NCBI RefSeq assembly: GCF_000633635.1 | Contig: NZ_AYPQ01000006.1 | Coordinates: forward strand, 141,458-205,457 | Length of the DNA: 64,000 nt | Origin: Enterococcus crotali | GTDB lineage: Bacteria; Bacillota; Bacilli; Lactobacillales; Enterococcaceae | Direction: 5' to 3' | Part shown: positions 1 through 64,000 of the stretch, in pieces | Position numbering within the stretch: the stretch's first letter is position 1 | Layout: each line of letters opens with the position of its first letter | Made by a program: the position numbers and the translations under genes | Notes under the pieces: model-generated | Told to the model about the DNA's origin: nothing | Database searches by the model: none | What the model saw: the letters and a program-made list of their open reading frames with translations, nothing else

Positions 1-1
1 C

Positions 2-706
2 AATAATGAATTCGTCACTGTCACTAAAAAAGATTCCACTATCTGGGGCAATATCAATGATTTCTCTGCTAAAAAAGGCAGTACTAACAGTCTCTATCAA
101 AAAACGTACCATGCACAAGGAAAATACAATCACTTTTCTGGCGAAATTTACTATTCTTTATATGATAATAAAAATGTTTGGATCGGTTATGTTAATAAAA
201 AAGACCTCACAATAGGTGACGGCAAACGTGGCCTTTGGTTATTCAATAATGAATTCGTCACTGTCACTAAAAAAGACTCCACTATCTGGGGCAATATCAA
301 TGATTTCTCTGCTAAAAAAGGCAGTACCAACAGTCTCTATCAAAAAACGTACCATGCACAAGGAAAATACAATCACTTTTCTGGCGAAATCTACTATTCT
401 TTATATGATAATAAAAACGTTTGGATCGGTTATGTTAATAAAAAAGACCTCACAATAGGTGACGGGAAGCAAGGTATTTGGATGCGTAATAATGAATACG
501 TAACGATCACAAAGAAAGACTACCCTATTTGGGGAAACATTAACGATTTCTCATCAAAAAAAGGAAATACTACTAATCTTTATCAAAAAACATACCATGC
601 ACAAGGACGATACAATCATTTTTCGGGTGAAGTTTATTATTCTTTATACGACAACAATCAAAAATGGATAGGTTATGTTAATAAAACAGGTGTATCTGTT
701 AAGTAA
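2..706 (+). CDS. GW/SH3-like repeat cell-wall-binding protein, C-terminal part
   Basis: The frame is open from base 2 to the TAA at 704-706, so only the last 234 residues are present. It holds almost three 81-residue modules, each with the sequence NxEFVTVTKKD, WGNINDFS, YHAQGKYNHFSGE and WIGYVNK. These resemble the GW (SH3-type) modules that attach autolysins and adhesins to teichoic or lipoteichoic acid on Gram-positive cells. No catalytic domain is in view; it would lie upstream of the window. The short ATG-started frames at 6 and 216 are out of frame and not real. The wall-binding role is inferred from the repeat type; whether this is an amidase, a glucosaminidase or a plain adhesin cannot be told here. 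Confidence 0.8.
   Translation, partial: NNEFVTVTKKDSTIWGNINDFSAKKGSTNSLYQKTYHAQGKYNHFSGEIYYSLYDNKNVWIGYVNKKDLTIGDGKRGLWLFNNEFVTVTKKDSTIWGNINDFSAKKGSTNSLYQKTYHAQGKYNHFSGEIYYSLYDNKNVWIGYVNKKDLTIGDGKQGIWMRNNEYVTITKKDYPIWGNINDFSSKKGNTTNLYQKTYHAQGRYNHFSGEVYYSLYDNNQKWIGYVNKTGVSVK
2..706 (+). repeat. 243-bp tandem coding repeats (GW modules)
   Basis: Three copies begin at 2, 245 and 488, a period of exactly 243 bp (81 codons). The first two copies are nearly identical at DNA level, while the third, at the C-terminus, has diverged. This suggests recent duplication or gene conversion of the inner modules. Confidence 0.85.
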
Positions 707-929
707 TAAGAGATTATCTTATCACTTAGTTATTTCAAAATCTGAAAACCACTTTCTTAGTCAAATACGTCTGGGAAAAAATTAGATTAGATGGTAAATT
801 TAACATACTGTTCTTTTTCAAGTCAGTCGCCAAACCAAAAAAATTATTTATCATCATCCAACTTTATAGTCTAAGTTTCTAAAAAATTGATGTTACTATT
901 TAAATAAAATAATTATATAGAGGTGCTAA

Positions 930-1364
930 ATGAAAATTGTCCACACAAAAGATACGATGAGTGATATCTACTTAGATGCCGTCAAAATCCGTCGGCAAGT
1001 GTTCATGCAGGAACAAGGTGTTCCTGGTGAAATTGAAATCGATAAATACGAAGCAAGTTGTATTCATTTTGTTTTGTACGGTGATAGCAATGAGGCCATT
1101 GCTACTTGTCGTTTACTACCGCTAGATGATGGTTTGATAAAATTACAGCGGATGGCTGTTCAAAAAAAGTTTAGAGGTAATGATTATGGACGCTTGATTG
1201 TGGAAGGTGCTGAACAATTTGCGAACGAGCAAGGTTACAACACTGTTACTTTAGGTGCACAAATCACAGCTCTTGGCTTTTATGAAAAAATGGGTTATAT
1301 CAAGGAAGGTGACATGTTCCTTGATGCAGATATCGAACATTATAAGATGAATAAGCGATTTTAG
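930..1364 (+). CDS. GNAT family N-acetyltransferase
   Basis: A 144-residue single-domain GNAT protein. The acetyl-CoA-binding motif A region is visible as LQRMAVQKKFRGNDYG (about residues 70-86), followed by the helix that ends in ALGFYEKMGY, the usual GNAT motif B. The N-terminus (residues 10-30, VKIRRQVFMQEQGVP) matches the ElaA/YjcF-like subgroup. The start is supported by a GAGGTG Shine-Dalgarno about six bases upstream of the ATG. It acts in the cytosol; the substrate is unknown. It is monocistronic, with a strong terminator directly downstream. Confidence 0.85.
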   Translation: MKIVHTKDTMSDIYLDAVKIRRQVFMQEQGVPGEIEIDKYEASCIHFVLYGDSNEAIATCRLLPLDDGLIKLQRMAVQKKFRGNDYGRLIVEGAEQFANEQGYNTVTLGAQITALGFYEKMGYIKEGDMFLDADIEHYKMNKRF

Positions 1365-1380
1365 TGCTTTCGCCAAAATA

Positions 1381-1430
1381 AAGAAACCAAAGCAAGACTT
1401 CGGAAAGTCTAGCTTTGGTTTCTTTTTTCA
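1381..1430. terminator. Bidirectional terminator
   Basis: A perfect stem (AAGAAACCAAAGC at 1381-1393 with its complement at 1412-1424) is followed by a T-run on the + strand and has an A-rich left flank. It lies between the convergent GNAT and Ntdp genes and can serve both. Confidence 0.85.
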
Positions 1431-1448
1431 CTTAACATCTTACATTGG

Positions 1449-1982
1449 CTATTTCTTTGATAGCTCTTGGTATCGCTTATACCAGATATCTACATAAGCT
1501 TCAGAGAATGGGCCCTTTTCATTATTAATCCAATCGACCAACGTCTTGACATTTTCTTTTAGAATAAAATCAATATCTTCTGGATAATCCATAATCTTAC
1601 TGTGAAATTCATATTCATCCACATCCAATAAACGTTTTTCACCATCAGGAAAAACCTTGATATCCAAATCGTAATCAATATACTTCAATGCTTCATCATC
1701 TAAAAGATAAGGTGACGCTAGATTGCAGTAATAAGAAACCCCCTTTTCTCTAATCATCGCTATTATGTTGAACCAGTATTTTTTATGAAAATAAACGATA
1801 GCTGGTTCCCGAGTAACCCAGCGTCTACCATCAGACTCTGTCACCAAAGTATGATCGTTGACACCAATCAAAGAATACTCGCTTGTTTTTAATACCATAG
1901 TATCTCGCCATGTTCGATGCAAATGCCCATCGTGTTTGTAACTTTGAATCGTTACAAATTCACCTTCTTTTGGAATTGCCAT
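1449..1982 (-). CDS. Nucleoside tri-/diphosphate phosphatase, DUF402/UPF0374 (Ntdp) family
   Basis: From the ATG at 1982 the product is 177 residues, the usual length of this family in enterococci as I remember it. The hallmark segments [32 protein letters not shown] and the acidic [21 protein letters not shown] are present. Family members hydrolyse nucleoside tri- and diphosphates in the cytosol. An in-frame ATG at 2051 would add 23 residues, but that extension looks unrelated to the family. A G-rich stretch (GGGGG) sits just upstream of the chosen ATG, closer than ideal. The CRISPR array lies directly upstream. Confidence 0.8.
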
Positions 1983-2237
1983 AGTCCCCCAACTTTCCCT
2001 AGTACGAAAAATCGCTTTTAAAAGCTGATTGCTCTTCGTTTGGGTGTTCATTACACCGATATCACTATAATTATATCATAATTTTCAGCTTTGCATACTA
2101 AGTAGTTTGATTTCTCACAGCAAGGAGGGATAAGTATTGAAATAAATGGTTTGATTTTACTTTTTTGATGATGAAAATGAGTTATTTTTAAAGCAGATCT
2201 AGTTTTTATCATACAGTTGTGTGCAGCAATATTGATG

Positions 2238-3088
2238 ATTTCGATTTGCTAGCTCTGAACAGAGCTAGACATTTTATCCGTTACGTTATAAGTGAAATAG
2301 CCTTATTTCAATCCACTAGCTCTAAACAGAGCTAGACACGACCAGAGATAAGCGTGGCAACAAAAACAAAGGCGTATTTCAATCCACTAGCTCTAAACAG
2401 AGCTAGACAATATTTCCTCCCACGCCTGACCATTCCAAATGTATTTCAATCCACTAGCTCTAAACAGAGCTAGACCACCAGCTGGAATCATGGAAAGTGA
2501 ATTATCCAATATTTCAATCCACTAGCTCTAAACAGAGCTAGACCCAGATCCGCAATTTGACGTTGCTTCTGCAGCACAATTTCAATCCACTAGCTCTAAA
2601 CAGAGCTAGACAGGATAATCGCCGTTTGGCAAAACCGCTCCGTTTGATTTCAATCCACTAGCTCTAAACAGAGCTAGACCAAAACGATGATTGATGAATT
2701 TGCAGGAGTAATATTTCAATCCACTAGCTCTAAACAGAGCTAGACTTATTTTGCGATTTAAACGTATTGTTTCCATTCTGTATTTCAATCCACTAGCTCT
2801 AAACAGAGCTAGACATCGGATAATTCTGTATTAAATTCGTAACCGTCAATTTCAATCCACTAGCTCTAAACAGAGCTAGACTCGACTCATTAAGTCAAAA
2901 GGTAGCACAAAATGAGATTTCAATCCACTAGCTCTAAACAGAGCTAGACGTAGTTGGTGCCAAAATCAAAAGCAGTTCCATAAGTAATTTCAATCCACTA
3001 GCTCTAAACAGAGCTAGACATCGTGTTTTTTTGGGTAAACGTCACTTTCAGAAAAATTTCAATCCACTAGCTCTAAACAGAGCTAGAC
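2238..3088 (-). CRISPR. CRISPR array, 13 repeats and 12 spacers, I-C-like repeat, no cas genes in the window
   Basis: Thirteen 33-nt repeats start at 2238, 2305, 2376, 2443, 2511, 2579, 2647, 2713, 2782, 2849, 2917, 2987 and 3056. Spacers are all different and 33-38 nt long. Read on the minus strand the repeat begins GTCTAGCTCTG and ends GTGGATTGAAAT, with an internal 8-bp stem (CTAGCTCT/AGAGCTAG). The GTGGATTGAAAT end is typical of subtype I-C repeats. Twelve repeats are identical. The one at 2238-2270 has five changes, four of them in the 3' handle on the minus strand, as expected for the leader-distal terminal repeat. Transcription is therefore leftward, with the newest spacer at 3020-3055. 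The flanking genes (Ntdp and mutY) are housekeeping genes and no cas gene is present in the 64 kb. Confidence 0.95.
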
Positions 3089-3246
3089 TGTGAAATTGAT
3101 AAAAATACACGACATATCTCCACAATTTCAACACTAAAACTAGTATAACATTAAATTAAAATGAGAAAAAGAGCTATTTCCCCTCTAATTCCAGCAAAAT
3201 TCTGGTGCGGATCTCCTAGGGATTTTATGATCACTTGGGGTTCGCA
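3089..3246 (-). promoter_or_regulatory. CRISPR leader
   Basis: The AT-rich DNA between the first repeat and mutY. On the minus strand a -10-like TATACT lies at about 3136-3141, about 50 bp before the first repeat, with only a weak -35. Further upstream, 3202-3248 forms a 7-bp stem (TGGTGCG/CGCACCA) enclosing AACCCCAAG and TCCCTAGGAG. I recall this GTGCGAACC...CGCACC block as a feature of I-C leaders; that is memory, not a search. Confidence 0.65.
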
Positions 3247-3253
3247 CCAAAGA

Positions 3254-4429
3254 TTATTCTTGTATTTTAAATTCTTTTTTATATAGTTCTAGCATTTTTT
3301 GCTGAGGTTTTGGAAAAACATAGCTTGAAAATTCGTCTTTTGTTACCCACTCTTGTTTTTCATCCAAAGGCGTTAATCCTGTTTGTCGGCCATAAAAGAC
3401 AAGAATATGCCATTTTAGGTGGCTGAAAATATGGATTACCTCTCCTAAAGATCGCTTTTGCCAAACTACTTGAGAGTATTTTTCAAAAATTTCCGGATTT
3501 TCTTCAGCAACTAATAATGGTTCTTCAAAATCAAGCGATAATTGCTGCTCTTCTTTCACGCGCATTTTTTGTAGAAACTCGAAACGTTCTTTACTGACTT
3601 CTTCTATTGGAAACAACCACATATTAGCCAATAAGCCTTTTTCACTACGCTGACTCAATAAAAATTCTTGCTCTTTATTTTCAATGATTCCACCAATATA
3701 ATAAACATCCTTTGGTTTTAACTTTTTTGATTTTACTGGAAAATCAGTCATCGTATTATTTTCATAACTCAAACAATAAGATTGAATCGGACACTCCTCA
3801 CACTTAGGTGAAGTCGGTGTACAGATTGCAGAACCTAGATCCATCATGGCTTGATTAAAATCTCCTGGTCGTTCCTTATCAATGATTTTATACATTGCTT
3901 CTTCAAAAACTTTACGACTGCTTGCTTTTGCAATATCATCACTGATTTCAAACAAACGACTGACAACCCGCATGACATTCCCATCAATGGCAGGTTCTGG
4001 AAGTTGAAAAGCAATACTACCGATCGCACCTGCTGTGTATGGCCCGATTCCTTTTAATTGGCGTATCTCTTCAATCGTTTCAGGCATCTGTCCATTAAAC
4101 TCTGTCATGATCTGCTGAGCTGCAACTTTCAAATTTCTTGCTCTGGAATAATACCCTAAACCTTCCCATGCTTTTAATAACTTATCATCTGGTGCTTCAG
4201 CTAAATCCTTGATCGTCGGAAACCATTCCATAAAACGATAATAATAATCGATCACCGTATCAACTCGGGTTTGCTGCAGCATGATTTCTGAGATCCAAAT
4301 ACGATATGGATCTAGATTGACTCGCCAAGGTAGATTTCGTTTTTCTTTTTCATACCAATTAATAAACTCCTCTTGAAATGACTGGATTTTTTCTGCGCTC
4401 CACGTCTCCCAATATTTTTCATTCTTCAT
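3254..4429 (-). CDS. mutY: A/G-specific adenine glycosylase MutY
   Basis: A 391-residue base-excision-repair enzyme that removes adenine mispaired with 8-oxoguanine. The order is HhH-GPD fold (residues 25-200), iron-sulfur loop, then a C-terminal NUDIX-like 8-oxoG recognition domain (about 235-375). Visible residues are Glu48 in SEIMLQQTRV, the hairpin LKGIGPYTAGA (about 135-144), catalytic Asp149 in AIDGNVMRV, and a C-x6-C-x2-C-x5-C [4Fe-4S] cluster (203, 210, 213, 219). It overlaps the end of recX by 11 bp, so the two are probably translationally coupled. Confidence 0.96.
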   Translation of the reverse strand: MKNEKYWETWSAEKIQSFQEEFINWYEKEKRNLPWRVNLDPYRIWISEIMLQQTRVDTVIDYYYRFMEWFPTIKDLAEAPDDKLLKAWEGLGYYSRARNLKVAAQQIMTEFNGQMPETIEEIRQLKGIGPYTAGAIGSIAFQLPEPAIDGNVMRVVSRLFEISDDIAKASSRKVFEEAMYKIIDKERPGDFNQAMMDLGSAICTPTSPKCEECPIQSYCLSYENNTMTDFPVKSKKLKPKDVYYIGGIIENKEQEFLLSQRSEKGLLANMWLFPIEEVSKERFEFLQKMRVKEEQQLSLDFEEPLLVAEENPEIFEKYSQVVWQKRSLGEVIHIFSHLKWHILVFYGRQTGLTPLDEKQEWVTKDEFSSYVFPKPQQKMLELYKKEFKIQE

Positions 4430-5219
4430 TCTCTAATTCCTTTTCATCAAAATATTGCTGAATCAAATCTGAATCAAAACGTTTCTGAAAAAGCCCTTGT
4501 TTGACTTTCATTAGGCGTTTATAGGAATCTAATTTACGATGCTTTTCCCATAATTTATCGCCTTCTTTTCTGATCACATCTAATTCTTGGTCTTCATCTT
4601 TTTCAAAAGATAGCTCTTCTAAAGCCAAATCGATCACTTCACGATTGAAGCCCTTTGTCATCAAATGCATTTGGACTTTTTGAAGTGCATCTTTGAAACT
4701 CTTTGTCCGGTAACGTCTCATCGCCTTTTCAGCCGTTGCTTTTGCTACTTCTACTTGTTCATCCATCGTATAAAAAGTTAACCCATGTTGAATGTCTTCA
4801 TCATTCAAGCCTTTTCGTTTTAGTTGTTGTTCAATCATTTTGGGTCCTTTATCACTTGTTCGCATCAAAGTACGAACATAACTTTCACTAAATATTTTAT
4901 CGTCTAAAAGGTTCATTTCTTCCAAACGGATCACGATGCTTTTTCGATCTTCTGGCAAAATTTCCTTTTCTTTCAAATAATCTAAGATTTCTTTTTTTGA
5001 TCGTAACTGATAGCTTAAATAATTTAAGGACATTTGCAAACCTACATCATAAGAACCAGCTTTTTTTATTTTTTCGACCATTTCATCTGATAATTCTTGC
5101 CCTTTTAACAACCGTTGTCGAACTAAAGTATCCTCAGATACACGTAATTTTTCTCCTGAAGACAGCCAGATAAGATAAAACTGACCTTTGTCTTTTGTAA
5201 TTTTCGTGATTGTTTCCAT
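4419..5219 (-). CDS. recX: Regulatory protein RecX
   Basis: A 266-residue helical protein that modulates RecA filament growth. The repeated three-helix units are visible: LNYLSYQLRSKKEILDYL, then EEMNLLDDKIFSESYVRT, then GPKMIEQQLKRKGL. The start at 5219 is preferred over the upstream ATG at 5246 because GGCGGAG lies 5-10 bases before it and the conserved sequence begins METITKI. It is the first gene of a recX-mutY pair, so RecA control and oxidative repair are expressed together. The length suits Gram-positive RecX, which is longer than the E. coli form. Confidence 0.92.
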   Translation of the reverse strand: METITKITKDKGQFYLIWLSSGEKLRVSEDTLVRQRLLKGQELSDEMVEKIKKAGSYDVGLQMSLNYLSYQLRSKKEILDYLKEKEILPEDRKSIVIRLEEMNLLDDKIFSESYVRTLMRTSDKGPKMIEQQLKRKGLNDEDIQHGLTFYTMDEQVEVAKATAEKAMRRYRTKSFKDALQKVQMHLMTKGFNREVIDLALEELSFEKDEDQELDVIRKEGDKLWEKHRKLDSYKRLMKVKQGLFQKRFDSDLIQQYFDEKELENEE

Positions 5220-5356
5220 CTTTCTCCGCCTTTCTAGTGAGAACATATATTCTACTATAACATATATTTGGCAGAAGCTAAACTAGGCAAATTGTGCTAA
5301 AATAAGAACTATCGATATATTTGATTAATAGATCTACGGATCAAAAGGATGGAATT

Positions 5357-6727
5357 ATGACCACACAACTATTAAAAGAAGGACAAACGATTCCTTTAAA
5401 AATAAAACGTTTAGGTATCAATGGAGAAGGTATCGGCTATTATAAAAAGACGATCGTTTTCGTACCCGGTGCCTTACCAAAAGAAGATATCTCTGTAGAA
5501 ATCACAAAAGTCGCTCCTCGTTTTGTTGAAGGACAATTGAAAAAGATTGTAAAAGCAGCCCCTGAACGTGTCGTGCCGCCTTGTCCAGTTTACGAAGCTT
5601 GCGGTGGCTGTCAGCTGCAACATTTAGCTTATCCGGCACAACTACTGTTTAAAAAGGATCTTTTGAAGCAGTCGCTAAATAAGTTTAGACCAAGAAACTA
5701 TGAGAATTATCAACTACCTAAAACTATCGGCATGAAAAATCCTTGGAATTATCGGAATAAGGCGCAATTTCAATTAAGGAAAATCGAAGGAGAAGTTGAA
5801 GCTGGTCTTTATCAAGCGGATTCTCATCGTTTAGTTCCTATTGATGATTGCCTCGTTCAACAACCAGCGACAACTAAAGTGATGAATGCTTTAGTAGAGT
5901 TATTGAACAAATACCAATTACCAATTTATAATGAACGAAAAAATAGCGGTATCTTCCGAACGTTAATGGTGCGTGTCGGTGTCAAAACAAATGAAGTCCA
6001 AGTTGTTTTTATTACGCAATCCGTAAAATTTCCACAGAAAAAGGCCTTGATCGAAGAAATCACACAACATCTTCCAGAGGTTGTTTCGATTATGCAAAAC
6101 GTTCAAAATAAACGAACTTCGATTGTTATGGGTGATGAAACGATCCACGTTTGGGGTAAAGAAAGTATTGAAGAACAAATCAACGAAGTAACCTTTGATT
6201 TATCTCCTAGAGCCTTTTTCCAGCTAAATCCAGAACAAACGGAAGTTCTATATAATGAAGCGTTGAAAGCTTTAGATTTACAACCAAATGAAACTGTCGT
6301 TGATGCTTATTGCGGTGTTGGAACCATTGGTTTAAGTGTTGCTAAACAAGCCAAAGAAGTTCGAGGAATGGATATTATTCCAGCTGCGATCGAAGATGCT
6401 AAGATGAATGCTGAGCGTTTAGGTGTTACGAATACCCATTATGAAGTGGGAACTGCTGAAGAATTGCTGCCTAAATGGCTTCAAGACGGTTTTAAACCCG
6501 ATGCACTTATCGTTGACCCTCCTAGAACCGGATTGGATCAAAAACTGCTGAGAGCTATTTTAAAGCAGCCTCCTAAAAAGATGGTTTATATTTCTTGTAA
6601 TGTGTCAACACTGGCAAAAGATCTAGTTGATTTGGCTAAAGTCTTTGATGTGAAATATATGCAGTCAGTGGATATGTTTCCACAAACCGCACGATGTGAA
6701 GTTGTTGTAAAATTGACTAAGAGATGA
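5357..6727 (+). CDS. rlmD: 23S rRNA (uracil-C5)-methyltransferase, RlmD/RumA family
   Basis: A 456-residue TrmA/RumA-type enzyme that methylates uracil C5 in 23S rRNA using SAM. The N-terminal TRAM domain (residues 5-65) is followed by the iron-sulfur cysteines in CPVYEACGGC, the SAM motif VVDAYCGVGTIGLS, the DPPRTGLD loop and the catalytic cysteine in YISCNVSTLAKDL. In streptococci a single enzyme of this type modifies both U747 and U1939, so the exact target here is uncertain. The ATG at 5357, with AAAGGA upstream, is preferred to the frame opening at 5321. It is monocistronic, with a terminator at once downstream. Confidence 0.92.
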   Translation: MTTQLLKEGQTIPLKIKRLGINGEGIGYYKKTIVFVPGALPKEDISVEITKVAPRFVEGQLKKIVKAAPERVVPPCPVYEACGGCQLQHLAYPAQLLFKKDLLKQSLNKFRPRNYENYQLPKTIGMKNPWNYRNKAQFQLRKIEGEVEAGLYQADSHRLVPIDDCLVQQPATTKVMNALVELLNKYQLPIYNERKNSGIFRTLMVRVGVKTNEVQVVFITQSVKFPQKKALIEEITQHLPEVVSIMQNVQNKRTSIVMGDETIHVWGKESIEEQINEVTFDLSPRAFFQLNPEQTEVLYNEALKALDLQPNETVVDAYCGVGTIGLSVAKQAKEVRGMDIIPAAIEDAKMNAERLGVTNTHYEVGTAEELLPKWLQDGFKPDALIVDPPRTGLDQKLLRAILKQPPKKMVYISCNVSTLAKDLVDLAKVFDVKYMQSVDMFPQTARCEVVVKLTKR

Positions 6728-6734
6728 TTTACTT

Positions 6735-6780
6735 AAAAAGATCCAACAATCAGAATGAATCTGGTCGTTGGATCTTTTTA
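6735..6780. terminator. Bidirectional terminator
   Basis: A 13-bp stem (AAAAAGATCCAAC at 6735-6747 with GTTGGATCTTTTT at 6767-6779) stands between the convergent methyltransferase and glycosidase genes. It is T-rich on both strands. Confidence 0.85.
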
Positions 6781-6787
6781 AGCATTG

Positions 6788-8230
<1,443 letters not shown>

Positions 8231-8575
8231 TTACTTTTTTTCAAGTATTGTTAAACGCTCATTGAGTTGCTTGGCTATTTTGATTAAGTGATTAGCCATA
8301 TTGATTTCACTATAAATCGTCATCAACGTATCTTGCGCATGTGTGAATAATAAAGAATGCTCATGTTGTTTTTTGTCATCGGCCATTTCACTTTGGATAG
8401 CTTGCGTTTGAATTTTATGTGCTTCAGTGATATTCGTTTTGGCACCCTTCATTTCTTTTGTTGCTGTTTCAAAATCGTTCTTTTCAGTTGCAACAAGGGC
8501 ATTTTTACAATTAACTCTGGCATCTCCAGCAAATAAAATAATTTTCATCGCTTGCTGTGATAATATATCGTCCAT
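8231..8575 (-). CDS. PTS lactose/cellobiose-family IIA component
   Basis: A 114-residue all-helical IIA protein. The phosphorylated histidine is most likely His79 in HSLLFTHAQDTLMT, the usual signature of the family. It passes phosphate from HPr to the IIB protein encoded upstream. The start at 8575 lies four bases after the IIC stop and the gene ends 18 bp before the glycosidase. The substrate cannot be deduced from this subunit. Confidence 0.9.
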   Translation of the reverse strand: MDDILSQQAMKIILFAGDARVNCKNALVATEKNDFETATKEMKGAKTNITEAHKIQTQAIQSEMADDKKQHEHSLLFTHAQDTLMTIYSEINMANHLIKIAKQLNERLTILEKK

Positions 8576-8579
8576 ATAA

Positions 8580-9833
8580 TTAAGCCTCCTTTATCGTTTG
8601 ATTTTCAGCTTTTGTTTCTTGATCATCATATGCTTTAAAAAATGGATACCAAATAGCTGTAGATATCGCAAAAATAACTAGCATCAAGATAATCCCAGTA
8701 ATTGTCCCAGTCGTAAACCAAGTAGCAAATGGAAACGGACAATACCATAATTCAAACTGAACTTTAGGAATTGGTGCAAATGGAATTACCTTTGTAAAAA
8801 TATAAATCACGATCGGTAAAATAATTCCTTGCAACCACATTGGAATCATCAACAGCGGATTCCACGCCACAGCACCAAAAATCACCGGTTCATTGATATT
8901 AAAAATCGATGGGACGATACACGCCTTGCCTAGTGCACTGATTTTCTTAGAGCGAGCTCGCATCATCATTAGAACCAACGGCATCGTACAACCAATTCCA
9001 CCGATCCATAGATAAGCTGAATATAAAGTACTGCTGGTAACTAAATTTAATGTTTCAACAGATGCTGTGCCATTTTGAACTAGTGCAATATTTTCAGCAA
9101 TTGCTTTTAACAAAACTGGCTGAACCACAGGTGTCAAAACCCAAGTAGAAATGCCCATTGAATAAAGGAAACAAATTAAAAACATCATCCCTACAAAACC
9201 TCCAGGAGATTCCATAAAGCTTGATAATGGCATAAAAATACTTAAAACAATGTTATATAGATCCACTTTCATGATCAAAACAACGACCCAGCCAAAAATG
9301 ATAATAAGACCGATCGGCAACATAGAATCAAACCAAGCTCTGACAAAATCTGGAATCACAGATTCTTCTTTGAAAAATGTAAATTTTCCTAATGCAACCA
9401 AGACAAATCCAGCAATTAATCCAGCAACGATTGCAACAAACATCCCGCCAGCACCTAATGCGTCATGACCAAAACCGACCACACCGTCTTTCTCGATTTG
9501 CGGTGAAATAATCATTAAGAACAAAACTAAACCGCTCATCCCAGCGACGATTCGTTGCTTTCGTAATCTTTTTTTCTCCATTAAGTTAAACGGAATCAAA
9601 AATGCTACGAATAGTGAGATTTTTCCCATCGTCCAACCAAATGGCACCCAAAAACTTGGTAGGGCTGGAAAATATTCATTCAAAATAGCCAACATTGAAA
9701 AAATCGAACCTAAGAAAATAAACGGCAACGTCTGCATGATTGAATCTTTAATACTAACGATCCAAGGATTATTATTTACTTTGTTCATTTTAGGTGAGAA
9801 ACTATTTTCCAACCAAAAGATCAACTTATTCAT
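8580..9833 (-). CDS. PTS lactose/cellobiose-family IIC permease
   Basis: A 417-residue polytopic membrane protein with about ten hydrophobic segments and the family N-terminus (ENSFSPKMNKVNNNPWIVSIKDSI). It forms the membrane channel that imports and phosphorylates a beta-glycoside together with the IIA and IIB proteins on either side. The loop containing FNINEPVIFGAVAWNP matches the conserved substrate-binding segment (GxPxxxNEPxxFG-like) of IIC proteins of this family. It is 21 bp downstream of the IIB gene. Confidence 0.92.
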   Translation of the reverse strand: MNKLIFWLENSFSPKMNKVNNNPWIVSIKDSIMQTLPFIFLGSIFSMLAILNEYFPALPSFWVPFGWTMGKISLFVAFLIPFNLMEKKRLRKQRIVAGMSGLVLFLMIISPQIEKDGVVGFGHDALGAGGMFVAIVAGLIAGFVLVALGKFTFFKEESVIPDFVRAWFDSMLPIGLIIIFGWVVVLIMKVDLYNIVLSIFMPLSSFMESPGGFVGMMFLICFLYSMGISTWVLTPVVQPVLLKAIAENIALVQNGTASVETLNLVTSSTLYSAYLWIGGIGCTMPLVLMMMRARSKKISALGKACIVPSIFNINEPVIFGAVAWNPLLMIPMWLQGIILPIVIYIFTKVIPFAPIPKVQFELWYCPFPFATWFTTGTITGIILMLVIFAISTAIWYPFFKAYDDQETKAENQTIKEA

Positions 9834-9854
9834 ATTTACGTCTCCTTTTTCACA

Positions 9855-10175
9855 TTATTCGTCTTCTTTTAACGAACTTAACAAGTGTTCAATAGCCGCA
9901 TCTCCATCTAACGTCGCATAATACTCTTTTTTCATCAGAATAACTTTTACCGGAAACCCATGAATGATCTCATCGATTTCATCAATGATATATTCAAGAT
10001 GTGGCCCTACCATCAACGCATCGATTTCCTCAATATAGTTTTCAATTTCCGATTCGCTTCTAGCTACAATACTCATGTCTAAATTTTTTTCTTTAGCTGC
10101 CTTACGCATATTCGCCGCCATAAACCCACTGCTAGCACCTGATCCGCAGACTAATAATACATTTAATTCACTCAT
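9855..10175 (-). CDS. PTS lactose/cellobiose-family IIB component
   Basis: A 106-residue IIB protein with the phosphorylatable cysteine Cys10 in LLVCGSGASSGFMA. It relays phosphate from IIA to the sugar bound at IIC. It is the first gene of the operon. The ATG at 10175 follows a GAAAGGGG Shine-Dalgarno. The gene is divergent from a PRD-domain regulator whose start lies 195 bp away, as expected for local control. Confidence 0.92.
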   Translation of the reverse strand: MSELNVLLVCGSGASSGFMAANMRKAAKEKNLDMSIVARSESEIENYIEEIDALMVGPHLEYIIDEIDEIIHGFPVKVILMKKEYYATLDGDAAIEHLLSSLKEDE

Positions 10176-10370
10176 TATTTTTCCCCTTTCTAATTTAAAA
10201 GCTAAACAAGCTTATTCAATTACTACACTCTTATCATCTACGTTTTACACACCACTATCAAATATGATTCTTTCCTCTTCTTACTGCTTTAGCGGAAACA
10301 ACTGTACTTGATTTCCTATTTAAAACGAAGAATAATAGGAGATATAAAAAAATGGAGAGGAGCGGATAAT

Positions 10371-12267
10371 GTGTCCTTAAATAAGAAAGAAGCGGCACTC
10401 GTAAAGCTGTTGATTCAGCATCACAATTGGCTATCTTCAACTTTTCTAGCTGAAGCGTTATCCACATCAACAAGAACAATACGTAGCTATGTAGCTCGAA
10501 TTAATCAAAATGCTAATTTTGAAATGATCCAATCCTCCAGACAAGGATATAAGATCGACAGCCGTGTTGAAATCGACGAATTTGTTTCTTATAATAAACG
10601 GGAATTGAATACACCTGTAGAACGTATGAATTATTTGATGAATTTATTAATCAAACACAAAAATGTCGATTACTTTGAAGTTGCAGAAACTTTATTTGTC
10701 AGTATTCCAACTATAGAAAAAGATACTATTCGACTACGGAAAAAATGAATAACTATCATTTAAAAATCATTAAACATAGACATTTTTTAAGTATGGAAGG
10801 TGACGAAACTAACTTTCGAAAGCTCACTAGTGATATGTTGCAGGAGGAAGCTCTACAAAATTTTCAATCCATCGATTACATTCAAACAGTTTTTCCAGAT
10901 ATTCAGATTGAAACAATTCAAAAAATCGTGATCAATCATTTGAGCAGTCAACATCTCTATATAAATGGTTATGCTATTAACAGTCTATTGCTCCATATCG
11001 CTATCGCTATCAATCGTCTTCAACATCATCAACGATCTGAAATTGATTTTATTCCTAAATTGTTTGCTAACGATCAAATCGAATATCAAATTGCTACGGA
11101 GATTGGAAAAGATATCGATCAAGCTTTTACTGTAGAAATGGATCATTATGAAATAAACAATTTGACCCTTTTATTAATGACTAAAATCTCACCATCAAAT
11201 GATGCTTTCTTAAAAGATTATATGGGCACTTCTGTCTATACCTTTATTTCAACGATGATGAAAACTGTTGCCGAAAAATATTTTATTACTCATATTTCAG
11301 ACGAGTTGGTATTGAATTTAGCGTTGCATGTGTCGAATTTGATTTCACGAGCAAAGAATGGTAAGCAGGTTCATAATCCATTATCTGAAGAAATCAAACA
11401 ATCCTATGCCTTTATTTATGAAGTCGCTGTTTTCATTGCGAAACAGATTCAAAAACAAATCAATATTCCAATTTCAGATGATGAAATTACCTTTATTGCA
11501 CTTCACATTGGTTCTTATTTTGAGGAAAAATTTGAAACAGAGAATAAATTAAGTTGTGTGATTTATACGCCAGAATATTATAATATGCACAAACGTTTGA
11601 TTTATAAAATCGGAGATACATTCAAATCTAGTTTGAATATTGTAGGAACTTTTTATCAATTAGACAGTGAGAATCTGACTGAAATGCGTGAAGCCGATTT
11701 GGTTTTATCGACTATAGAAATGAAAGATCTGACACATATCGTTCAGATTTCTCCGTTTTTATCAGAAAAAGATATGAAAAAATCCAACAATCCATCCAAC
11801 TAGTAAAGCAGGAAAAATTGTTGAAATCCTTAAAAGAAAGCGTCCAAACATACTTAACACCCAAAAGGTTTGAACGAAACATTTATCTGAAAACGCCAGA
11901 TCTATACATTGACCATCTAGGCGCTCAATTGGTTGAAAAAAACTATATTGATGCTCATTTTATTGATTTAATTAAAGAACGAGAGAAAATGTCTGCGACC
12001 TCATTCAATAACTCCGTTGCTTTACCACATGCAATCGAAATGAGTGCTGAAAAAACGGGAATCTCTATTATTTTGAATGATCAGCCTGTTAAATGGGGGA
12101 ATCACTATGTTCAAGTGATTATTATGATCGTTATAAATCAAGATGATATGAAAAAATTTCGGCAATTATTTGATTTTATGATCGATACCTTTTCAAATCA
12201 AGAGAAGTTAAATAAACTTTTAAAAGTTAAAGATTATGAAGGGTTTATTAATGAATTATTTAATTAA
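10371..12267 (+). pseudogene. PRD-domain PTS-linked transcriptional regulator (LicR/BglG type), two frame breaks
   Basis: Three consecutive frames (to 10748, 10745-11803, and from about 11780 to 12267) read as one 632-residue regulator. The order is N-terminal HTH domains (NWLSSTFLAEALSTSTRTIRSYV), PRD1 and PRD2 (with LHIAIAINRLQ and ITFIALHIGSYFEEKF), a IIB-like domain, and a C-terminal IIA-type domain (FNNSVALPHAIE). Each break lies at a run of six A (10740-10745 and 11777-11782), and one extra A at each restores the frame. The GTG at 10371 has AGGAG eight bases upstream. It is expected to sense PTS phosphorylation and activate the divergent IIB-IIC-IIA-GH1 operon. I favour sequencing error over true decay. 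Confidence 0.8.
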
Positions 12268-12302
12268 ATATTTAAGTATAATTTCTGATTGATTTACATT
12301 AT

Positions 12303-12485
12303 AAAAAAAGTGAGTGGGACATAACTCTTCGAGTCATATCCCACTCATGTGGAATCCGGATAAACGGTGGGAGCAGAAGCAATCCCTTCGGAAATAAGCT
12401 GAAATTCACAAAAATTTGAAGAACAATTTTCGTGAATTCCTTCTTATTTCTCGGGATTAAACACTTCTGTCCCATCCTCTTTTTG
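12303..12485. repeat. Two-hairpin palindromic intergenic repeat (EFAR-like), copy 1
   Basis: The element begins with TGGGACA and ends with TGTCCCA. Inside are a hairpin at 12312-12347 and a larger one whose arms are GAAATAAG (12391-12398) and CTTATTTC (12443-12450), with AATTCAC/GTGAATT further in. Related copies lie at 34709-34876 and, in part, at 38229-38318 and 62725-62794. The plan resembles the EFAR repeats I recall from E. faecalis. Confidence 0.75.
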
Positions 12486-12498
12486 CTTATTGATCCAT

Positions 12499-12741
12499 TT
12501 AGTTTTTACCAACAAAAAATGATACAACTGCAACTAAAATCACAGCACCAATAATTGATGGAAACAATGCCATACCGGCAACTTGAGGTCCCCAACTTCC
12601 TAGAAGTGATTGACCAATCGATGAGCCTACAAGACCTGCAATAATATTGAAGATCCAACCCATTGATTTTCCTTTACTTGTGATCGCTCCCGCAATTGCT
12701 CCGATAACGCCACCTACGATTAAAACCCATAACCAATGCAT
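12499..12741 (-). CDS. GlsB/YeaQ/YmgE family stress-response membrane protein
   Basis: An 80-residue protein with three hydrophobic segments separated by glycine-rich turns (IVGGVIGAIAGAITSKGKSMG, then IIAGLVGSSIGQSLLG, then the C-terminal helix). This is the pattern of the GlsB/transglycosylase-associated family. It is a small inner-membrane protein linked to general stress in enterococci; its biochemical role is not established. AGGGAGG lies upstream of the ATG. It stands alone between a repeat element and a small zinc-ribbon gene. Confidence 0.85.
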   Translation of the reverse strand: MHWLWVLIVGGVIGAIAGAITSKGKSMGWIFNIIAGLVGSSIGQSLLGSWGPQVAGMALFPSIIGAVILVAVVSFFVGKN

Positions 12742-12867
12742 CTTTATGACCTCCCTTACAAATAGAATAAATGTTAAAAATGATTACTTAGTTATGCTAA
12801 CAGATTATTTATTTTCTTGCGAAAGAAATGCATCTGAAAATTAGTTTATATCATCTAATTATCATTT

Positions 12868-13131
12868 TTATTTCATCTCATCTGTTACCAAAATCGTTAC
12901 ATGATTTTTAGTACCACAATTCTCACAATAATAATGTAGATTTATTTCATCATCCACTAAAATATCATCACAAACTAATTCAATTTCAGTATCTGAAAGC
13001 TGCAATTCTCCTAAAGGAATGTTTATTCTTTGATGATCTGCTTTGTCGGTTCTCGTATTTAATAAAAATTTGCCTGTCATTTCGTTTTCGCAATTTTTAC
13101 AAGTTACTGCAACGCTGATTTCTCTTTCCAT
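12868..13131 (-). CDS. Small hypothetical protein with two CxxC pairs
   Basis: An 87-residue protein I do not recognise. It has CKNC near residue 11 and CENC near residue 69, which could form a zinc ribbon. The middle is acidic and rich in beta-type residues (ELQLSDTEIELVCDD). There is no signal peptide or membrane segment. GAGGGAGAG precedes the ATG at 13131, so translation is likely. It lies beyond the rplL terminator and has its own short intergenic regions. Confidence 0.6.
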   Translation of the reverse strand: MEREISVAVTCKNCENEMTGKFLLNTRTDKADHQRINIPLGELQLSDTEIELVCDDILVDDEINLHYYCENCGTKNHVTILVTDEMK

Positions 13132-13237
13132 CGTAAACTCTCCCTCTTGTCTTTATCAATAGATGATTATACATCTATAATTTTAAACGCCTCCGTCAAA
13201 AAATTCGATTGATATGCTTTGAATTTGGTTTGATAAA

Positions 13238-13273
13238 ATAAAAAAAGCTAGAACCCAAATGGATTCTAGCTTG
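13238..13273 (-). terminator. Terminator of the rplJ-rplL operon
   Basis: On the minus strand AAGCTAGAA (13272-13264) pairs with TTCTAGCTT (13253-13245), followed by a run of T. It stands directly after the rplL stop codon. Confidence 0.88.
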
Positions 13274-13292
13274 AAATTCAATCTTAAAAAGA

Positions 13293-13658
13293 TTATTTTA
13301 CTGTTACTGAAGCGCCAACTTCTTCTAAAGCAGCTTTTAAAGCTTCTGCTTCATCTTTAGAAACGCCTTCTTTAACTGGTGCAGGAGCGCCATCAACTAC
13401 AGCTTTAGCTTCTTTCAAGCCAAGACCAGTTGCTTCACGAACTGCTTTGATAACTTTAACTTTTTGATCTCCAGCTGCAGTTAATTCTACAGTGAATTCA
13501 GTTTGTTCTTCGCCAGCTGCTGCTGGTCCTGCTGCTGCTGCTACAGGAGCTGCTGCAGATACGTCAAATTTTTCTTCAATAGCTTTTACTAAATCGTTTA
13601 ATTCTAAAATAGTTGCGCCTTCTAATTCTGCAACAATGTTTTCAATGTTCAATGCCAT
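13293..13658 (-). CDS. rplL: 50S ribosomal protein L7/L12
   Basis: A 121-residue stalk protein. The N-terminal dimerisation domain (residues 1-32) is followed by the alanine/proline hinge ([17 protein letters not shown]) and the C-terminal factor-binding domain with [18 protein letters not shown] and the end ASVTVK. It recruits translation GTPases to the ribosome. It follows rplJ by 61 bp in the usual rplJL pair and is presumably co-transcribed under L10-leader control. Confidence 0.98.
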
Positions 13659-13719
13659 TATGGTTTCCTCCGTTTTAATAATTCATTATTTTTTAGTTTA
13701 GTTTGTTACTAGGCTGCAA

Positions 13720-14220
13720 TTATGCAACTTCGTCTTCTTTTTCTGCCACTGCTTTGACAGCGTAAGCCACTTGTCTGACTGGCGCTTGTAATACAGATAA
13801 TAGCATAGAAAGTAGTCCATCGCGACTTGGAAGTTTTGCTAAAGATGTCATTTCTTCTACTGAAGATACTTTACCTTCAATAACGCCACCTTTGATTTCC
13901 AATGCTTTTGCAGTACTTGCAAATTCGTCGATGATTTTAGCAGGTGCTACTACATCGTCGTTACTGAAAGCGACAGCTGTAGGGCCTGTAAATACTTCGT
14001 CCATACCTTCTAGTCCAGCTTTTTTAGCTGCACGTGAAAGGATAGAGTTTTTGATAACTTTCATTTCAACATTTGCATCACGCAACTGTTTACGTAAGTT
14101 AGTCACTTCTTCTACAGTTAAACCACGATAGTCAACGATAACTACAGAAGCTGCTGATTGGAACTTAGCTGTTGCTTCTTCGACTAGGGTTTCTTTTTTA
14201 GCGATTGCTGCTTCACTCAT
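13720..14220 (-). CDS. rplJ: 50S ribosomal protein L10
   Basis: A 166-residue protein that anchors the L7/L12 dimers to 23S r[24 protein letters not shown] and the segment RNQL-like [20 protein letters not shown] are typical, and the helical C-terminus that carries L7/L12 is present. AGGAGGTG precedes the ATG. The structured leader upstream (14230-14400) is the known autoregulatory target of L10-L12 in related bacteria. Confidence 0.98.
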
Positions 14221-14229
14221 TTATTTTCA

Positions 14230-14400
14230 CCTCCTGATTATTGATGGAGAAGTTTATTTGCGATTAAAACAAAATAAACTCCATGCCACCGTTGACATAG
14301 AGGGACGTAATTGTATGTATCAACAATTGTCCTCGGTAGGAAATTAAGACTTGCGTCACCTACTGTCTTCGGTACAGTTAATTATTAACCTCAACTACCT
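14230..14400 (-). promoter_or_regulatory. L10 leader (autoregulatory RNA)
   Basis: The rplA-rplJ gap holds paired segments on the minus strand: GACAGTAGGTGACGC with its partner in TTCCTACCGAGGAC, and the invariant-looking TGTCAACGGTGGCATGG near the 3' side. This matches the L10 leader of Firmicutes, where L10-L12 binds its own mRNA to reduce rplJL expression. Boundaries are approximate. Confidence 0.8.
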
Positions 14401-14456
14401 TACCATGAGAAAGGTAGTTGAGTCAATAATTTTTTTTACTTATTCGGCGTTTCTAA

Positions 14457-15146
14457 TTAAAATGAAGCTTGGTCAACATGGATTCCAGGTCCAAATGTAG
14501 TTGTTACTGAAATGTTTTTGATATATTGACCTTTTGCTGCTGATGGTTTAGCTTTCAACAATACATCGTTGATCGTATTGAAGTTTTCTAGTAATTTTTC
14601 ATTATCAAATGAAACTTTACCAATTGGTACGTGGATGTTTCCAGCTTTGTCAACACGGTAAGTTACTTTACCAGCTTTTACTTCGTTAACAGCTTTTGTT
14701 ACGTCCATTGTTACAGTACCAGTTTTAGGGTTAGGCATAAGACCTTTAGGACCTAAGACACGACCTAATTTACCAACTTCAGCCATCATGTCTGGAGTTG
14801 CTACTACTACGTCAAAGTCAAACCATCCACCTTGGATTTTTTGAACCATGTCAGCGTCGCCTACGTAATCAGCACCAGCTGCTTCAGCTTCTTTTGCTTT
14901 GTCGCCTTTAGCAAAAACTAAAACGCTTTGTGTTTTACCAGTTCCGTTAGGTAATACTACTGCACCACGGATTTGTTGGTCTGCTTTTTTAGGGTCTACA
15001 TTTAAACGGTAAGCAACTTCAACAGTTGCGTCGAATTTTGCAATATTTGTATCTTTAGCCAAAGCGATTGCTTCTGCTACAGGGTAAACTTTTGTTGCTT
15101 CAACTTTTTTTAATGCATCTTGCATTTTTTTGCTTTTTTTAGCCAT
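14457..15146 (-). CDS. rplA: 50S ribosomal protein L1
   Basis: A 229-residue ribosomal protein of the L1 stalk. [20 protein letters not shown] at the N-terminus, the central [27 protein letters not shown] and [20 protein letters not shown], and the C-terminal [13 protein letters not shown] are all characteristic. It binds 23S rRNA and in many bacteria represses its own operon. It is 110 bp downstream of rplK, the usual partner. A hairpin at about 14390-14426 follows the stop. Confidence 0.98.
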
Positions 15147-15256
15147 TTTGTTTCCTCCTTGATTGTGGTTATAACGGTCGAACCTCCCACGTAATTCATA
15201 TCTTTGAATATGAAATAAACTGAGAAGCTACTTCTTTGGGTTACCTAGAATAAAAA

Positions 15257-15679
15257 TTATCCTACTGTGATTCCCATGCTTCTTGCAGTTCCTTCAACCA
15301 TGCGCATAGCCGCTTCAACGTCTGCTGCGTTTAGGTCTGCCATTTTAAGTTCAGCGATTTCTTTTACTTGATCTTTCGTAACATTCGCTACTTTATTTTT
15401 GTTTGGCTCACCAGAACCTTTTTCGATTTTTGCAGCTTTTTTAAGTAATACTGCAGCTGGTGGTGTTTTTGTAATAAATGTAAATGAACGGTCTTCATAT
15501 ACAGAAATTACAACTGGAATAATCAAACCAGCTTGATCAGCTGTACGAGCGTTGAATTCTTTAGTGAATCCCATAATGTTGATACCCGCTTGACCTAATG
15601 CTGGACCTACTGGTGGAGCTGGTGTTGCTTTACCTGCAGGAATTTGCAATTTAACTAATTTTTCTACTTTTTTTGCCAC
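15257..15679 (-). CDS. rplK: 50S ribosomal protein L11
   Basis: A 140-residue protein of the GTPase-associated centre. The proline-rich [25 protein letters not shown] near the N-terminus and the RNA-binding C-terminal domain ending in [14 protein letters not shown] are diagnostic. It starts at the ATG at 15679 after AGGAGGT. It is the first gene of the rplKA unit, with a strong promoter about 115 bp upstream. Confidence 0.98.
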
Positions 15680-15792
15680 GAGACATACCTCCTTGAGTCC
15701 GTGATGTGGTTAATTGGAGATGAAGATTTCTCCTCCCACGTCATTCTTTGACGAATCAAAGAAAACCTGTATGCAAAAATGCACACTTAAAT

Positions 15793-15821
15793 AGTATACT
15801 CTGCTTCTTATAAAATTTCAA
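15793..15821 (-). promoter_or_regulatory. Sigma-A promoter for rplK-rplA
   Basis: On the minus strand, TTGAAA (15821-15816) and TATACT (15798-15793) are separated by exactly 17 bp. The spacing and near-consensus hexamers fit a strong ribosomal-protein promoter, leaving a leader of about 100 nt before rplK. Confidence 0.8.
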
Positions 15822-15978
15822 TACCTTTCTATTCTTTTTCCCTCTAGATTTTCGTTTAGAAATGAGAGAAAGATAAGTTTTTCTCGCATTCTTATTACTG
15901 TTCTAGTTTATTCCTTCTAATTATGATAGACTTTCGTTAGAAAAATCCTGATTTAATCAAAAGATAGGTGAGTAGATA

Positions 15979-16647
15979 ATGGAAAATTTACGTTATAAAA
16001 GTGTTTTTGATATCATTGGTCCTGTGATGATCGGTCCAAGTAGTTCGCATACTGCTGGAGCTGCCCGCATTGGTAAAATCGTCCGTAGCATTTTTGGTGA
16101 ACAGCCAGACACAGTTGATATTTATTTATATGAATCTTTTGCTAAAACATATCGTGGTCATGGAACAGACATCGCTCTAGTTGGGGGCTTACTTGATATG
16201 GAGCCCGATGATGAACGCTTGGCTGATTCTTTAAAAATTGCTCACGAACAGAATATGGAAGTGTTATTTGTTCCGCTTAAAGAAAAAGCGGAACATCCAA
16301 ATTCAGTCAAATTGCTTGTTTCCAAAGGAGATAGAAAACTTTCTGTTACAGGAATATCGATCGGTGGAGGTAATATTCAGATTTCAGAATTGAATGGTTT
16401 TAAGATTTCTTTAACGATGGGCACACCAACATTTATTATCGTTCATCAAGATGTACCGGGAATGATTGCCAAAGTTACTAATCTATTATCTGATACCAAT
16501 ATCAATATTGGAACCATGACCGTAACACGTGAATCAAAAGGTGAAAAAGCGATCATGATCATTGAAATCGACCATGCTGAAATTGGTGACATTACCATGC
16601 AATTAGTCCAAATCCCCCATATTTATAGTGTCAATTATTTTGATTAA
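15979..16647 (+). CDS. sdaAB: L-serine dehydratase, beta subunit
   Basis: A 222-residue iron-sulfur L-serine ammonia-lyase beta chain, which with the alpha chain converts L-serine to pyruvate and ammonia. GPVMIGPSSSHTAGAARIG near residue 14 is the family signature, and the C-terminus (from about 145) is an ACT domain (FIIVHQDVPGMIAKVTNLL). The gene is followed 25 bp later by the alpha-chain gene. The upstream DNA holds no obvious regulator site that I can name. Confidence 0.96.
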   Translation: MENLRYKSVFDIIGPVMIGPSSSHTAGAARIGKIVRSIFGEQPDTVDIYLYESFAKTYRGHGTDIALVGGLLDMEPDDERLADSLKIAHEQNMEVLFVPLKEKAEHPNSVKLLVSKGDRKLSVTGISIGGGNIQISELNGFKISLTMGTPTFIIVHQDVPGMIAKVTNLLSDTNINIGTMTVTRESKGEKAIMIIEIDHAEIGDITMQLVQIPHIYSVNYFD

Positions 16648-16672
16648 TCTAAACTAAAGGAGCAAACTAATT

Positions 16673-17563
16673 ATGTTTCTATCTATAGAAGAGTTAGTGA
16701 AACAAGCGACGGATTATCCATCAGTTGCTGAATTGATGATCGCAACTGAAATCGAAAATCATGGACACAGTCGTAAACGAATCATTGAAACAATGGAACG
16801 TAATCTTGTTGTTATGAAGCAATCAATTGAAGAAGGCGTTGATGGTGTAACATCCGTAACAGGGATTACAGGAGGCGATGCAACTCGTCTTGATGAGTAT
16901 ATCGAATCTGGAAATTTTTTGAGCGGCGAAACTATTTTGACTGCAGTTAGAAATGCAGTAGCAGTTAATGAAGTCAATGCAAATATGGGATTGATCTGTG
17001 CAACACCGACTGCTGGAAGTGCTGGTGTTGTGCCAGGTGTTTTGATGGCGGCAATCGAAAAATTGCAATTAACACATGAGCAACAACTGGACTTCTTATT
17101 CACGGCTGGCGCTTTTGGTCTAGTGATTGCGAATAATTCATCAATCAGCGGTGCTGAAGGTGGTTGTCAAGCAGAGATTGGTTCAGCTAGTGCCATGGCT
17201 AGTGCTGCCTTAGTTTGTGCTGCAGGTGGTTCTGCTGATCAAGCCGCACAAGCGATTGCAATCACGCTAAAAAATATGATGGGCTTGATTTGTGATCCTG
17301 TTGCTGGACTTGTTGAAGTTCCATGTGTAAAACGGAATGCTTTAGGCTCTTCACAAGCTTTTATTTCAGCTGATATGGCTTTAGCTGGCATTCGTAGTGT
17401 GATTCCACCTGATGAAGTCGTGGCTGCGATGTATCAAGTTGGCCGTCAAATGCCGCAAATTTTCAAAGAAACTGCAGAAGGCGGCTTGGCTGTGACACCG
17501 ACTGCACAACGTTTGGCAAAGGAAATTTTGGATAATCAAAGCAATGTTCACAATAAATCATAA
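16673..17563 (+). CDS. sdaAA: L-serine dehydratase, alpha subunit
   Basis: A 296-residue alpha chain carrying the [4Fe-4S] cluster that activates serine. Likely cluster cysteines lie in GGCQAE, in ICDPVAGLVEVPC and nearby. The motif ATPTAGSAGVVPGVL is typical. AAAGGAG precedes the ATG at 16673. It forms a two-gene unit with sdaAB that ends in a long hairpin. The pathway role is serine catabolism to pyruvate for energy or to relieve serine excess. Confidence 0.96.
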   Translation: MFLSIEELVKQATDYPSVAELMIATEIENHGHSRKRIIETMERNLVVMKQSIEEGVDGVTSVTGITGGDATRLDEYIESGNFLSGETILTAVRNAVAVNEVNANMGLICATPTAGSAGVVPGVLMAAIEKLQLTHEQQLDFLFTAGAFGLVIANNSSISGAEGGCQAEIGSASAMASAALVCAAGGSADQAAQAIAITLKNMMGLICDPVAGLVEVPCVKRNALGSSQAFISADMALAGIRSVIPPDEVVAAMYQVGRQMPQIFKETAEGGLAVTPTAQRLAKEILDNQSNVHNKS

Positions 17564-17602
17564 AAACAAATTACAACTGTAAAATAGGCATAGTAACCGT
17601 CA

Positions 17603-17662
17603 AAAATAGGACGAAATTCACAAAAATTGGTCTCCCGCTTTTTGTGAATTTCGTCCTATTTT
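17603..17662. terminator. Long perfect-stem terminator
   Basis: A perfect stem of about 24 bp (arms at 17603-17626 and 17639-17662) with a 12-base loop and A/T-rich flanks on both sides. It terminates sdaAA and may also act on the leftward LPxTG transcript. Its GAAATTCACAAAAA core is shared with the dispersed repeat element. Confidence 0.85.
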
Positions 17663-17778
17663 GAGCTATAAAAAACTTCCGCGATAAATACAGTATGAGC
17701 AACTTTTGCTCTACGTTATTCTTTCACATTCTCACATAAAATCATTCCATTATCAAAAACTTTTTGAAGTCTTCGATA

Positions 17779-20700
17779 TTATTGTCTATAGCCAATTTTG
17801 ACTGTCAGCAAACTTACGGCTGTAATTAAAATCATGATTCCTAATAGCCAAACTAATGTGTTCATTGTTTCACCAGTACGTGGCAATTGCTGCTCTTTGT
17901 TGGAACTGTGCATGTTTTTATTAGGGTTAGATAATTTTTCTTTTGCAACAGGATCATTTTTAGTAGAATCGGTTTTCTTGTTTGGTTCAATGACAGACAT
18001 AGATTCTTTTTTGCTATTGAATACTGTTACTTCTGTTGTTTCGTTATATTTAACTTCTAGTTGTACTGACGTTTTTTCTAATTGGTAATCCGTTGGCGCT
18101 TTTGTTTCGATCAATCGATACCTTCCAATAGGTAAATGTGAGACTTCGATGATTCCTTCTTCGTTAGTCGTTAAATCACTTTTGACTACTTCTCCTGCCT
18201 CATTTTGCAAATCGAATACAGCATCTTGTAATACTTCTTGGGTTTCTTTATCTTTCTTAATCACTTTGAGGAATCCAAATTGTTTACTTGGTGACAGTTC
18301 TGTCTCTGAAATTGCTTTACTATTAAAGACTGTGATTTCAGTTGTTTCATTATATTTAACTGTTACATCTACTGCTGCTTTTTCTACTTGATAATTTTTT
18401 GGTGCTTTGGTTTCGATCAATTCATAACTTCCAATTGGTAAATGAGCGACTTCTATGATTCCTTTTTCATTCGTTGTTAAATCACTTTTTACCACTTCTC
18501 CAGCTTCGTTTTTCAAGTCGAAAACTGCGCCCTCTAGTACTTGTTGATTTTCTTGATCTTTTTTGATGACTTTAAGCGAGCCAAATTGCTCACTTGGCAA
18601 CAGTTCTGTTGCTAAGATTTCCTTACTATTAAAGACTGTGATTTCAGTTGTTTCATTGAACTTAACCGTTACTTGGATAGGAGCTTTTTCTATTTGATAA
18701 TTTTTTGGTGCTTTGGTTTCGATCAATTCATAGCTTCCGATTGGTAAATGAGCGACTTCGATGATTCCTTTTTCATTCGTTGTTAAATCACTTTTTACCA
18801 CTTCTCCAGCTTCATTTTTCAGGTCAAAAACTGCACCTTCTAGTACTTGTTGATTTTCTTGATCCTTTTTGATGACTTTAAGTGCTCCAAATTGCTCACT
18901 TGGCAACAGTTCTGTATCTGGAATTTCCTTACTGTTGAAGACTGTGATTTCAGTTGTTTCGTTAAACTTAACTGTCACATGAATCGGTGTTTTTTCAATT
19001 CTATGTGCTTTAGGCGCTTTTACTTCTACTAGTTCATATTCACCAACAGCCAAATGAGAGACACTGATTATCCCTTGTTCATTCGTTGTTAAATCATCTT
19101 CTACAACTTCTCCAGATGCATTTTTCAACTCAAAAACTGCGCCCTTAAGCACACGTAAATCTTCTCGATCTTTCTTGATAACTTTGATTGCACCAAAATG
19201 TTCACTAGGCTGCAATTCTGATTCTGAAAGCTCTTTATTATTTAAAACAGTTACTTCAACCGTTTCATTAAACTGAACATTCACTTGGATAGACTTCGTG
19301 TCTAATTGGTAGCCCTTTGGTGCTTTTGTTTCTATTATTTGATACGTTCCAATAGGTAGATGTGCTACTTCAATTATCCCTTGATCGTTAGTCGTTAGAC
19401 CACTTTCAACAGTTTCGCCAGCCTCATTCTTCAGCTCAAAAACAGCATCTTTCAATACCTGATTATTTTCAGAATCTTTTTTGATGATTTTGAGTCCACC
19501 AAATTGTTTCGCTGGTTCTAATGGTCGTAATGGTTGTTCCGGTGTATTTTCAAGTGTAATAAATGCGGTATTGTTTGTTTCTTTATTTTTTTCTAGTGTT
19601 ACTTTGACCGGTGTAGGATCTAATTCAAAGCCAACTGGTGCTTTTGTTTCTTGCAAGATATATTCACCAAATTCAATTTTCTGAGAAGTTGCTTTCCCTA
19701 ATTCGTCTGTGACTAATTGTTCAATCACACTATTATCCTTAGGATCGATCAGGTCAAATATAGCGCCTTCCAATAGTTGAGTACTATCTTCGCTGCTTAC
19801 CTTTTGCAATTCTATTTTACCAACCGTAGACCCTTCGATCCAAGAACCCACATTGATGTTTTCGACTTCTTTACTCACTGTTTGTGTCTCATAATCTTTG
19901 TCACGTAATCGATATTCAGCTGTTGCATCATTTGTGAAAAATTCTACATCATTATTGATGATTTGAGTTTTATAGAGAATACGCATAGAGGTTTCAGATC
20001 CATCTGAGTAAGGTAAAACAACTTCAATTTTACCAGTGTTAACATCATAATCGAAAATCGCACCTGAATGTTCACTCAAAAATTGCTCAATTCCTGAAAG
20101 ACCAATGTAATCTTTATTTTCTCGGCCAGCTAAGATAATTCTAAAGCTTTCAGGGATCAATTGGTGGTCTGTAGGAACATTTCTGATCTGATCGATGATT
20201 GAAATTTTTCCATCTAATACATCTCTTTCTAAGTTTGCACTAACATCCCATGAAATTTGTTCAGGATTTTCAGGATGAATCACTCCGGATTTAACCAAAA
20301 ACGGATATTCTGATCCTGAAGATCCATGTCCTGCAGTATGAACATTTACGCCAGTCTGAATTTGTCCGCCATTTATGTAAATCGTTTCAGTAGACTCTTG
20401 TGAATTATCATTGTGTACAACTGCCTCAAAATTAAAACCACCCTTGATATTCTCGATATTTTCTATGTTTTCATTGAAAGTAGCTACCGCTCCATCCGTT
20501 GTTATATGTACCGTTCCTACGTTAACGCCATCTATTGTTAAATAGAACGTTTTTTCATACCCCTCCAAAATAGTCAGGCCAACCTGGGGCCAAGATAAAG
20601 TAAGATAATCCCCATTTTTAATATCACCGGCTGAATTATCAAATGCTACTTCAATACTTATTTGATCTCCGGTTTCTGCTTGCATTGGATCAATACTGAT

Positions 20701-20823
20701 GTTTTTAATGTGACTGTGAGAAATATCCCTTCCTGCTGCTTCGACTTTCATAGGTACTAAATTAAAAAAAATCGGCAAGATCAAAGTAATGATCAACAAC
20801 AGATATCCTACTTTTTTGTGCAT
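17779..20823 (-). CDS. LPxTG-anchored adhesin with SpaA/Cna-B repeats
   Basis: A 1014-residue surface protein. A signal peptide (residues 1-29, ending KVEAA) is followed by an N-terminal Ig-like adhesin region (about 30-330). Next come one diverged and five tandem SpaA/Cna-B domains (about 340-940), then a sorting signal LPRTGE (980-985), a hydrophobic helix and a short basic tail. Each SpaA domain keeps a VIKKD-type lysine and an ETKAP-type glutamate, the pair that forms internal isopeptide bonds in this family. It is cell-wall anchored by sortase. An Mga-like regulator gene sits just upstream in the same orientation and probably controls it. The ligand is unknown. Confidence 0.92.
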   Translation of the reverse strand: MHKKVGYLLLIITLILPIFFNLVPMKVEAAGRDISHSHIKNISIDPMQAETGDQISIEVAFDNSAGDIKNGDYLTLSWPQVGLTILEGYEKTFYLTIDGVNVGTVHITTDGAVATFNENIENIENIKGGFNFEAVVHNDNSQESTETIYINGGQIQTGVNVHTAGHGSSGSEYPFLVKSGVIHPENPEQISWDVSANLERDVLDGKISIIDQIRNVPTDHQLIPESFRIILAGRENKDYIGLSGIEQFLSEHSGAIFDYDVNTGKIEVVLPYSDGSETSMRILYKTQIINNDVEFFTNDATAEYRLRDKDYETQTVSKEVENINVGSWIEGSTVGKIELQKVSSEDSTQLLEGAIFDLIDPKDNSVIEQLVTDELGKATSQKIEFGEYILQETKAPVGFELDPTPVKVTLEKNKETNNTAFITLENTPEQPLRPLEPAKQFGGLKIIKKDSENNQVLKDAVFELKNEAGETVESGLTTNDQGIIEVAHLPIGTYQIIETKAPKGYQLDTKSIQVNVQFNETVEVTVLNNKELSESELQPSEHFGAIKVIKKDREDLRVLKGAVFELKNASGEVVEDDLTTNEQGIISVSHLAVGEYELVEVKAPKAHRIEKTPIHVTVKFNETTEITVFNSKEIPDTELLPSEQFGALKVIKKDQENQQVLEGAVFDLKNEAGEVVKSDLTTNEKGIIEVAHLPIGSYELIETKAPKNYQIEKAPIQVTVKFNETTEITVFNSKEILATELLPSEQFGSLKVIKKDQENQQVLEGAVFDLKNEAGEVVKSDLTTNEKGIIEVAHLPIGSYELIETKAPKNYQVEKAAVDVTVKYNETTEITVFNSKAISETELSPSKQFGFLKVIKKDKETQEVLQDAVFDLQNEAGEVVKSDLTTNEEGIIEVSHLPIGRYRLIETKAPTDYQLEKTSVQLEVKYNETTEVTVFNSKKESMSVIEPNKKTDSTKNDPVAKEKLSNPNKNMHSSNKEQQLPRTGETMNTLVWLLGIMILITAVSLLTVKIGYRQ
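17975..19505 (-). repeat. Five tandem 306-bp repeats inside the LPxTG gene
   Basis: Units of 102 codons (306 bp) encode consecutive SpaA domains. The two central units are almost identical at DNA level (compare the copies near 18600 and 18906). Such repeats can expand or contract by recombination. Confidence 0.85.
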
Positions 20824-20978
20824 TGTTTTTCCTCCTTGAAATTTTGATACATCTATCTAGCAACGAAAGTATACATGATTATTTTCAGAAATTTTTCTCA
20901 AATTTTTATTTTATTTTTCATTTTTTGACAAAACTTTTTTGTTGACATTGTTCATGAAAACACAAAAAAATAAAAAAT

Positions 20979-21013
20979 GTGAGTCAATCATAACTTTACA
21001 AGTCATGACTCAC
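20979..21013 (-). terminator. Terminator of the Mga-like regulator gene
   Basis: GTGAGTCA (20979-20986) pairs with TGACTCAC (21006-21013). A T-rich stretch follows on the minus strand (20965-20978). It separates the regulator gene from the adhesin gene downstream. Confidence 0.7.
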
Positions 21014-21053
21014 TCACACAAAAACTGAATTTAATCAAAAAAATTTCTGATGA

Positions 21054-22469
21054 TTATAATAATAACCGCTCAAATTTATCTTGGGCTATTTTTTTCAAAA
21101 ATTCATTAAATTGATAAAATTGATACTCTCCAGGATAGTCCTCTATTACGAATACAGGACACAGAATACCTTGAAGTCGAACCGTTGAAACAATCAGATC
21201 ATATTTGGTAGTGTCAACTTCCTGTATATGGTTGAAACTCTCTGCCTCAAAACTAATGAGACCTAAGTGATCCCCTTGATCTTTCAGTTTTTTTTCAATA
21301 AAACTGGCATGCGTTTTACTAAAGTCACTGAATACACCGATAGTCAAGGTTAGCTTTCGATCAACTAAAAAGGGAAATTTCATTGATATTTCACTAATCA
21401 ATGTATCTATATAAATTGATTCATTCAGATTCAATTTACTTAAATAGTTCGAGCATAACTGAAAAAGAGTCGAATACATCACTGGGTTTCGAAAAGCAAA
21501 CAATCGATTGAACATTCTTAAGCGATCAACTATAGAATCCGTTCCATAAGAAAACTGCTTACGATTCAGATAAAATTCTCGCAACATTTCCTGAAAATAC
21601 GGTTGAACTTCTTCCATCGTAACCTCGAATCTTGAAACAAATTCACTGGAAAAATCAGCGGAGACTTGCATGACCATTTCCATTTCAGCCTCGGAATCCC
21701 AATTATAAAAATAATCAGATAGTCTTCGCTTCAATTTTTCATGAATATCAGTAGAGGTAGTTTCCTCTAAGTGATACCCTTGATTCTCTCGCCACATAGA
21801 AACAAAATACAAAACAGTTAAAAATAGAATAAGCTGTTCAGATGGTTGCTGGTCTTTTGGGATGATTTCTTTTTGAATCTTTTGCTTCAACTTGTAGTAG
21901 TCGGGAATAAATTCCAATAAACGTCTTCGATAAAATTCAATAAACAATAGAGTAAAAAAGTGACGTAATACATGTTCGCCAGCTTCTGCTTCAATATAAA
22001 ATAGATTATTCTTTTTTACTAGCTTTATTGGTAAACCCCTAAAAAACTTTTCCAGCTTTTTTATTGAGCGATAAAATGTCGGCAAACTACAATATACTTG
22101 CTCTATATAATAGGTTGCGTCTCTTTTTGTTTCCTTAAACAGTAGTAATAAGATCTTCAAATTGACATTATTATAGAGTATATTCGTTAATACTTGATCG
22201 ATTGTCCCATTGGATAAATGATCGATATGGACGATTTGATTTTCATCTATGTGCACATCCAAAATATCATACCAGTCAGAATCTAACTGAGTTAGATCAT
22301 TTTTAAGTGTATTTAAAGAACAACCAATTTGCTCTTTTAAAAGATTTAACGGCATAGAGCCATTGCTTAGATTCATTAACCACAATTCATTTATGATTCG
22401 TTTTTCATTGCTATCCAATAGTGTTATCAAATTGTGCACCTCTAACTTATCCCGATTTTTATCGCTCAC
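21054..22469 (-). CDS. Mga-like helix-turn-helix virulence-type regulator
   Basis: A 471-residue protein with two N-terminal HTH segments: about residues 35-60 (NLLKEQIGCSLNTLKNDL) and about 115-145 (YIEQVYCSLPTFYRSIKKL). A PRD-like helical core follows, and the C-terminal IIB-like fold includes LTIGVFSDFS. This is the domain order of Mga/AtxA regulators, which activate surface-protein genes and can respond to PTS phosphorylation. It lies 230 bp upstream of the LPxTG gene on the same strand, so local activation of that gene is likely. The ATG at 22469 lacks a strong Shine-Dalgarno; a start a few codons later cannot be excluded. Confidence 0.85.
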   Translation of the reverse strand: MSDKNRDKLEVHNLITLLDSNEKRIINELWLMNLSNGSMPLNLLKEQIGCSLNTLKNDLTQLDSDWYDILDVHIDENQIVHIDHLSNGTIDQVLTNILYNNVNLKILLLLFKETKRDATYYIEQVYCSLPTFYRSIKKLEKFFRGLPIKLVKKNNLFYIEAEAGEHVLRHFFTLLFIEFYRRRLLEFIPDYYKLKQKIQKEIIPKDQQPSEQLILFLTVLYFVSMWRENQGYHLEETTSTDIHEKLKRRLSDYFYNWDSEAEMEMVMQVSADFSSEFVSRFEVTMEEVQPYFQEMLREFYLNRKQFSYGTDSIVDRLRMFNRLFAFRNPVMYSTLFQLCSNYLSKLNLNESIYIDTLISEISMKFPFLVDRKLTLTIGVFSDFSKTHASFIEKKLKDQGDHLGLISFEAESFNHIQEVDTTKYDLIVSTVRLQGILCPVFVIEDYPGEYQFYQFNEFLKKIAQDKFERLLL

Positions 22470-22637
22470 GCTTAACGAAGCTCTAAGCTACTCTTCTTGA
22501 AACAACTTTCTAAAAATAGGTTGATACCTATAATTTCATTCAATATTATATACTAAAAAGCTGATTTGTTTAAATTTTACAGTTCAATTGATTCACTTCT
22601 TTTCTACACTTTTTCTTATAAAGAATATTGTGCAAAC

Positions 22638-22712
22638 AAAAACATACTAAAAATTAGAGGGAAAACTCATCTACCAATAAGTTTCCCCTCTAATTTTTAG
22701 TATGTTTTTTTA
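22638..22712. terminator. Long bidirectional terminator hairpin
   Basis: Arms of more than 25 bp (with ACATACTAAAAATTAGAGG and its complement) surround an 11-base loop at 22670-22680. T-runs flank both sides. It lies between the gene relic and the Mga-like gene. Confidence 0.85.
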
Positions 22713-22754
22713 CTTTTCCACTTCAGAAAAATCTTTGGTACAGTTTTCATATAG

Positions 22755-22984
22755 TTAAAATATTTCAATTTCGGGCAAAGTTGGCATTCCAGCTTGTGCT
22801 CCAAGTTTAGTAGTTGAACGTATTGCGCCTGTCGTATCAGCAACTGCTACTTTTCAGCTGAAATCGCAATAACCTCATTCTCTGTTGTGTAAGAGATTCT
22901 AGAAGGTTCATCATTTAACACTAACGAAACTACAGCTTCAGATGCGTTGGCCATCCTTGCAATATCTTTCATTCTGATTTTCAT
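22755..22984 (-). pseudogene. Relic of a LacI-family regulator fused to a ribokinase tail
   Basis: From the ATG at 22984 the frame reads MKIRMKDIARMANASEAVVS, the HTH of a LacI-family repressor. It stops after 45 residues at 22847. In another frame (22755 to about 22850) the DNA encodes VAVADTTGA followed directly by KLGAQAGMPTLPEIE. These are the active-site region and the C-terminus of a PfkB/ribokinase-type kinase with the piece between them deleted. The two remnants suggest a lost sugar-kinase operon with its repressor, possibly for ribose. No function is expected now. Confidence 0.7.
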
Positions 22985-23023
22985 CGATTTTTCCTTCTTT
23001 ATAGATACACAGGTTTTAGTCGT

Positions 23024-23890
23024 TTATTTCCATAGAAAATCTGCAACAAGTTGATCTACTTCTTTATTTTCGTGCAGTTGGCTATGTTGTGCTGATTTTC
23101 CATAAAAGATTTTTTCTTGTACCTCGTTGCCATGTTCCTTAAACAACGCTGCTACACTTACTGCATCTGCAACAGGAACAGCTTCATCACTTAAGCTGCC
23201 ATCTTCCACATCACCTGCAACGATCAAAACGCTCATATCTTTTGAGACTTTTTCGATTCCACTGACATAATCAGCATATCGTTCACTTTGAATCGCAGGT
23301 CCGTTGTTTATAACATCGTCTAATGTCTCTCCATCAGATAATTCGACAAAGTTATTGAAAGGCGCTGCTATTCCCACAAACTTTTGGATTTTAGGTAAGC
23401 TTGTATCATCAGCAAAAGTAGTTAAATACCGAAGAGAGCTTGCTCCACCCATTGAATGTCCCACTAAATTGACCGCTGTTATCCCATACTTATCTCGAAT
23501 GTAAGTCAAACAATTTTTGATCCATTCTGCTTGATTCCATTCATTATTTTTATTATCGGTAAATAGAACTTGAATACTAGGATTCGTTTTATTCCCAGTC
23601 AACTTACCTTTTGCTTGAATTTCCCCATCAGGACTCACCGTCAAAACTAGCTCTTTTTTAGTCTGATTACTTCCTTCCATTCGTTTGATCATGCGGCCGA
23701 AAGAATTATTGCCACCGCCATATCCATGGACAAAAAGTGTTGGGATAGAAGACTTTTGAATCGTTTCACTAATTTTTGAATTTTTAGTGGCTTGTTGTTC
23801 TTCATCATTAGAAACTTTTTTATCAGTACAACTAGTAAAAACCAACAAAAAAAAGACCGCTATAAGTAGATACCACTTTGTTTTTCTCAT
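23024..23890 (-). CDS. DUF915 alpha/beta-hydrolase lipoprotein
   Basis: A 288-residue secreted alpha/beta hydrolase. The N-terminus is a lipoprotein signal (LLVFTSC, lipobox Cys about 21). The nucleophile elbow is GHSMGG (about 148-153) after the oxyanion segment FVHGYGGGNNSF. Likely acid and histidine partners lie in DEAVPVAD and QHSQLHEN. The family is annotated as DUF915 hydrolase/lipase-like; the substrate is unknown. A paralogue with GHSNGG is at 38333-39178. It has its own start after AAAGGAG and stands between a gene relic and nusG. Confidence 0.88.
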   Translation of the reverse strand: MRKTKWYLLIAVFFLLVFTSCTDKKVSNDEEQQATKNSKISETIQKSSIPTLFVHGYGGGNNSFGRMIKRMEGSNQTKKELVLTVSPDGEIQAKGKLTGNKTNPSIQVLFTDNKNNEWNQAEWIKNCLTYIRDKYGITAVNLVGHSMGGASSLRYLTTFADDTSLPKIQKFVGIAAPFNNFVELSDGETLDDVINNGPAIQSERYADYVSGIEKVSKDMSVLIVAGDVEDGSLSDEAVPVADAVSVAALFKEHGNEVQEKIFYGKSAQHSQLHENKEVDQLVADFLWK

Positions 23891-23918
23891 TTTATCTCCT
23901 TTTCAATTATCACTATAG

Positions 23919-23970
23919 TAAGAAGAGAGTAGGACAAAACTAAGGCTAGTTTTGCTCCACTCTCTTCTTA
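23919..23970. terminator. Terminator after nusG
   Basis: TAAGAAGAGAGT (23919-23930) pairs with ACTCTCTTCTTA (23959-23970), with CAAAACTA/TAGTTTTG inside. The GGGACAAAAC-type core is related to the dispersed repeats of this window. Confidence 0.8.
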
Positions 23971-24000
23971 CCAAAACAGACATGTTTCAGCTTTCTATTT

Positions 24001-24542
24001 TTAGATTGAATCCACTTGTTCATAATCTAGTTCTGTACTTGTTTCACGGCCAAACATATCGATGTTCACTTTTAATTTTTGACGTTCTTCATCCACTTCT
24101 GTTACTTCACCTTCAAGACCAGAGAATGCACCTTCAATAATACGAACAGTGTCGCCTAATGCAACATCCAAATCAGATTGACGTGTGCTCATGCCAATTG
24201 AGCGTAAAATATGATTGATTTCTTCTTGTAATAATGGCGCTGGCTTGCTTCCGGCACCATGAGAGCCGACAAATCCAGTAACACCAGGTGTGTTACGTAC
24301 TACATACCAAGAATCATCGGTCATCGTCATTTCAACTAACACATAACCTGGGAACGTTTTATGAACGATTTCTTTAGATTTACCATTTTTTACTTCTGTT
24401 TCTGTTTCTTCTGGAACGACTACACGAAAAATGAAATCCCCCATGCCCATGCTTTGTGCACGTGATTCGATGTTCGCTTTTACCTTATTTTCGTAACCAG
24501 AGTATGTATGCAATACATACCAATTTTTTCAAATGATTCCAT
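24001..24542 (-). CDS. nusG: Transcription termination/antitermination factor NusG (frame broken near the start)
   Basis: The body (HTYSGYENKVKANIESRAQ through the KOW domain GAFSGLEGEVTEVD) is intact. The natural start is the ATG at 24542, preceded by AAAGGAG, giving MESFEK. The frame is then lost at a run of six T (24524-24529, A on the coding strand). With seven, it continues NWYVLHTYSG and gives the normal 180-residue protein. NusG binds RNA polymerase and couples transcription to Rho and ribosomes. Because it is an essential gene, I read the break as a deletion error in the sequence. It follows rpmG and secE in the usual order. Confidence 0.9.
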
Positions 24543-24640
24543 TTTTGTCTCTGCTCCTTTGGGTTTAGTAGTTTGTGAAACAATACATTAAGAGTAACAA
24601 GTAATCCCTTGCACTCAGCTTCTTTTTCTCATGTGAAAAT

Positions 24641-24688
24641 AAAAAAACCTCAGTTCCCCGAAGTTTTTCCTCATGTGTTATTATAGCA
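24641..24688 (-). promoter_or_regulatory. nusG promoter (extended -10) and leader hairpin
   Basis: On the minus strand TGCTATAAT (24688-24680) is a perfect extended -10. Just downstream, AAACTTC and GAGGTTT can pair around an eight-base loop and are followed by a T-run, like an early terminator. nusG may thus have its own promoter and attenuator apart from secE. Confidence 0.6.
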
Positions 24689-24715
24689 CTTCTCATGATG
24701 AAATACTAGTTTGAA

Positions 24716-24886
24716 TTACTTAAGGATCCAGCCAAAAGCAGTTTGGATCACAGTATCCATTACAAAGAATAATGCTGCAAAAATAATTGATGTTTCGATA
24801 ACAACCAACGTGTCTTTGCGTAATTGTTTTTTAGATGGCCAAGAAACTTGCTTCATCTCATCTTTAACACTACGTAAAAATTTCAT
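24716..24886 (-). CDS. secE: Preprotein translocase subunit SecE
   Basis: A 56-residue single-span membrane subunit of the SecYEG channel. The conserved cytoplasmic helix (KDEMKQVSWPSKKQLRKDT) precedes the one membrane segment (VVIETSIIFAALFFVMDTVI). GGAG stands before the ATG at 24886. It lies between rpmG (17 bp upstream) and nusG, the standard Firmicutes order. Confidence 0.95.
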   Translation of the reverse strand: MKFLRSVKDEMKQVSWPSKKQLRKDTLVVIETSIIFAALFFVMDTVIQTAFGWILK

Positions 24887-24903
24887 TTGAGCTCCTCCTA
24901 AAT

Positions 24904-25056
24904 CTATTTCGTCTCTTTATGTAACGTGTATTTTTGACAGTATTTACAGAATTTTTTGATTTCTAACCGCTCTCCACGTTTTCCTTCACTGACGGCTTTA
25001 GAATAGTTTCTGGAGCCACAATCTGAACAAGCAAGTGCTGATTTTTTTGTTGCCAT
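24904..25056 (-). CDS. rpmG: 50S ribosomal protein L33
   Basis: A 50-residue L33 with both zinc-binding pairs: CSDC near residue 10 and CKYC near residue 37. It is therefore the zinc (C+) form. AGGAGG precedes the ATG at 25056. It heads the rpmG-secE-nusG group. Confidence 0.94.
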
Positions 25057-25204
25057 TGTTCAACCTCCTCTATTCACAAATTTACTCAATAACATTATCA
25101 TTCTTTCAGTAAAATGTCAATGGATACTCAATAAACTATGGTTTTTTTTCAAATTATGTTATCATTAGCTTGTCAGACGAATTTAACCTACGGGGGGTCA
25201 AAAT

Positions 25205-25849
25205 ATGTTATTAAAATCCGTTGTTATCAAAAAGAAAAATCTTACAACCGTCAATGAATCTTGTACATTAGAAGAGGCTTTAAAGATCTTAGAAGATTCA
25301 GGTTATCGCTGTGTACCGATCTTAGATGAATCGGAAAAGATTTTTAGAGGAAATATCTATAAAATGCACATCTACCGCCACAAAGCAAACGGTGGAGACA
25401 TGAGTTTACCAGTAACTTATTTATTAAAAAACGCAACAAAATTTATTTTCGTGAACACATCATTTTTCAAAGTTTTCTTTACGATCAAAGAATTACCTTA
25501 CATCGCTGTGTTAGATGAGAATAACTATTTTTATGGAATTTTAACGCATAGTACGTTATTGAATATCCTGGCTCAATCTTGGAATATTCAACGGGGTAGT
25601 TATGTTTTGACAATTGCGACAACAGGTAAACAAGGGGATCTGGCCGCTATGACGAAAATCATTGCCAAACATAGCAGTATCGCCAGCTGTATTACACTAG
25701 ATATCGGTGAGGATGAATTTATCCGCCGTACCTTGATCACTTTACCTGCCGAAACAACTGAAGAAACTTGTGCGGTTATTGTTGAGAATTTAGAGCGTAA
25801 AAATCTTAAAGTCGTTGAGATCGAAGATTTGCAAGCAAATGCTGAATAA
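25205..25849 (+). CDS. cbpB: CBS-domain cyclic-di-AMP-binding protein CbpB
   Basis: A 214-residue cytosolic protein with a pair of CBS motifs (about 5-65 and 75-130; for example CVPILDESEKIFRGNIYK and LPYIAVLDENNYFYGILTH) and an ACT-like C-terminal domain (about 135-205). This arrangement matches CbpB/DarB, a c-di-AMP receptor that in Bacillus binds Rel when free of nucleotide. The identity is by similarity of layout and sequence only. GGGGGTC lies just before the ATG. It ends in a hairpin shared with murB. Confidence 0.82.
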   Translation: MLLKSVVIKKKNLTTVNESCTLEEALKILEDSGYRCVPILDESEKIFRGNIYKMHIYRHKANGGDMSLPVTYLLKNATKFIFVNTSFFKVFFTIKELPYIAVLDENNYFYGILTHSTLLNILAQSWNIQRGSYVLTIATTGKQGDLAAMTKIIAKHSSIASCITLDIGEDEFIRRTLITLPAETTEETCAVIVENLERKNLKVVEIEDLQANAE

Positions 25850-25856
25850 AATAATA

Positions 25857-25894
25857 ATAAAAAAGAAGCCTCCAATTAAAAGGCTTCTTTTTTA
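25857..25894. terminator. Bidirectional terminator
   Basis: AAAAAAGAAGCCT pairs with its complement AGGCTTCTTTTTT around an eight-base loop, between convergent cbpB and murB. The right edge overlaps the murB stop codon. Confidence 0.85.
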
Positions 25895-26794
25895 ACGCTC
25901 TTCACCAATAATACGAACTTCAGTCTCTAATACAACATCAAACTTTTCTTTGATCACTTGTTGAATATGTGCAATCAATTCGACATAGTCTGTTGCTGTC
26001 GCCTGATCGATATTTACAATAAATCCAGCATGCTTTTCTGAAATTTGAGCACCGCCCCATTTCAGTCCTTGTAAGCCAGCATCTTGAATCAATTTACCCG
26101 TAAAATGTCCTTCTGGTCGTTTAAATACGCTACCACAAGATGGATATTCTAATGGTTGTTTGGATTCTCTAAGCTCGGTCAGTTCAGCCATTTGGCTCTT
26201 GATCACGCTATGTTCTCCTTCTTCTAAAGAAAATGTCACTTCTAACACGATACAGTGCATATCTTGAATCGCACTGTGACGATAAGAAAATGCCATCTCC
26301 TCATTTGTAAACGTCTTGATCGTTCCGTCTTCCAACAAAACATCGACACTAGTGAAAACATCTTTGATCTCACCTCCGTAAGCACCAGCATTCATATAAA
26401 CAGCTCCGCCGATACTTCCTGGAATCCCACAAGCGAATTCAAAGCCCGTCAAATCATGATCTAATGCAACGTATGTTGTATCGATCAATTTTGCACCTGC
26501 TTCCACAATGATTTGGTTGTTAGAAACACTGATTTCTTTCATGTTTTCCAACATGATCACCATTCCCCGAATCCCACCATCGCGTACAATCAAGTTGCTG
26601 GCATTGCCCAAAACAAGCCATGGAATATCATGTTTTCTACAGTATTCGACCAGAGTACTCACTTCAGCTTTTGATTTTGGAAAAGCTAAAACGTCTACAG
26701 GTCCACCCGTTTTTGTAAAGGTAAAGTTCATCAAAGGTTCATCAAATAGTAACGTTATATCCGTTAATTCAGTCATCATTTCAATTTTATTCAT
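25892..26794 (-). CDS. murB: UDP-N-acetylenolpyruvoylglucosamine reductase
   Basis: A 300-residue FAD enzyme that reduces UDP-GlcNAc-enolpyruvate to UDP-MurNAc, the second step of peptidoglycan precursor synthesis. The FAD-binding domain includes [15 protein letters not shown] and [20 protein letters not shown]. The catalytic serine lies in [13 protein letters not shown] and the final glutamate in [10 protein letters not shown]. The sequence layout fits a short type IIb MurB. It stands next to the frame-broken oxidoreductase gene, on the same strand. Confidence 0.96.
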
Positions 26795-26864
26795 CGAAAG
26801 TCGTCCTTTCTTTCAAACATCCTATTTATTCTAGCATGCCAAAGAGAAACTTTCTAGTCTGAGT

Positions 26865-27778
26865 CTATAAAATATGTTCTTGATGCTTGCGTAGCATTTG
26901 GGCACATAGCTCATGACTTGTGAAAACTTTTTCTTGTTTTAAATGCGTTCCATCATTTGTTTGAGCCGCTTTGATAAATTCCTCTACCATTTGCTGGAAT
27001 CCGCGTTTTTCTAGCGTTGTTGACCAATCGCCAAAGTTTTTTTGTTGCGTTCCTAGCTGATTTTTAATGGTTAAGTCCGTGAGGTTTTCTAACTCGAATG
27101 TTCCTTTTGGACTTGTTAATTGGTATGTTTCTGTATTTGCTCCTGAATAGAGATTCATTGAGGCAATTGCTGTTGTGGTTTCTGTTTCCACATGTAGTAT
27201 GGCTCTTTTTAACAAGCCTTTTTCTTCAATGATTTTTGTTTGAACTTGCCGAATCTCATCATCTAGTAGATAAACAAGTGTATCAGCTACATGTAAAAAT
27301 AAATCGTAAATCACAAAATTAACTGCAGATTCTGATGCAACGCGATTTTTTTGAATCAGCAGCATATTTTTATGTTCAATTGCTTTTAATTCTTCTACGA
27401 ATGGTGCAAAACGGCGATTAAAGCAACCATCAACAGGAGATTTTTTTCTGCCGCTAGTGTTTGGATTTCTTTGACTTCTGCTAGATTTTCACTTAAAGGC
27501 TTGTCGACGAAAACGTGGATGCCAGCTTCTAATAATTGTTTTACCAGTTGACCATGAACTTTAGTTGCCGCGTGGACAAAACAAGCCGATATTCCAGCTT
27601 CAATCAACTCTTCTGTTGAAGCAACCATTTCCTTGAAGCCGTATTTTTCGCTAATTTCTTTTCGGGTTTGCTCATTTCTGGTAGCTAAAATAAATGTTGC
27701 TTGGTCTCTTAGTTGAGAGTATACAGGTAAATACGCTTTTTGTGCGATATTGCCTAAGCCGATAATTCCGATTTTCAT
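26865..27778 (-). pseudogene. Gfo/Idh/MocA-family oxidoreductase, one frame break
   Basis: Two frames read as one 304-residue NAD(P)-dependent oxidoreductase. The N-terminal Rossmann part (27778-27395) has GIIGLGNIAQKAYLPVY and the EKP-like VDKPLSENL. The C-terminal part (to 26865) is the substrate domain. The frame is lost near 27424 in MVA; restoring one C on the + strand gives MVGFNRRF, the conserved continuation, and then FAPFVEELKAIEHKN in the lower frame. The substrate is unknown. I suspect a deletion in the sequence rather than decay, since the rest shows no further damage. Confidence 0.8.
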
Positions 27779-28056
27779 GAAGGTCCTCCTTGATTAAATC
27801 ATTCTTTACTCATAGTACTACATTTTAGGGTAGTTCTTAAGAAAAAAGGATTTTAAAATCAATTTATTTAGAACCTCTGTATTTACATTGAATCTATTTG
27901 TAAATATATGGAAAAGAAAACGATAGAAATTCTGCCAGACTTACACTAATCATATACAAGTCATTTCTACCGCCAATTTAAAAAGTTGCCTAAGTCAATG
28001 CGTACATTAAGAAGTACTGAAGCACGAAATTCAGCGCTTCAAAAAAGGAGAGAACT

Positions 28057-28275
28057 ATTACGGAAAAAGAACTACATAACTTAAAAGCAATTCCCTATCA
28101 AGATATTACTGATTCACAAAATTTACTAGATCATTTAGACTCTTGGCAAGAACCTCTTGCCGTATTAGGACATTTGTTCCATGCTTTTTCCGCAGAATTT
28201 ATCAGTTTGGTGAAAGCTGAACAAATCAAAATTAAGAAATTAGATTGTGAAAGCAAAGTAGCTACGTTTCTTTGA
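28057..28275 (+). CDS. Small unknown protein, apparent ATT start
   Basis: A 72-codon frame begins TEKELHNLKAIPYQDITD after the first codon and ends at the TGA at 28273-28275. AAAAAAGGAG (28041-28050) lies at ideal distance, but the codon at the start position is ATT (28057-28059); no ATG, GTG or TTG is suitably placed. It could start at AUU, or be silenced by an ATG-to-ATT change. The product has no recognisable domain, signal or membrane segment. Confidence 0.4.
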   Translation: MTEKELHNLKAIPYQDITDSQNLLDHLDSWQEPLAVLGHLFHAFSAEFISLVKAEQIKIKKLDCESKVATFL

Positions 28276-28355
28276 GTAGCTCCAATACTATAAAACACTT
28301 CCGTTTTCAAAAAGTCATCTATTTCTTCTTATATAGATTAATGATATAATTCTCA

Positions 28356-29492
28356 ATGGAGGTGTTTATTATTTCCAGAAAAGAAAAAAGACTGCAAACT
28401 TCACAAGAAAAAATGAAATACCAAATTATAATCTACACATTTATTATTACGTTCACTCTTTTTATTATTAGTATCACAGAAAAAATAATTTTTCCATTTC
28501 TAAGTAATTTTCAAAGTAATATAGAAGTCACTCAGAATAAGACTGAACCAGTCTATAACCCTGAATCATTAAATATGAACTCATATGTTCTAGCAACCCC
28601 AAAGAATATCCAGAAATCAAATGACTCTTATTTTTTTCTTCCTAATATATCTACTCTAAAAAACAACACTTCAAGAGATTTAATAGTTTCTGATGCTACT
28701 ATTGAAATAGATAATATTCAGCCAATAAAAGAACCTGACTTAGAAATTAGTTACGGCTTAGATAACAATAAATTAATAATTTTTATTATCAATAATGGTT
28801 TAGGAAACTTAAAAGATTCAGAGTTCGAGTTGTCAGTTACATTAGAAGATATTGACCAAGTCCAGAATAAATTATCATCTAAAGATATTCAAAACTTATT
28901 CTCGACTAAAACAAAAAAAAAGGATTCATTATATTCTGGTGATATTTTAAAATCTTTTGAATTGAACCTTTCAGACGAATTACATAAATTATTTGAAAAA
29001 AACGAAAAATATCATGCTATTTCATTTGGAATAACTGAATTAACATCTAATAAAAAATTTAAAATACATTCTATCTACTATGATCGATCAGCTAAAAGAT
29101 TTTCATTTGGTGGTTTGGGAGCAGGTATTCAAGATAAAACAGCTGTCCTTTTATTAGATATAGATAATGCTGCTAAGAGCTATTCTGTACCAGTAAATAA
29201 AAAGATAGTTGCTAATTCCAGCGAACAAATCAATTTATTTATAGTGCCAAATAAGAGTAGCAAAATCACCTATTCTGTTAAATACTCTACCAGTAATTCA
29301 AAATATACCGAAGCAACTGAAAAAATTAAGTCTACAATAACAGTGCCATTATACAACACAAGTTATTCACCTAATGGGCCTTTTTTTAAGTCATTGATTA
29401 AAAATCAAATAACACGATATCGACACAATACTAATTCTAATTTACAAAAAGAAATAGCTTATGATTACAAAAAAGCTTTAGATAGTCACTAA
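28356..29492 (+). CDS. Unknown membrane-anchored extracytoplasmic protein
   Basis: A protein of about 375 residues I do not recognise. A basic N-terminus (SRKEKRLQTSQEKMKYQ) precedes one membrane helix (about 25-45). The rest, rich in Asn, Lys and Ser, is expected outside the cell. The ATG at 28356 has no Shine-Dalgarno. GGAGGTG lies just after it and would suit an ATT at 28368 or 28371. A perfect extended -10 (TGATATAAT, 28342-28350) would place the transcript start at about the ATG itself. The region is more AT-rich than its neighbours, which hints at transfer. Confidence 0.6.
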   Translation: MEVFIISRKEKRLQTSQEKMKYQIIIYTFIITFTLFIISITEKIIFPFLSNFQSNIEVTQNKTEPVYNPESLNMNSYVLATPKNIQKSNDSYFFLPNISTLKNNTSRDLIVSDATIEIDNIQPIKEPDLEISYGLDNNKLIIFIINNGLGNLKDSEFELSVTLEDIDQVQNKLSSKDIQNLFSTKTKKKDSLYSGDILKSFELNLSDELHKLFEKNEKYHAISFGITELTSNKKFKIHSIYYDRSAKRFSFGGLGAGIQDKTAVLLLDIDNAAKSYSVPVNKKIVANSSEQINLFIVPNKSSKITYSVKYSTSNSKYTEATEKIKSTITVPLYNTSYSPNGPFFKSLIKNQITRYRHNTNSNLQKEIAYDYKKALDSH

Positions 29493-29677
29493 TCATACGC
29501 CTTAAGTTGATCTAAGATAGAGTAAAAGAATCCGCAGCTTATATTTAGAGGAACGGTATGAAAGTGAACTGCACTTCGTTGTTCCTTATGAGTAGAAAGT
29601 ATGAATGTTACTTGATACTAAAACAAATAACGCCTATTTTCATAAAAATATTCCTAGTCCGATACATGATATTTATT

Positions 29678-30928
29678 CTATTTTTGATTCACTGTTTTCT
29701 TTGGGATCAATAGATTCGATCCTTTTTTGACTAAAAATAAAATCGTAGCTACCGCTAAAATGATTGGGCTTAAATTTAGCGGGAAAAACAACATCATAAA
29801 TACGCCAACTGGAAATGGTGCCTTGATGATTGCTATAGCAATGCTAGTACTCACGATGGCAACAATCAATAGGCGGTCCGTTTGTGGAAATAACTGTGAT
29901 ACTGCAAAACCTTGAATGATCGCAGAAAATACGATCGGAAAGATATCTCCACCGATCCATCCTGTATTCAAACATACTTGCAAAAATACTAATTTGATCA
30001 AGGCAATCATCGTCAGCACCAAAAACGAAGCCTGACTTCCTACAAATGGCGCAAGTGAAAGAGATAGTTGTCCTGAAAAAAGTAAATTTGGTAGAAAAAC
30101 ACCTATCAAAAAAATTGCTATAGAACCTATCAATGCTTTACGAATAGGAAACTCTTGCCAAAAATCCAGGTGTTTCTTCAAAAAGTTAGTAATGAGACGA
30201 TAACAATTTCCAAACAATAGGCCAAATAGAACCAACGGTATTCCTAGCCACAAATCATTTACAGCCCAATTAGATTCACCCATTTTAGAAACAAAAGATG
30301 GTTGTCCTGTCATTTTCATCAAGAGAAAAAAAGTAATCAAACCATTCACAATAAATAACAGATAGAAAACCTTTTTTTTCGATTTCTGACGTTCTCCTAC
30401 AGCTCTGTTTTCATCGTAGGTCAATAAATATTTTTTAGGATTTAACAAACGTACTATTTTTTCTTGTATGGATAAGTCTTTTACCTCGCTATAGTTAAAG
30501 TAATAATAACGTAGCTTATCTGCTTGCCAGACTGAAAAATAAATAATTGCACTTAACAATCCTGCTTCTGGACCAACACCTGCGCCAAAAATCAATACAA
30601 TAAGAGCAATCAATAAACTACGGAACACACTGCTATAATTTAAGGTCTTGGTCAGTTTTAACTCTGTTACTGAATCATGAACAGTGTGTGGTAAATTCCC
30701 CCATTTTGTTCGAAAAACTCCTAATAGTAAACCACCCATTAAAGTAATTCCAAAAATATATAACACACGAAAACGATGATCAGGTGAAACTAAATCCCAA
30801 AGTAATTCGGAGCCTATGCCTTCCAATCTTAAAAAAATAAAAGACATGACACCAATAATACTACTTAGTACAATCCCATAAATCAATAAACCAATCTCTT
30901 TTGCATTCAATTTTATAGATCCTTTCAA
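29678..30928 (-). CDS. ClC-type voltage-gated chloride channel family protein
   Basis: A polytopic membrane protein of up to 416 residues with about ten hydrophobic spans. The ClC selectivity motifs are visible in altered form: GAGVGPEAGLL (compare GxGxPE/GREGP) and GWIGGDIFPIVFSA (compare GxFxP). Family members are chloride channels or chloride/proton or fluoride antiporters. TTG at 30928 opens the frame, but AAAGGA stands nine bases before a second TTG at 30910, giving a 410-residue product that begins NAKEIGLLIYG. I favour the latter start. Confidence 0.82.
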   Translation of the reverse strand: MKGSIKLNAKEIGLLIYGIVLSSIIGVMSFIFLRLEGIGSELLWDLVSPDHRFRVLYIFGITLMGGLLLGVFRTKWGNLPHTVHDSVTELKLTKTLNYSSVFRSLLIALIVLIFGAGVGPEAGLLSAIIYFSVWQADKLRYYYFNYSEVKDLSIQEKIVRLLNPKKYLLTYDENRAVGERQKSKKKVFYLLFIVNGLITFFLLMKMTGQPSFVSKMGESNWAVNDLWLGIPLVLFGLLFGNCYRLITNFLKKHLDFWQEFPIRKALIGSIAIFLIGVFLPNLLFSGQLSLSLAPFVGSQASFLVLTMIALIKLVFLQVCLNTGWIGGDIFPIVFSAIIQGFAVSQLFPQTDRLLIVAIVSTSIAIAIIKAPFPVGVFMMLFFPLNLSPIILAVATILFLVKKGSNLLIPKKTVNQK

Positions 30929-31129
30929 TATAGAAAATTTAACTAATGATCCACTTGTTTTCTTATAACTTTATCACAAATCTAAATAACTGAATACAAA
31001 AACGATACTCGTTGATCAGAATCAGAAATTCAGCAAAGAAGACCAAAATTTGAAGTATGTATGTTAAACTATTCTAAAGTCTTATTTACAAGAACCAATG
31101 AATAATGCTATTTTAAGGAGGTCCTCAAG

Positions 31130-31888
31130 ATGAAATGTATTTCATGGAATGTCAACGGCCTGCGTGCTGTTGTGAAGAAGAATTTTATGGAAGTATTTAA
31201 TGAATTAGATGCAGATTTTTTCTGCCTACAAGAAACAAAATTACAAGAAGGGCAAATTGATTTGGAGTTGCCTGGTTATCACCAATACTGGAATTATGCT
31301 GAGAAAAAAGGCTACTCTGGGACTGCGATTTTTGCCAAAGAGGAAGCAATAAGCGTTCGTTATGGCATGGATCTCGAAGAACATGATCAAGAAGGTCGCC
31401 TGATCACACTGGAATACCCTAATTTTTTTATGATTACCTGTTATACACCTAATTCACAAAATGAGCTGAAACGCTTAGACTACCGCATGACTTGGGAAGA
31501 TGCATTTCGTGCGTATTTAAATGAATTGAGTAAAGAAAAACCAGTGATTCTTTGTGGAGATTTAAATGTTGCCCATCAAAATATCGATTTAAAAAACTGG
31601 AAAACCAATCAAAAAAATGCTGGGTTTACACCAGAAGAACGCGAGAAGTTCACAGAGTTATTAGATAGTGGCTTTATCGATACTTACCGTTATTTCTATC
31701 CTGACCAAGAAGGCGTTTATTCTTGGTGGAGCTATCGTTTCAATGCTCGGAAAAATAATGCTGGATGGAGAATCGATTACTTTGTCGTTTCTGATGTCTT
31801 GAAAGATGCGTTGACGAGTGCAAAGATCCACACCGAAATTACAGGTAGCGATCATTGTCCAGTTGAAGTTGATTTGACAATCGCCTAA
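31130..31888 (+). CDS. Exodeoxyribonuclease III
   Basis: A 252-residue Mg-dependent exo/AP endonuclease (ExoA/Xth type), which cuts the DNA backbone at abasic sites in base-excision repair. The active-site motifs WNVNGLRA, LQETKLQ, CGDLNVAH, GWRIDYF and the final GSDHCPVE are all present. AAGGAGGT is well placed before the ATG. It is followed by an exonuclease gene in the same direction. Confidence 0.95.
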   Translation: MKCISWNVNGLRAVVKKNFMEVFNELDADFFCLQETKLQEGQIDLELPGYHQYWNYAEKKGYSGTAIFAKEEAISVRYGMDLEEHDQEGRLITLEYPNFFMITCYTPNSQNELKRLDYRMTWEDAFRAYLNELSKEKPVILCGDLNVAHQNIDLKNWKTNQKNAGFTPEEREKFTELLDSGFIDTYRYFYPDQEGVYSWWSYRFNARKNNAGWRIDYFVVSDVLKDALTSAKIHTEITGSDHCPVEVDLTIA

Positions 31889-32014
31889 CGAGAGTTTCCT
31901 TCTCTCGTTTTTTATTTAGTTTCTTTTAATATTTTCCGATTAGACTTACTATACGTCACTCATTTTGTTATACTACATGTATGAATTAATTTTGAACTGA
32001 AAGGGATAATGAAC

Positions 32015-32548
32015 ATGAATTTTTATTCCATAGACTTTGAAACAGCTAGTTACGCTAAACATAGCGCTTGTTCTGTCGCGCTAGTAAAAGTAGAAAATAA
32101 TAAAATCGTTGATGAATACTATTCTTTAATTAAACCCGAAACAGATTTTTTCTGGAAAAATATTCAAATCCATGGGATCAAACCAGAGGATGTAGCCGAT
32201 GCCCCTAAATTTCCTGATGTTTGGAAGCAAATACAAGCGTGTTTTAAACCAAATAGTTTAGTGGTTGCTCATAATGCCCCTTTTGATTGTGGTGTTTTAG
32301 CTGGCTGTTTGGATTATTATGGTATCAATCAACCAAATTATCTTTCCTTATGTACGGTGAAAACTAGCCGGAAGCTATTCCCAGAACTACCAAATCACAA
32401 ATTAAATACAATTTGTGATAATCTAAATATCCAGTTAAACAATCACCATGACGCTCTAGAAGATAGTCGCGCTTGTGCTGAAATTCTTTTGTACCAAGAG
32501 AAACATTTTGGTGTTGAGCCTTTGAAAAAACTTGTCACGATAAAATAG
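32015..32548 (+). CDS. DEDDh 3'-5' exonuclease (DnaQ-like)
   Basis: A 177-residue exonuclease domain protein. ExoI: SIDFETASY (Asp and Glu). ExoII: VVAHNAPFDCGVL. ExoIII: HHDALEDSRACAE (His and Asp). It resembles the epsilon-type proofreading domain without further domains, so it may act in repair rather than in the replicase. The ATG at 32015 is preferred to that at 32009 because AAAGGG is then eight bases away rather than two or three. Confidence 0.88.
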   Translation: MNFYSIDFETASYAKHSACSVALVKVENNKIVDEYYSLIKPETDFFWKNIQIHGIKPEDVADAPKFPDVWKQIQACFKPNSLVVAHNAPFDCGVLAGCLDYYGINQPNYLSLCTVKTSRKLFPELPNHKLNTICDNLNIQLNNHHDALEDSRACAEILLYQEKHFGVEPLKKLVTIK

Positions 32549-32635
32549 TTATGATATTATTTATACTCTCTATCTACAGTTAATCATCATTGTAGATAGT
32601 TTTTTGTAGACTTATTAGTAAGAAAGGATTTATCA

Positions 32636-33397
32636 ATGAAAAAAGCGATATATCTATTAGTGGGAGCATTGATTCCTATCATTTTATTTTCGATGTACTA
32701 TTTTTTTTCGCCAAAGTCGCCGGAAGTAAACGAAACAAAAACTGAAGAAACACTATCTTCATCTAGCCTATCAAAAAAAGTCGATAAATTAACTTACTCT
32801 CCTATGGGTGATAGCATAAGTGCTGGCCTGATTGTCAAAAATGAAGAGCAAAGATTTACCAATATATTGGCAAATCTAATTGAAGAATCTTATGATGTAC
32901 AAGTTGAGCAAAAAGGAGTATTTAATCCTGGGGCACGAGCTAGTGATCTTGGGATTTCAAGCATTGAAGATATCAAAGAGCAAAAACCAAACATTGTTAC
33001 GATAGAATACGGAACGAATGATCTTTTAGATTATAAAAATGAGAATAGTTTAAAACAATTTGAAGTAAACTTATCCTATATCATATCGGAACTTCAAGAA
33101 CAAAATATTCTTATCGTTTTAGTAACTACATGGAACAGAGATCAAAATATATCACAACTTTACGACGATATTATCTTTAAAGTTGCTTCTAAATATGATA
33201 TTCCTGTAGCAAATATTCGTAGCTTATGGACCAATACAAAAGATACTATCGAGCCTAAAAGTGCTGATAATTTTTTAAAAAATAAAAACATAAAAGATGA
33301 TATGCATCCAAATGAAAAAGGTCATGAAGAGATTGCTCGGCGGATTTTCCAATCCATTGAACCTAGATTATCAAATTATATTGATTTGCTTAAATGA
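32636..33397 (+). CDS. SGNH/GDSL-family esterase with N-terminal membrane anchor
   Basis: A 253-residue extracytoplasmic hydrolase. A membrane or signal segment (about 4-26) leads into the SGNH fold: block I MGDSISAG (Ser about 61), block III YGTNDL, block V DDMHPNEKGHEE (Asp and His). Such enzymes remove acyl groups from cell-wall polymers or lipids; the target here is unknown. It is convergent with an acyltransferase gene and shares a terminator with it. Confidence 0.85.
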   Translation: MKKAIYLLVGALIPIILFSMYYFFSPKSPEVNETKTEETLSSSSLSKKVDKLTYSPMGDSISAGLIVKNEEQRFTNILANLIEESYDVQVEQKGVFNPGARASDLGISSIEDIKEQKPNIVTIEYGTNDLLDYKNENSLKQFEVNLSYIISELQEQNILIVLVTTWNRDQNISQLYDDIIFKVASKYDIPVANIRSLWTNTKDTIEPKSADNFLKNKNIKDDMHPNEKGHEEIARRIFQSIEPRLSNYIDLLK

Positions 33398-33437
33398 TCT
33401 CTTATTTTTCATTTATATAAACAGTTGTTGAAATAAG

Positions 33438-33480
33438 AAGACCATAAGAAACCTGATTAACAGATTTCTTATGGTCTTTT
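33438..33480. terminator. Bidirectional terminator
   Basis: A 14-bp stem (AAGACCATAAGAAA at 33438-33451 with its complement at 33465-33478) followed by T on the + strand, between the convergent SGNH and acyltransferase genes. Confidence 0.85.
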
Positions 33481-33527
33481 AAAATATCAGTAGCTAACTT
33501 TACATTTTTTCGATTCAAGTATATTAC

Positions 33528-34552
33528 TTACGTTCCAATACGCATCAAAATAAATAATTTCTGCCGCAAAATATCGATTATTGAGCACACAATATAAACA
33601 GTGATAATAATTAGAGCAGACACCAGAACTAACTTTATACCATAATACGAAACTTTAAATGCTGTCAAAACTTTCCATAGATAATAACGAATATAGTTAT
33701 TGTCATGAATCAGATAAACACCTAACGTTGCAGATCCTAATAAATTCACCACAGGTATCTCGCCAACATCCCAATTTTTAAATCCACAGAAAAGCAAGAT
33801 TGCCAAAAGAAGATAAAGAGGACTTTGAATGCCCACTAGCAAACTTTTTGAAAGTACGTTCTCACTTTGATTATTGTGAACAGCGAGTAAAACGATTAAA
33901 AAAATAATGATTGCAAAAACAACAGCACTTTTTATAAAATAACTTTTGCTGCTCTTAGCAAATGATTCGGGATACATCTTTATATAAGCAGCAATAAGAT
34001 AAATAAACAAAAACCACATACCACTTTCAGCCCCACCATAATTCATGATCAACAATGATATAACTGGCTTAATTGATAAATACATCAAAAGAAATATTAA
34101 AAGAAATACATGTTGCTTTTTCTTCATATTTACAACTAAAATATTTAAAAACGGTGATAAACAGTACAGTAGCACATAAGACTAATGAACCAATATTGTT
34201 CAAATGTTATAGGAAAACTAACAGCAATAAGATTTTTAACGTTTAAAATAGAGGGATCTTTTCCAAAAAATGCAAATATTAAAAAAATACATATTGAGTA
34301 AAAAAATACTTGCAACCATAGATTTAGTAATTTTTTTGGTTTAAATGCTTTATTGACTAAAAAGTATCCACTAATCAATAAAAAACAGTTTACTCCAAAT
34401 TTTCCCGCCGATCCGACAATATCGAGAAAAATTGGTTTTATACTTAAATTCTCTCCAAAATTCCATTCTGAATGAACAACATAATGATGCATTACAATTA
34501 CAAATGCGCTCAATATCCGAAAAAACTCAAAATTTGACTTTCTAACTTTCAT
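33528..34552 (-). pseudogene. Acyltransferase-3 family membrane protein, one frame break
   Basis: Two frames (34552-34145 and 34175-33528) read as a 341-residue polytopic O-acyltransferase of the OafA/WecH type. The N-terminus NFEFFRILSAFVIVMHHY has the catalytic-type histidine pair region, and about ten hydrophobic spans follow. The break is near 34174; one extra A on the + strand joins YWFISLM to LLYCLSPFLNI. It would acylate a surface polysaccharide or other wall component. The adjacent SGNH gene recalls the two halves of OatA-type enzymes. True decay and sequence error are both possible; I lean to error. Confidence 0.78.
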
Positions 34553-34708
34553 GTATCATACACCATAATCCCCTTAATTTTTCAAATTTAAATCTCCTTT
34601 AATCTATTATACTAGATTTCATAAGCATTTAAAGTACTTTAGCACAAAATAATTATCTGCTTGTCTTCTTGTATAAAACACTTAAAGCTCAAAATAACTA
34701 AAAAAGAA

Positions 34709-34876
34709 TGTGGGACAAAACTAAAAATCAGTTTTGGTGTGCACTCTAAAACCGAATAAACAGCGAGAAAAAAGCAGCTCCTTCGGAAATAAGCTGGAAT
34801 TCACAAAAATTTGAAGAGCAATTTTCGTAAATTCCAGCTTATTTCTCGGAGCTAAACACTTTTGTCTTGGCCTCTT
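34709..34876. repeat. Two-hairpin palindromic intergenic repeat, copy 2
   Basis: The same plan as 12303-12485: TGGGACAAAACTAAAAATCAG at the left, a long hairpin with GGAATTCAC and GTAAATTCC arms in the middle, and a decayed right end (TTGTCTTGG). About 168 bp. It stands directly after ahpF and may also end its transcript. Confidence 0.72.
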
Positions 34877-34880
34877 TAAA

Positions 34881-36569
34881 CTATTTTTCTAAAATCTCAA
34901 CAATCTCATCCATGTTTTTAGAACCAAAAACAATATCCTTATCATCAATGATCATCGCAGGGACACTCATGATTTTCTTTTCTGTTTTTAATTCTGGGAA
35001 AACACCGATATCGATCATTTCTGCTTCAACATTATGATTGATCGAAGCAATTCGCTGACACGCTGCCACAACATCAGGGCAATAATGACAAGTCAATGAA
35101 ACAAAAATCTGAACTTTCTTTTTAGGCAGTTCCTTGATTTTGTCAACGACAGGCTCTTCTATTGGCTGTCCTGCACTTCCTACATTATACACAGCTAAAA
35201 CGATCGAGTTGACTTCGTGTCCGCTTGGAATACCACTAAATTTGATTCCTGTGTATTCACCTTGGTCATTTAAAACAACTACACTAGGTAATTTATCGAT
35301 GCCATATTTCGCTTCTAGGTCAGCATCTGTACCTTTTTGAACAGTTTCCAGCAAGATTTTATCGCTTAATGAGGCAAATTCGGTTAAGAAAGAATTCAAT
35401 TCAAGTGATTTCTCTTCGCTACTGTCCATGACTTGTAATAAGGTTACATTCTTCGTTAATTTACCGAAAATACCACCTAGCTGCTCTCTCATTGCATCAG
35501 GGAACCATGTGTTATTACCACTCGTTGCTTTAGTAGGTTTCTTCTCTGCTTTTGGTTGTGTTTCTTTATTTTCAGCATGTTGCTTGGCTAAACGTTTTTC
35601 CATACGTTCATTGACGATCGGCAAGCCAGCTTTTGTTTTTTCTTCTGTGATGTACTTTTGTGCATTGGTTGCAGCGATTGCGCCATCTGAAACCGCGGTA
35701 ACGATTTGACGTAATTCTTTGATCCGTAAATCTCCGGCTGCATAGACACCAGGAACATTGGTTTCCATATTTTCATTTGTCGGTACATAGCCACGATCTA
35801 ATTCAACTTTACCTTCAAAAATCTCAGTACTTGGTTTATTTCCTGCAAAAACAAACATCCCAAAAGTACTGTCAGCTGGTGCTTCATAAGTCGTCTCTTC
35901 GCCTGTTTCATTATTAACAAAAACAGCTCTACGAACAAAGTCATCGCCAGTGATTTCTTTGACTTCGGTATTGTAGACGATCTTGATATCAGGATGTTGT
36001 TTGGCTGCTTCTGCTGTTAATTTCGCACAAGTAAAATCAGGTTCACGAATGATCATTGTCACTGATTTACCATAACGAGTTAAATAAACCGCTTCTTCGG
36101 CAGCCGCATATCCGCCACCCAGTACGAAAATATCTAATCCTTGGAAGAATTCACCATCACATGTTGAACAATAAGCAATTCCACGTCCTGTAAATTCAAC
36201 TTCACCTGGGAAGCCGATTTTACGTGCTGATGCACCTGTTGCGATGATCACAGCATAAGCTTGATAGGTTTTTGTAGCAGATTTAACTGTTTTAACGGTT
36301 TGGCTTAAATCAACATCGATGATTTCATCTGTTGTAAAATCAACACCAAAATCCAATGCTTGTAAACGCATATCTTCCATCAATTCAGGCCCAGTTGTTG
36401 CACGAATCGCCGGATAGTTCACGATTTCAGATGTTGTCGTTACTTGTCCGCCGATCTTGTCTTTTTCGATGATCAATGTATCTAACATCGCACGACCCGC
36501 ATAAATCCCTGCTGATAAAGCAGCTGATCCGCCGCCGATTACGATCAAATCATAAATTTCTTGACTCAT
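34881..36569 (-). CDS. ahpF: Alkyl hydroperoxide reductase AhpF-like, thioredoxin reductase with C-terminal thioredoxin-fold extension
   Basis: A 562-residue flavoprotein. Residues 1-310 form a thioredoxin-reductase core with FAD site IGGGSAALSAGIYAGRA, redox pair CSTCDG (134 and 137) and NAD(P)H site FVLGGGYAAAEEAV. A linker (about 320-350) leads to two thioredoxin-like domains, the last with CHYC. In E. coli AhpF the extra domains are N-terminal; here they are C-terminal, as in the enterococcal form I recall. It reduces AhpC, encoded just upstream, to detoxify peroxides. Confidence 0.92.
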   Translation of the reverse strand: MSQEIYDLIVIGGGSAALSAGIYAGRAMLDTLIIEKDKIGGQVTTTSEIVNYPAIRATTGPELMEDMRLQALDFGVDFTTDEIIDVDLSQTVKTVKSATKTYQAYAVIIATGASARKIGFPGEVEFTGRGIAYCSTCDGEFFQGLDIFVLGGGYAAAEEAVYLTRYGKSVTMIIREPDFTCAKLTAEAAKQHPDIKIVYNTEVKEITGDDFVRRAVFVNNETGEETTYEAPADSTFGMFVFAGNKPSTEIFEGKVELDRGYVPTNENMETNVPGVYAAGDLRIKELRQIVTAVSDGAIAATNAQKYITEEKTKAGLPIVNERMEKRLAKQHAENKETQPKAEKKPTKATSGNNTWFPDAMREQLGGIFGKLTKNVTLLQVMDSSEEKSLELNSFLTEFASLSDKILLETVQKGTDADLEAKYGIDKLPSVVVLNDQGEYTGIKFSGIPSGHEVNSIVLAVYNVGSAGQPIEEPVVDKIKELPKKKVQIFVSLTCHYCPDVVAACQRIASINHNVEAEMIDIGVFPELKTEKKIMSVPAMIIDDKDIVFGSKNMDEIVEILEK

Positions 36570-36620
36570 GTATGTTCTCCTTTTTGTCTATCTCGTTATT
36601 TTGCTCTATAAATTTTAAGA

Positions 36621-36644
36621 AAGACTTCCTAGAAAGGAAGTCTT
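36621..36644. terminator. Intercistronic hairpin between ahpC and ahpF
   Basis: AAGACTTCCT pairs with AGGAAGTCTT around a four-base loop. The T-run that follows on the minus strand is weak, so it may lower but not abolish readthrough, or protect ahpC mRNA. Confidence 0.6.
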
Positions 36645-36664
36645 AAGGTTGTCTATTTAAACGT

Positions 36665-37228
36665 TTAGATCTTACCAACTAAGTCTAAACTTGGTGCAAT
36701 CGTTTCTTCACCTGGTTTCCAGTTTGCTGGACAAACTTTATCGCCATGTTTTGCTACAAATTGAGACGCTTCTAATTTTCGAACTAATTCATCAGCATTA
36801 CGGCCAATTCCCATATCATTGATTTCGTATGATTTGATTTCGCCTTCTGGGCTAACGATAAATGTTCCACGGTATGCTTGACCTAAATCTTCGTTTAAAA
36901 CACCGAAGAAACGAGCAATTTTACCATTTGGATCAGCTAGCATTGGGTACTTGATTTTACCGATCGTATCCGTCGCGTCCGCCCAAGCTTTATGAACAAA
37001 GTGGCTATCTTCAGATACAGAGTAAACTTCACAATTCAACTCTTTTAAATGATCATAGTGATCTTGCATGTCGCCAAGTTCTGTTGGACAAACAAATGAA
37101 AAGTCAGCTGGATAGAAGAAGAAAATACTCCATTTACCTAATACGTCTGCTGTTGATACTTTGATAAAGTCTCCATCTTGATATGCGTCACATTCAAAGT
37201 CTAATAGTTTTGTGTTGATTAAATTCAT
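36665..37228 (-). CDS. ahpC: Alkyl hydroperoxide reductase subunit C (peroxiredoxin)
   Basis: A 187-residue typical 2-Cys peroxiredoxin. Peroxidatic Cys47 is in FSFVCPTEL and the resolving cysteine in KVCPANWKPG near the C-terminus. It reduces hydrogen peroxide and organic peroxides using AhpF. The ATG at 37228 is preferred over 37234 because the AGGAGG is then nine rather than three bases away. It is the first gene of ahpC-ahpF, under a promoter with two PerR-like boxes. Confidence 0.95.
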   Translation of the reverse strand: MNLINTKLLDFECDAYQDGDFIKVSTADVLGKWSIFFFYPADFSFVCPTELGDMQDHYDHLKELNCEVYSVSEDSHFVHKAWADATDTIGKIKYPMLADPNGKIARFFGVLNEDLGQAYRGTFIVSPEGEIKSYEINDMGIGRNADELVRKLEASQFVAKHGDKVCPANWKPGEETIAPSLDLVGKI

Positions 37229-37290
37229 ATACATATTCCTCCTAAAATTTAAAAGTTAGCTGCAAAGCCACTCGATTTTTCTACACTCTT

Positions 37291-37333
37291 AGCGTATCAA
37301 TTTAAAATTATTATGTCAATAGAATTATTATAG
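37291..37333 (-). promoter_or_regulatory. ahpC promoter with two PerR-like boxes
   Basis: On the minus strand TTGACA (37319-37314) and TACGCT (37296-37291) are 17 bp apart. TTAAAATTATTATGT (37302-37316) and ATAGAATTATTATAG (37319-37333) each match 12 of 15 positions of the PerR consensus TTATAATTATTATAA on the + strand. One lies between the hexamers and one just upstream, placements suited to repression. Confidence 0.6.
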
Positions 37334-37527
37334 TTTAGTTATTTTATTTTTGCCATTTTCGTCTTTTCTTTGAGAAAATAGCTCTTTCATTCTCAATAAC
37401 AGTAAATATTTTCAATTAATGACCCTTTAACTAAAATTACACTGTGTAATAAATATAATGAGAAATAAGCAAGTTCTCATTTTATTTGATATACTTAATA
37501 AAAATTATTTAGGGAGGTAAAATTAAA

Positions 37528-38220
37528 ATGAAAACCATCGGATTATTAGGCGGAATGAGTTGGGAAAGTTCCGCTGATTACTACAGATTGATCAATGAAA
37601 CTATCAAAGCTGAATTAGGTGGATTGCATTCTGCAAAATGTATTTTATTTAGCGTTGATTTTCAAGAAATCGAAAGATATCAATTTTCAAATCAATGGGA
37701 TAAAAGTGCTGAACTTTTAGCAGAAGCTTGTCTTTCTTTAGAAAAAGCAGGTGCAGATTATATCGTTATTTGCACAAATACCATGCACAAAGTTGCAGAA
37801 GCCATTCAACAAAAAATCAGCATTCCAATTCTCCATATTGCCAAAGTGACTGCCACAGAACTAAATCATCATAAAATAAAAAAGGTTGGTTTACTAGGAA
37901 CAAAATTTACAATGGAGGAACACTTTTACAAGCAAGTGATTGAAGACCATGAAATTGATGTCCTCATTCCAGAACAAGCAGATCGTGAACGAATCAGCAA
38001 AATCATCTACGAAGAGTTATGTTTGGGAAAAACAACAGATATCTCCAAACAATTTTATTTAGAGGTGATCAATCAATTAAGTCAAAGAGGAGCCGAAGGT
38101 GTTATTTTAGGTTGTACGGAGATCGGTATGCTAGTCGCTCAAAGCGATACTGCCGTTCCACTTTTTGATACCACTAAAATCCATGCTGTTCAAGCAGCAC
38201 TGAATTCTTTGGAAAAATAA
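37528..38220 (+). CDS. Aspartate/glutamate racemase family protein
   Basis: A 230-residue cofactor-independent racemase of the Asp/Glu/hydantoin fold. The two catalytic cysteines are visible in CTNTMH (about 83) and GCTEI (about 193). The start IGLLGGMSWESSADYYRLIN is typical of the aspartate racemase branch. GGGAGG stands before the ATG. The likely product is D-aspartate, used in enterococcal-type peptidoglycan cross-bridges in some species, but the substrate is not proved by sequence. Confidence 0.88.
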   Translation: MKTIGLLGGMSWESSADYYRLINETIKAELGGLHSAKCILFSVDFQEIERYQFSNQWDKSAELLAEACLSLEKAGADYIVICTNTMHKVAEAIQQKISIPILHIAKVTATELNHHKIKKVGLLGTKFTMEEHFYKQVIEDHEIDVLIPEQADRERISKIIYEELCLGKTTDISKQFYLEVINQLSQRGAEGVILGCTEIGMLVAQSDTAVPLFDTTKIHAVQAALNSLEK

Positions 38221-38228
38221 GTAAAAAG

Positions 38229-38318
38229 AGCCCAAGATAAAAACTAAAAATAAGTTTTTGTTTCGGGCTCTAAATTCGAATAAACGGTGGGAGCAGAAGC
38301 AACTTCTTCGTCCCACCA
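38229..38318. repeat. Double hairpin, partial copy 3 of the dispersed repeat; terminator of the racemase gene
   Basis: GAGCCC (38229-38234) pairs with GGGCTC (38265-38270) around an AAAACT/AGTTTT inner stem. A second hairpin, GGTGGGA (38286-38292) with TCCCACC (38311-38317), follows. The joining sequence GAATAAACGGTGGGAGCAG is shared with the other copies. Confidence 0.7.
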
Positions 38319-38332
38319 CCTTCTGTTTAAGC

Positions 38333-39178
38333 TTACAAAAAGAAATCTTTCAATAATTGAATGACTTTCTGATTTTCAACTAGTTTACTATGACTCGTAT
38401 TTTCTCCTTGAATCAGTATTTCTTGATAATCAGCTACTTGCTCCTGATAAATGTACCTTCCAGCAAAAACACTTTGTACAGGAACAGTATTATCCGATGC
38501 CGTGTCATCAACTTCTCCAGCAATATTTAACATTTCGACCGTATCAGGAATATTTTCTAGATTCGTTAAATAACCTTTGAGCAATTCGCTAGTTTCTTTT
38601 GGCTGTGTAAATGATGTCACGGCGTCATTATATTTTTTTGATGTATCATTATATGGCGTTCCTAGCGTTATCAATTTAGTTAATTTAGGATCATCAGGTT
38701 GCTGAAATTCTTCCAGATAAGAAGTAATCACTAATCCGCCATTGGAATGACCTAGATAATTGTATGTTTCAAATGAATACTTTTTTTGAATATAGCTTAA
38801 TGCTAGTTGATACCAGTTCCCTTGAAGGGGCAATGTTTCATCACTACTGTCTTCAAACGCAATCACGATCATAGGGTGTTCAGCTGAACTGGATAGCTTC
38901 CCTTTTGAAGAGACCGTTCCGTCTGTTGCTACAGTAACTTTTAGCACATCCGCTTTTGGATCTAACGTTTTGATCAAGCCATTGAATCGACTGACTGTTC
39001 CATTAGTACCTGGAACAAAAATCGTTGGCGTTTGAATTGCCACAGGTTCACTTGTTGGTGTAAATTTTTCGGCGAATGCCGTTAAGCCTTTTTGAAATAA
39101 AAGAAAAAACACTAGAACAACACCTACAATCAAAAGTATTTTTGGAAGTTTTCTTTTTATGTTTTTAGTATTATTCAT
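38333..39178 (-). CDS. DUF915 alpha/beta-hydrolase with N-terminal membrane segment
   Basis: A 281-residue hydrolase, paralogous to 23024-23890. A membrane or signal segment (about 11-32, ILLIVGVVLVFFLLF) is followed by FVPGTNGTVSRFNGL, the nucleophile elbow GHSNGG (about 142-147), and late acid/His segments DNTVPVQS and NTSHSKLVEN. It has no lipobox cysteine, unlike its paralogue. It probably acts on an extracellular ester; the substrate is unknown. Confidence 0.86.
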   Translation of the reverse strand: MNNTKNIKRKLPKILLIVGVVLVFFLLFQKGLTAFAEKFTPTSEPVAIQTPTIFVPGTNGTVSRFNGLIKTLDPKADVLKVTVATDGTVSSKGKLSSSAEHPMIVIAFEDSSDETLPLQGNWYQLALSYIQKKYSFETYNYLGHSNGGLVITSYLEEFQQPDDPKLTKLITLGTPYNDTSKKYNDAVTSFTQPKETSELLKGYLTNLENIPDTVEMLNIAGEVDDTASDNTVPVQSVFAGRYIYQEQVADYQEILIQGENTSHSKLVENQKVIQLLKDFFL

Positions 39179-39261
39179 GACGTTTCCCTCCTCTTATAAG
39201 GAAAGTGTACGCCTTGAAACTTAAACCAAAATTAAACACAAAGCAAAGAGAACAATTTTGC

Positions 39262-39888
39262 TTAGGAGATTAAAAACGTTTCATCCATCTTCTTATCTTT
39301 GTTAAAATGCTTGCCATGAACATCGATTGCTGCATGCCATTCTTTACATATATCATGCGGAATTCCTTCGGTCAAATGAATAAAATCTTTCCGCATTTCT
39401 TCGTAGGTCTTATATGGACCAAAACCTAAACGATTAAATAGTCGAATCGCATATTGATCCGCAATAAATACGTTTCGTTCAAAAATATAAAGCAGCATCG
39501 CATCCGCTGTTTCTGAACCGACGCCTTTGATCGTCAACAGCTCTTTTCTAAGTTCCTCAGTCGAGTAACCTCGAAATTTATCAAAATCACTATCATGTGA
39601 AATAAACCAACTGATCAACTCTTTGATGTAATTACTTTTCTGCTTGAAAAAACCAGCTGGTCGAATCAATTCTTGCAGAGTTTCCATTTCAATTTCTTGA
39701 AGGCTTTCCACTGTTAAATACGGCTCTAGATTTCCTAATGCTTTATGCGCATTTTTTTCAGTTGTTTGCTGGATCAATATCATCGATACCCAATCTGAAA
39801 TACGATTTTCATCTTCCCACCAATATTGGAAACCATAATGTGTGACTAAATTGTTTAGCACTTGAAGTTTCTCCTTATCTGTTTTCAT
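39262..39888 (-). CDS. HhH-GPD DNA glycosylase, endonuclease III-like without iron-sulfur cluster
   Basis: A 208-residue base-excision protein. The helix-hairpin-helix LLTIKGVGSETADAMLLY (about 118-134) and catalytic-type Asp in FIADQYAIRLF (about 143) are visible. The C-terminus lacks the four-cysteine cluster of Nth and MutY. This resembles the MagIII/3-methyladenine glycosylase branch, so it may remove alkylated bases. The lesion removed is not determined by the sequence. Confidence 0.85.
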   Translation of the reverse strand: MKTDKEKLQVLNNLVTHYGFQYWWEDENRISDWVSMILIQQTTEKNAHKALGNLEPYLTVESLQEIEMETLQELIRPAGFFKQKSNYIKELISWFISHDSDFDKFRGYSTEELRKELLTIKGVGSETADAMLLYIFERNVFIADQYAIRLFNRLGFGPYKTYEEMRKDFIHLTEGIPHDICKEWHAAIDVHGKHFNKDKKMDETFLIS

Positions 39889-39969
39889 TTTGATTCACTC
39901 CTTTGTCTGTTATTACATAGAAAAAACTCAGATCAAAATAATTAAATCCTGACCCAAGTCGCATAATAG

Positions 39970-40650
39970 TTATTCAGTTATTTCTCTTTCTTTAGTGATC
40001 ATGATCACGCCATCACCTAATGGCAATAAGGTTGAAGTCAAATCTGGATGGGTCATGACTGTATCTAAGAATTGATTCAACTTTCTATGGATCGTTCTTT
40101 GACTACGTGGAATTTCTTCAATTGGGTCTAAAATCGTTCCTGCTTGGAAAACATCGTCTACCATCAGCACGCCGCCAACACGTAATAAGCGTAAACACTC
40201 CGGTAAAAATTCAATATATTTGGATTTCGCACTGTCCATGAATATAAAGTCATAAGGACCTGTTAACGTGGGTAAAACTTCTGCCGCTTGTCCTTCTAAT
40301 AAGGTCACTTTATCTGTCAATCCTAATCGTTCATACGTTACTTTCGCTTTTCTGATCATAACATCAAATCGATCGATGGTCGTGACATGTCCGTCTTCTC
40401 CAACATATTGGGCCATCAAGCTAGAAGAAAATCCAATTGCTGTTCCAATTTCTAAAATATTCTTGGGTTTGATTTGATCTAAGAAAAATTGTAAAAATAC
40501 AACTGTTTCATGAGGAATGATCGGTACTCCTGCCTCGTGTGCTTCTTCTTCTATTACGCCAAGTTCTCCTTGGATTTTTCTTTGTTTATTACGCATAAAA
40601 TCAACGAGTTCTTGTTTCACAACTGGTCGATGCATCATTTCGTTTCGCAT
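39970..40650 (-). CDS. O-methyltransferase, TrmR/YrrM-like
   Basis: A 226-residue class I SAM methyltransferase of the O-methyltransferase-3 family. The SAM motif is ILEIGTAIGFSSSLMA; metal-binding-type acids occur in DFIFMDSAKSKY and MVDDVF. It closely resembles Bacillus YrrM/TrmR, which methylates 5-hydroxyuridine in tRNA; similarity to catechol-type methyltransferases is more distant. AAAAGGAG stands eight bases before the ATG at 40650. Confidence 0.85.
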   Translation of the reverse strand: MRNEMMHRPVVKQELVDFMRNKQRKIQGELGVIEEEAHEAGVPIIPHETVVFLQFFLDQIKPKNILEIGTAIGFSSSLMAQYVGEDGHVTTIDRFDVMIRKAKVTYERLGLTDKVTLLEGQAAEVLPTLTGPYDFIFMDSAKSKYIEFLPECLRLLRVGGVLMVDDVFQAGTILDPIEEIPRSQRTIHRKLNQFLDTVMTHPDLTSTLLPLGDGVIMITKEREITE

Positions 40651-40784
40651 ATTATCGCTCCTTTTCGCTTCTTTATTATACGAAGAGAAGGATATGATGT
40701 CAAAAAAATAATTTTAAGCGTTGCTTACTAAATTTATTTATTCTTTACTGATTTTTTTAGCGATTCGTTCGTTCATTTTTCTTT

Positions 40785-41099
40785 TTAGTTCATTAATTCT
40801 TGTTTTGGCTTGCATTTCATGTAGTGTATTTTCTGCAAAAGAGCCACATCTTCACCAACTAATTGTAAGACAGGTATGTTATTTGCAGCTCCTTCTTCAA
40901 AAAAATCTAGTAATTCCAGCATTGGAGGTCGCATATCCATGCCATCGCCTGCAGTAAATTCCCATAAAAATTTTTGTACTTCTTTATACACGATTTGATA
41001 GTCTGTAGGTAATTTCTTCAAACGTGCCATTTGTTTATTATATTCTACCTTGTCTGCATGAACTTGTTTAAAATAATTGACGACATTTTTATTTTTCAT
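40785..41099 (-). CDS. DUF1048 family protein
   Basis: A 104-residue helical protein with the DUF1048 features DYQIVYKEVQKFLWEF and MLELLDFFEEGAANN. The family is usually encoded beside PadR-type repressors, as here, where the start overlaps the padR-like stop by 11 bp. It has no signal or membrane segment, and its function is not known. Coupled translation suggests that it works with, or is the target of, the regulator. Confidence 0.8.
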   Translation of the reverse strand: MKNKNVVNYFKQVHADKVEYNKQMARLKKLPTDYQIVYKEVQKFLWEFTAGDGMDMRPPMLELLDFFEEGAANNIPVLQLVGEDVALLQKIHYMKCKPKQELMN

Positions 41100-41424
41100 C
41101 CTCTTTTTCCTCCTTTAATCTTTCGATTTGTCCTGAAATAAAGGTCCAGCGTTGCCAAAATAATGCGAGTTCTTTTTGCCCGGCATCATTTAAGGAATAA
41201 AATTTACGCATTGGTCCGACAGCGGATTTTTTCTTTGTAACTGTGACCAAGTTCTTTTTTTCTAAACGTAAGAGAATTGTATAAACCGTTCCTTCAACGA
41301 TATCTTCAAATCCGTACGCTTGTAAATTATTCGTTATTTCATAGCCATATGTTTCATGTCGCTTGATAATTTCCAAAATAACGCCTTCTAGAACGCCCTT
41401 AAGCATTTCCGTTGTTCCGTTCAT
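41089..41424 (-). CDS. PadR family transcriptional regulator
   Basis: A 111-residue winged-helix repressor. The segment LKGVLEGVILEIIKRHETYGYEI followed by VEGTVYTILLRLEKKNLV is the PadR DNA-binding fold, and the C-terminal helix would mediate dimer formation. The ATG at 41424 has AGGAG at a good distance; the frame opening at 41466 would add 14 non-conserved residues. It overlaps the DUF1048 gene. Palindromic DNA at 41477-41535 is a likely autoregulatory operator. Confidence 0.88.
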   Translation of the reverse strand: MNGTTEMLKGVLEGVILEIIKRHETYGYEITNNLQAYGFEDIVEGTVYTILLRLEKKNLVTVTKKKSAVGPMRKFYSLNDAGQKELALFWQRWTFISGQIERLKEEKEDEK

Positions 41425-41476
41425 AACGTCCATCTCCTGTTCTTTCTTGAGATACTTGAGGTTCATATTATTCCTA

Positions 41477-41533
41477 ACTACTTAGTATTATTAAGTACAG
41501 GTATATAGTATAACTTAGTAGAAGAGTTGTCAA
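41477..41533 (-). promoter_or_regulatory. padR promoter and likely operator
   Basis: On the minus strand TTGACA (41533-41528) and TACTAT (41510-41505) are 17 bp apart. The palindrome TACTTAGTATTATTAAGTA covers 41479-41497, just after the -10, and related TACTTAGTA-type half sites recur upstream. PadR dimers bind such sites; this is inference. Confidence 0.6.
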
Positions 41534-41573
41534 CTACTTTGTTTTACTGAGTAGTTGATTATGGCATAAAAAA

Positions 41574-41613
41574 AGCCTGTAGTAAAACTATTTTCTAGTT
41601 TTACTACAGGCTC
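41574..41613. terminator. Bidirectional terminator
   Basis: A 17-bp perfect stem (41574-41590 with 41596-41612) with a five-base loop. On the minus strand it is followed by a run of T, ending the MBL-lplA transcript. Confidence 0.88.
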
Positions 41614-41625
41614 TTTGTTACCTAC

Positions 41626-42639
41626 TTAATAAAGCAAACCAACTAAATCTTCTTTTTCAATATTACCAAAATATTTTTTAAGATCGATTTTATCTACAGC
41701 TGCTTCGATTGCTGATTTTTCATATTTTGTGCCAGTCAAGATTTCTTCTACATCTTTGATTTCACCTAATCCAAAGAAATCACCAAAGATTTTGATTTCT
41801 TTGATTTCGCCATCCTCCACATTCATCTGAGCATCAATGGAACCGATTGGGAAACGTTGATGACGTTCTAAGTTAAAGGCCGGGGATTTACCATAATTCC
41901 AATCCCAATTACGATAATACTCGTCCGAGATCTTGTTGATTTTTTCCCAGTCTTCATCTGTTAATTCATAGGTTTTAACTTGATCAACAGAATCAACACC
42001 AAAGATCTTCAATAAGATATCTTCACGAAATTCTTCTGTCGTCATATCTTGTTTATCAGCGGATAAGAACGGTTTGATATTCGTCACTCGTGAACGAACT
42101 GATTTGATACCTTTAGATTCGATTTTATCTTTGCGGACTTTTAAGGTGTTGACTACTTCATTGATATCACTATCAAACATCAAGGTCCCGTGAGCAAACA
42201 TTCTTCCTGCGGTGGCATACATCGCATTTCCAGAAAATTTCATCCCGTCGATGACTAAATCGTTACGACCTTTTAATTCAGCACCAGAAACGCCTAGCTC
42301 GTGCAGCGCTTGAACGATTGGTTGTGTTACTTTCGCAAAATCACGGAAAGAATTACCATCATCTGGCATGATAAAACTAAAGTTCAAATTTCCATGATCA
42401 TGATACACTGCTCCGCCTCCACTTAAGCGACGGACTACATGAATTCCATGTTCATCGACATATTCTTTGTTGATCTCTTCGATTGTATTTTGGTTACGTC
42501 CGATAATAATCGATGGATCATTGATGTAAAACAAAAGAATCGGTTCATCTAAGGGTTTTTCTTTTAATAAATATGTTTCGATTGCCAAGTTGATCCTAGG
42601 GTCATTGTTTTCATTTGGTACAAAAATCACGTTCACCAC
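41626..42639 (-). CDS. lplA: Lipoate--protein ligase
   Basis: A 337-residue ligase that attaches lipoate to E2 and H proteins through lipoyl-AMP. The motif RRLSGGGAVYHDHGNLNFSF (about 75-94) and the lysine in VIDGMKFSGNAM mark the catalytic domain; the C-terminal accessory domain is present. The gene is four bases after an MBL-fold hydrolase and likely co-transcribed with it. It allows use of scavenged lipoate for pyruvate dehydrogenase. Confidence 0.93.
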   Translation of the reverse strand: MVNVIFVPNENNDPRINLAIETYLLKEKPLDEPILLFYINDPSIIIGRNQNTIEEINKEYVDEHGIHVVRRLSGGGAVYHDHGNLNFSFIMPDDGNSFRDFAKVTQPIVQALHELGVSGAELKGRNDLVIDGMKFSGNAMYATAGRMFAHGTLMFDSDINEVVNTLKVRKDKIESKGIKSVRSRVTNIKPFLSADKQDMTTEEFREDILLKIFGVDSVDQVKTYELTDEDWEKINKISDEYYRNWDWNYGKSPAFNLERHQRFPIGSIDAQMNVEDGEIKEIKIFGDFFGLGEIKDVEEILTGTKYEKSAIEAAVDKIDLKKYFGNIEKEDLVGLLY

Positions 42640-42642
42640 TCC

Positions 42643-43383
42643 TTAAATTTCAATAACTAAATTTCTCTTTGCTAAACTAACGGACACTTGATTGCCAGCA
42701 GCTTTTTCAGCTTGTTTTTTTAGTTCTTCTAATGAGCCATGTTGAGGTAAATGAGTTAAAATCAGCCTTTTGACGTTGGCTTCTTTAGCGATCTCCCCTG
42801 ATTCTTTTGACGTAAAATGAGCATGATGCTTTTCATTTCCTTCAAATAGATACGTATCAGCCAAAAAGACATCGGCATCATTCGCAAAATCAACAAAGCT
42901 TTCTAAGTAACCAGAGTCACCAGTGAAAACAAACACTTTTCCCGTCTTTTCTTCTACAAAACGCATCGCATAACAAGGTACAGGATGGATTGTTTTCATA
43001 AATGTGACAAGAAACGGACCCAGTTTTAATTCTTCTGCTTCAAAATAAGGAACGGCTTTCGACACTCCAGGCATATTCAATGCTTCAAAGTGAACCGCAT
43101 CATCTGTATGTCCATAAATCGGCAAAATAGGTGTTGGTTCTATTACTGGGTATAATTGACGATAATACTGCAGCACACCAAGATCTGCGATATGATCATA
43201 ATGATAATGGGACAAAATCACAGCATCTAACGCTAACGGATCAAGATGCTCTTCTAAATTGACTAAGGTTGTACTGCCAGCATCTAACAATAGCTTAAAA
43301 TCATCCGATTCTAGCAGATAAGAACTGGTTCCTTCGCCTTTATAAGGGTAAGCACCTAAACAGCCTAAAACGGTTATTTTCAA
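42643..43383 (-). CDS. MBL-fold metal-dependent hydrolase
   Basis: A 246-residue metallo-beta-lactamase-fold protein. The metal motif is SHYHYDHIADL (HxHxDH type, about 58-68); further ligands lie in HPVPCYAM, FTGDSGY and the late THLPQH. It resembles the YhfI/RNase Z-like subgroup of unknown substrate. It is upstream of lplA in a tight two-gene unit. Confidence 0.85.
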   Translation of the reverse strand: MKITVLGCLGAYPYKGEGTSSYLLESDDFKLLLDAGSTTLVNLEEHLDPLALDAVILSHYHYDHIADLGVLQYYRQLYPVIEPTPILPIYGHTDDAVHFEALNMPGVSKAVPYFEAEELKLGPFLVTFMKTIHPVPCYAMRFVEEKTGKVFVFTGDSGYLESFVDFANDADVFLADTYLFEGNEKHHAHFTSKESGEIAKEANVKRLILTHLPQHGSLEELKKQAEKAAGNQVSVSLAKRNLVIEI

Positions 43384-43522
43384 CTTCCTCGACCTCCTTG
43401 ATTAGTCTTCACTTAATGGTAACACAAAAAAGGAACATGGAGACAGTTATTTGTATTTTGACACTAAAATTTGCTCATAGATTATCTCACGTTACTATTT
43501 TTCAATGATTGATGATATACAC

Positions 43523-43558
43523 TAAAAAACAGAACAAATCTAATAAAAGACTGTTCTG
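43523..43558 (-). terminator. Terminator after the DUF975 gene
   Basis: CAGAACA (43530-43536) pairs with TGTTCTG (43552-43558), and on the minus strand it is followed by a run of six T. Confidence 0.7.
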
Positions 43559-43570
43559 CTCTTCTCCATT

Positions 43571-44368
43571 TTAAACAACGACTGCTGGTGCCCCTTTTTC
43601 TTCACGCGCTGTATCATAAAAACTTGCTATAGCAACATCATGATAAGGAATCACCCATAACAACCCAATTCCGAAAACCAAAGTACCGATGATAAACCAA
43701 CCGATAAATGAAAGTTGTAGAAGTAGATATTGACCAAAACGACCGTTCATCAAGAACAAAGCATATTTTAGAGCATCTCCTACTGATAATTTGGGATCAT
43801 CAAGCTTCACCCAAACAGCAAATTGGAACACACCGCTGACAAAAACACCAACTAAAATCATTAAAAAGCCAAAAATTAGTAACAATAGCGCTAAAAAGAG
43901 ATCTCCACCCATTTCACTTTGGAAACGATCAACTGAAACAGTATTAAACATTAATCCAAAATACATCGTTACTCCGTATGATAAAAGGACTGGTAACAAC
44001 ACAATTAGATCCAATACTAATTCAACAATGTATTGGATAAGATTGATAAATAACATCGGAACATAAAATTTCCCTTGAAAAATCGTTGTTAACATTCCTG
44101 CTTCAACTCTTTTACCACGAAGTACTTGTAGCGCACAATAATAAGTACCATAAGTGATTGCAAAAAAGAGAAAGTTATTTAGTAAAAAGGACATAACATT
44201 ACTTCCAGCACCCTCTTTCGGTAAATTGGCAATATTACCAACCACTGAAGCAATGATCAAACGGGTAAAGACAGCTAAAAAGGTAATCCACGCCATTGTT
44301 CCCCATTGATTTTTTAATGATATTCGAGCTTGTTCTCGATGCTTTCCATTTGTAACTTGACTTTTCAT
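43571..44368 (-). CDS. DUF975 family membrane protein
   Basis: A 265-residue integral membrane protein with about six hydrophobic segments and an N-terminal cytosolic RISLKNQWGTMAWITFL, typical of DUF975. The function is unknown. It lies 20 bp downstream of the M42 peptidase and probably shares its transcript. AAAGGAG is well placed before the ATG at 44368. Confidence 0.82.
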   Translation of the reverse strand: MKSQVTNGKHREQARISLKNQWGTMAWITFLAVFTRLIIASVVGNIANLPKEGAGSNVMSFLLNNFLFFAITYGTYYCALQVLRGKRVEAGMLTTIFQGKFYVPMLFINLIQYIVELVLDLIVLLPVLLSYGVTMYFGLMFNTVSVDRFQSEMGGDLFLALLLLIFGFLMILVGVFVSGVFQFAVWVKLDDPKLSVGDALKYALFLMNGRFGQYLLLQLSFIGWFIIGTLVFGIGLLWVIPYHDVAIASFYDTAREEKGAPAVVV

Positions 44369-44388
44369 TTACAATTTCTCCTTTAAGT

Positions 44389-45471
44389 TTAATAACTGCG
44401 AAGCTTTTCTACTGTTTCTTGGTCTAATCGCTTCACAACTTCTGTCACTAATTTGACAGTGTTTAAATAATCATCTTCATGGATCATGGATGTGTGAGAA
44501 TGTAAATAACGAACTGGAACTGTAATAGCTAATGATGGTACACCATTTCTAGTTAGATGCATTCTGCCAGCGTCCGTTCCACCACCTGTGATTACTGTAT
44601 ATTGGAAAGGAATATTATTTTCTTCCGCCACTTGGATCACAAAATCACGTAATTTTTTGTGCGGAATCATCGACGCATCGAAAATCAAGATCTGTGGCCC
44701 CTTACCTAATTCAGAATCAGCCTCTTTAGGCGTCATACCTGGCGTATCTCCTGCTGTGCCAGTATCAAGTGCAAAGGCAATATCTGGATCAACTAAATGT
44801 GTACTTGTCTGTGCACCACGCAAGCCAACTTCTTCTTGGACATCGCTTCCGGCAAACAAAATATTTGGATGTCCCTCAGCTGCTAAGTTTTCCAAAACTC
44901 TTAAAGACACAGCTGTTCCAATGCGATTATCCCAAGCTTTTGCCAACATAAACTTAGTATCATTCATCCGGCGGTATTCAATATAAGGCGTGATCATGTC
45001 ACCTGGCTTAATGCCCCATTCCGCTACTTGTTTCTCACTTGATGCACCAATATCAATAAACATATCGGCCACATCGTATGGTTGCTTTCTAGCTTCTGCC
45101 GTTAAAACATGTGGTGGTTTTGAACCAATCACACCATGAAATAAATCCCCTTTACTTGTTTTGATTTGAACTTGCTGCGCTAGCATGACTTGTCCCCACC
45201 AGCCGCCAAGTGTTTGAAATTTAATAAACCCTTTTTCTGTGATTTGCGTCACCATAAAACCAACTTCATCTAAATGCCCTGAGAAGAAAATTTTTGGCCC
45301 TTCTTTATCACCAACACGCTTAGCGATGATACTGCCTAACCCGTCGTACATGATCTTATCTGCAAAAGGTGCTGCATATTTTTTGAATATCTCTCTGACT
45401 TCCCCCTCATTGCCGGGTACTCCCTTAGCATTGGTTAAGTCTATTAATAAACGTTCTTCTTTTTGATCCAA
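44389..45471 (-). CDS. M42 family metallo-aminopeptidase (glutamyl aminopeptidase type)
   Basis: A 360-residue cytosolic aminopeptidase of the PepA/FrvX type. Metal-binding segments are [31 protein letters not shown] and the late [14 protein letters not shown]. It trims N-terminal residues from peptides. The frame is open to 45561, but AGGAGGG stands at the right distance before a TTG at 45471 that gives MDQKEERLL, the normal family N-terminus. The upstream 90 bases are part of the repeat-bearing DNA. Confidence 0.9.
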
Positions 45472-45490
45472 AATATTCCCTCCTAAATTT

Positions 45491-46203
45491 AAAAGCTGAA
45501 AGAGCTCGTTTAGCTCCGAAAGAAAAATAGGAAAATAGAAGAGTGGCGCTATTTGCCACAATTCTAGTTTATCTTTTTTCCGAGGAGCTAGCTCTTGAAG
45601 CTAGACAATAATAAAAGCTGAAAGAGCTCATTTAGCCTTGACAGGAAAATAGGAAAAATTGACTGAGGTGCTTCTTACCTCATTCCATTTTTATCTTTTT
45701 ACCGAAAGGCTAGCTCTTAAAGCTAGACAATAATTAAAAGCTGAAAGAGCTCGCTTAGCTCCGAAAGAAAAATAGGAAAATAGAAGAGTGGCGCTATTTG
45801 CCACAATTCTAGTTTATCTTTTTTCCGAGGAGCTAGCTCTTGAAGCTAGACAATAATAAAAGCTGAAAGAGCTCATTTAGCCTTGACAGGAAAATAGAAA
45901 AAATTGACTGAGGTGCTTTTTGCCTCATTCCATTTTTATCTTTTTACCGAAAGGCTAGCTCTTGAAGCTAGACAATAATAAAGGCTGAAAGAGCTCATTT
46001 AGCTCCAAAAGAAAAATAGGAAAATAGAAGAGTGGCGCTATTTGCCACAATTCTAGTTTATCTTTTTACCGAGGAGCTAGCTCTTGAAGCTAGACAATAA
46101 TTAAAAGCTGAAAGAGCTCATTTAGCTCCGAAAGAAAAATAGGAAAATAGGAAAGTGGCGTTATTTGCCACAATTCTAGTTTATCTTTTTACCGAAGCTA
46201 GCC
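45491..46203. repeat. Array of six structured repeats of about 122 bp (types A-B-A-B-A-A)
   Basis: Units start at 45491, 45613, 45736, 45858, 45980 and 46103; the last is truncated. Each begins AAAAGCTGAAAGAGCT and ends with GCTAGACAATAAT. Type A pairs TAGCTCC with GGAGCTA; type B pairs TAGCCTT with AAGGCTA. The inner hairpin is GTGGC/GCCAC in A and GAGGT/ACCTC in B, with a GU variant (GAGGT/GCCTC) in the fourth unit. Both arms have changed together, so a folded form is conserved. Units 1-2 and 3-4 are a near-identical 245-bp duplication. No coding frame is conserved. This fills the gap between the peptidase and the large LPxTG gene. Confidence 0.9.
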
Positions 46204-46289
46204 AATTAAGTAACTAAATTATCATTAATCGTATTATATCACTTCTTAACGCTGTTGAAAAATCAACTGTATACTAAAACATACAAAAC

Positions 46290-46336
46290 AAAAAGTGATA
46301 GAAGGCCCATCAAATGAGCTTTTTCTATCACTTTTT
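46290..46336 (-). terminator. Terminator of the large LPxTG gene
   Basis: A 14-bp stem (AAAAAGTGATAGAA at 46290-46303 with its complement at 46323-46336), just after the stop codon on the minus strand. Confidence 0.8.
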
Positions 46337-46350
46337 CATTTTTTAAGAAG

Positions 46351-49300
46351 TTATCCTTTACCTATTTGTTTTTTTCTAAAGTAATAGATAATATAATAGC
46401 CCAGTAGGCTGATAATCAAACTATTCCCTAAAACAGTGTACCAATTTTCAGACTGTTCATTTGTACTTGGTAGTTTTTTCTTCACAGCTGCAGATGTCTT
46501 TGCAAAATTAGTATCCTTCGTTTTGGCTGTAGTTTTTTCTTCTGGTACTTTTGGTTTTTCTTTTGGCACTGTTGGAGTAATAATAGAAGAGTCTAGTTCT
46601 TTTTCATAGACATAGATTATTTTTTGCGGTGCCTCTGTAAACATGACTTCATCTGCTCCAACTAGTTGATCCATTCTACTTCTTACTTGAGCTGTTGGTT
46701 TTTGAACTTCTTTAAAACGGTAGCCCTTGATTTCTTTTGGATTGACTGTTTGTTTTGTGCCAACTCTTTCTGTTAGTTCATAATCCTTGTCGATTTGGTT
46801 GCCTTGTGTATCCACATGGTGGAATAGAATTTTTCCTACTTTATGTTCGTTCTCTACAGTCACTTCGACATTCAACTGTTCTGACTTGAGCGTAATCTCT
46901 TGCGTATAGTCTTTCAGATGATAACCAATAGGAGCTTTTGTCTCAGTTAACGTGTACGTATCTAGCGCTAGCCCTTCAAGCTCTGCTATACCGTCCTTAT
47001 CTGTTGTCAATGTGTGTTGAATTGTAGGATCAAGTTTAGATACAAGAGAGAATTCAGCTCCGCTAAGTGCTTGCTTGGTTTCCTGATCGATTTTTTTCAC
47101 ACGAATCGTTCCCGTTAATAATTGATTGACCTTAGTTCCTGTAACGATTGTTTCTGACTCGATCAACTCTTTCGTCAATGTCAATGCAACGGGTTCTTTA
47201 TCTAATTTGTAACCGCTAGGGGCTTCTATTTCTGTAAAGACATATTCACCCTCTGTCAGGTCGGAAACTGTGATCAAGCCTTGCTCATTTGAATTGAATA
47301 TGTGAGCTGATTTTTGATCCTCCGTCCAACTTGACTGTCCTTGTTCATCTATCTGGTAGTATTCTGTTTTTTCCTGATTACTGAGTGATAAATGAAACTG
47401 AGCACCTGGCAAAGCATTCCCTTGAGGATCTTCTTTTTTCAGCTCTACGGTTCCTGTGGTGATGATTGGTTCGTTTTCAACGATCGTTACATACGTTGGA
47501 TCATCCATATCCTCATCTGATTTTGTTGATAAAAGTACTCCTTTTTGATACTCGTCAGATAATTTATACCCTTCAGGCGCTGTAATTTCTTTGATTAAAT
47601 ACTCACCTTCAGCTACTGATTTAAAGGTGGCATTTCCTTCTTGATCAGATGTGACCTTTAGTCCTAATGATTGCTTGCTTTCTTTATCAAATAGTTCGAA
47701 AACGGCTCCCATTAAAGGTTCTTGTGTACGTGCATCAACTTTTTTCAACGGAATCTGTCCGACGCCTTTTCCAGAACCAGAACCGCTTGTAACCGTATGA
47801 TTTACTGTTGACCAATCTGCCTTGATGGCGTTATTATTTGAAAAAACAGCTGTATTAAGCACATTTGCTGATTTCGTTGTAACGGTTTGATACTCTACAG
47901 AAACGCCTCGCGTTTCCTTTTTGAAAGTGATTTTAAAATAATTCGTCTCATAATTTTTCAAAAGAGATCCTGCTGGGCTTTGATCTGGATCATAAGTAAA
48001 GCTGATCTCATAATCTTCACCTAGACTAAGAATTTTATTTGTGGTTAAGTCCCTAACCACAAAAGCATCCGTTCCAATTACAAAGTTCGTATTTTCAGCT
48101 TTCGATGCATCACTTAGTGTGAAACTATCCTCTAAAACTAAGTTTTTATATGGACGATTTGCTGGCATTGTATTCGTTTGAACATACCAATTAGCAAGTT
48201 TATTATCTGCTGTTGAAACTCTTCCCACTTTATACGTATTGATTCCCAAAGCGACCGTTTCTTCAGCTTTAAGTTCATGTTGGTAGTCCTTTTCATCGCT
48301 GATTTTGGCGATATTCGTAAATTTAGTGTAGTAATCAGAAACAGGAGCAGTAGTTGGTGCTGTTTTATAGCGAATGGCTACTTTCTTGTTCCCGATAGAT
48401 GAAAACTCTAAATGAATATGATTGTCTTCGATTTCCATAACAGTAGGATATCGGGCATCTCCTGGTTGGATCGCCTCACCTGTCAAAACTACTTCCTTAC
48501 CATTTTCATTGACAATTTTGTCTAGTTCAAGAATTTCAATTGAGTTTTTATCTAGTTTTTGAATCGACTCGATTTCATCATCCAAGATCAGATTTTTATA
48601 TTTATGACGTTCTTCATTGATGCCGATTGTCCAAGTAAATAGGCCAGTCGTATTAGCATACACAACATTTTTCTTACCGCCCCCAACTAAAAAGCTAGGA
48701 ATATTAAATGTCGCTGAGGCTTCCATCGGAATAGTGCCATTGCCTGCAAGAGAGACTTTATTACTCAGTTCGTCGCCTACTTTAATGTCTGTATTGTCAA
48801 ACTTACTTGTATACGTCAAAACATATTTATTCGTTGTAATGCCGCTATGAATACCTAACATATCCACCGTAAAGCCAGCGCTTGTTTTTTTGATCGTATA
48901 ATCTTGTCCGACAACTAATGGGTGCTTCGTTTTGTCATCCCCTTTAGCATAGTAATAAAAATCAGCAGAACCATCTACTAACTCTTTTACTCGTTCGCCA
49001 AACTCATCGATCATTTGATTGAACTGCATTCCCCAATGTTTATTATTGACAATGATCGACCAATCTACTGTACCAGCTGTCATGTCTAAAGAATCTTCTT
49101 CTAGTATTTTAGAAATATTAGATGGCGCCAGATTGATTTTTGCCTCATCGCTGCCTAAGGTATCTGAAGCCTGATTTTCGATCACACGCGGGCTAGGGTT
49201 TTGAACTGCGGTTTCATAGACAAATCGATAAGCCTGAGTTGGTGAGTTACTTTGATTATTGGTATATGTGTAATCTGTTGTATATTGCCCAAAACCACTT

Positions 49301-50706
49301 GTATCCCAATGACTTGTCGGTGCAAATCCACCTTGGCTGATCGAGTCAGTTCCATAAACATATAGATAGTAGATTTTTAAATTTGAAAACGTTAAATCAT
49401 TCGCAACTTCATCCTTGAGGATATCTGTAAATTTAGTCCCTTGGGTCAGCTCTGTACTGTCCAAATTATAATCGATCGTCCAAACGATTGTGTTCGTTTT
49501 AACGTTATACTCCCCTTTTTTCGTTATGTGAGGATTATGATTATATTGAAAATAAACATAGCTCGAAAGGTATTTCCCATAAACAGTCGCCTCTGTTCTC
49601 AGATTGGACAACTCTTCATTAACGATCGAATTCTCGTTGATAACTGAATCATACGTAAGAATCACAGCTTTATTTGTTTCTTTGTTTAAGATCACTTCCA
49701 AATTAGCACCATTTTGTTGAAGTGTGTACTCGCCATTTCCTAACAAAACGGGTTCACCGATCAACTTGCCCCCCATCGAAACATCTTGTTCAAAAACTTT
49801 CAGATTTTCGATATTGATATAAGCTGATGCATCCTCAATTTGGTTTGGACTTTTTTTATTGACTGTGTTTTTAACCACTATTTTTTGATTTGGCTGAATG
49901 GTTTCTCGATTGATATTCGTCTTTATTTCTGTCGACACAAGATCTGTATTAAAGTTTTTATTTTTATTCAGACTAACGCTTCCTTCGCCTGAAAGTTTAA
50001 ATAAAATATCGTATTGTTTTTCCTGGTTATTTGCTAAAGGGAAAACAATCGTTTTAAGTAAGTCACTATCATCGCTATATGGAATGAAGCTTGTTTCAAT
50101 ATCGATTTGATATTTTCCATTGACTACGGTTTCATTAAATACGATGGTAAGTTTTCCGGTTGTGTCGATAGTCCAGCTTCCGACGGTCGCTAATTTTCCG
50201 GATATGTTGTTAGAAATCGCAATATCTGCTGGCAATTGATAGTCGTATGTTCCAGCTTGAATTGTTTGATTTTCTGTTCCAACCTGTAATGTTACTTTCA
50301 ATGGTGCTTGTCTTTGAGGACGGTTGGTCGTTGTGTTGAACTCTTCTCCTTTAGAATCGGTCAACGTAACGTTTGATATTAGGTTTTCTGTTTGTTGTAC
50401 TTTTGCTTGTCTTGATTCAATTTCAACTTCACTAGCTGACGTCTCTAGAACTTCTTCGTTTGAAGAGTTTTCTACCTTCTCTGGTTGTTCACCTAATGTA
50501 TCACTTGTCGAAGTTTCTGTCGTACTAAGGATTTCTGAGCTTTCCAAAGAACTTTCTTTGTTCGATACATCACTTGTTGTTTCATTAGCTGGCGTTTCAA
50601 GAGTTTCTTCTGGTGCGAATGTTTCAGCAAAACTAACAACAGGAATCAAAGAATTGGCAATCAACATCAGGATCACCATCACTATCCAAAATTTCTGTTT
50701 TTTCAT
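46351..50706 (-). CDS. Large LPxTG-type adhesin with SpaA and MucBP domains
   Basis: A 1451-residue surface protein. The order is signal peptide (1-28, ending SFAET); Ser/Thr/Glu-rich stretch (about 30-105); a long series of Ig-like adhesin domains (about 110-1010); three SpaA/Cna-B domains (starting QIPLKKVDARTQ, TVELKKEDPQG and TIRVKKIDQETK); a MucBP domain (GKILFHHVDTQGNQIDKDYE); a Pro/Lys linker; and LPSTNE (about 1412), a hydrophobic helix and KKQIGKG. It is sortase-anchored to the wall. SpaA domains act as rigid stalks and MucBP domains can bind mucin, so a host-surface adhesin is likely. No regulator gene adjoins it. Confidence 0.9.
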   Translation of the reverse strand: MKKQKFWIVMVILMLIANSLIPVVSFAETFAPEETLETPANETTSDVSNKESSLESSEILSTTETSTSDTLGEQPEKVENSSNEEVLETSASEVEIESRQAKVQQTENLISNVTLTDSKGEEFNTTTNRPQRQAPLKVTLQVGTENQTIQAGTYDYQLPADIAISNNISGKLATVGSWTIDTTGKLTIVFNETVVNGKYQIDIETSFIPYSDDSDLLKTIVFPLANNQEKQYDILFKLSGEGSVSLNKNKNFNTDLVSTEIKTNINRETIQPNQKIVVKNTVNKKSPNQIEDASAYINIENLKVFEQDVSMGGKLIGEPVLLGNGEYTLQQNGANLEVILNKETNKAVILTYDSVINENSIVNEELSNLRTEATVYGKYLSSYVYFQYNHNPHITKKGEYNVKTNTIVWTIDYNLDSTELTQGTKFTDILKDEVANDLTFSNLKIYYLYVYGTDSISQGGFAPTSHWDTSGFGQYTTDYTYTNNQSNSPTQAYRFVYETAVQNPSPRVIENQASDTLGSDEAKINLAPSNISKILEEDSLDMTAGTVDWSIIVNNKHWGMQFNQMIDEFGERVKELVDGSADFYYYAKGDDKTKHPLVVGQDYTIKKTSAGFTVDMLGIHSGITTNKYVLTYTSKFDNTDIKVGDELSNKVSLAGNGTIPMEASATFNIPSFLVGGGKKNVVYANTTGLFTWTIGINEERHKYKNLILDDEIESIQKLDKNSIEILELDKIVNENGKEVVLTGEAIQPGDARYPTVMEIEDNHIHLEFSSIGNKKVAIRYKTAPTTAPVSDYYTKFTNIAKISDEKDYQHELKAEETVALGINTYKVGRVSTADNKLANWYVQTNTMPANRPYKNLVLEDSFTLSDASKAENTNFVIGTDAFVVRDLTTNKILSLGEDYEISFTYDPDQSPAGSLLKNYETNYFKITFKKETRGVSVEYQTVTTKSANVLNTAVFSNNNAIKADWSTVNHTVTSGSGSGKGVGQIPLKKVDARTQEPLMGAVFELFDKESKQSLGLKVTSDQEGNATFKSVAEGEYLIKEITAPEGYKLSDEYQKGVLLSTKSDEDMDDPTYVTIVENEPIITTGTVELKKEDPQGNALPGAQFHLSLSNQEKTEYYQIDEQGQSSWTEDQKSAHIFNSNEQGLITVSDLTEGEYVFTEIEAPSGYKLDKEPVALTLTKELIESETIVTGTKVNQLLTGTIRVKKIDQETKQALSGAEFSLVSKLDPTIQHTLTTDKDGIAELEGLALDTYTLTETKAPIGYHLKDYTQEITLKSEQLNVEVTVENEHKVGKILFHHVDTQGNQIDKDYELTERVGTKQTVNPKEIKGYRFKEVQKPTAQVRSRMDQLVGADEVMFTEAPQKIIYVYEKELDSSIITPTVPKEKPKVPEEKTTAKTKDTNFAKTSAAVKKKLPSTNEQSENWYTVLGNSLIISLLGYYIIYYFRKKQIGKG

Positions 50707-50811
50707 TATTATCTCCTTTTCTTTTTAATAAAAAACAAACTTCTATTAATATATTACCATATTATATTAATTTTCATAGATGAATTCTTAATATAATTTC
50801 ATTTAAACGTA

Positions 50812-50854
50812 AATAAAAAAAGACAAAAATGTTTTTTTTAACATTTTTGTCTTT
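50812..50854 (-). terminator. Terminator of the dlt operon
   Basis: AAAGACAAAAATGTT (50819-50833) pairs with its complement at 50840-50854, with a T-rich tail on the minus strand, just after dltD. Confidence 0.85.
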
Positions 50855-50866
50855 CTTTTTCATTGA

Positions 50867-52135
50867 CTATCTAATATCGCTTGGATTTTTTTGCTGCCAG
50901 TCTTTCGAATAAAATGACCCATCAAGTTGATAGTTTGGCGATTTAATGGAATCATTTTCTAGAAATGGCTGAATACGTTGATCAGCTGCTAACCAGCCTC
51001 TCCAGCCTAAATGGATCGTATCAGCCATAAAGTATTGAGTATCACAATCTTTAGTGAAATCTGCAATATTGTTGAAACCTTGACTTGTTAATTGATATTT
51101 AACTTTTTTTGCAAAGCCTTGTAACATGTCTTGGGAAAGGCCGGTAAAGTCCGTCCAGTGTTTATTTACTGGCGGGATAATAAACAGTACATCCGCTTTA
51201 TCTTGCGCTAATTGACTGAGTACTAGCTGTAAATCAGAAAACTCAGGCGAAAAACGATAATCCCAGTCTAATTGTGAATTTTCTAACTCTTTCAGCTTCT
51301 TTTTTACCCGCTTGTTATAAAATGGATTAGATATCTCAAACGGATTGTTATTTGTCGCATTCTGACCGATTTCAGCAGCGAGTCGATCTAACTCATTTGT
51401 ATTGTATGTTTTAGGCAAACGTTTTTCAGCTTTTTCGATGGCTTTATCTTTGCTTACCATACCGATTTTACTAAATAATTCGTCTTCACGCGAAAACATA
51501 TTGATCATTAAATCGATATAGCGCTTATCTGATGTACTTGGTATTTTTCCAGAAACAATAGCTTTCAAAGCACTAATTAACCGTTTATCTTCTTTTACTT
51601 TTGGAAAATCCATCAATCTTGTAGCGAGATAAATATCATCATCAGTGATTTTTTCTAGATCACTAACCCATTGATACGTTTGCAGCTCAGAATAATAAGC
51701 ATTGAAATAATCATTGGTGACGCCTTTTTTAACAAACCACTGAGGCGAAATAATGAAAACAACTTTTTTATGAGCAAGATTTTCTCCCATAGATTGCATC
51801 ATCAAAGCCTGAGTTAAGGATTGGGTACCTGGAGCTCCTAATAAAAATGGGCGATAGCTCCGATCATATTTTTCTGCTAAAACAGTAGGATGAAACGGAC
51901 TGATTCGACTTAACTCAGAAGAACCGAAAAATGGAACGTATTCCTTTGAACCGATTGCTTTATTCTTGATGGCATTTCCTCTTAACACATTGGTTGCCAT
52001 GGAAGTGGATGCATCTGCTAAAACACGTTTGCTATCCAAATCTATTTTAAACGGTGCAAAGAAAAAAGCGACTAACAGAACCGCAGAAATTAAGATCGGT
52101 CCAAAGATTCCAAAGATTTTTTTCTTTATGCTCAT
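50867..52135 (-). CDS. dltD: D-alanyl-lipoteichoic acid biosynthesis protein DltD
   Basis: A 422-residue membrane-anchored protein that completes D-alanine transfer to teichoic acids. One N-terminal membrane helix (about 7-28) is followed by an SGNH-like fold: FFGSSELSR carries the nucleophile serine and DTIHLGWRGW the late Asp and His. It is the last gene of the operon; its ATG overlaps the end of dltC. Confidence 0.95.
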   Translation of the reverse strand: MSIKKKIFGIFGPILISAVLLVAFFFAPFKIDLDSKRVLADASTSMATNVLRGNAIKNKAIGSKEYVPFFGSSELSRISPFHPTVLAEKYDRSYRPFLLGAPGTQSLTQALMMQSMGENLAHKKVVFIISPQWFVKKGVTNDYFNAYYSELQTYQWVSDLEKITDDDIYLATRLMDFPKVKEDKRLISALKAIVSGKIPSTSDKRYIDLMINMFSREDELFSKIGMVSKDKAIEKAEKRLPKTYNTNELDRLAAEIGQNATNNNPFEISNPFYNKRVKKKLKELENSQLDWDYRFSPEFSDLQLVLSQLAQDKADVLFIIPPVNKHWTDFTGLSQDMLQGFAKKVKYQLTSQGFNNIADFTKDCDTQYFMADTIHLGWRGWLAADQRIQPFLENDSIKSPNYQLDGSFYSKDWQQKNPSDIR

Positions 52136-52371
52136 TATTGTAATGCTTTCACTTGTTCGATAACTTTATTTGGTGTGTTCCATAAATCGCGGTCAAATTC
52201 TGAAACAGGCACTTGCACGTTTAATTGTCCTTCGATTTCAACTAATAGTTGAACTGTTGCAAGTGAATCCATCAGCCCTTCTTCAAATAAATCAACTTCT
52301 CTATTTTCTTTAACTTCATCAGTACCTGTGATTTCTTCTAAAATATCTAAGACTGTTTCTTCTATGTTCAT
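52135..52371 (-). CDS. dltC: D-alanine carrier protein DltC
   Basis: A 78-residue acyl-carrier-like protein. The serine that takes 4'-phosphopantetheine is in [14 protein letters not shown]. DltA loads D-alanine on it and DltB accepts from it. The gene is 42 bp after dltB. Confidence 0.96.
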
Positions 52372-52413
52372 GTGTAGTTCTCCTCTGTCGTACAGTTTTT
52401 AGCTGTAATTTTT

Positions 52414-53619
52414 TTATTTAAAGAATAATGTATCTAAAAATCCTGAGAAAATCAAGAAACTAAAGCAAACTGCATTAAAAGTTAAGAAAACAGCAAATGC
52501 ATGTGTGAATTTGTTCGATGGGATTTTCTCTTTATGTTTCTTTTTAAAACGTAGCCAAGCGTCGGTCAAACAAATCAACGCAGCATGGTAAAAGCCGTAG
52601 GCAAGATAATACCAAGTTAAGCCATGCCAGACACCCATCAATAAGAATAGGGCAAAGTAACCAACATTTGATGCTACGATACGACTCTTAAAGACTTTTT
52701 TCTTGATCAAAGTAAACATCAAACGCATATAAATATAATCACGGAACCAAAATGAAAGAGTCATATGCCAGCGATTCCAAAACTCTTTGATATTCCAGCT
52801 CAGAAACGGCTTATTAAAGTTGATTGGTGTATCATAGCCCATCAAGTAACTAGTTCCTACGGCAAACAAACTATAGCCAGCAAAATCAAAGAATAAATAC
52901 ATACTATAAATGTACATATAAGCGACTAATTCCCATGATATTCCACCCGTTTTGGCAGCCAGTTTTGCAGCGACAGGTAACAAGACTTGCCCAAAATAAT
53001 AACCAATAATAAATTTATATAAAAATCCCAAGAAAAAATTATGAATCCCTTTTCCTAGAAAATCTACATATTTAACAGGTGTCGGTGGATTCTCAACATC
53101 TTTTTCGAAACGGCGGTAACGATCGATTGGTCCAGACGAAATCGTTGGAAAGAATAAAAGAAATTCGATATATCGGAAAATATTGTATTCTTTGATCGAG
53201 CCATCGCGCATTTCCATGATGATTTGGACCGATTTAAAGGTTAAGTAAGATATACCTAGAAACCCTAGAAGAGACGCATGTCCTGAAACAAAAGGAACGA
53301 CCTTAACTAAAATCAATGGTAAAATCGCTAAAAATACCGCTAGATAAAAAACTAGACTTTCATTCTTTTTTTGTCGATAGTGAAAATAAAACCAAACAAG
53401 AATCGTCTGCCAAATGACATATGCAATCAGCGCTACACCTTGTTTCCAGTCTTCACCGCCAAAACTCATATATAAGAACAATAAGGTAACTAAAACTTGA
53501 TACCATGACCAACGTTTTCCTTTGATCAATAAAGTAAGGATCATTGGTAAAAGTGCTATTAACAAATAAATAAAATAAATTGGATTTGCATAAGGAATCA
53601 TATGAGGTACATCAATCAT
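52414..53619 (-). CDS. dltB: D-alanyl transferase DltB (MBOAT family)
   Basis: A 401-residue polytopic MBOAT enzyme with about eleven membrane spans. FNKPFLSWNIKEFWNRWHMTLS is the family signature and the catalytic histidine is in LLMGVWHGLTWYY. It moves D-alanine from DltC across the membrane for attachment to lipoteichoic acid. Its start overlaps the dltA stop by four bases (ATGA), so translation is coupled. Confidence 0.96.
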   Translation of the reverse strand: MIDVPHMIPYANPIYFIYLLIALLPMILTLLIKGKRWSWYQVLVTLLFLYMSFGGEDWKQGVALIAYVIWQTILVWFYFHYRQKKNESLVFYLAVFLAILPLILVKVVPFVSGHASLLGFLGISYLTFKSVQIIMEMRDGSIKEYNIFRYIEFLLFFPTISSGPIDRYRRFEKDVENPPTPVKYVDFLGKGIHNFFLGFLYKFIIGYYFGQVLLPVAAKLAAKTGGISWELVAYMYIYSMYLFFDFAGYSLFAVGTSYLMGYDTPINFNKPFLSWNIKEFWNRWHMTLSFWFRDYIYMRLMFTLIKKKVFKSRIVASNVGYFALFLLMGVWHGLTWYYLAYGFYHAALICLTDAWLRFKKKHKEKIPSNKFTHAFAVFLTFNAVCFSFLIFSGFLDTLFFK

Positions 53620-55130
53620 GTTGCGTTCACCTCATTCATCAATCCTTTACGGTTGATTTTTCCATTCGCTGTTAGCGGTAGTTTTTCCACATAAATAAAT
53701 TTTTGCGGAATCATATAGTCCATTACTGAATGGCTCAACTCTTCTTTAATTGCTTTGGTCAGTTTGAATTCTTTTTCAAACTCATGAGGATTTGCAACCA
53801 CAAAAGCTACTAATTGCTGAACCTTATGATTTTGATATTTTGGCACTACTGCAGCTTGTTTCACATAAGAAACAGTTGCTAGATGATGATCGATATCTTC
53901 AAGTTCGATTCGATAACCATGCAGTTTCACTTGAAAATCGATTCTACCATCATAAATTAGCATCTCATTTTTTAGTCTTCCTGCATCACCTGTACGATAA
54001 GCTGGTTGGCCTTTGTACTCAAAGAAAGCGTCCGCTGTTTTTTCTGGGTTATTCAGATAGCCTTTAGAAACACTTGGACCTGCGATCACGATTTCTCCTA
54101 CTTCATCTGCTGGAAGCTCATGATCTTCGTTCATGATATACACCGTTGTATCATTTTTTACATAACCAATTGGCACGCGACTATATTCGTCTAAAATTTC
54201 TTGAGTGATCTTGACTCCTGAGACCGCTACTGTCGCCTCAGTTGGTCCATAGGTATTGAAAATACTAGCTTTAGGGAATCGCTCCAATAATTTTTGAGCT
54301 GTTGCTTTTGGCAACTCTTCCCCACAGAATAGAAATACTTTCAAACTATCCACATGTTCACCATCAAATGTTGGTTCCATCAAACAAATATCCATAAACG
54401 ACGGAGTGGAAACCCAAACTTCTATTTTCAACTTGGGAAGTTCAGCAAAGAGCAGTTTAAAGTCATTGATGATTTCTTTAGGTAGCGGCGTCAAAGACCC
54501 ACCAGAGGTCAAAGCGGGATACACATCCATTACAGATAAATCAAAGGAATAAGGCGCCTGTGATAAAAAGCGCATGCCTTCAGTTACCCCAAAATCTGCC
54601 AACTCCCAATTAACAAAACTCAAAAGGTTCCCATGACTGATTTGAACTCCTTTGGGTACTCCAGTTGTTCCAGAAGTAAAAATAATATAGTAGGTTTCAA
54701 ATTCAGTGACAGGTTCAAGTTTTGCTACACTTTGTGCACTTGCACAAATGCTTTTCAGTTCTTCCAACGAAAGAATATCAGAAGTAGTATTTAAATTCGG
54801 CCATTTGGCAACAGAAAAAATCACTGCTGGATCAGCTACCTCCAAAATCATTTCCACTCGTTCTTTTGGTGTATGTGCTTCAATCGGTATATAGGCATGT
54901 CCGGCTTTTGAAGCCCCTAAAAAACATGCGAGCATTTCAAATTCTAATTCTCCATAAACAACGACTGGACGAGCACGTTCTATGTTTTTTTGCAAATATG
55001 CAGCAATTGCATCGGAGTCACGCTTAAGCTCTCCATAAGTATATGTTCGTGTGCTTTCAATATAGACGGGACGGTTTGGTTCTTTTATCCCCCAACGATC
55101 GATTGCTTCAATAATATTTAAAATCGTCAT
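53616..55130 (-). CDS. dltA: D-alanine--D-alanyl carrier protein ligase DltA
   Basis: A 504-residue adenylating enzyme that activates D-alanine with ATP and loads DltC. The core motifs are YIIFTSGTTGVPKG (P-loop), FNTYGPTEATVAVSG, YRTGDAGR and the final lysine in LPLTANGKINRKGL. D-alanylation lowers the negative charge of the wall and reduces killing by cationic peptides. GGAGGG precedes the ATG at 55130. It is 14 bp after dltX. Confidence 0.97.
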   Translation of the reverse strand: MTILNIIEAIDRWGIKEPNRPVYIESTRTYTYGELKRDSDAIAAYLQKNIERARPVVVYGELEFEMLACFLGASKAGHAYIPIEAHTPKERVEMILEVADPAVIFSVAKWPNLNTTSDILSLEELKSICASAQSVAKLEPVTEFETYYIIFTSGTTGVPKGVQISHGNLLSFVNWELADFGVTEGMRFLSQAPYSFDLSVMDVYPALTSGGSLTPLPKEIINDFKLLFAELPKLKIEVWVSTPSFMDICLMEPTFDGEHVDSLKVFLFCGEELPKATAQKLLERFPKASIFNTYGPTEATVAVSGVKITQEILDEYSRVPIGYVKNDTTVYIMNEDHELPADEVGEIVIAGPSVSKGYLNNPEKTADAFFEYKGQPAYRTGDAGRLKNEMLIYDGRIDFQVKLHGYRIELEDIDHHLATVSYVKQAAVVPKYQNHKVQQLVAFVVANPHEFEKEFKLTKAIKEELSHSVMDYMIPQKFIYVEKLPLTANGKINRKGLMNEVNAT

Positions 55131-55144
55131 GAAGTATTCCCTCC

Positions 55145-55294
55145 CTAAAATTCATTATAAATAAATGTACCACCATCAATGTTTTTATAATGGTATAAAT
55201 AAATCAACATTAAAAGAATACCAAAATAAAAAACGGTCTTTCCAATGAATTTCCCCCAGTATTGTACATTTGGTTGAGTAAAAAAAGCTTTCAT
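55145..55294 (-). CDS. dltX: DltX, small membrane protein of the dlt operon
   Basis: A 49-residue single-span protein at the head of the dlt operon. KAFFTQPNVQYWGKFIGKTVFYFGILLMLIYLYHY and the C-terminal FIYNEF are characteristic; the conserved C-terminal motif has been linked to D-alanine transfer. The ATG at 55294 is 11 bases after GGAGG. The frame stays open to 55426, but that extension is not part of the family. Confidence 0.88.
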   Translation of the reverse strand: MKAFFTQPNVQYWGKFIGKTVFYFGILLMLIYLYHYKNIDGGTFIYNEF

Positions 55295-55433
55295 TTTATC
55301 TAATGCCTCCAAAATTTTCATATAATCATATTTTTTGGTACTGCTATTGTAATCAATACTATCAAGAAAAGAAACTAAATTCGCAAATAAAGCCGTCTTT
55401 CTCACTAACAGTTTTGTCACCTTCAAATAAAAA

Positions 55434-55475
55434 AGACTGGAACAAAACGAAAAAGATTTTGTTCCACCCTCTTTT
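55434..55475. terminator. Terminator between the ABC operon and the dlt operon
   Basis: GGAACAAAA (55439-55447) pairs with TTTTGTTCC (55457-55465). The TGGAACAAAAC core belongs to the dispersed palindrome family. From about 55480 to 55650 I see no gene. Confidence 0.7.
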
Positions 55476-55652
55476 CAATAAAAGAAAATACAAAAAATTA
55501 CTTTTTTAATCGCTTTGCTGTTCAAACATTCTAAGCGTCAGACTAATGTTTTAGCTCTTGTAAAACGTCCAACGCTTCTACTAAAGATACAGTTTTAACC
55601 ATAATAAAAAATGCTGCTCTCTCGAAAAATCTCTTTAAAGAAACTTAAGCTA

Positions 55653-57736
55653 TTAACGGTCATGTCCATGGATGATGCGAGAATAGATCGCTGATGTTAG
55701 AAAATAATAGGCTAGATAGATCAGAATCAGCATTCCACAAGATAAATAGGCTAGCCAATAGCCAGAACTTGAGATTAGTCTGCTAAAGACATAGATCGCA
55801 AATGTTGCATGTAAAACCCCAATAATCATTGGTGGGAAAAAGATGATGCTATTTTGCTGATAAATAAGCTGGGTGATTTTCTTTTTAGGAACCCCAATTT
55901 TTTTTAATAAATCATAGTTTTCTTTTTCTCTTTCAGCTTCTGAAAATTGCTGCAACATTAAAATACTTCCTGTAATAATCAAAGCTAAGACTCCTAAAAA
56001 CATAGCTACATAAATGAATAGCCCCATGACTCTTCTTTCATATCTTAAGTCTGAAAAGCGACTTGCATAGTTTAATTGCCAAGCTTCCTGTTCATCTTCT
56101 TCAGAAAATTCTGTTGACTGCTCTTTTTTTGGTTGTAGACTGGTTCTAGATGTATAACCTTCTAAATGATCGTCAACCCACTTATATTTAGTATAAACTG
56201 GTGTAATCCAGTTAGGTTTCACTTCTTCTGACAATTTATTTGCCAAAGCATCCTCATCTTTAGCATTAACATTAAAAGCGGTCAGTGTATAGATGATACC
56301 TGAATTTATCTCATTAAACTGTTGATCAGACACAACAAGCGTAGGAAAACTATAGCGCAATAAATCTTGTCCAAGATAATCCTGGCGTATTTCAGAAACA
56401 TGAAGTTTTACGTCTTCTGTTAAAACAAACTCAGAACCATAACGAATGAACCCACCTAAAATATTTTTAATACTGTCTAAAATGACAACATCCTGATCAT
56501 TATTTAATCTAATATTTTTCAAATAAGGATTTATTTTTTGATATTCCTGATAATTTGAAAGAGATAATAAGTTTATCGGACTTATCGTATTTTGCTTATC
56601 ATCCTGTCCAATTTTAAGATGAAATCGGCTACCCGTCAACTTATAATTTAATTTGACAGGTGAATCGATTTTTGTATCCGGTTCCTGCTCGATTCTTTGC
56701 GTCAACTTTTCATAATCATCTTCAGCCACAATAAAATCCGTCGGTGTCGTAATATTTACCGAATTCATCCCAATCGTATAAAAGGACGCAGCTCCACCGA
56801 TCATGCCCAAGGCAATCGCAATAAAAATAGTCACAGATGACAGCGTGGTACTACTTCTTTTAATATGACGTATGGTATTGCCCGATGCTAACATGTTCAA
56901 ATTTCGATAATAGTTGTATTTATTTTTTCCAAATAAATAGACAACTAAATACATAGTATATTTAAAAAACAAGTATGTGCCTAACATACATATGAACATT
57001 ATTACTACCGGCAAAAGTAAAAAACTAGCATAGCCCATTCCAGTTTTCACTAAAGATGTCCCAAAATGGATAATGTTATACGATAAAAAATAGCCCGTAC
57101 CGATCAATCCAACACCAAGAACGCCTAAAAATATCTTTAAAACAGATATTTTATTTGGATCACCTGCTCTTTTTTTATTAACGCCAAGCATATTTGACAC
57201 TTGGTAGCGGTAGATCAACCAAATACTTCGAAGTGACACGGCCAAAAGCATAAAAACAAAGGTAACACTCGTTTGAATCATCGAAGGAAATGAAATAGAA
57301 AACAAACTTTCTACTTGTAAAAACATTGCTTTCGCCAAAATCATCGAGAATAATTTTGAAAAAATAATCCCCAAAATGATTCCAGTAACTAAAGAGATTG
57401 CGCCTAAGATCAATGTCTCTACAAAAAATAAAAAAGCTATTTGTTCTTTCCGCATTCCAATTAAATGATACAAACCAATTTCTTTACCACGTTTTAATAA
57501 GAAGAAATGATTTGCGGCAAACATAAAGCTACTATCATGATAATGATCAAAATACCGCCTAAATTCATTGCCCCGTCGATATGAATCTCTTGGCCAACTC
57601 GTTTTGTTATATTTCTATTATATGTAATCGCACTAAAACAATAATAAACAACAACAGCAAATGTCATACTAACAAAATAAACCAAGTAATTGAGAAATTG
57701 CCCTTTAAAATTTTTCCAAGATAAATTAAAAATCAT
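55653..57736 (-). pseudogene. BceB-like ABC transporter permease, one frame break
   Basis: Two frames (from 57736, and 57524-55653) read as a 694-residue FtsX-type permease with ten membrane spans and a large extracellular domain between spans 7 and 8 (about residues 320-540). This is the layout of bacitracin/antimicrobial-peptide resistance permeases such as BceB. The frame is lost at 57527-57529; one extra A on the + strand joins IIIMIVAF to MFAANHFF. It partners the ATPase encoded upstream. As no other damage is seen, a deletion in the sequence is likely. Confidence 0.85.
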
Positions 57737-58493
57737 TCGCACGACCACCTCCGCCAATCGTTGCCTGCATATCGATCACCCGATTGAAAAACTCTTTTCT
57801 AGATCCTTGACGAACAACTTCTGAAAAAATCACCCCATCTTTTATAAACAAAATTCGATTACAATAACTAGCTGTATAAGGGTCATGAGTGACCATCATA
57901 ATCGTAGCATCGTCTTGTAAATTCATATTTGTCATGTACTGCAGTAATTCTGCAGCTGCTTTTGAGTCTAGCGATCCTGTCGGCTCATCTGCAAAAATAA
58001 TTTTAGGCATCGTAATCAGCGCACGTGCCGCAGCTACTCGTTGTTTTTGTCCTACAGAAATAGCAGTAGGATATTCAGTCAATAGCTGATCGATTCCTAA
58101 AGTATCTGTAACATGAGTCAAGCGTTGTTCCATTTCAGTCAAAGACATTCGATCTAAAGCTAATGGCAGTAGAATATTATCTTTGACATTCAAGGTATCC
58201 ATCAAATTAAAATTCTGAAAAATAAACCCTAACTTTTTACGGCGAAAATCACTGATTTGATTATCACGCATTTTCAATATATCTTGTCCGTCGATTCGAA
58301 CAGTGCCAGTTGTTGGCAATGAAATCGTTGAGATGGTATTCAGTAAAGTAGACTTTCCTGCTCCACTAGGGCCCATGATCCCAACAAATTCACCCTGCTC
58401 AACTGAAAAAGAAATATTGTTTAAAACCTGAACTTTATTATTTCGATAACCATATGATTTACTTAAATGATTCACTTCTAAAATTTTTGTCAT
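57726..58493 (-). CDS. BceA-like ABC transporter ATP-binding protein
   Basis: A 255-residue ATPase. Walker A is GPSGAGKST (about 40-48), the Q-loop is FIFQNFNLMDTL, Walker B is IIFADEPTGSLDS and the H-loop is MMVTHDP. The signature reads ISVGQKQR rather than the usual LSGGQ, with Val for the first Gly. With the permease it forms a peptide-antibiotic detoxification or sensing transporter. It lies directly upstream of the dlt operon, another cationic-peptide defence. No two-component system is in view. The end overlaps the start region of the permease. Confidence 0.9.
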   Translation of the reverse strand: MTKILEVNHLSKSYGYRNNKVQVLNNISFSVEQGEFVGIMGPSGAGKSTLLNTISTISLPTTGTVRIDGQDILKMRDNQISDFRRKKLGFIFQNFNLMDTLNVKDNILLPLALDRMSLTEMEQRLTHVTDTLGIDQLLTEYPTAISVGQKQRVAAARALITMPKIIFADEPTGSLDSKAAAELLQYMTNMNLQDDATIMMVTHDPYTASYCNRILFIKDGVIFSEVVRQGSRKEFFNRVIDMQATIGGGGRANDF

Positions 58494-58682
58494 AGTTTTC
58501 GCTCCACTTTATTCATTGTCCTTATTCTACCAATATATTATGAAACTGAACATCGTTTCCTCTTACAATTAAGTAATAATAAAAAAAAATTTATTAATCC
58601 CTTATTTTTTTAACAAGAATGTTGTGACAGTTTCCACAAACCTTTTAGGGAGTTGTTTTCACTATTTTTTCATTTCTCATAA

Positions 58683-58740
58683 ACACTACATGTAGTTGTT
58701 CAAACAGAATAAAAATTAAATTTCACACTATATATAGTTG
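58683..58740 (+). promoter_or_regulatory. Two NrdR boxes upstream of nrdD
   Basis: ACACTACATGTAGTTG (58683-58698) and ACACTATATATAGTTG (58725-58740) both match the NrdR consensus ACACWATATATWGTGT closely. They are 42 bp apart, start to start, an even number of helix turns, so that NrdR could bind both on one face. Confidence 0.82.
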
Positions 58741-58783
58741 AAAGATTTACTGAATTGTTTTATGATTAGGAAGGAATAAATCA

Positions 58784-60994
58784 ATGAGGAGATGGGTAGT
58801 AATGATGGAGATTAAACACGCAAATAATGAAGCAGGTTCTGTCACTTCGGCTTTGCATACTATGAAAATCGTTAAAAGAGATGGACGCTTGGTTGATTTT
58901 GATGATCGAAAAATTTATGATGCTTTGATCAAAGCTGAACAAAAAATTCGTGGTTCTTTAGACCCACTTGCCCATGAGCGTATTCAAGAAATCGTTGAAA
59001 GGATCGATCAAGAAATATCAGATCGATTCGCCGAGAATGTAAAAATTTATGAGATTCAAAATATCGTCGAACACATTTTATTGGCAAAAAATGAATACGA
59101 GTTAGCAGAAGAATATATCAACTATCGCACTCGTCGTGATTTTGAGCGTAGTAAAGCTACTGATATCAATTTTACGATCAGCAAATTAATCAATAAAGAC
59201 CAATCTGTCGTCAATGAAAATGCGAATAAAGACAGTGATGTTTTCAACACCCAAAGAGATTTGACAGCGGGAATCGTTGGTAAATCGATCGGTCTTAAAT
59301 TGTTGCCTCCTCATGTTGCAAATGCACATCAAAAAGGTGATATCCATTATCATGACTTAGACTATCATCCATATACACCTATGACTAACTGCTGCCTGAT
59401 TGATTTTAAGGGAATGTTGAATAATGGATTCAAAATCGGTAATGCGGAAGTTGAAGCACCAAAATCAATTCAAACGGCAACTGCTCAAATTTCACAAATC
59501 ATAGCTAATGTAGCCTCAAGTCAATACGGCGGCTGTTCAGCAGATCGTGTAGATGAGTTATTAGCTCCGTTTTCTGAATTAAATTATCAAAAGCATTTAA
59601 ATGATGCCAGAGAATGGATCGAAGGAACAGATCGCCAAGAAGCATATGCTAAAAGCAAAACGAAAAAAGATATTTATGATGCGATGCAAAGCTTAGAATA
59701 TGAAATCAATACCTTATTCACATCAAACGGCCAAACCCCTTTCACTTCTCTAGGATTTGGCTTAGGACTAAATTGGTTCGAACGTGAAATTCAAAAAGCC
59801 ATCTTACAAATTCGTATCAACGGTTTAGGTAGCGAGCACAGAACAGCTATCTTTCCTAAATTGATTTTCACTTTGAAACGCGGTGTAAATTTAAATGAGA
59901 CTGATCCCAATTACGATGTCAAACAATTGGCATTAGAGTGTGCAACTAAACGAATGTATCCTGATGTTTTAAATTATGATAAATTAGTTGATTTAACTGG
60001 CAGCTTCAAAGTACCAATGGGATGTCGTTCTTTCTTACAGGGATGGAAAGATGAACACGGAGAAGAAATCAATGTAGGTCGAATGAATTTGGGTGTTGTG
60101 ACTTTAAATCTTCCTAGAATCGCTATGGAAGCTCATGGTAATATGGATAAATTCTGGGCACTATTGGCTGAGCGCCTTGATACAATGAAAGATGCTTTAG
60201 TTTATCGAGTTGAACGCTGTAAAGAAGCAACACCAGCGAATGCACCAATTCTCTATATGTATGGCGCTTTTGGGAAACGTTTGTCTAGAAAAGAATCAGT
60301 CAACGAACTATTCAAAAATAAACGTGCGACTGTTTCTCTAGGATATATCGGTTTATATGAAGTAGCTTCTGCCTTTTATGGCGGTGATTGGGAAACTAAT
60401 CCTGAGGCCAAAGACTTCACCCTTGAGATTTTAAAAGATTTAAAAGCACATGCTGACGATTGGGGCAATGAATATGGTTACCACTTTAGCGTCTATTCAA
60501 CCCCAAGTGAAAGTTTAACAGATCGTTTCTGTCGTTTGGATACTGAAAAGTTTGGCGTGGTCGAAAATATCACCGACAAAGAATATTATACAAACAGCTT
60601 CCACTACGATGTCCGTAAAAATCCAACGCCATTTGAAAAATTAGATTTTGAAAAAGACTATCCTCAATATTGCTCAGGCGGTTTTATCCATTACTGTGAG
60701 TACCCAGTCTTACAACAAAATCCCAAAGCTTTAGAATCCGTTTGGGACTATGCATATGATCGGATTGGTTATTTAGGAACAAACACACCGATCGATCATT
60801 GTTACGAATGTGGTTTTGAAGGAGATTTCAACCCAACACAACGTGGCTTTGAATGCCCGCAATGCGGCAATCACGATCCGAAATCATGTGATGTAGTAAA
60901 ACGAACATGCGGCTATTTAGGGAATCCTCAAGCCAGACCAATGGTTCACGGACGCCATAAAGAAATCTCATCACGAGTGAAACATATGAAATAA
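58784..60994 (+). CDS. nrdD: Anaerobic ribonucleoside-triphosphate reductase
   Basis: A 736-residue class III reductase that makes dNTPs without oxygen. The N-terminal ATP-cone (about 25-115, KRDGRLVDFDDRKI) is followed by the catalytic barrel, a zinc site of two CxxC pairs (CYECG and CPQCG) and the glycyl-radical loop RTCGYLGNPQARP near the C-terminus. GGAAGGA supports the ATG at 58784; an alternative start at 58802 also has AGGAG upstream. It is followed by its activase gene. Confidence 0.95.
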   Translation: MRRWVVMMEIKHANNEAGSVTSALHTMKIVKRDGRLVDFDDRKIYDALIKAEQKIRGSLDPLAHERIQEIVERIDQEISDRFAENVKIYEIQNIVEHILLAKNEYELAEEYINYRTRRDFERSKATDINFTISKLINKDQSVVNENANKDSDVFNTQRDLTAGIVGKSIGLKLLPPHVANAHQKGDIHYHDLDYHPYTPMTNCCLIDFKGMLNNGFKIGNAEVEAPKSIQTATAQISQIIANVASSQYGGCSADRVDELLAPFSELNYQKHLNDAREWIEGTDRQEAYAKSKTKKDIYDAMQSLEYEINTLFTSNGQTPFTSLGFGLGLNWFEREIQKAILQIRINGLGSEHRTAIFPKLIFTLKRGVNLNETDPNYDVKQLALECATKRMYPDVLNYDKLVDLTGSFKVPMGCRSFLQGWKDEHGEEINVGRMNLGVVTLNLPRIAMEAHGNMDKFWALLAERLDTMKDALVYRVERCKEATPANAPILYMYGAFGKRLSRKESVNELFKNKRATVSLGYIGLYEVASAFYGGDWETNPEAKDFTLEILKDLKAHADDWGNEYGYHFSVYSTPSESLTDRFCRLDTEKFGVVENITDKEYYTNSFHYDVRKNPTPFEKLDFEKDYPQYCSGGFIHYCEYPVLQQNPKALESVWDYAYDRIGYLGTNTPIDHCYECGFEGDFNPTQRGFECPQCGNHDPKSCDVVKRTCGYLGNPQARPMVHGRHKEISSRVKHMK

Positions 60995-61041
60995 AAAGTA
61001 AAACAAACGGATTAGATACAACCAGAATCAATCAATTCCCA

Positions 61042-61083
61042 AAACACGATGTCTCCTGCAGCTTTTTGCAGGCATCGTGTTTA
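61042..61083 (+). terminator. Intercistronic hairpin between nrdD and nrdG
   Basis: AAACACGATG (61042-61051) pairs with CATCGTGTTT (61073-61082), with CCTGCA/TGCAGG inside. It is directly before the nrdG Shine-Dalgarno and could reduce nrdG transcription or stabilise nrdD mRNA. Confidence 0.65.
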
Positions 61084-61101
61084 TTTGAAAGGATGACTAA
61101 A

Positions 61102-61704
61102 ATGAGAAATCCTAAACCACAAGAATGGTTAGCAGAAGAACTTAGTCAAAATTATATTGGTGACTACAAAGCCTTTAACTTTGTAGATGGGGAAGGCGTA
61201 CGAAATAGTCTATATGTCAGCGGTTGTTTATTTGCCTGTGAAGGCTGCTTTAATCAAGCTGTCCAAAATTTCCGCTACGGTAAACCCTTTACAAAAGAAT
61301 TGGAAGATAAAATCATTGAAGATTTATCACACGATTATGTCCAGGGCTTGACCTTATTAGGTGGAGAACCCTTTTTGAATACAGCTGTTTGTTTGACCGT
61401 TGTCGATCGAGTTCATAAAGAATTTGGAACTAAAAAAGATATTTGGTCCTGGTCCGGCTATACATTTGAAGAATTATTGCTAGAATCCGAGGACAAACTT
61501 GAACTATTGAACAAAATCGATATCTTAGTTGATGGTCGGTTTGAATTATCAAAGAGAAACTTGAACCTCCAATTCAGAGGCAGCAGCAATCAGCGGATTC
61601 TTGATGTCAAGAAATCTCTAGATTGTGGACAAGCTGTCATTTGGGATAAATGTCATGATGCTGAACAAGCATACGAACAAATAAAAAAAGGAAATATGAT
61701 TTAA
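61102..61704 (+). CDS. nrdG: Anaerobic ribonucleotide reductase activating protein
   Basis: A 200-residue radical-SAM activase that installs the glycyl radical in NrdD. The cluster motif is CLFACEGC (CxxxCxxC), and LLGGEPFLN and WSWSGYTFEELL are family segments. The ATG at 61102 is preferred, with AAAGGA eight bases upstream; starts at 61066 and 61093 give non-conserved leaders. It ends before a strong terminator. Confidence 0.94.
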   Translation: MRNPKPQEWLAEELSQNYIGDYKAFNFVDGEGVRNSLYVSGCLFACEGCFNQAVQNFRYGKPFTKELEDKIIEDLSHDYVQGLTLLGGEPFLNTAVCLTVVDRVHKEFGTKKDIWSWSGYTFEELLLESEDKLELLNKIDILVDGRFELSKRNLNLQFRGSSNQRILDVKKSLDCGQAVIWDKCHDAEQAYEQIKKGNMI

Positions 61705-61734
61705 TTTTTATTATCATAAAAAATCATATGTTAC

Positions 61735-61790
61735 ACTGACTGATGCAGCCACAGAGAACCTCTTGCGGCTGCACCAGTCAGTTTTTCTTT
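61735..61790 (+). terminator. Terminator of nrdDG
   Basis: ACTGACTG (61735-61742) and TGCAGCC (61744-61750) pair with GGCTGCA (61767-61773) and CAGTCAGT (61775-61782), followed by a run of T. Confidence 0.88.
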
Positions 61791-61899
61791 ATAGTCATTA
61801 TCAAATCATTCGCTCATCTTTTATGAGTATATTACAATAGAAAATAGAAGGCATCATCACTAAATATAATCACCCAAGAACTTAGGAGGATAAACGATT

Positions 61900-62688
61900 A
61901 TGAATACAAATCAACGATTAAATGCTAAAAAAGCCATCATCACCGGAGCCGCTTCTGGTATAGGTTATGCGACAGCCAAACTGTTTATCCAAGAAGGATA
62001 TAGTGTCGGTTTGATTGACGCCGACAAAAGTCGATTAGAGATTATTTCTAAAGAATTCAAGCAGGAAGGATATGATTGCTACTACAGAAATGTGGATGTA
62101 ACAGATGAACGCCATTTAAAAAAGGCCATCGATGAATTAACCGACAGTCTTCAAGGGTTAGATATCTTTTTCAGCAATGCTGGAATCAATGGCACGTGGG
62201 CACCGATCGAGTCCTTAACAATTGAGGAATGGGATACTACAATAAATACGAATCTACGCAGTACGTTTTTATGTACAAAATTTGCAGTTCCTCATATGAA
62301 AGAGCACGGCGGTTCAATCATTATAACAAGCTCTATTAATGGTACTAGAATTTTTAATAATTTTGGAGCCTCTGCCTACAGTGCTTCAAAAGCTGGACAG
62401 GTAGCTTTTACAAAAATGGCCGCCTTAGAACTTGCTCGATATAATATCCGTGTCAATGCCATCTGTCCTGGAGCTATCGATACAGCAATCAATGAAAAAA
62501 CAACTTATTCAGATGAATTAAAAGAAGTCGAAATCAAGGTAGAATTTCCAGAAGGTGAGCGACCGTTGAAAAATGAAACAGGAACCAGTGACCAAGTTGC
62601 ACAATCCGTTTTATTTTTAGCGACGGATGCATCTGCGAATATTTCTGGAACAGAACTTTATGTGGATGGCGCAGAATCATTACTTTAA
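61900..62688 (+). CDS. Short-chain dehydrogenase/reductase family protein
   Basis: A 262-residue classical SDR. The coenzyme site is TGAASGIGYATA (about 16-27), NAG is at about 91-93, the catalytic Ser is in ITSSING and Tyr/Lys in YSASK. The C-terminal SGTELYVDGAESLL is usual. It is a cytosolic NAD(P)-dependent oxidoreductase of unknown substrate, possibly a sugar alcohol or diketone. TAGGAGG is well placed before the ATG. Confidence 0.9.
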   Translation: MNTNQRLNAKKAIITGAASGIGYATAKLFIQEGYSVGLIDADKSRLEIISKEFKQEGYDCYYRNVDVTDERHLKKAIDELTDSLQGLDIFFSNAGINGTWAPIESLTIEEWDTTINTNLRSTFLCTKFAVPHMKEHGGSIIITSSINGTRIFNNFGASAYSASKAGQVAFTKMAALELARYNIRVNAICPGAIDTAINEKTTYSDELKEVEIKVEFPEGERPLKNETGTSDQVAQSVLFLATDASANISGTELYVDGAESLL

Positions 62689-62735
62689 ACGATGTTATCA
62701 AAAAATGGCAGTATCCTTGTAAGATACAGATAAAC

Positions 62736-62794
62736 GGTTGAGTCAGAAATAGCCTCTAAACATTTCAAGGCGTTAGGGGCTTTCTGCTCCAACC
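62736..62794. terminator. Hairpin terminator related to the dispersed repeat
   Basis: GGTTG with CAGAAA and CTAA arms pairs with TTAG, TTCTG and CAACC. The left flank CAGATAAACGGTTGAGTCAG is related to GAATAAACGGTGGGAGCAG in the other copies. It ends the SDR and photolyase transcripts. Confidence 0.75.
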
Positions 62795-62826
62795 TCATTG
62801 TTTTTCCAATTGATTTTTCGTTTTGC

Positions 62827-64000
62827 TTAAGAAGAACTTTCCTTGAAAAAAGCTAAGATCTCTGAACGGATTTTTTGATGATTGACGATAGGATCAGGAT
62901 AAGCTTTTCCGCTAGACACAACAATGTCTTTTTGAAGGTCCGCTGGCATTTTACTTGGCTCATGAATATATTCAGTTGGTACATCTTTTAATTCAAGAAT
63001 AAATTGACGAATAAACTCTCCCTGTGGATCAAATTTTTCACCTTGTACTGTAGGGTTAAATATCCGAAAATAAGGAACCGCATCTGTTCCTGTTGAAGCC
63101 GCCCATTGCCAACCACCAATGTTACTTGCTGCATCATAATCGATTAATTTTTGTTGAAAATAGTCTTCTCCCTTCCGCCAATCGATCATTAAATCTTTGA
63201 TCAAAAAAGAAGCGACAATCATACGTACCCGATTATGCATCCAGCCAGTTTGATTAAGTTGTCTCATTCCAGCATCGACAATTGGAAAACCTGTTTGACC
63301 TTGCTTCCAACGCTCAAATGCTTCTTGGTTGGAGCCCCATTGCAACTGTCTATATTGCTCCTTTATTTCTTGCGTTTTTTGGTTAGGGTTTTCAAAATAG
63401 ATCATATTATAAAAATCCCGCCAACATAATTCAGAAATAAACGTCTGACGACTATCAGAATCTGGTTCCGCGTTTAGAGCATACCAAACTTTTCGAACCG
63501 ATATCTCCCCTGTTCTTAAATATCTCGATAACTTACTTGTTTGATCTAAAAAAGGATAGTCTCGTCCTTTTTGATAATCATGTAAGTGATTTTTAATAAA
63601 CTCTTTCAAAATATTTTCTGCAGCAGCTTCCCCACACTCAAAATCAAATGGTAAATTTATCTTTTCAATGATCTGTTTAAACTCATTTTGACCTTTGTTA
63701 AATAAGGGATGCTGAGCTTGCCAAATGATCTATTTATCTTTATGGTTCTTTCATAAAAAGGTTTTGGTAGCGTTCGCCATTTTCTAAAGTAAGGGGTAAA
63801 TACTTTGTAACTTTCGCCTGTCGGCTTTTTGATTTCCTCGACGCCATGTAAATGACTATCTTGGTATGAATGTACCTGAATTTCATTATTCTGAAAAAAG
63901 GTCACCATTTTTTGATCTCGTTGTCTGCCAAAGCCACGTTCATCTTTATTAAAATAAATCGCATGCCACTCTGGATATACCTGTTTTAGTTCAGTAAAAC
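62827..64000 (-). pseudogene. Deoxyribodipyrimidine photolyase, partial at window end, one frame break
   Basis: The C-terminal FAD domain (63609-62827) holds KGRDYPFLDQTSKLSRYLR, GWMHNRVRM, and the core NIGGWQWAASTGTDAVPYFR. Upstream the same frame continues to about 63720; the N-terminal antenna domain is in another frame (from about 63740 to the window edge; YPEWHAIYFNKDERG). One base missing near 63725-63745 explains the shift. The enzyme repairs UV-induced pyrimidine dimers using light, with FAD as the catalyst. The start lies beyond the window. Real decay is possible but, given the other single-base breaks, error is more likely. Confidence 0.85.

Follow-up and report, generated by a model that had tools for sequence, protein, structure and literature searches.

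A six-unit array in the chromosome of Enterococcus crotali is best explained as the tandem expansion of a dispersed, noncoding palindromic repeat of the BOX/MITE-like kind, which spreads in Enterococcus chromosomes, mostly immediately 5' of Shine-Dalgarno (SD) sequences and in one orientation. We assign this reading a probability of about 0.6. The repeat forms a family of structured units that are dispersed singly or in tandem arrays, share their orientation, lie adjacent to SD sequences, and are present at a given site in some species and absent from it in others. The array was found in a stretch of 64,000 nucleotides, positions 141,458 to 205,457 of contig NZ_AYPQ01000006.1, which we refer to as the window.

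RESULTS

The array consists of six tandem units with paired arm changes

Tandem Repeats Finder reported a repeat at window positions 45490-46202 with a period of 122 and 5.8 copies. We place the array at 45492-46203 on the minus strand, where it comprises five full units (122-123 bp) and a truncated one, in the order A-B-A-B-A-A. The SD-proximal copy is unit 1 (type A, 45492-45613), which scores 139.6 bits with the covariance model described below. It is followed on the same strand by unit 2 (type B, 45614-45736), unit 3 (type A, 45737-45858), which has 99% identity with unit 1, unit 4 (type B, 45859-45980; 138.4 bits), which bears a G.U variant, and unit 5 (type A, 45981-46103); units 2, 3, and 5 were assigned by unit comparison and the covariance model. 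The distal, A-type unit 6 (46104-46203; 91 bits) is truncated to 100 nt and lacks the outer stem. Identity is 95-99% among the A units 1, 3, and 5, 96% between the B units, and 76-79% between A and B, and the differences between A and B fall at paired positions.

A preliminary description of this DNA had claimed six tandem repeats with paired arm changes. Both Tandem Repeats Finder and the unit comparison bear this out; the order of the types also holds, with the sixth unit being truncated, and the arms on which the claim was based (TAGCTCC/GGAGCTA versus TAGCCTT/AAGGCTA, GTGGC/GCCAC versus GAGGT/ACCTC, and one G.U variant) are all present in the sequence. Compared with dinucleotide shuffles, the fold of unit 1 has a z score of -5.4 on the gene strand and -5.1 on the other strand, and that of unit 2 has -3.2 and -5.7, respectively. 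The 713 bp had been described as noncoding, and indeed no open reading frame of at least 60 amino acids was found in them, apart from the stretch by which the peptidase frame extends mechanically upstream. At the gathering score, Rfam 15 did not match the array; its sole match in the window is an L10 leader elsewhere (14263-14390, minus strand), the family of which served as our RNA control. A relaxed Rfam search of the array yielded weak sub-threshold matches only.

Other repeats were also seen in the window: a CRISPR-like array at 2376-2881 (repeat TTTCAATCCACTAGCTCTAAACAGAGCTAGAC, period about 68) and large tandem repeats of 306 bp (18014-19278) and 243 bp (1-686), which are perhaps coding repeats of surface proteins.

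The array lies in the predicted 5' UTR of an M42 peptidase gene

In agreement with the preliminary description, the array is located between a peptidase gene and an adhesin gene. The downstream gene (44389-45471, minus strand) has a TTG start and belongs to the M42 glutamyl aminopeptidase family (PF05343, E = 7e-107); against TIGR03107 it scores 303.8 bits, under the cutoff of 469.7. The upstream gene (46351-50706, minus strand) encodes a surface adhesin in which the domain search found SpaA, collagen-binding, and MucBP domains. On the minus strand, the end of the adhesin gene is followed by an inverted repeat (46285-46341), which was found by an inverted-repeat search and is probably the terminator of this gene, then by a predicted extended -10 element, TGATATAAT (46233-46241, minus strand, recognized by eye), by the array, by the SD sequence AGGAGGG directly 3' of it (45478-45484, minus strand), and by the TTG of the peptidase gene. 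Given this order of signals, the array would form about 750 nt of the predicted 5' UTR of the M42 peptidase gene.

Among 22 Enterococcus genomes, nine carry units or a stub at the peptidase site and 13 do not. By eye, the predicted extended -10 element is TGATATAAT at eight of the nine loci with units or a stub and TGTTATAAT at the ninth (L245), and the 13 array-free sites have a TATAAT roughly 20-25 nt before the SD. The adhesin gene is located upstream at all eight loci with full units and at one of the 13 loci without units (L258); the locus with a 3' stub only, L255, has no adhesin match. Since the adhesin gene tracks full units, with L258 and L255 as exceptions, the peptidase site cannot be read as a clean insertion. 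The gene is also not exclusive to array-bearing genomes, as L258 has it without units.

The repeat is dispersed in the genome, the genus, and the order

A single unit used as blast query gave 75 matches in the own genome, and a covariance model built from 53 own-genome copies gave at least 138 at E ≤ 0.001. These matches group into 90 arrays: 58 single, 20 double, and 10 triple, one with four units, and the one with six in the window. The repeat periods within the arrays are 114-123, and the unit length of the family is about 116-122 nt.

The covariance search of enterococcal genomes that had been suggested in the preliminary description was run on a sample of 22 genomes of 3.1 to 4.6 Mb, none of which is as small as that of E. 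faecalis (about 2.9 Mb). All 22 carry the repeat, with 3 to at least 150 matches each. With stricter filters, the repeat was found in at least 54 of 105 genomes of the family and its scaffold in at least 106 of 295 sampled genomes of the order (Lactobacillales), the own genus being included in both counts. The possibility that other genomes hold no copies, which had been named there as part of a refutation, is thereby disposed of, because copies occur in the genus, the family, and the order. Distant copies are diverged in sequence and have the scaffold in common, and tandems of about 122 nt occur again in other genera. An AGAYA motif followed by CCTA is present in 175 of 185 Enterococcus units and in 13 of 20 copies from other genomes.

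Plasmid and phage collections contained no match to the repeat. A pattern scan of IMG/VR found two stretches of one contig; they resemble the own-genome locus C2:617109 and therefore provide no evidence of phage carriage.

Two additional modules were noticed by eye at enterococcal loci. A second repeat module, with the core GTTGAAAAGTACAAGGTGAAGCGGAACGTTGTTACC, lies between units or itself against the SD (L123, L120, L250, and other loci); an example is located before dnaA in Enterococcus sp. DIV0212c, whereas the window array showed none. Some units have a third module, about 60 nt long, inserted in the 5' arm (L034, L036, L244, L250, L251, and L277).

Arrays end at SD sequences in one orientation

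An array was counted as SD class if it had an SD core between 4 nt before and 3 nt past the end of the model, with a same-strand start codon after it. At the gene-sense end, 68 of the 90 own-genome arrays belong to this class, whereas the opposite end, tested in the same way on the other strand reading outward, gave 0 of 90. The SD core was at -2 or -1 from the model end in 56 of the 68 SD-class arrays, and the SD was GGAGG in 62 of them, versus 12 of 38 SD-like starts of window frames. As a null expectation, 2.4% of the position-strand pairs in the intergenic space of the window have an SD and a start codon within 0-9 nt, or about 5% when scaled to the tested range. Against this null, the binomial p for 68/90 is about 1e-67, a value that ignores relatedness and gene-call error. 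In the genus sample, 151 of 209 arrays passed a similar SD test, with some places counted more than once.

A separate listing with other filters contained 67 genes downstream of arrays, 28 of which were scanned. Among these were tsf, hslV, codY, dnaA, serS, argF, map, rplY, clpB, pyrB, nagB, lgt, nfo, trpB, dapA, fabD, ddl, and lpd, together with PTS, ABC-transporter, and amylase genes and a few others. No common pathway was found among the 28. In 22 of 32 multi-copy arrays, the SD-proximal copy outscored the distal one (means, 126.0 versus 103.3 bits; Wilcoxon p = 0.0004, sign test p = 0.05).

The codY site is a cleaner insertion site than the peptidase site. Units are present there in nine of the 22 genus genomes and differ greatly between species, and some other genomes have remnants. 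In six species without the element (L289-L294), the end of the upstream gene, presumably hslU, and the SD of codY are only a few bases apart. Empty sites retain the SD, for example, in the shared sequences AAACGGAGGAATTTCAATG and TTAGGAGGAAAAG; therefore, the SD predates the element.

The pairing is probably maintained at the DNA level in Enterococcus

When the 53 own-genome copies were evaluated with a fixed structure, 95.1% of the cells paired, compared to 83.9% after shuffling, and 203 cells were double changed, compared to 75. None of 500 shuffles reached the observed value for either measure, and in slid controls only 40-60% of the cells paired. Double changes were detected in 15 of 25 pairs. 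The number of further pair types, one of five measures, was not above the shuffles (26 versus 27.1).

A functional RNA tolerates G.U on its own strand but not A.C. The RNA control, L10 leaders from 30 genomes that were aligned and folded in the same way, showed G.U:A.C ratios of 16:0 (raw), 12:0 (95% dereplication), and 2:0 (85%), based on few changes and with only one pair having two Watson-Crick types. On the sense strand of the Enterococcus repeat, the ratio was 48:88 (154 units, 95% dereplication) or 22:35 (68 units, 85%), and on the antisense strand it was 133:50 or 52:23, respectively. An RNAalifold structure on a MAFFT alignment (A1) gave 15:39, while model-fitted alignments, which lean to the sense strand, gave about 1:1 (101:93, 48:54, and 57:50; other genera, 13:8). 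Thus, the excess of G.U over A.C that a cis-regulatory RNA should show on the transcribed strand was not found in Enterococcus (48:88). Since G.U is not favored on the message strand, the pairing in this genus is probably kept at the DNA level, and message-level selection is unlikely to be its keeper. The antisense excess of G.U (133:50) also counts against a simple homogenization of double-stranded DNA, which predicts no strand bias; this bias may reflect a single-stranded form of the DNA, an antisense RNA, or an asymmetry of mutation.

The preliminary description had offered two origins for the paired changes. Copying from diverged, self-complementary parents is supported by the at least 138 copies, by their presence or absence between species, and by tandem growth. 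Selection for folding, if meant as folding of message RNA, is not supported in Enterococcus, given the strand ratio (48:88, versus 12:0 for the control). As this strand test indicates, compensatory changes in repeats can mislead when taken as proof of functional RNA.

In other genera, element ends also lie at stop codons

We inspected 28 loci from 20 chosen genomes; two of the loci (L062 and L099) belong to the own genus. At 10 of the 28 (L075, L077, L078, L079, L082, L086, L087, L095, L096, and L097), a gene on the opposite strand has its stop codon no more than 7 nt from the end of the element. In five of these 10, from other genera, the stop codon is inside the element tail, and the element sometimes supplies the stop. 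At random positions, such adjacency occurs in 4.8%. Because 12 loci were picked for this test post hoc, after opposite-strand genes had been seen nearby, and 10 of the 12 passed, 10/28 is the fair fraction. Three other loci from other genera (L076, L084, and L092) lie against an SD. In the own genome, where the stop-codon test is weak, it was positive for 6 of 67 SD-class arrays and for 6 of the remaining 23, two of the latter six being at SD-like sites. The common theme may be gene edges, not SDs alone.

In Streptococcus, the element directly precedes dnaJ at most loci read

The region upstream of dnaJ was read in 50 of 78 Streptococcus genomes (the 30 with the best matches plus 20 picked among the others; L295-L344). 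The element directly precedes the dnaJ start codon at 45 of the 50 loci and is missing at five. Three diverged variants of one architecture account for 38 loci (17, 12, and 9), and seven more were assigned by the 3' tail motif only, among them L336, which looks degenerate. The strong divergence of the three variants at one site looks as if alleles had been exchanged. S. pneumoniae 19F also has the element at dnaJ (L198).

None of the 45 element-bearing loci has an SD-like motif 5-20 nt before the ATG. In 42 of them, GAAAGGA is found 100-165 nt before the ATG, beyond the far side of the element. The fold of variant 1 could reduce the distance between this upstream SD and the start codon to about 7 nt; in variants 2 and 3, bridging is less clear because the SD stands further from the element. 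The sense-strand G.U:A.C ratios of variants 1, 2, and 3 are 10:1, 2:1, and 1:1, respectively.

A pattern search returned 50 streptococcal copies. For the 44 unique ones, the G.U:A.C ratio was 1:8, or 3:3 after 80% dereplication. By a loose test, in which some hits may be spurious, 27 of the 50 copies have an in-frame start codon 0-15 nt past the element (21 ATG). None of the 27 has an SD between element and start. An SD-like motif stands no more than 45 nt upstream in 20 of them (at 2 nt in 11), although such motifs are common by chance. For genes that follow the element, nine N termini of 60 residues were compared with NCBIfam, which named dnaJ, alaS, purB, two genes of the dihydrolipoamide acyltransferase type, rpsR, rsmH, and rpoB; most matches were under the full-length cutoffs because only fragments were compared. 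The unmatched N terminus we take to be that of rnr. The starts of rsmH and rpoB are 41 and 123 nt off and are therefore near the element, not adjacent to it. At six streptococcal loci, Rfam 15 detected no family at threshold. RNA-level selection on the element directly before the dnaJ start is possible in Streptococcus.

DISCUSSION

Insertion beside SD sequences and tandem growth

If the repeat is a spreading palindromic element, as we favor, new copies would be nonautonomous mobile DNA inserted beside an SD. Arrays would then grow by tandem duplication, as the A-B, A-B pattern suggests, and older copies would be pushed outward, away from the SD, and decay, consistent with the higher score of the proximal copy in 22 of 32 arrays. 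The complementarity of the arms would be maintained at the DNA level, by palindrome correction or a hairpin transposition intermediate. When transcribed, the units would fold into successive strong hairpins along the 5' UTR while the SD stays accessible, and they could alter the stability, processing, or translation of the message, here that of the M42 peptidase. A search for a mobilizing enzyme, which covered the Y1 transposase, found none. As for the marks of a MITE, no parent element came to light, and no clean target-site duplication could be defined at the sites compared, though empty sites were seen. The persistence at dnaJ in most streptococcal loci read, which looks functional, and the link to the adhesin gene at the peptidase site (8/8 versus 1/13) also speak against a mobile palindrome. 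At 68 places in one genome, those before dnaA, tsf, codY, and serS among them, an array stops a few bases from the SD, which implies either target recognition of the ribosome-binding site or strong selection for a leader hairpin.

Alternative explanations

The repeat might instead be a conserved cis-regulatory RNA, a folded leader that acts beside or within the translation-initiation region, governs how a large regulon is translated or degraded, and is under selection as message RNA. Its fixed orientation, its nucleotide-precise placement at the SD, its covarying stems, the occurrence of the scaffold in at least 106 of the 295 genomes sampled from the order, and the conserved order of AGAYA and CCTA (175/185 Enterococcus units, 13/20 copies from other genomes) would all be in line with this. 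The same is true of the streptococcal dnaJ loci, with one architecture in 38 of 50 and the 3' tail in seven more, no near SD in the 45, GAAAGGA beyond the element in 42, and a 10:1 ratio of G.U to A.C on the sense strand of variant 1. However, the Enterococcus sense strand does not favor G.U over A.C, and in Streptococcus the ratios of the other two variants (2:1 and 1:1) and of the pattern copies (1:8; 3:3 dereplicated) show no consistent direction. Furthermore, presence varies by species at codY and at the peptidase gene (9/22 each), the named downstream genes have no common pathway, and other genera have copies at opposite-strand stop codons. We therefore regard a cis-regulatory RNA as possible but rather unlikely.

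A wider proposal, which we hold to be slightly more doubtful still, is that these are order-wide structured elements dedicated to translation-initiation regions. In Streptococcus, they would be fixed between a distant SD and the start of dnaJ and of some core genes (alaS, purB, and rpsR), with initiation depending on the fold; in Enterococcus, they would be mobile and delivered to SD edges by an SD-recognizing mechanism. If true, this would be a transposing translational control element. The scaffold at dnaJ in most Streptococcus loci read, S. pneumoniae included, suggests that a chaperone gene of much-studied bacteria has a structured leader that Rfam 15 lacks.

It is improbable that the array is a precursor of trans-acting small RNAs of about 120 nt. 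The hairpins are stable and self-contained, but the array is unmatched at the Rfam gathering score, with weak sub-threshold matches only, and most arrays lie at an SD and are not free-standing. The anatomy of the locus, a predicted 5' UTR ending at the SD, would not call for a free processed RNA of this size. Mobilization as a REP/BIME-type element by a RAYT (Y1) transposase is more improbable yet. Although the palindromes are dispersed and fixed in orientation, the Y1 domain PF01797 was found in 12 of the 22 genus genomes and is absent from four that are rich in the repeat (G004, G006, G009, and G014; 118 to at least 150 matches). We rejected this candidate since the own genome and nine other genus genomes have no Y1 transposase that the Pfam model recognizes. 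Finally, ordinary tandem-repeat noise or terminator debris, for which one could cite the position downstream of the adhesin gene with its own terminator-like repeat (46285-46341), is refuted by the at least 138 matches genome-wide and by the covariation, and its likelihood is negligible.

Comparison with known systems

Dispersed palindromic repeats are, as a kind, already known. REP/BIME sequences with RAYT transposases are dispersed palindromes with a fixed orientation; in contrast to them, the repeat described here has a longer unit, lies 5' of genes, and occurs in a genome without a Y1 transposase. In phage T4 gene 38, an mRNA hairpin stands between the SD and the start codon of a single phage gene. 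The streptococcal element at dnaJ would work alike, its hairpin bringing a distant SD near the start if bridging takes place as we infer, but here one element family is found at several genes. In the literature covered by our search, which leaves out most subscription journals, the accessible text does not describe this family, its SD placement, its order-wide occurrence, or the streptococcal dnaJ leader (PMC2267715, PMC3049150, PMC6212727, and PMC8546594 included). A text search for the conserved motifs returned one unrelated malaria paper only.

According to the accessible part of its description, the stem-loop repeat Efa-1 of Enterococcus faecalis has a 163-nt model and 65 copies, 18 of them complete (Petrillo et al. 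2008, PMC2267715). Like our repeat, it is intergenic, structured, dispersed, and from the same genus, and its two neighboring stem-loops are what one and a half tandem units might produce. SD placement, tandem arrays, and occurrence outside E. faecalis, which distinguish our repeat, are unmentioned in that part of the text (PMC2267715). Our repeat shares the general traits of Efa-1 (intergenic, stem-loop, enterococcal), and by description, the basis of this comparison, Efa-1 may be the same sequence.

In the accessible text of Croucher et al. (2011, PMC3049150), the SPRITE repeat of S. pneumoniae consists of an 18-bp duplex and a long U-rich tract and is found close to the 3' ends of genes. 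It is likewise a hairpin repeat near genes, but judged by folds and placement against this description, our repeat lacks the SPRITE traits: its stem is longer, it has conserved internal motifs, and it usually runs into an SD. In the same text, the BOX elements of S. pneumoniae and S. suis are short, intergenic, palindromic repeats of modular build, in which inner modules recur, and are judged to be parasitic; some of them supply stop codons (PMC3049150). Our repeat is similarly short, palindromic, intergenic, and modular, and by eye the extra modules beside and inside enterococcal units recall the modular build of BOX. BOX, RUP, and SPRITE, the best-characterized repeats of related bacteria, are reported there as over-represented between convergent genes (PMC3049150), whereas 68 of our 90 arrays are located immediately 5' of an SD; since these 68 have a same-strand start downstream, no more than 22 of the 90 could be placed between convergent genes, and the own-genome arrays do not show this excess. 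Furthermore, BOX-type repeats are described from S. pneumoniae, S. mitis, and S. suis, with other streptococci reported to have almost none (PMC3049150), while the scaffold described here spans several families of the order.
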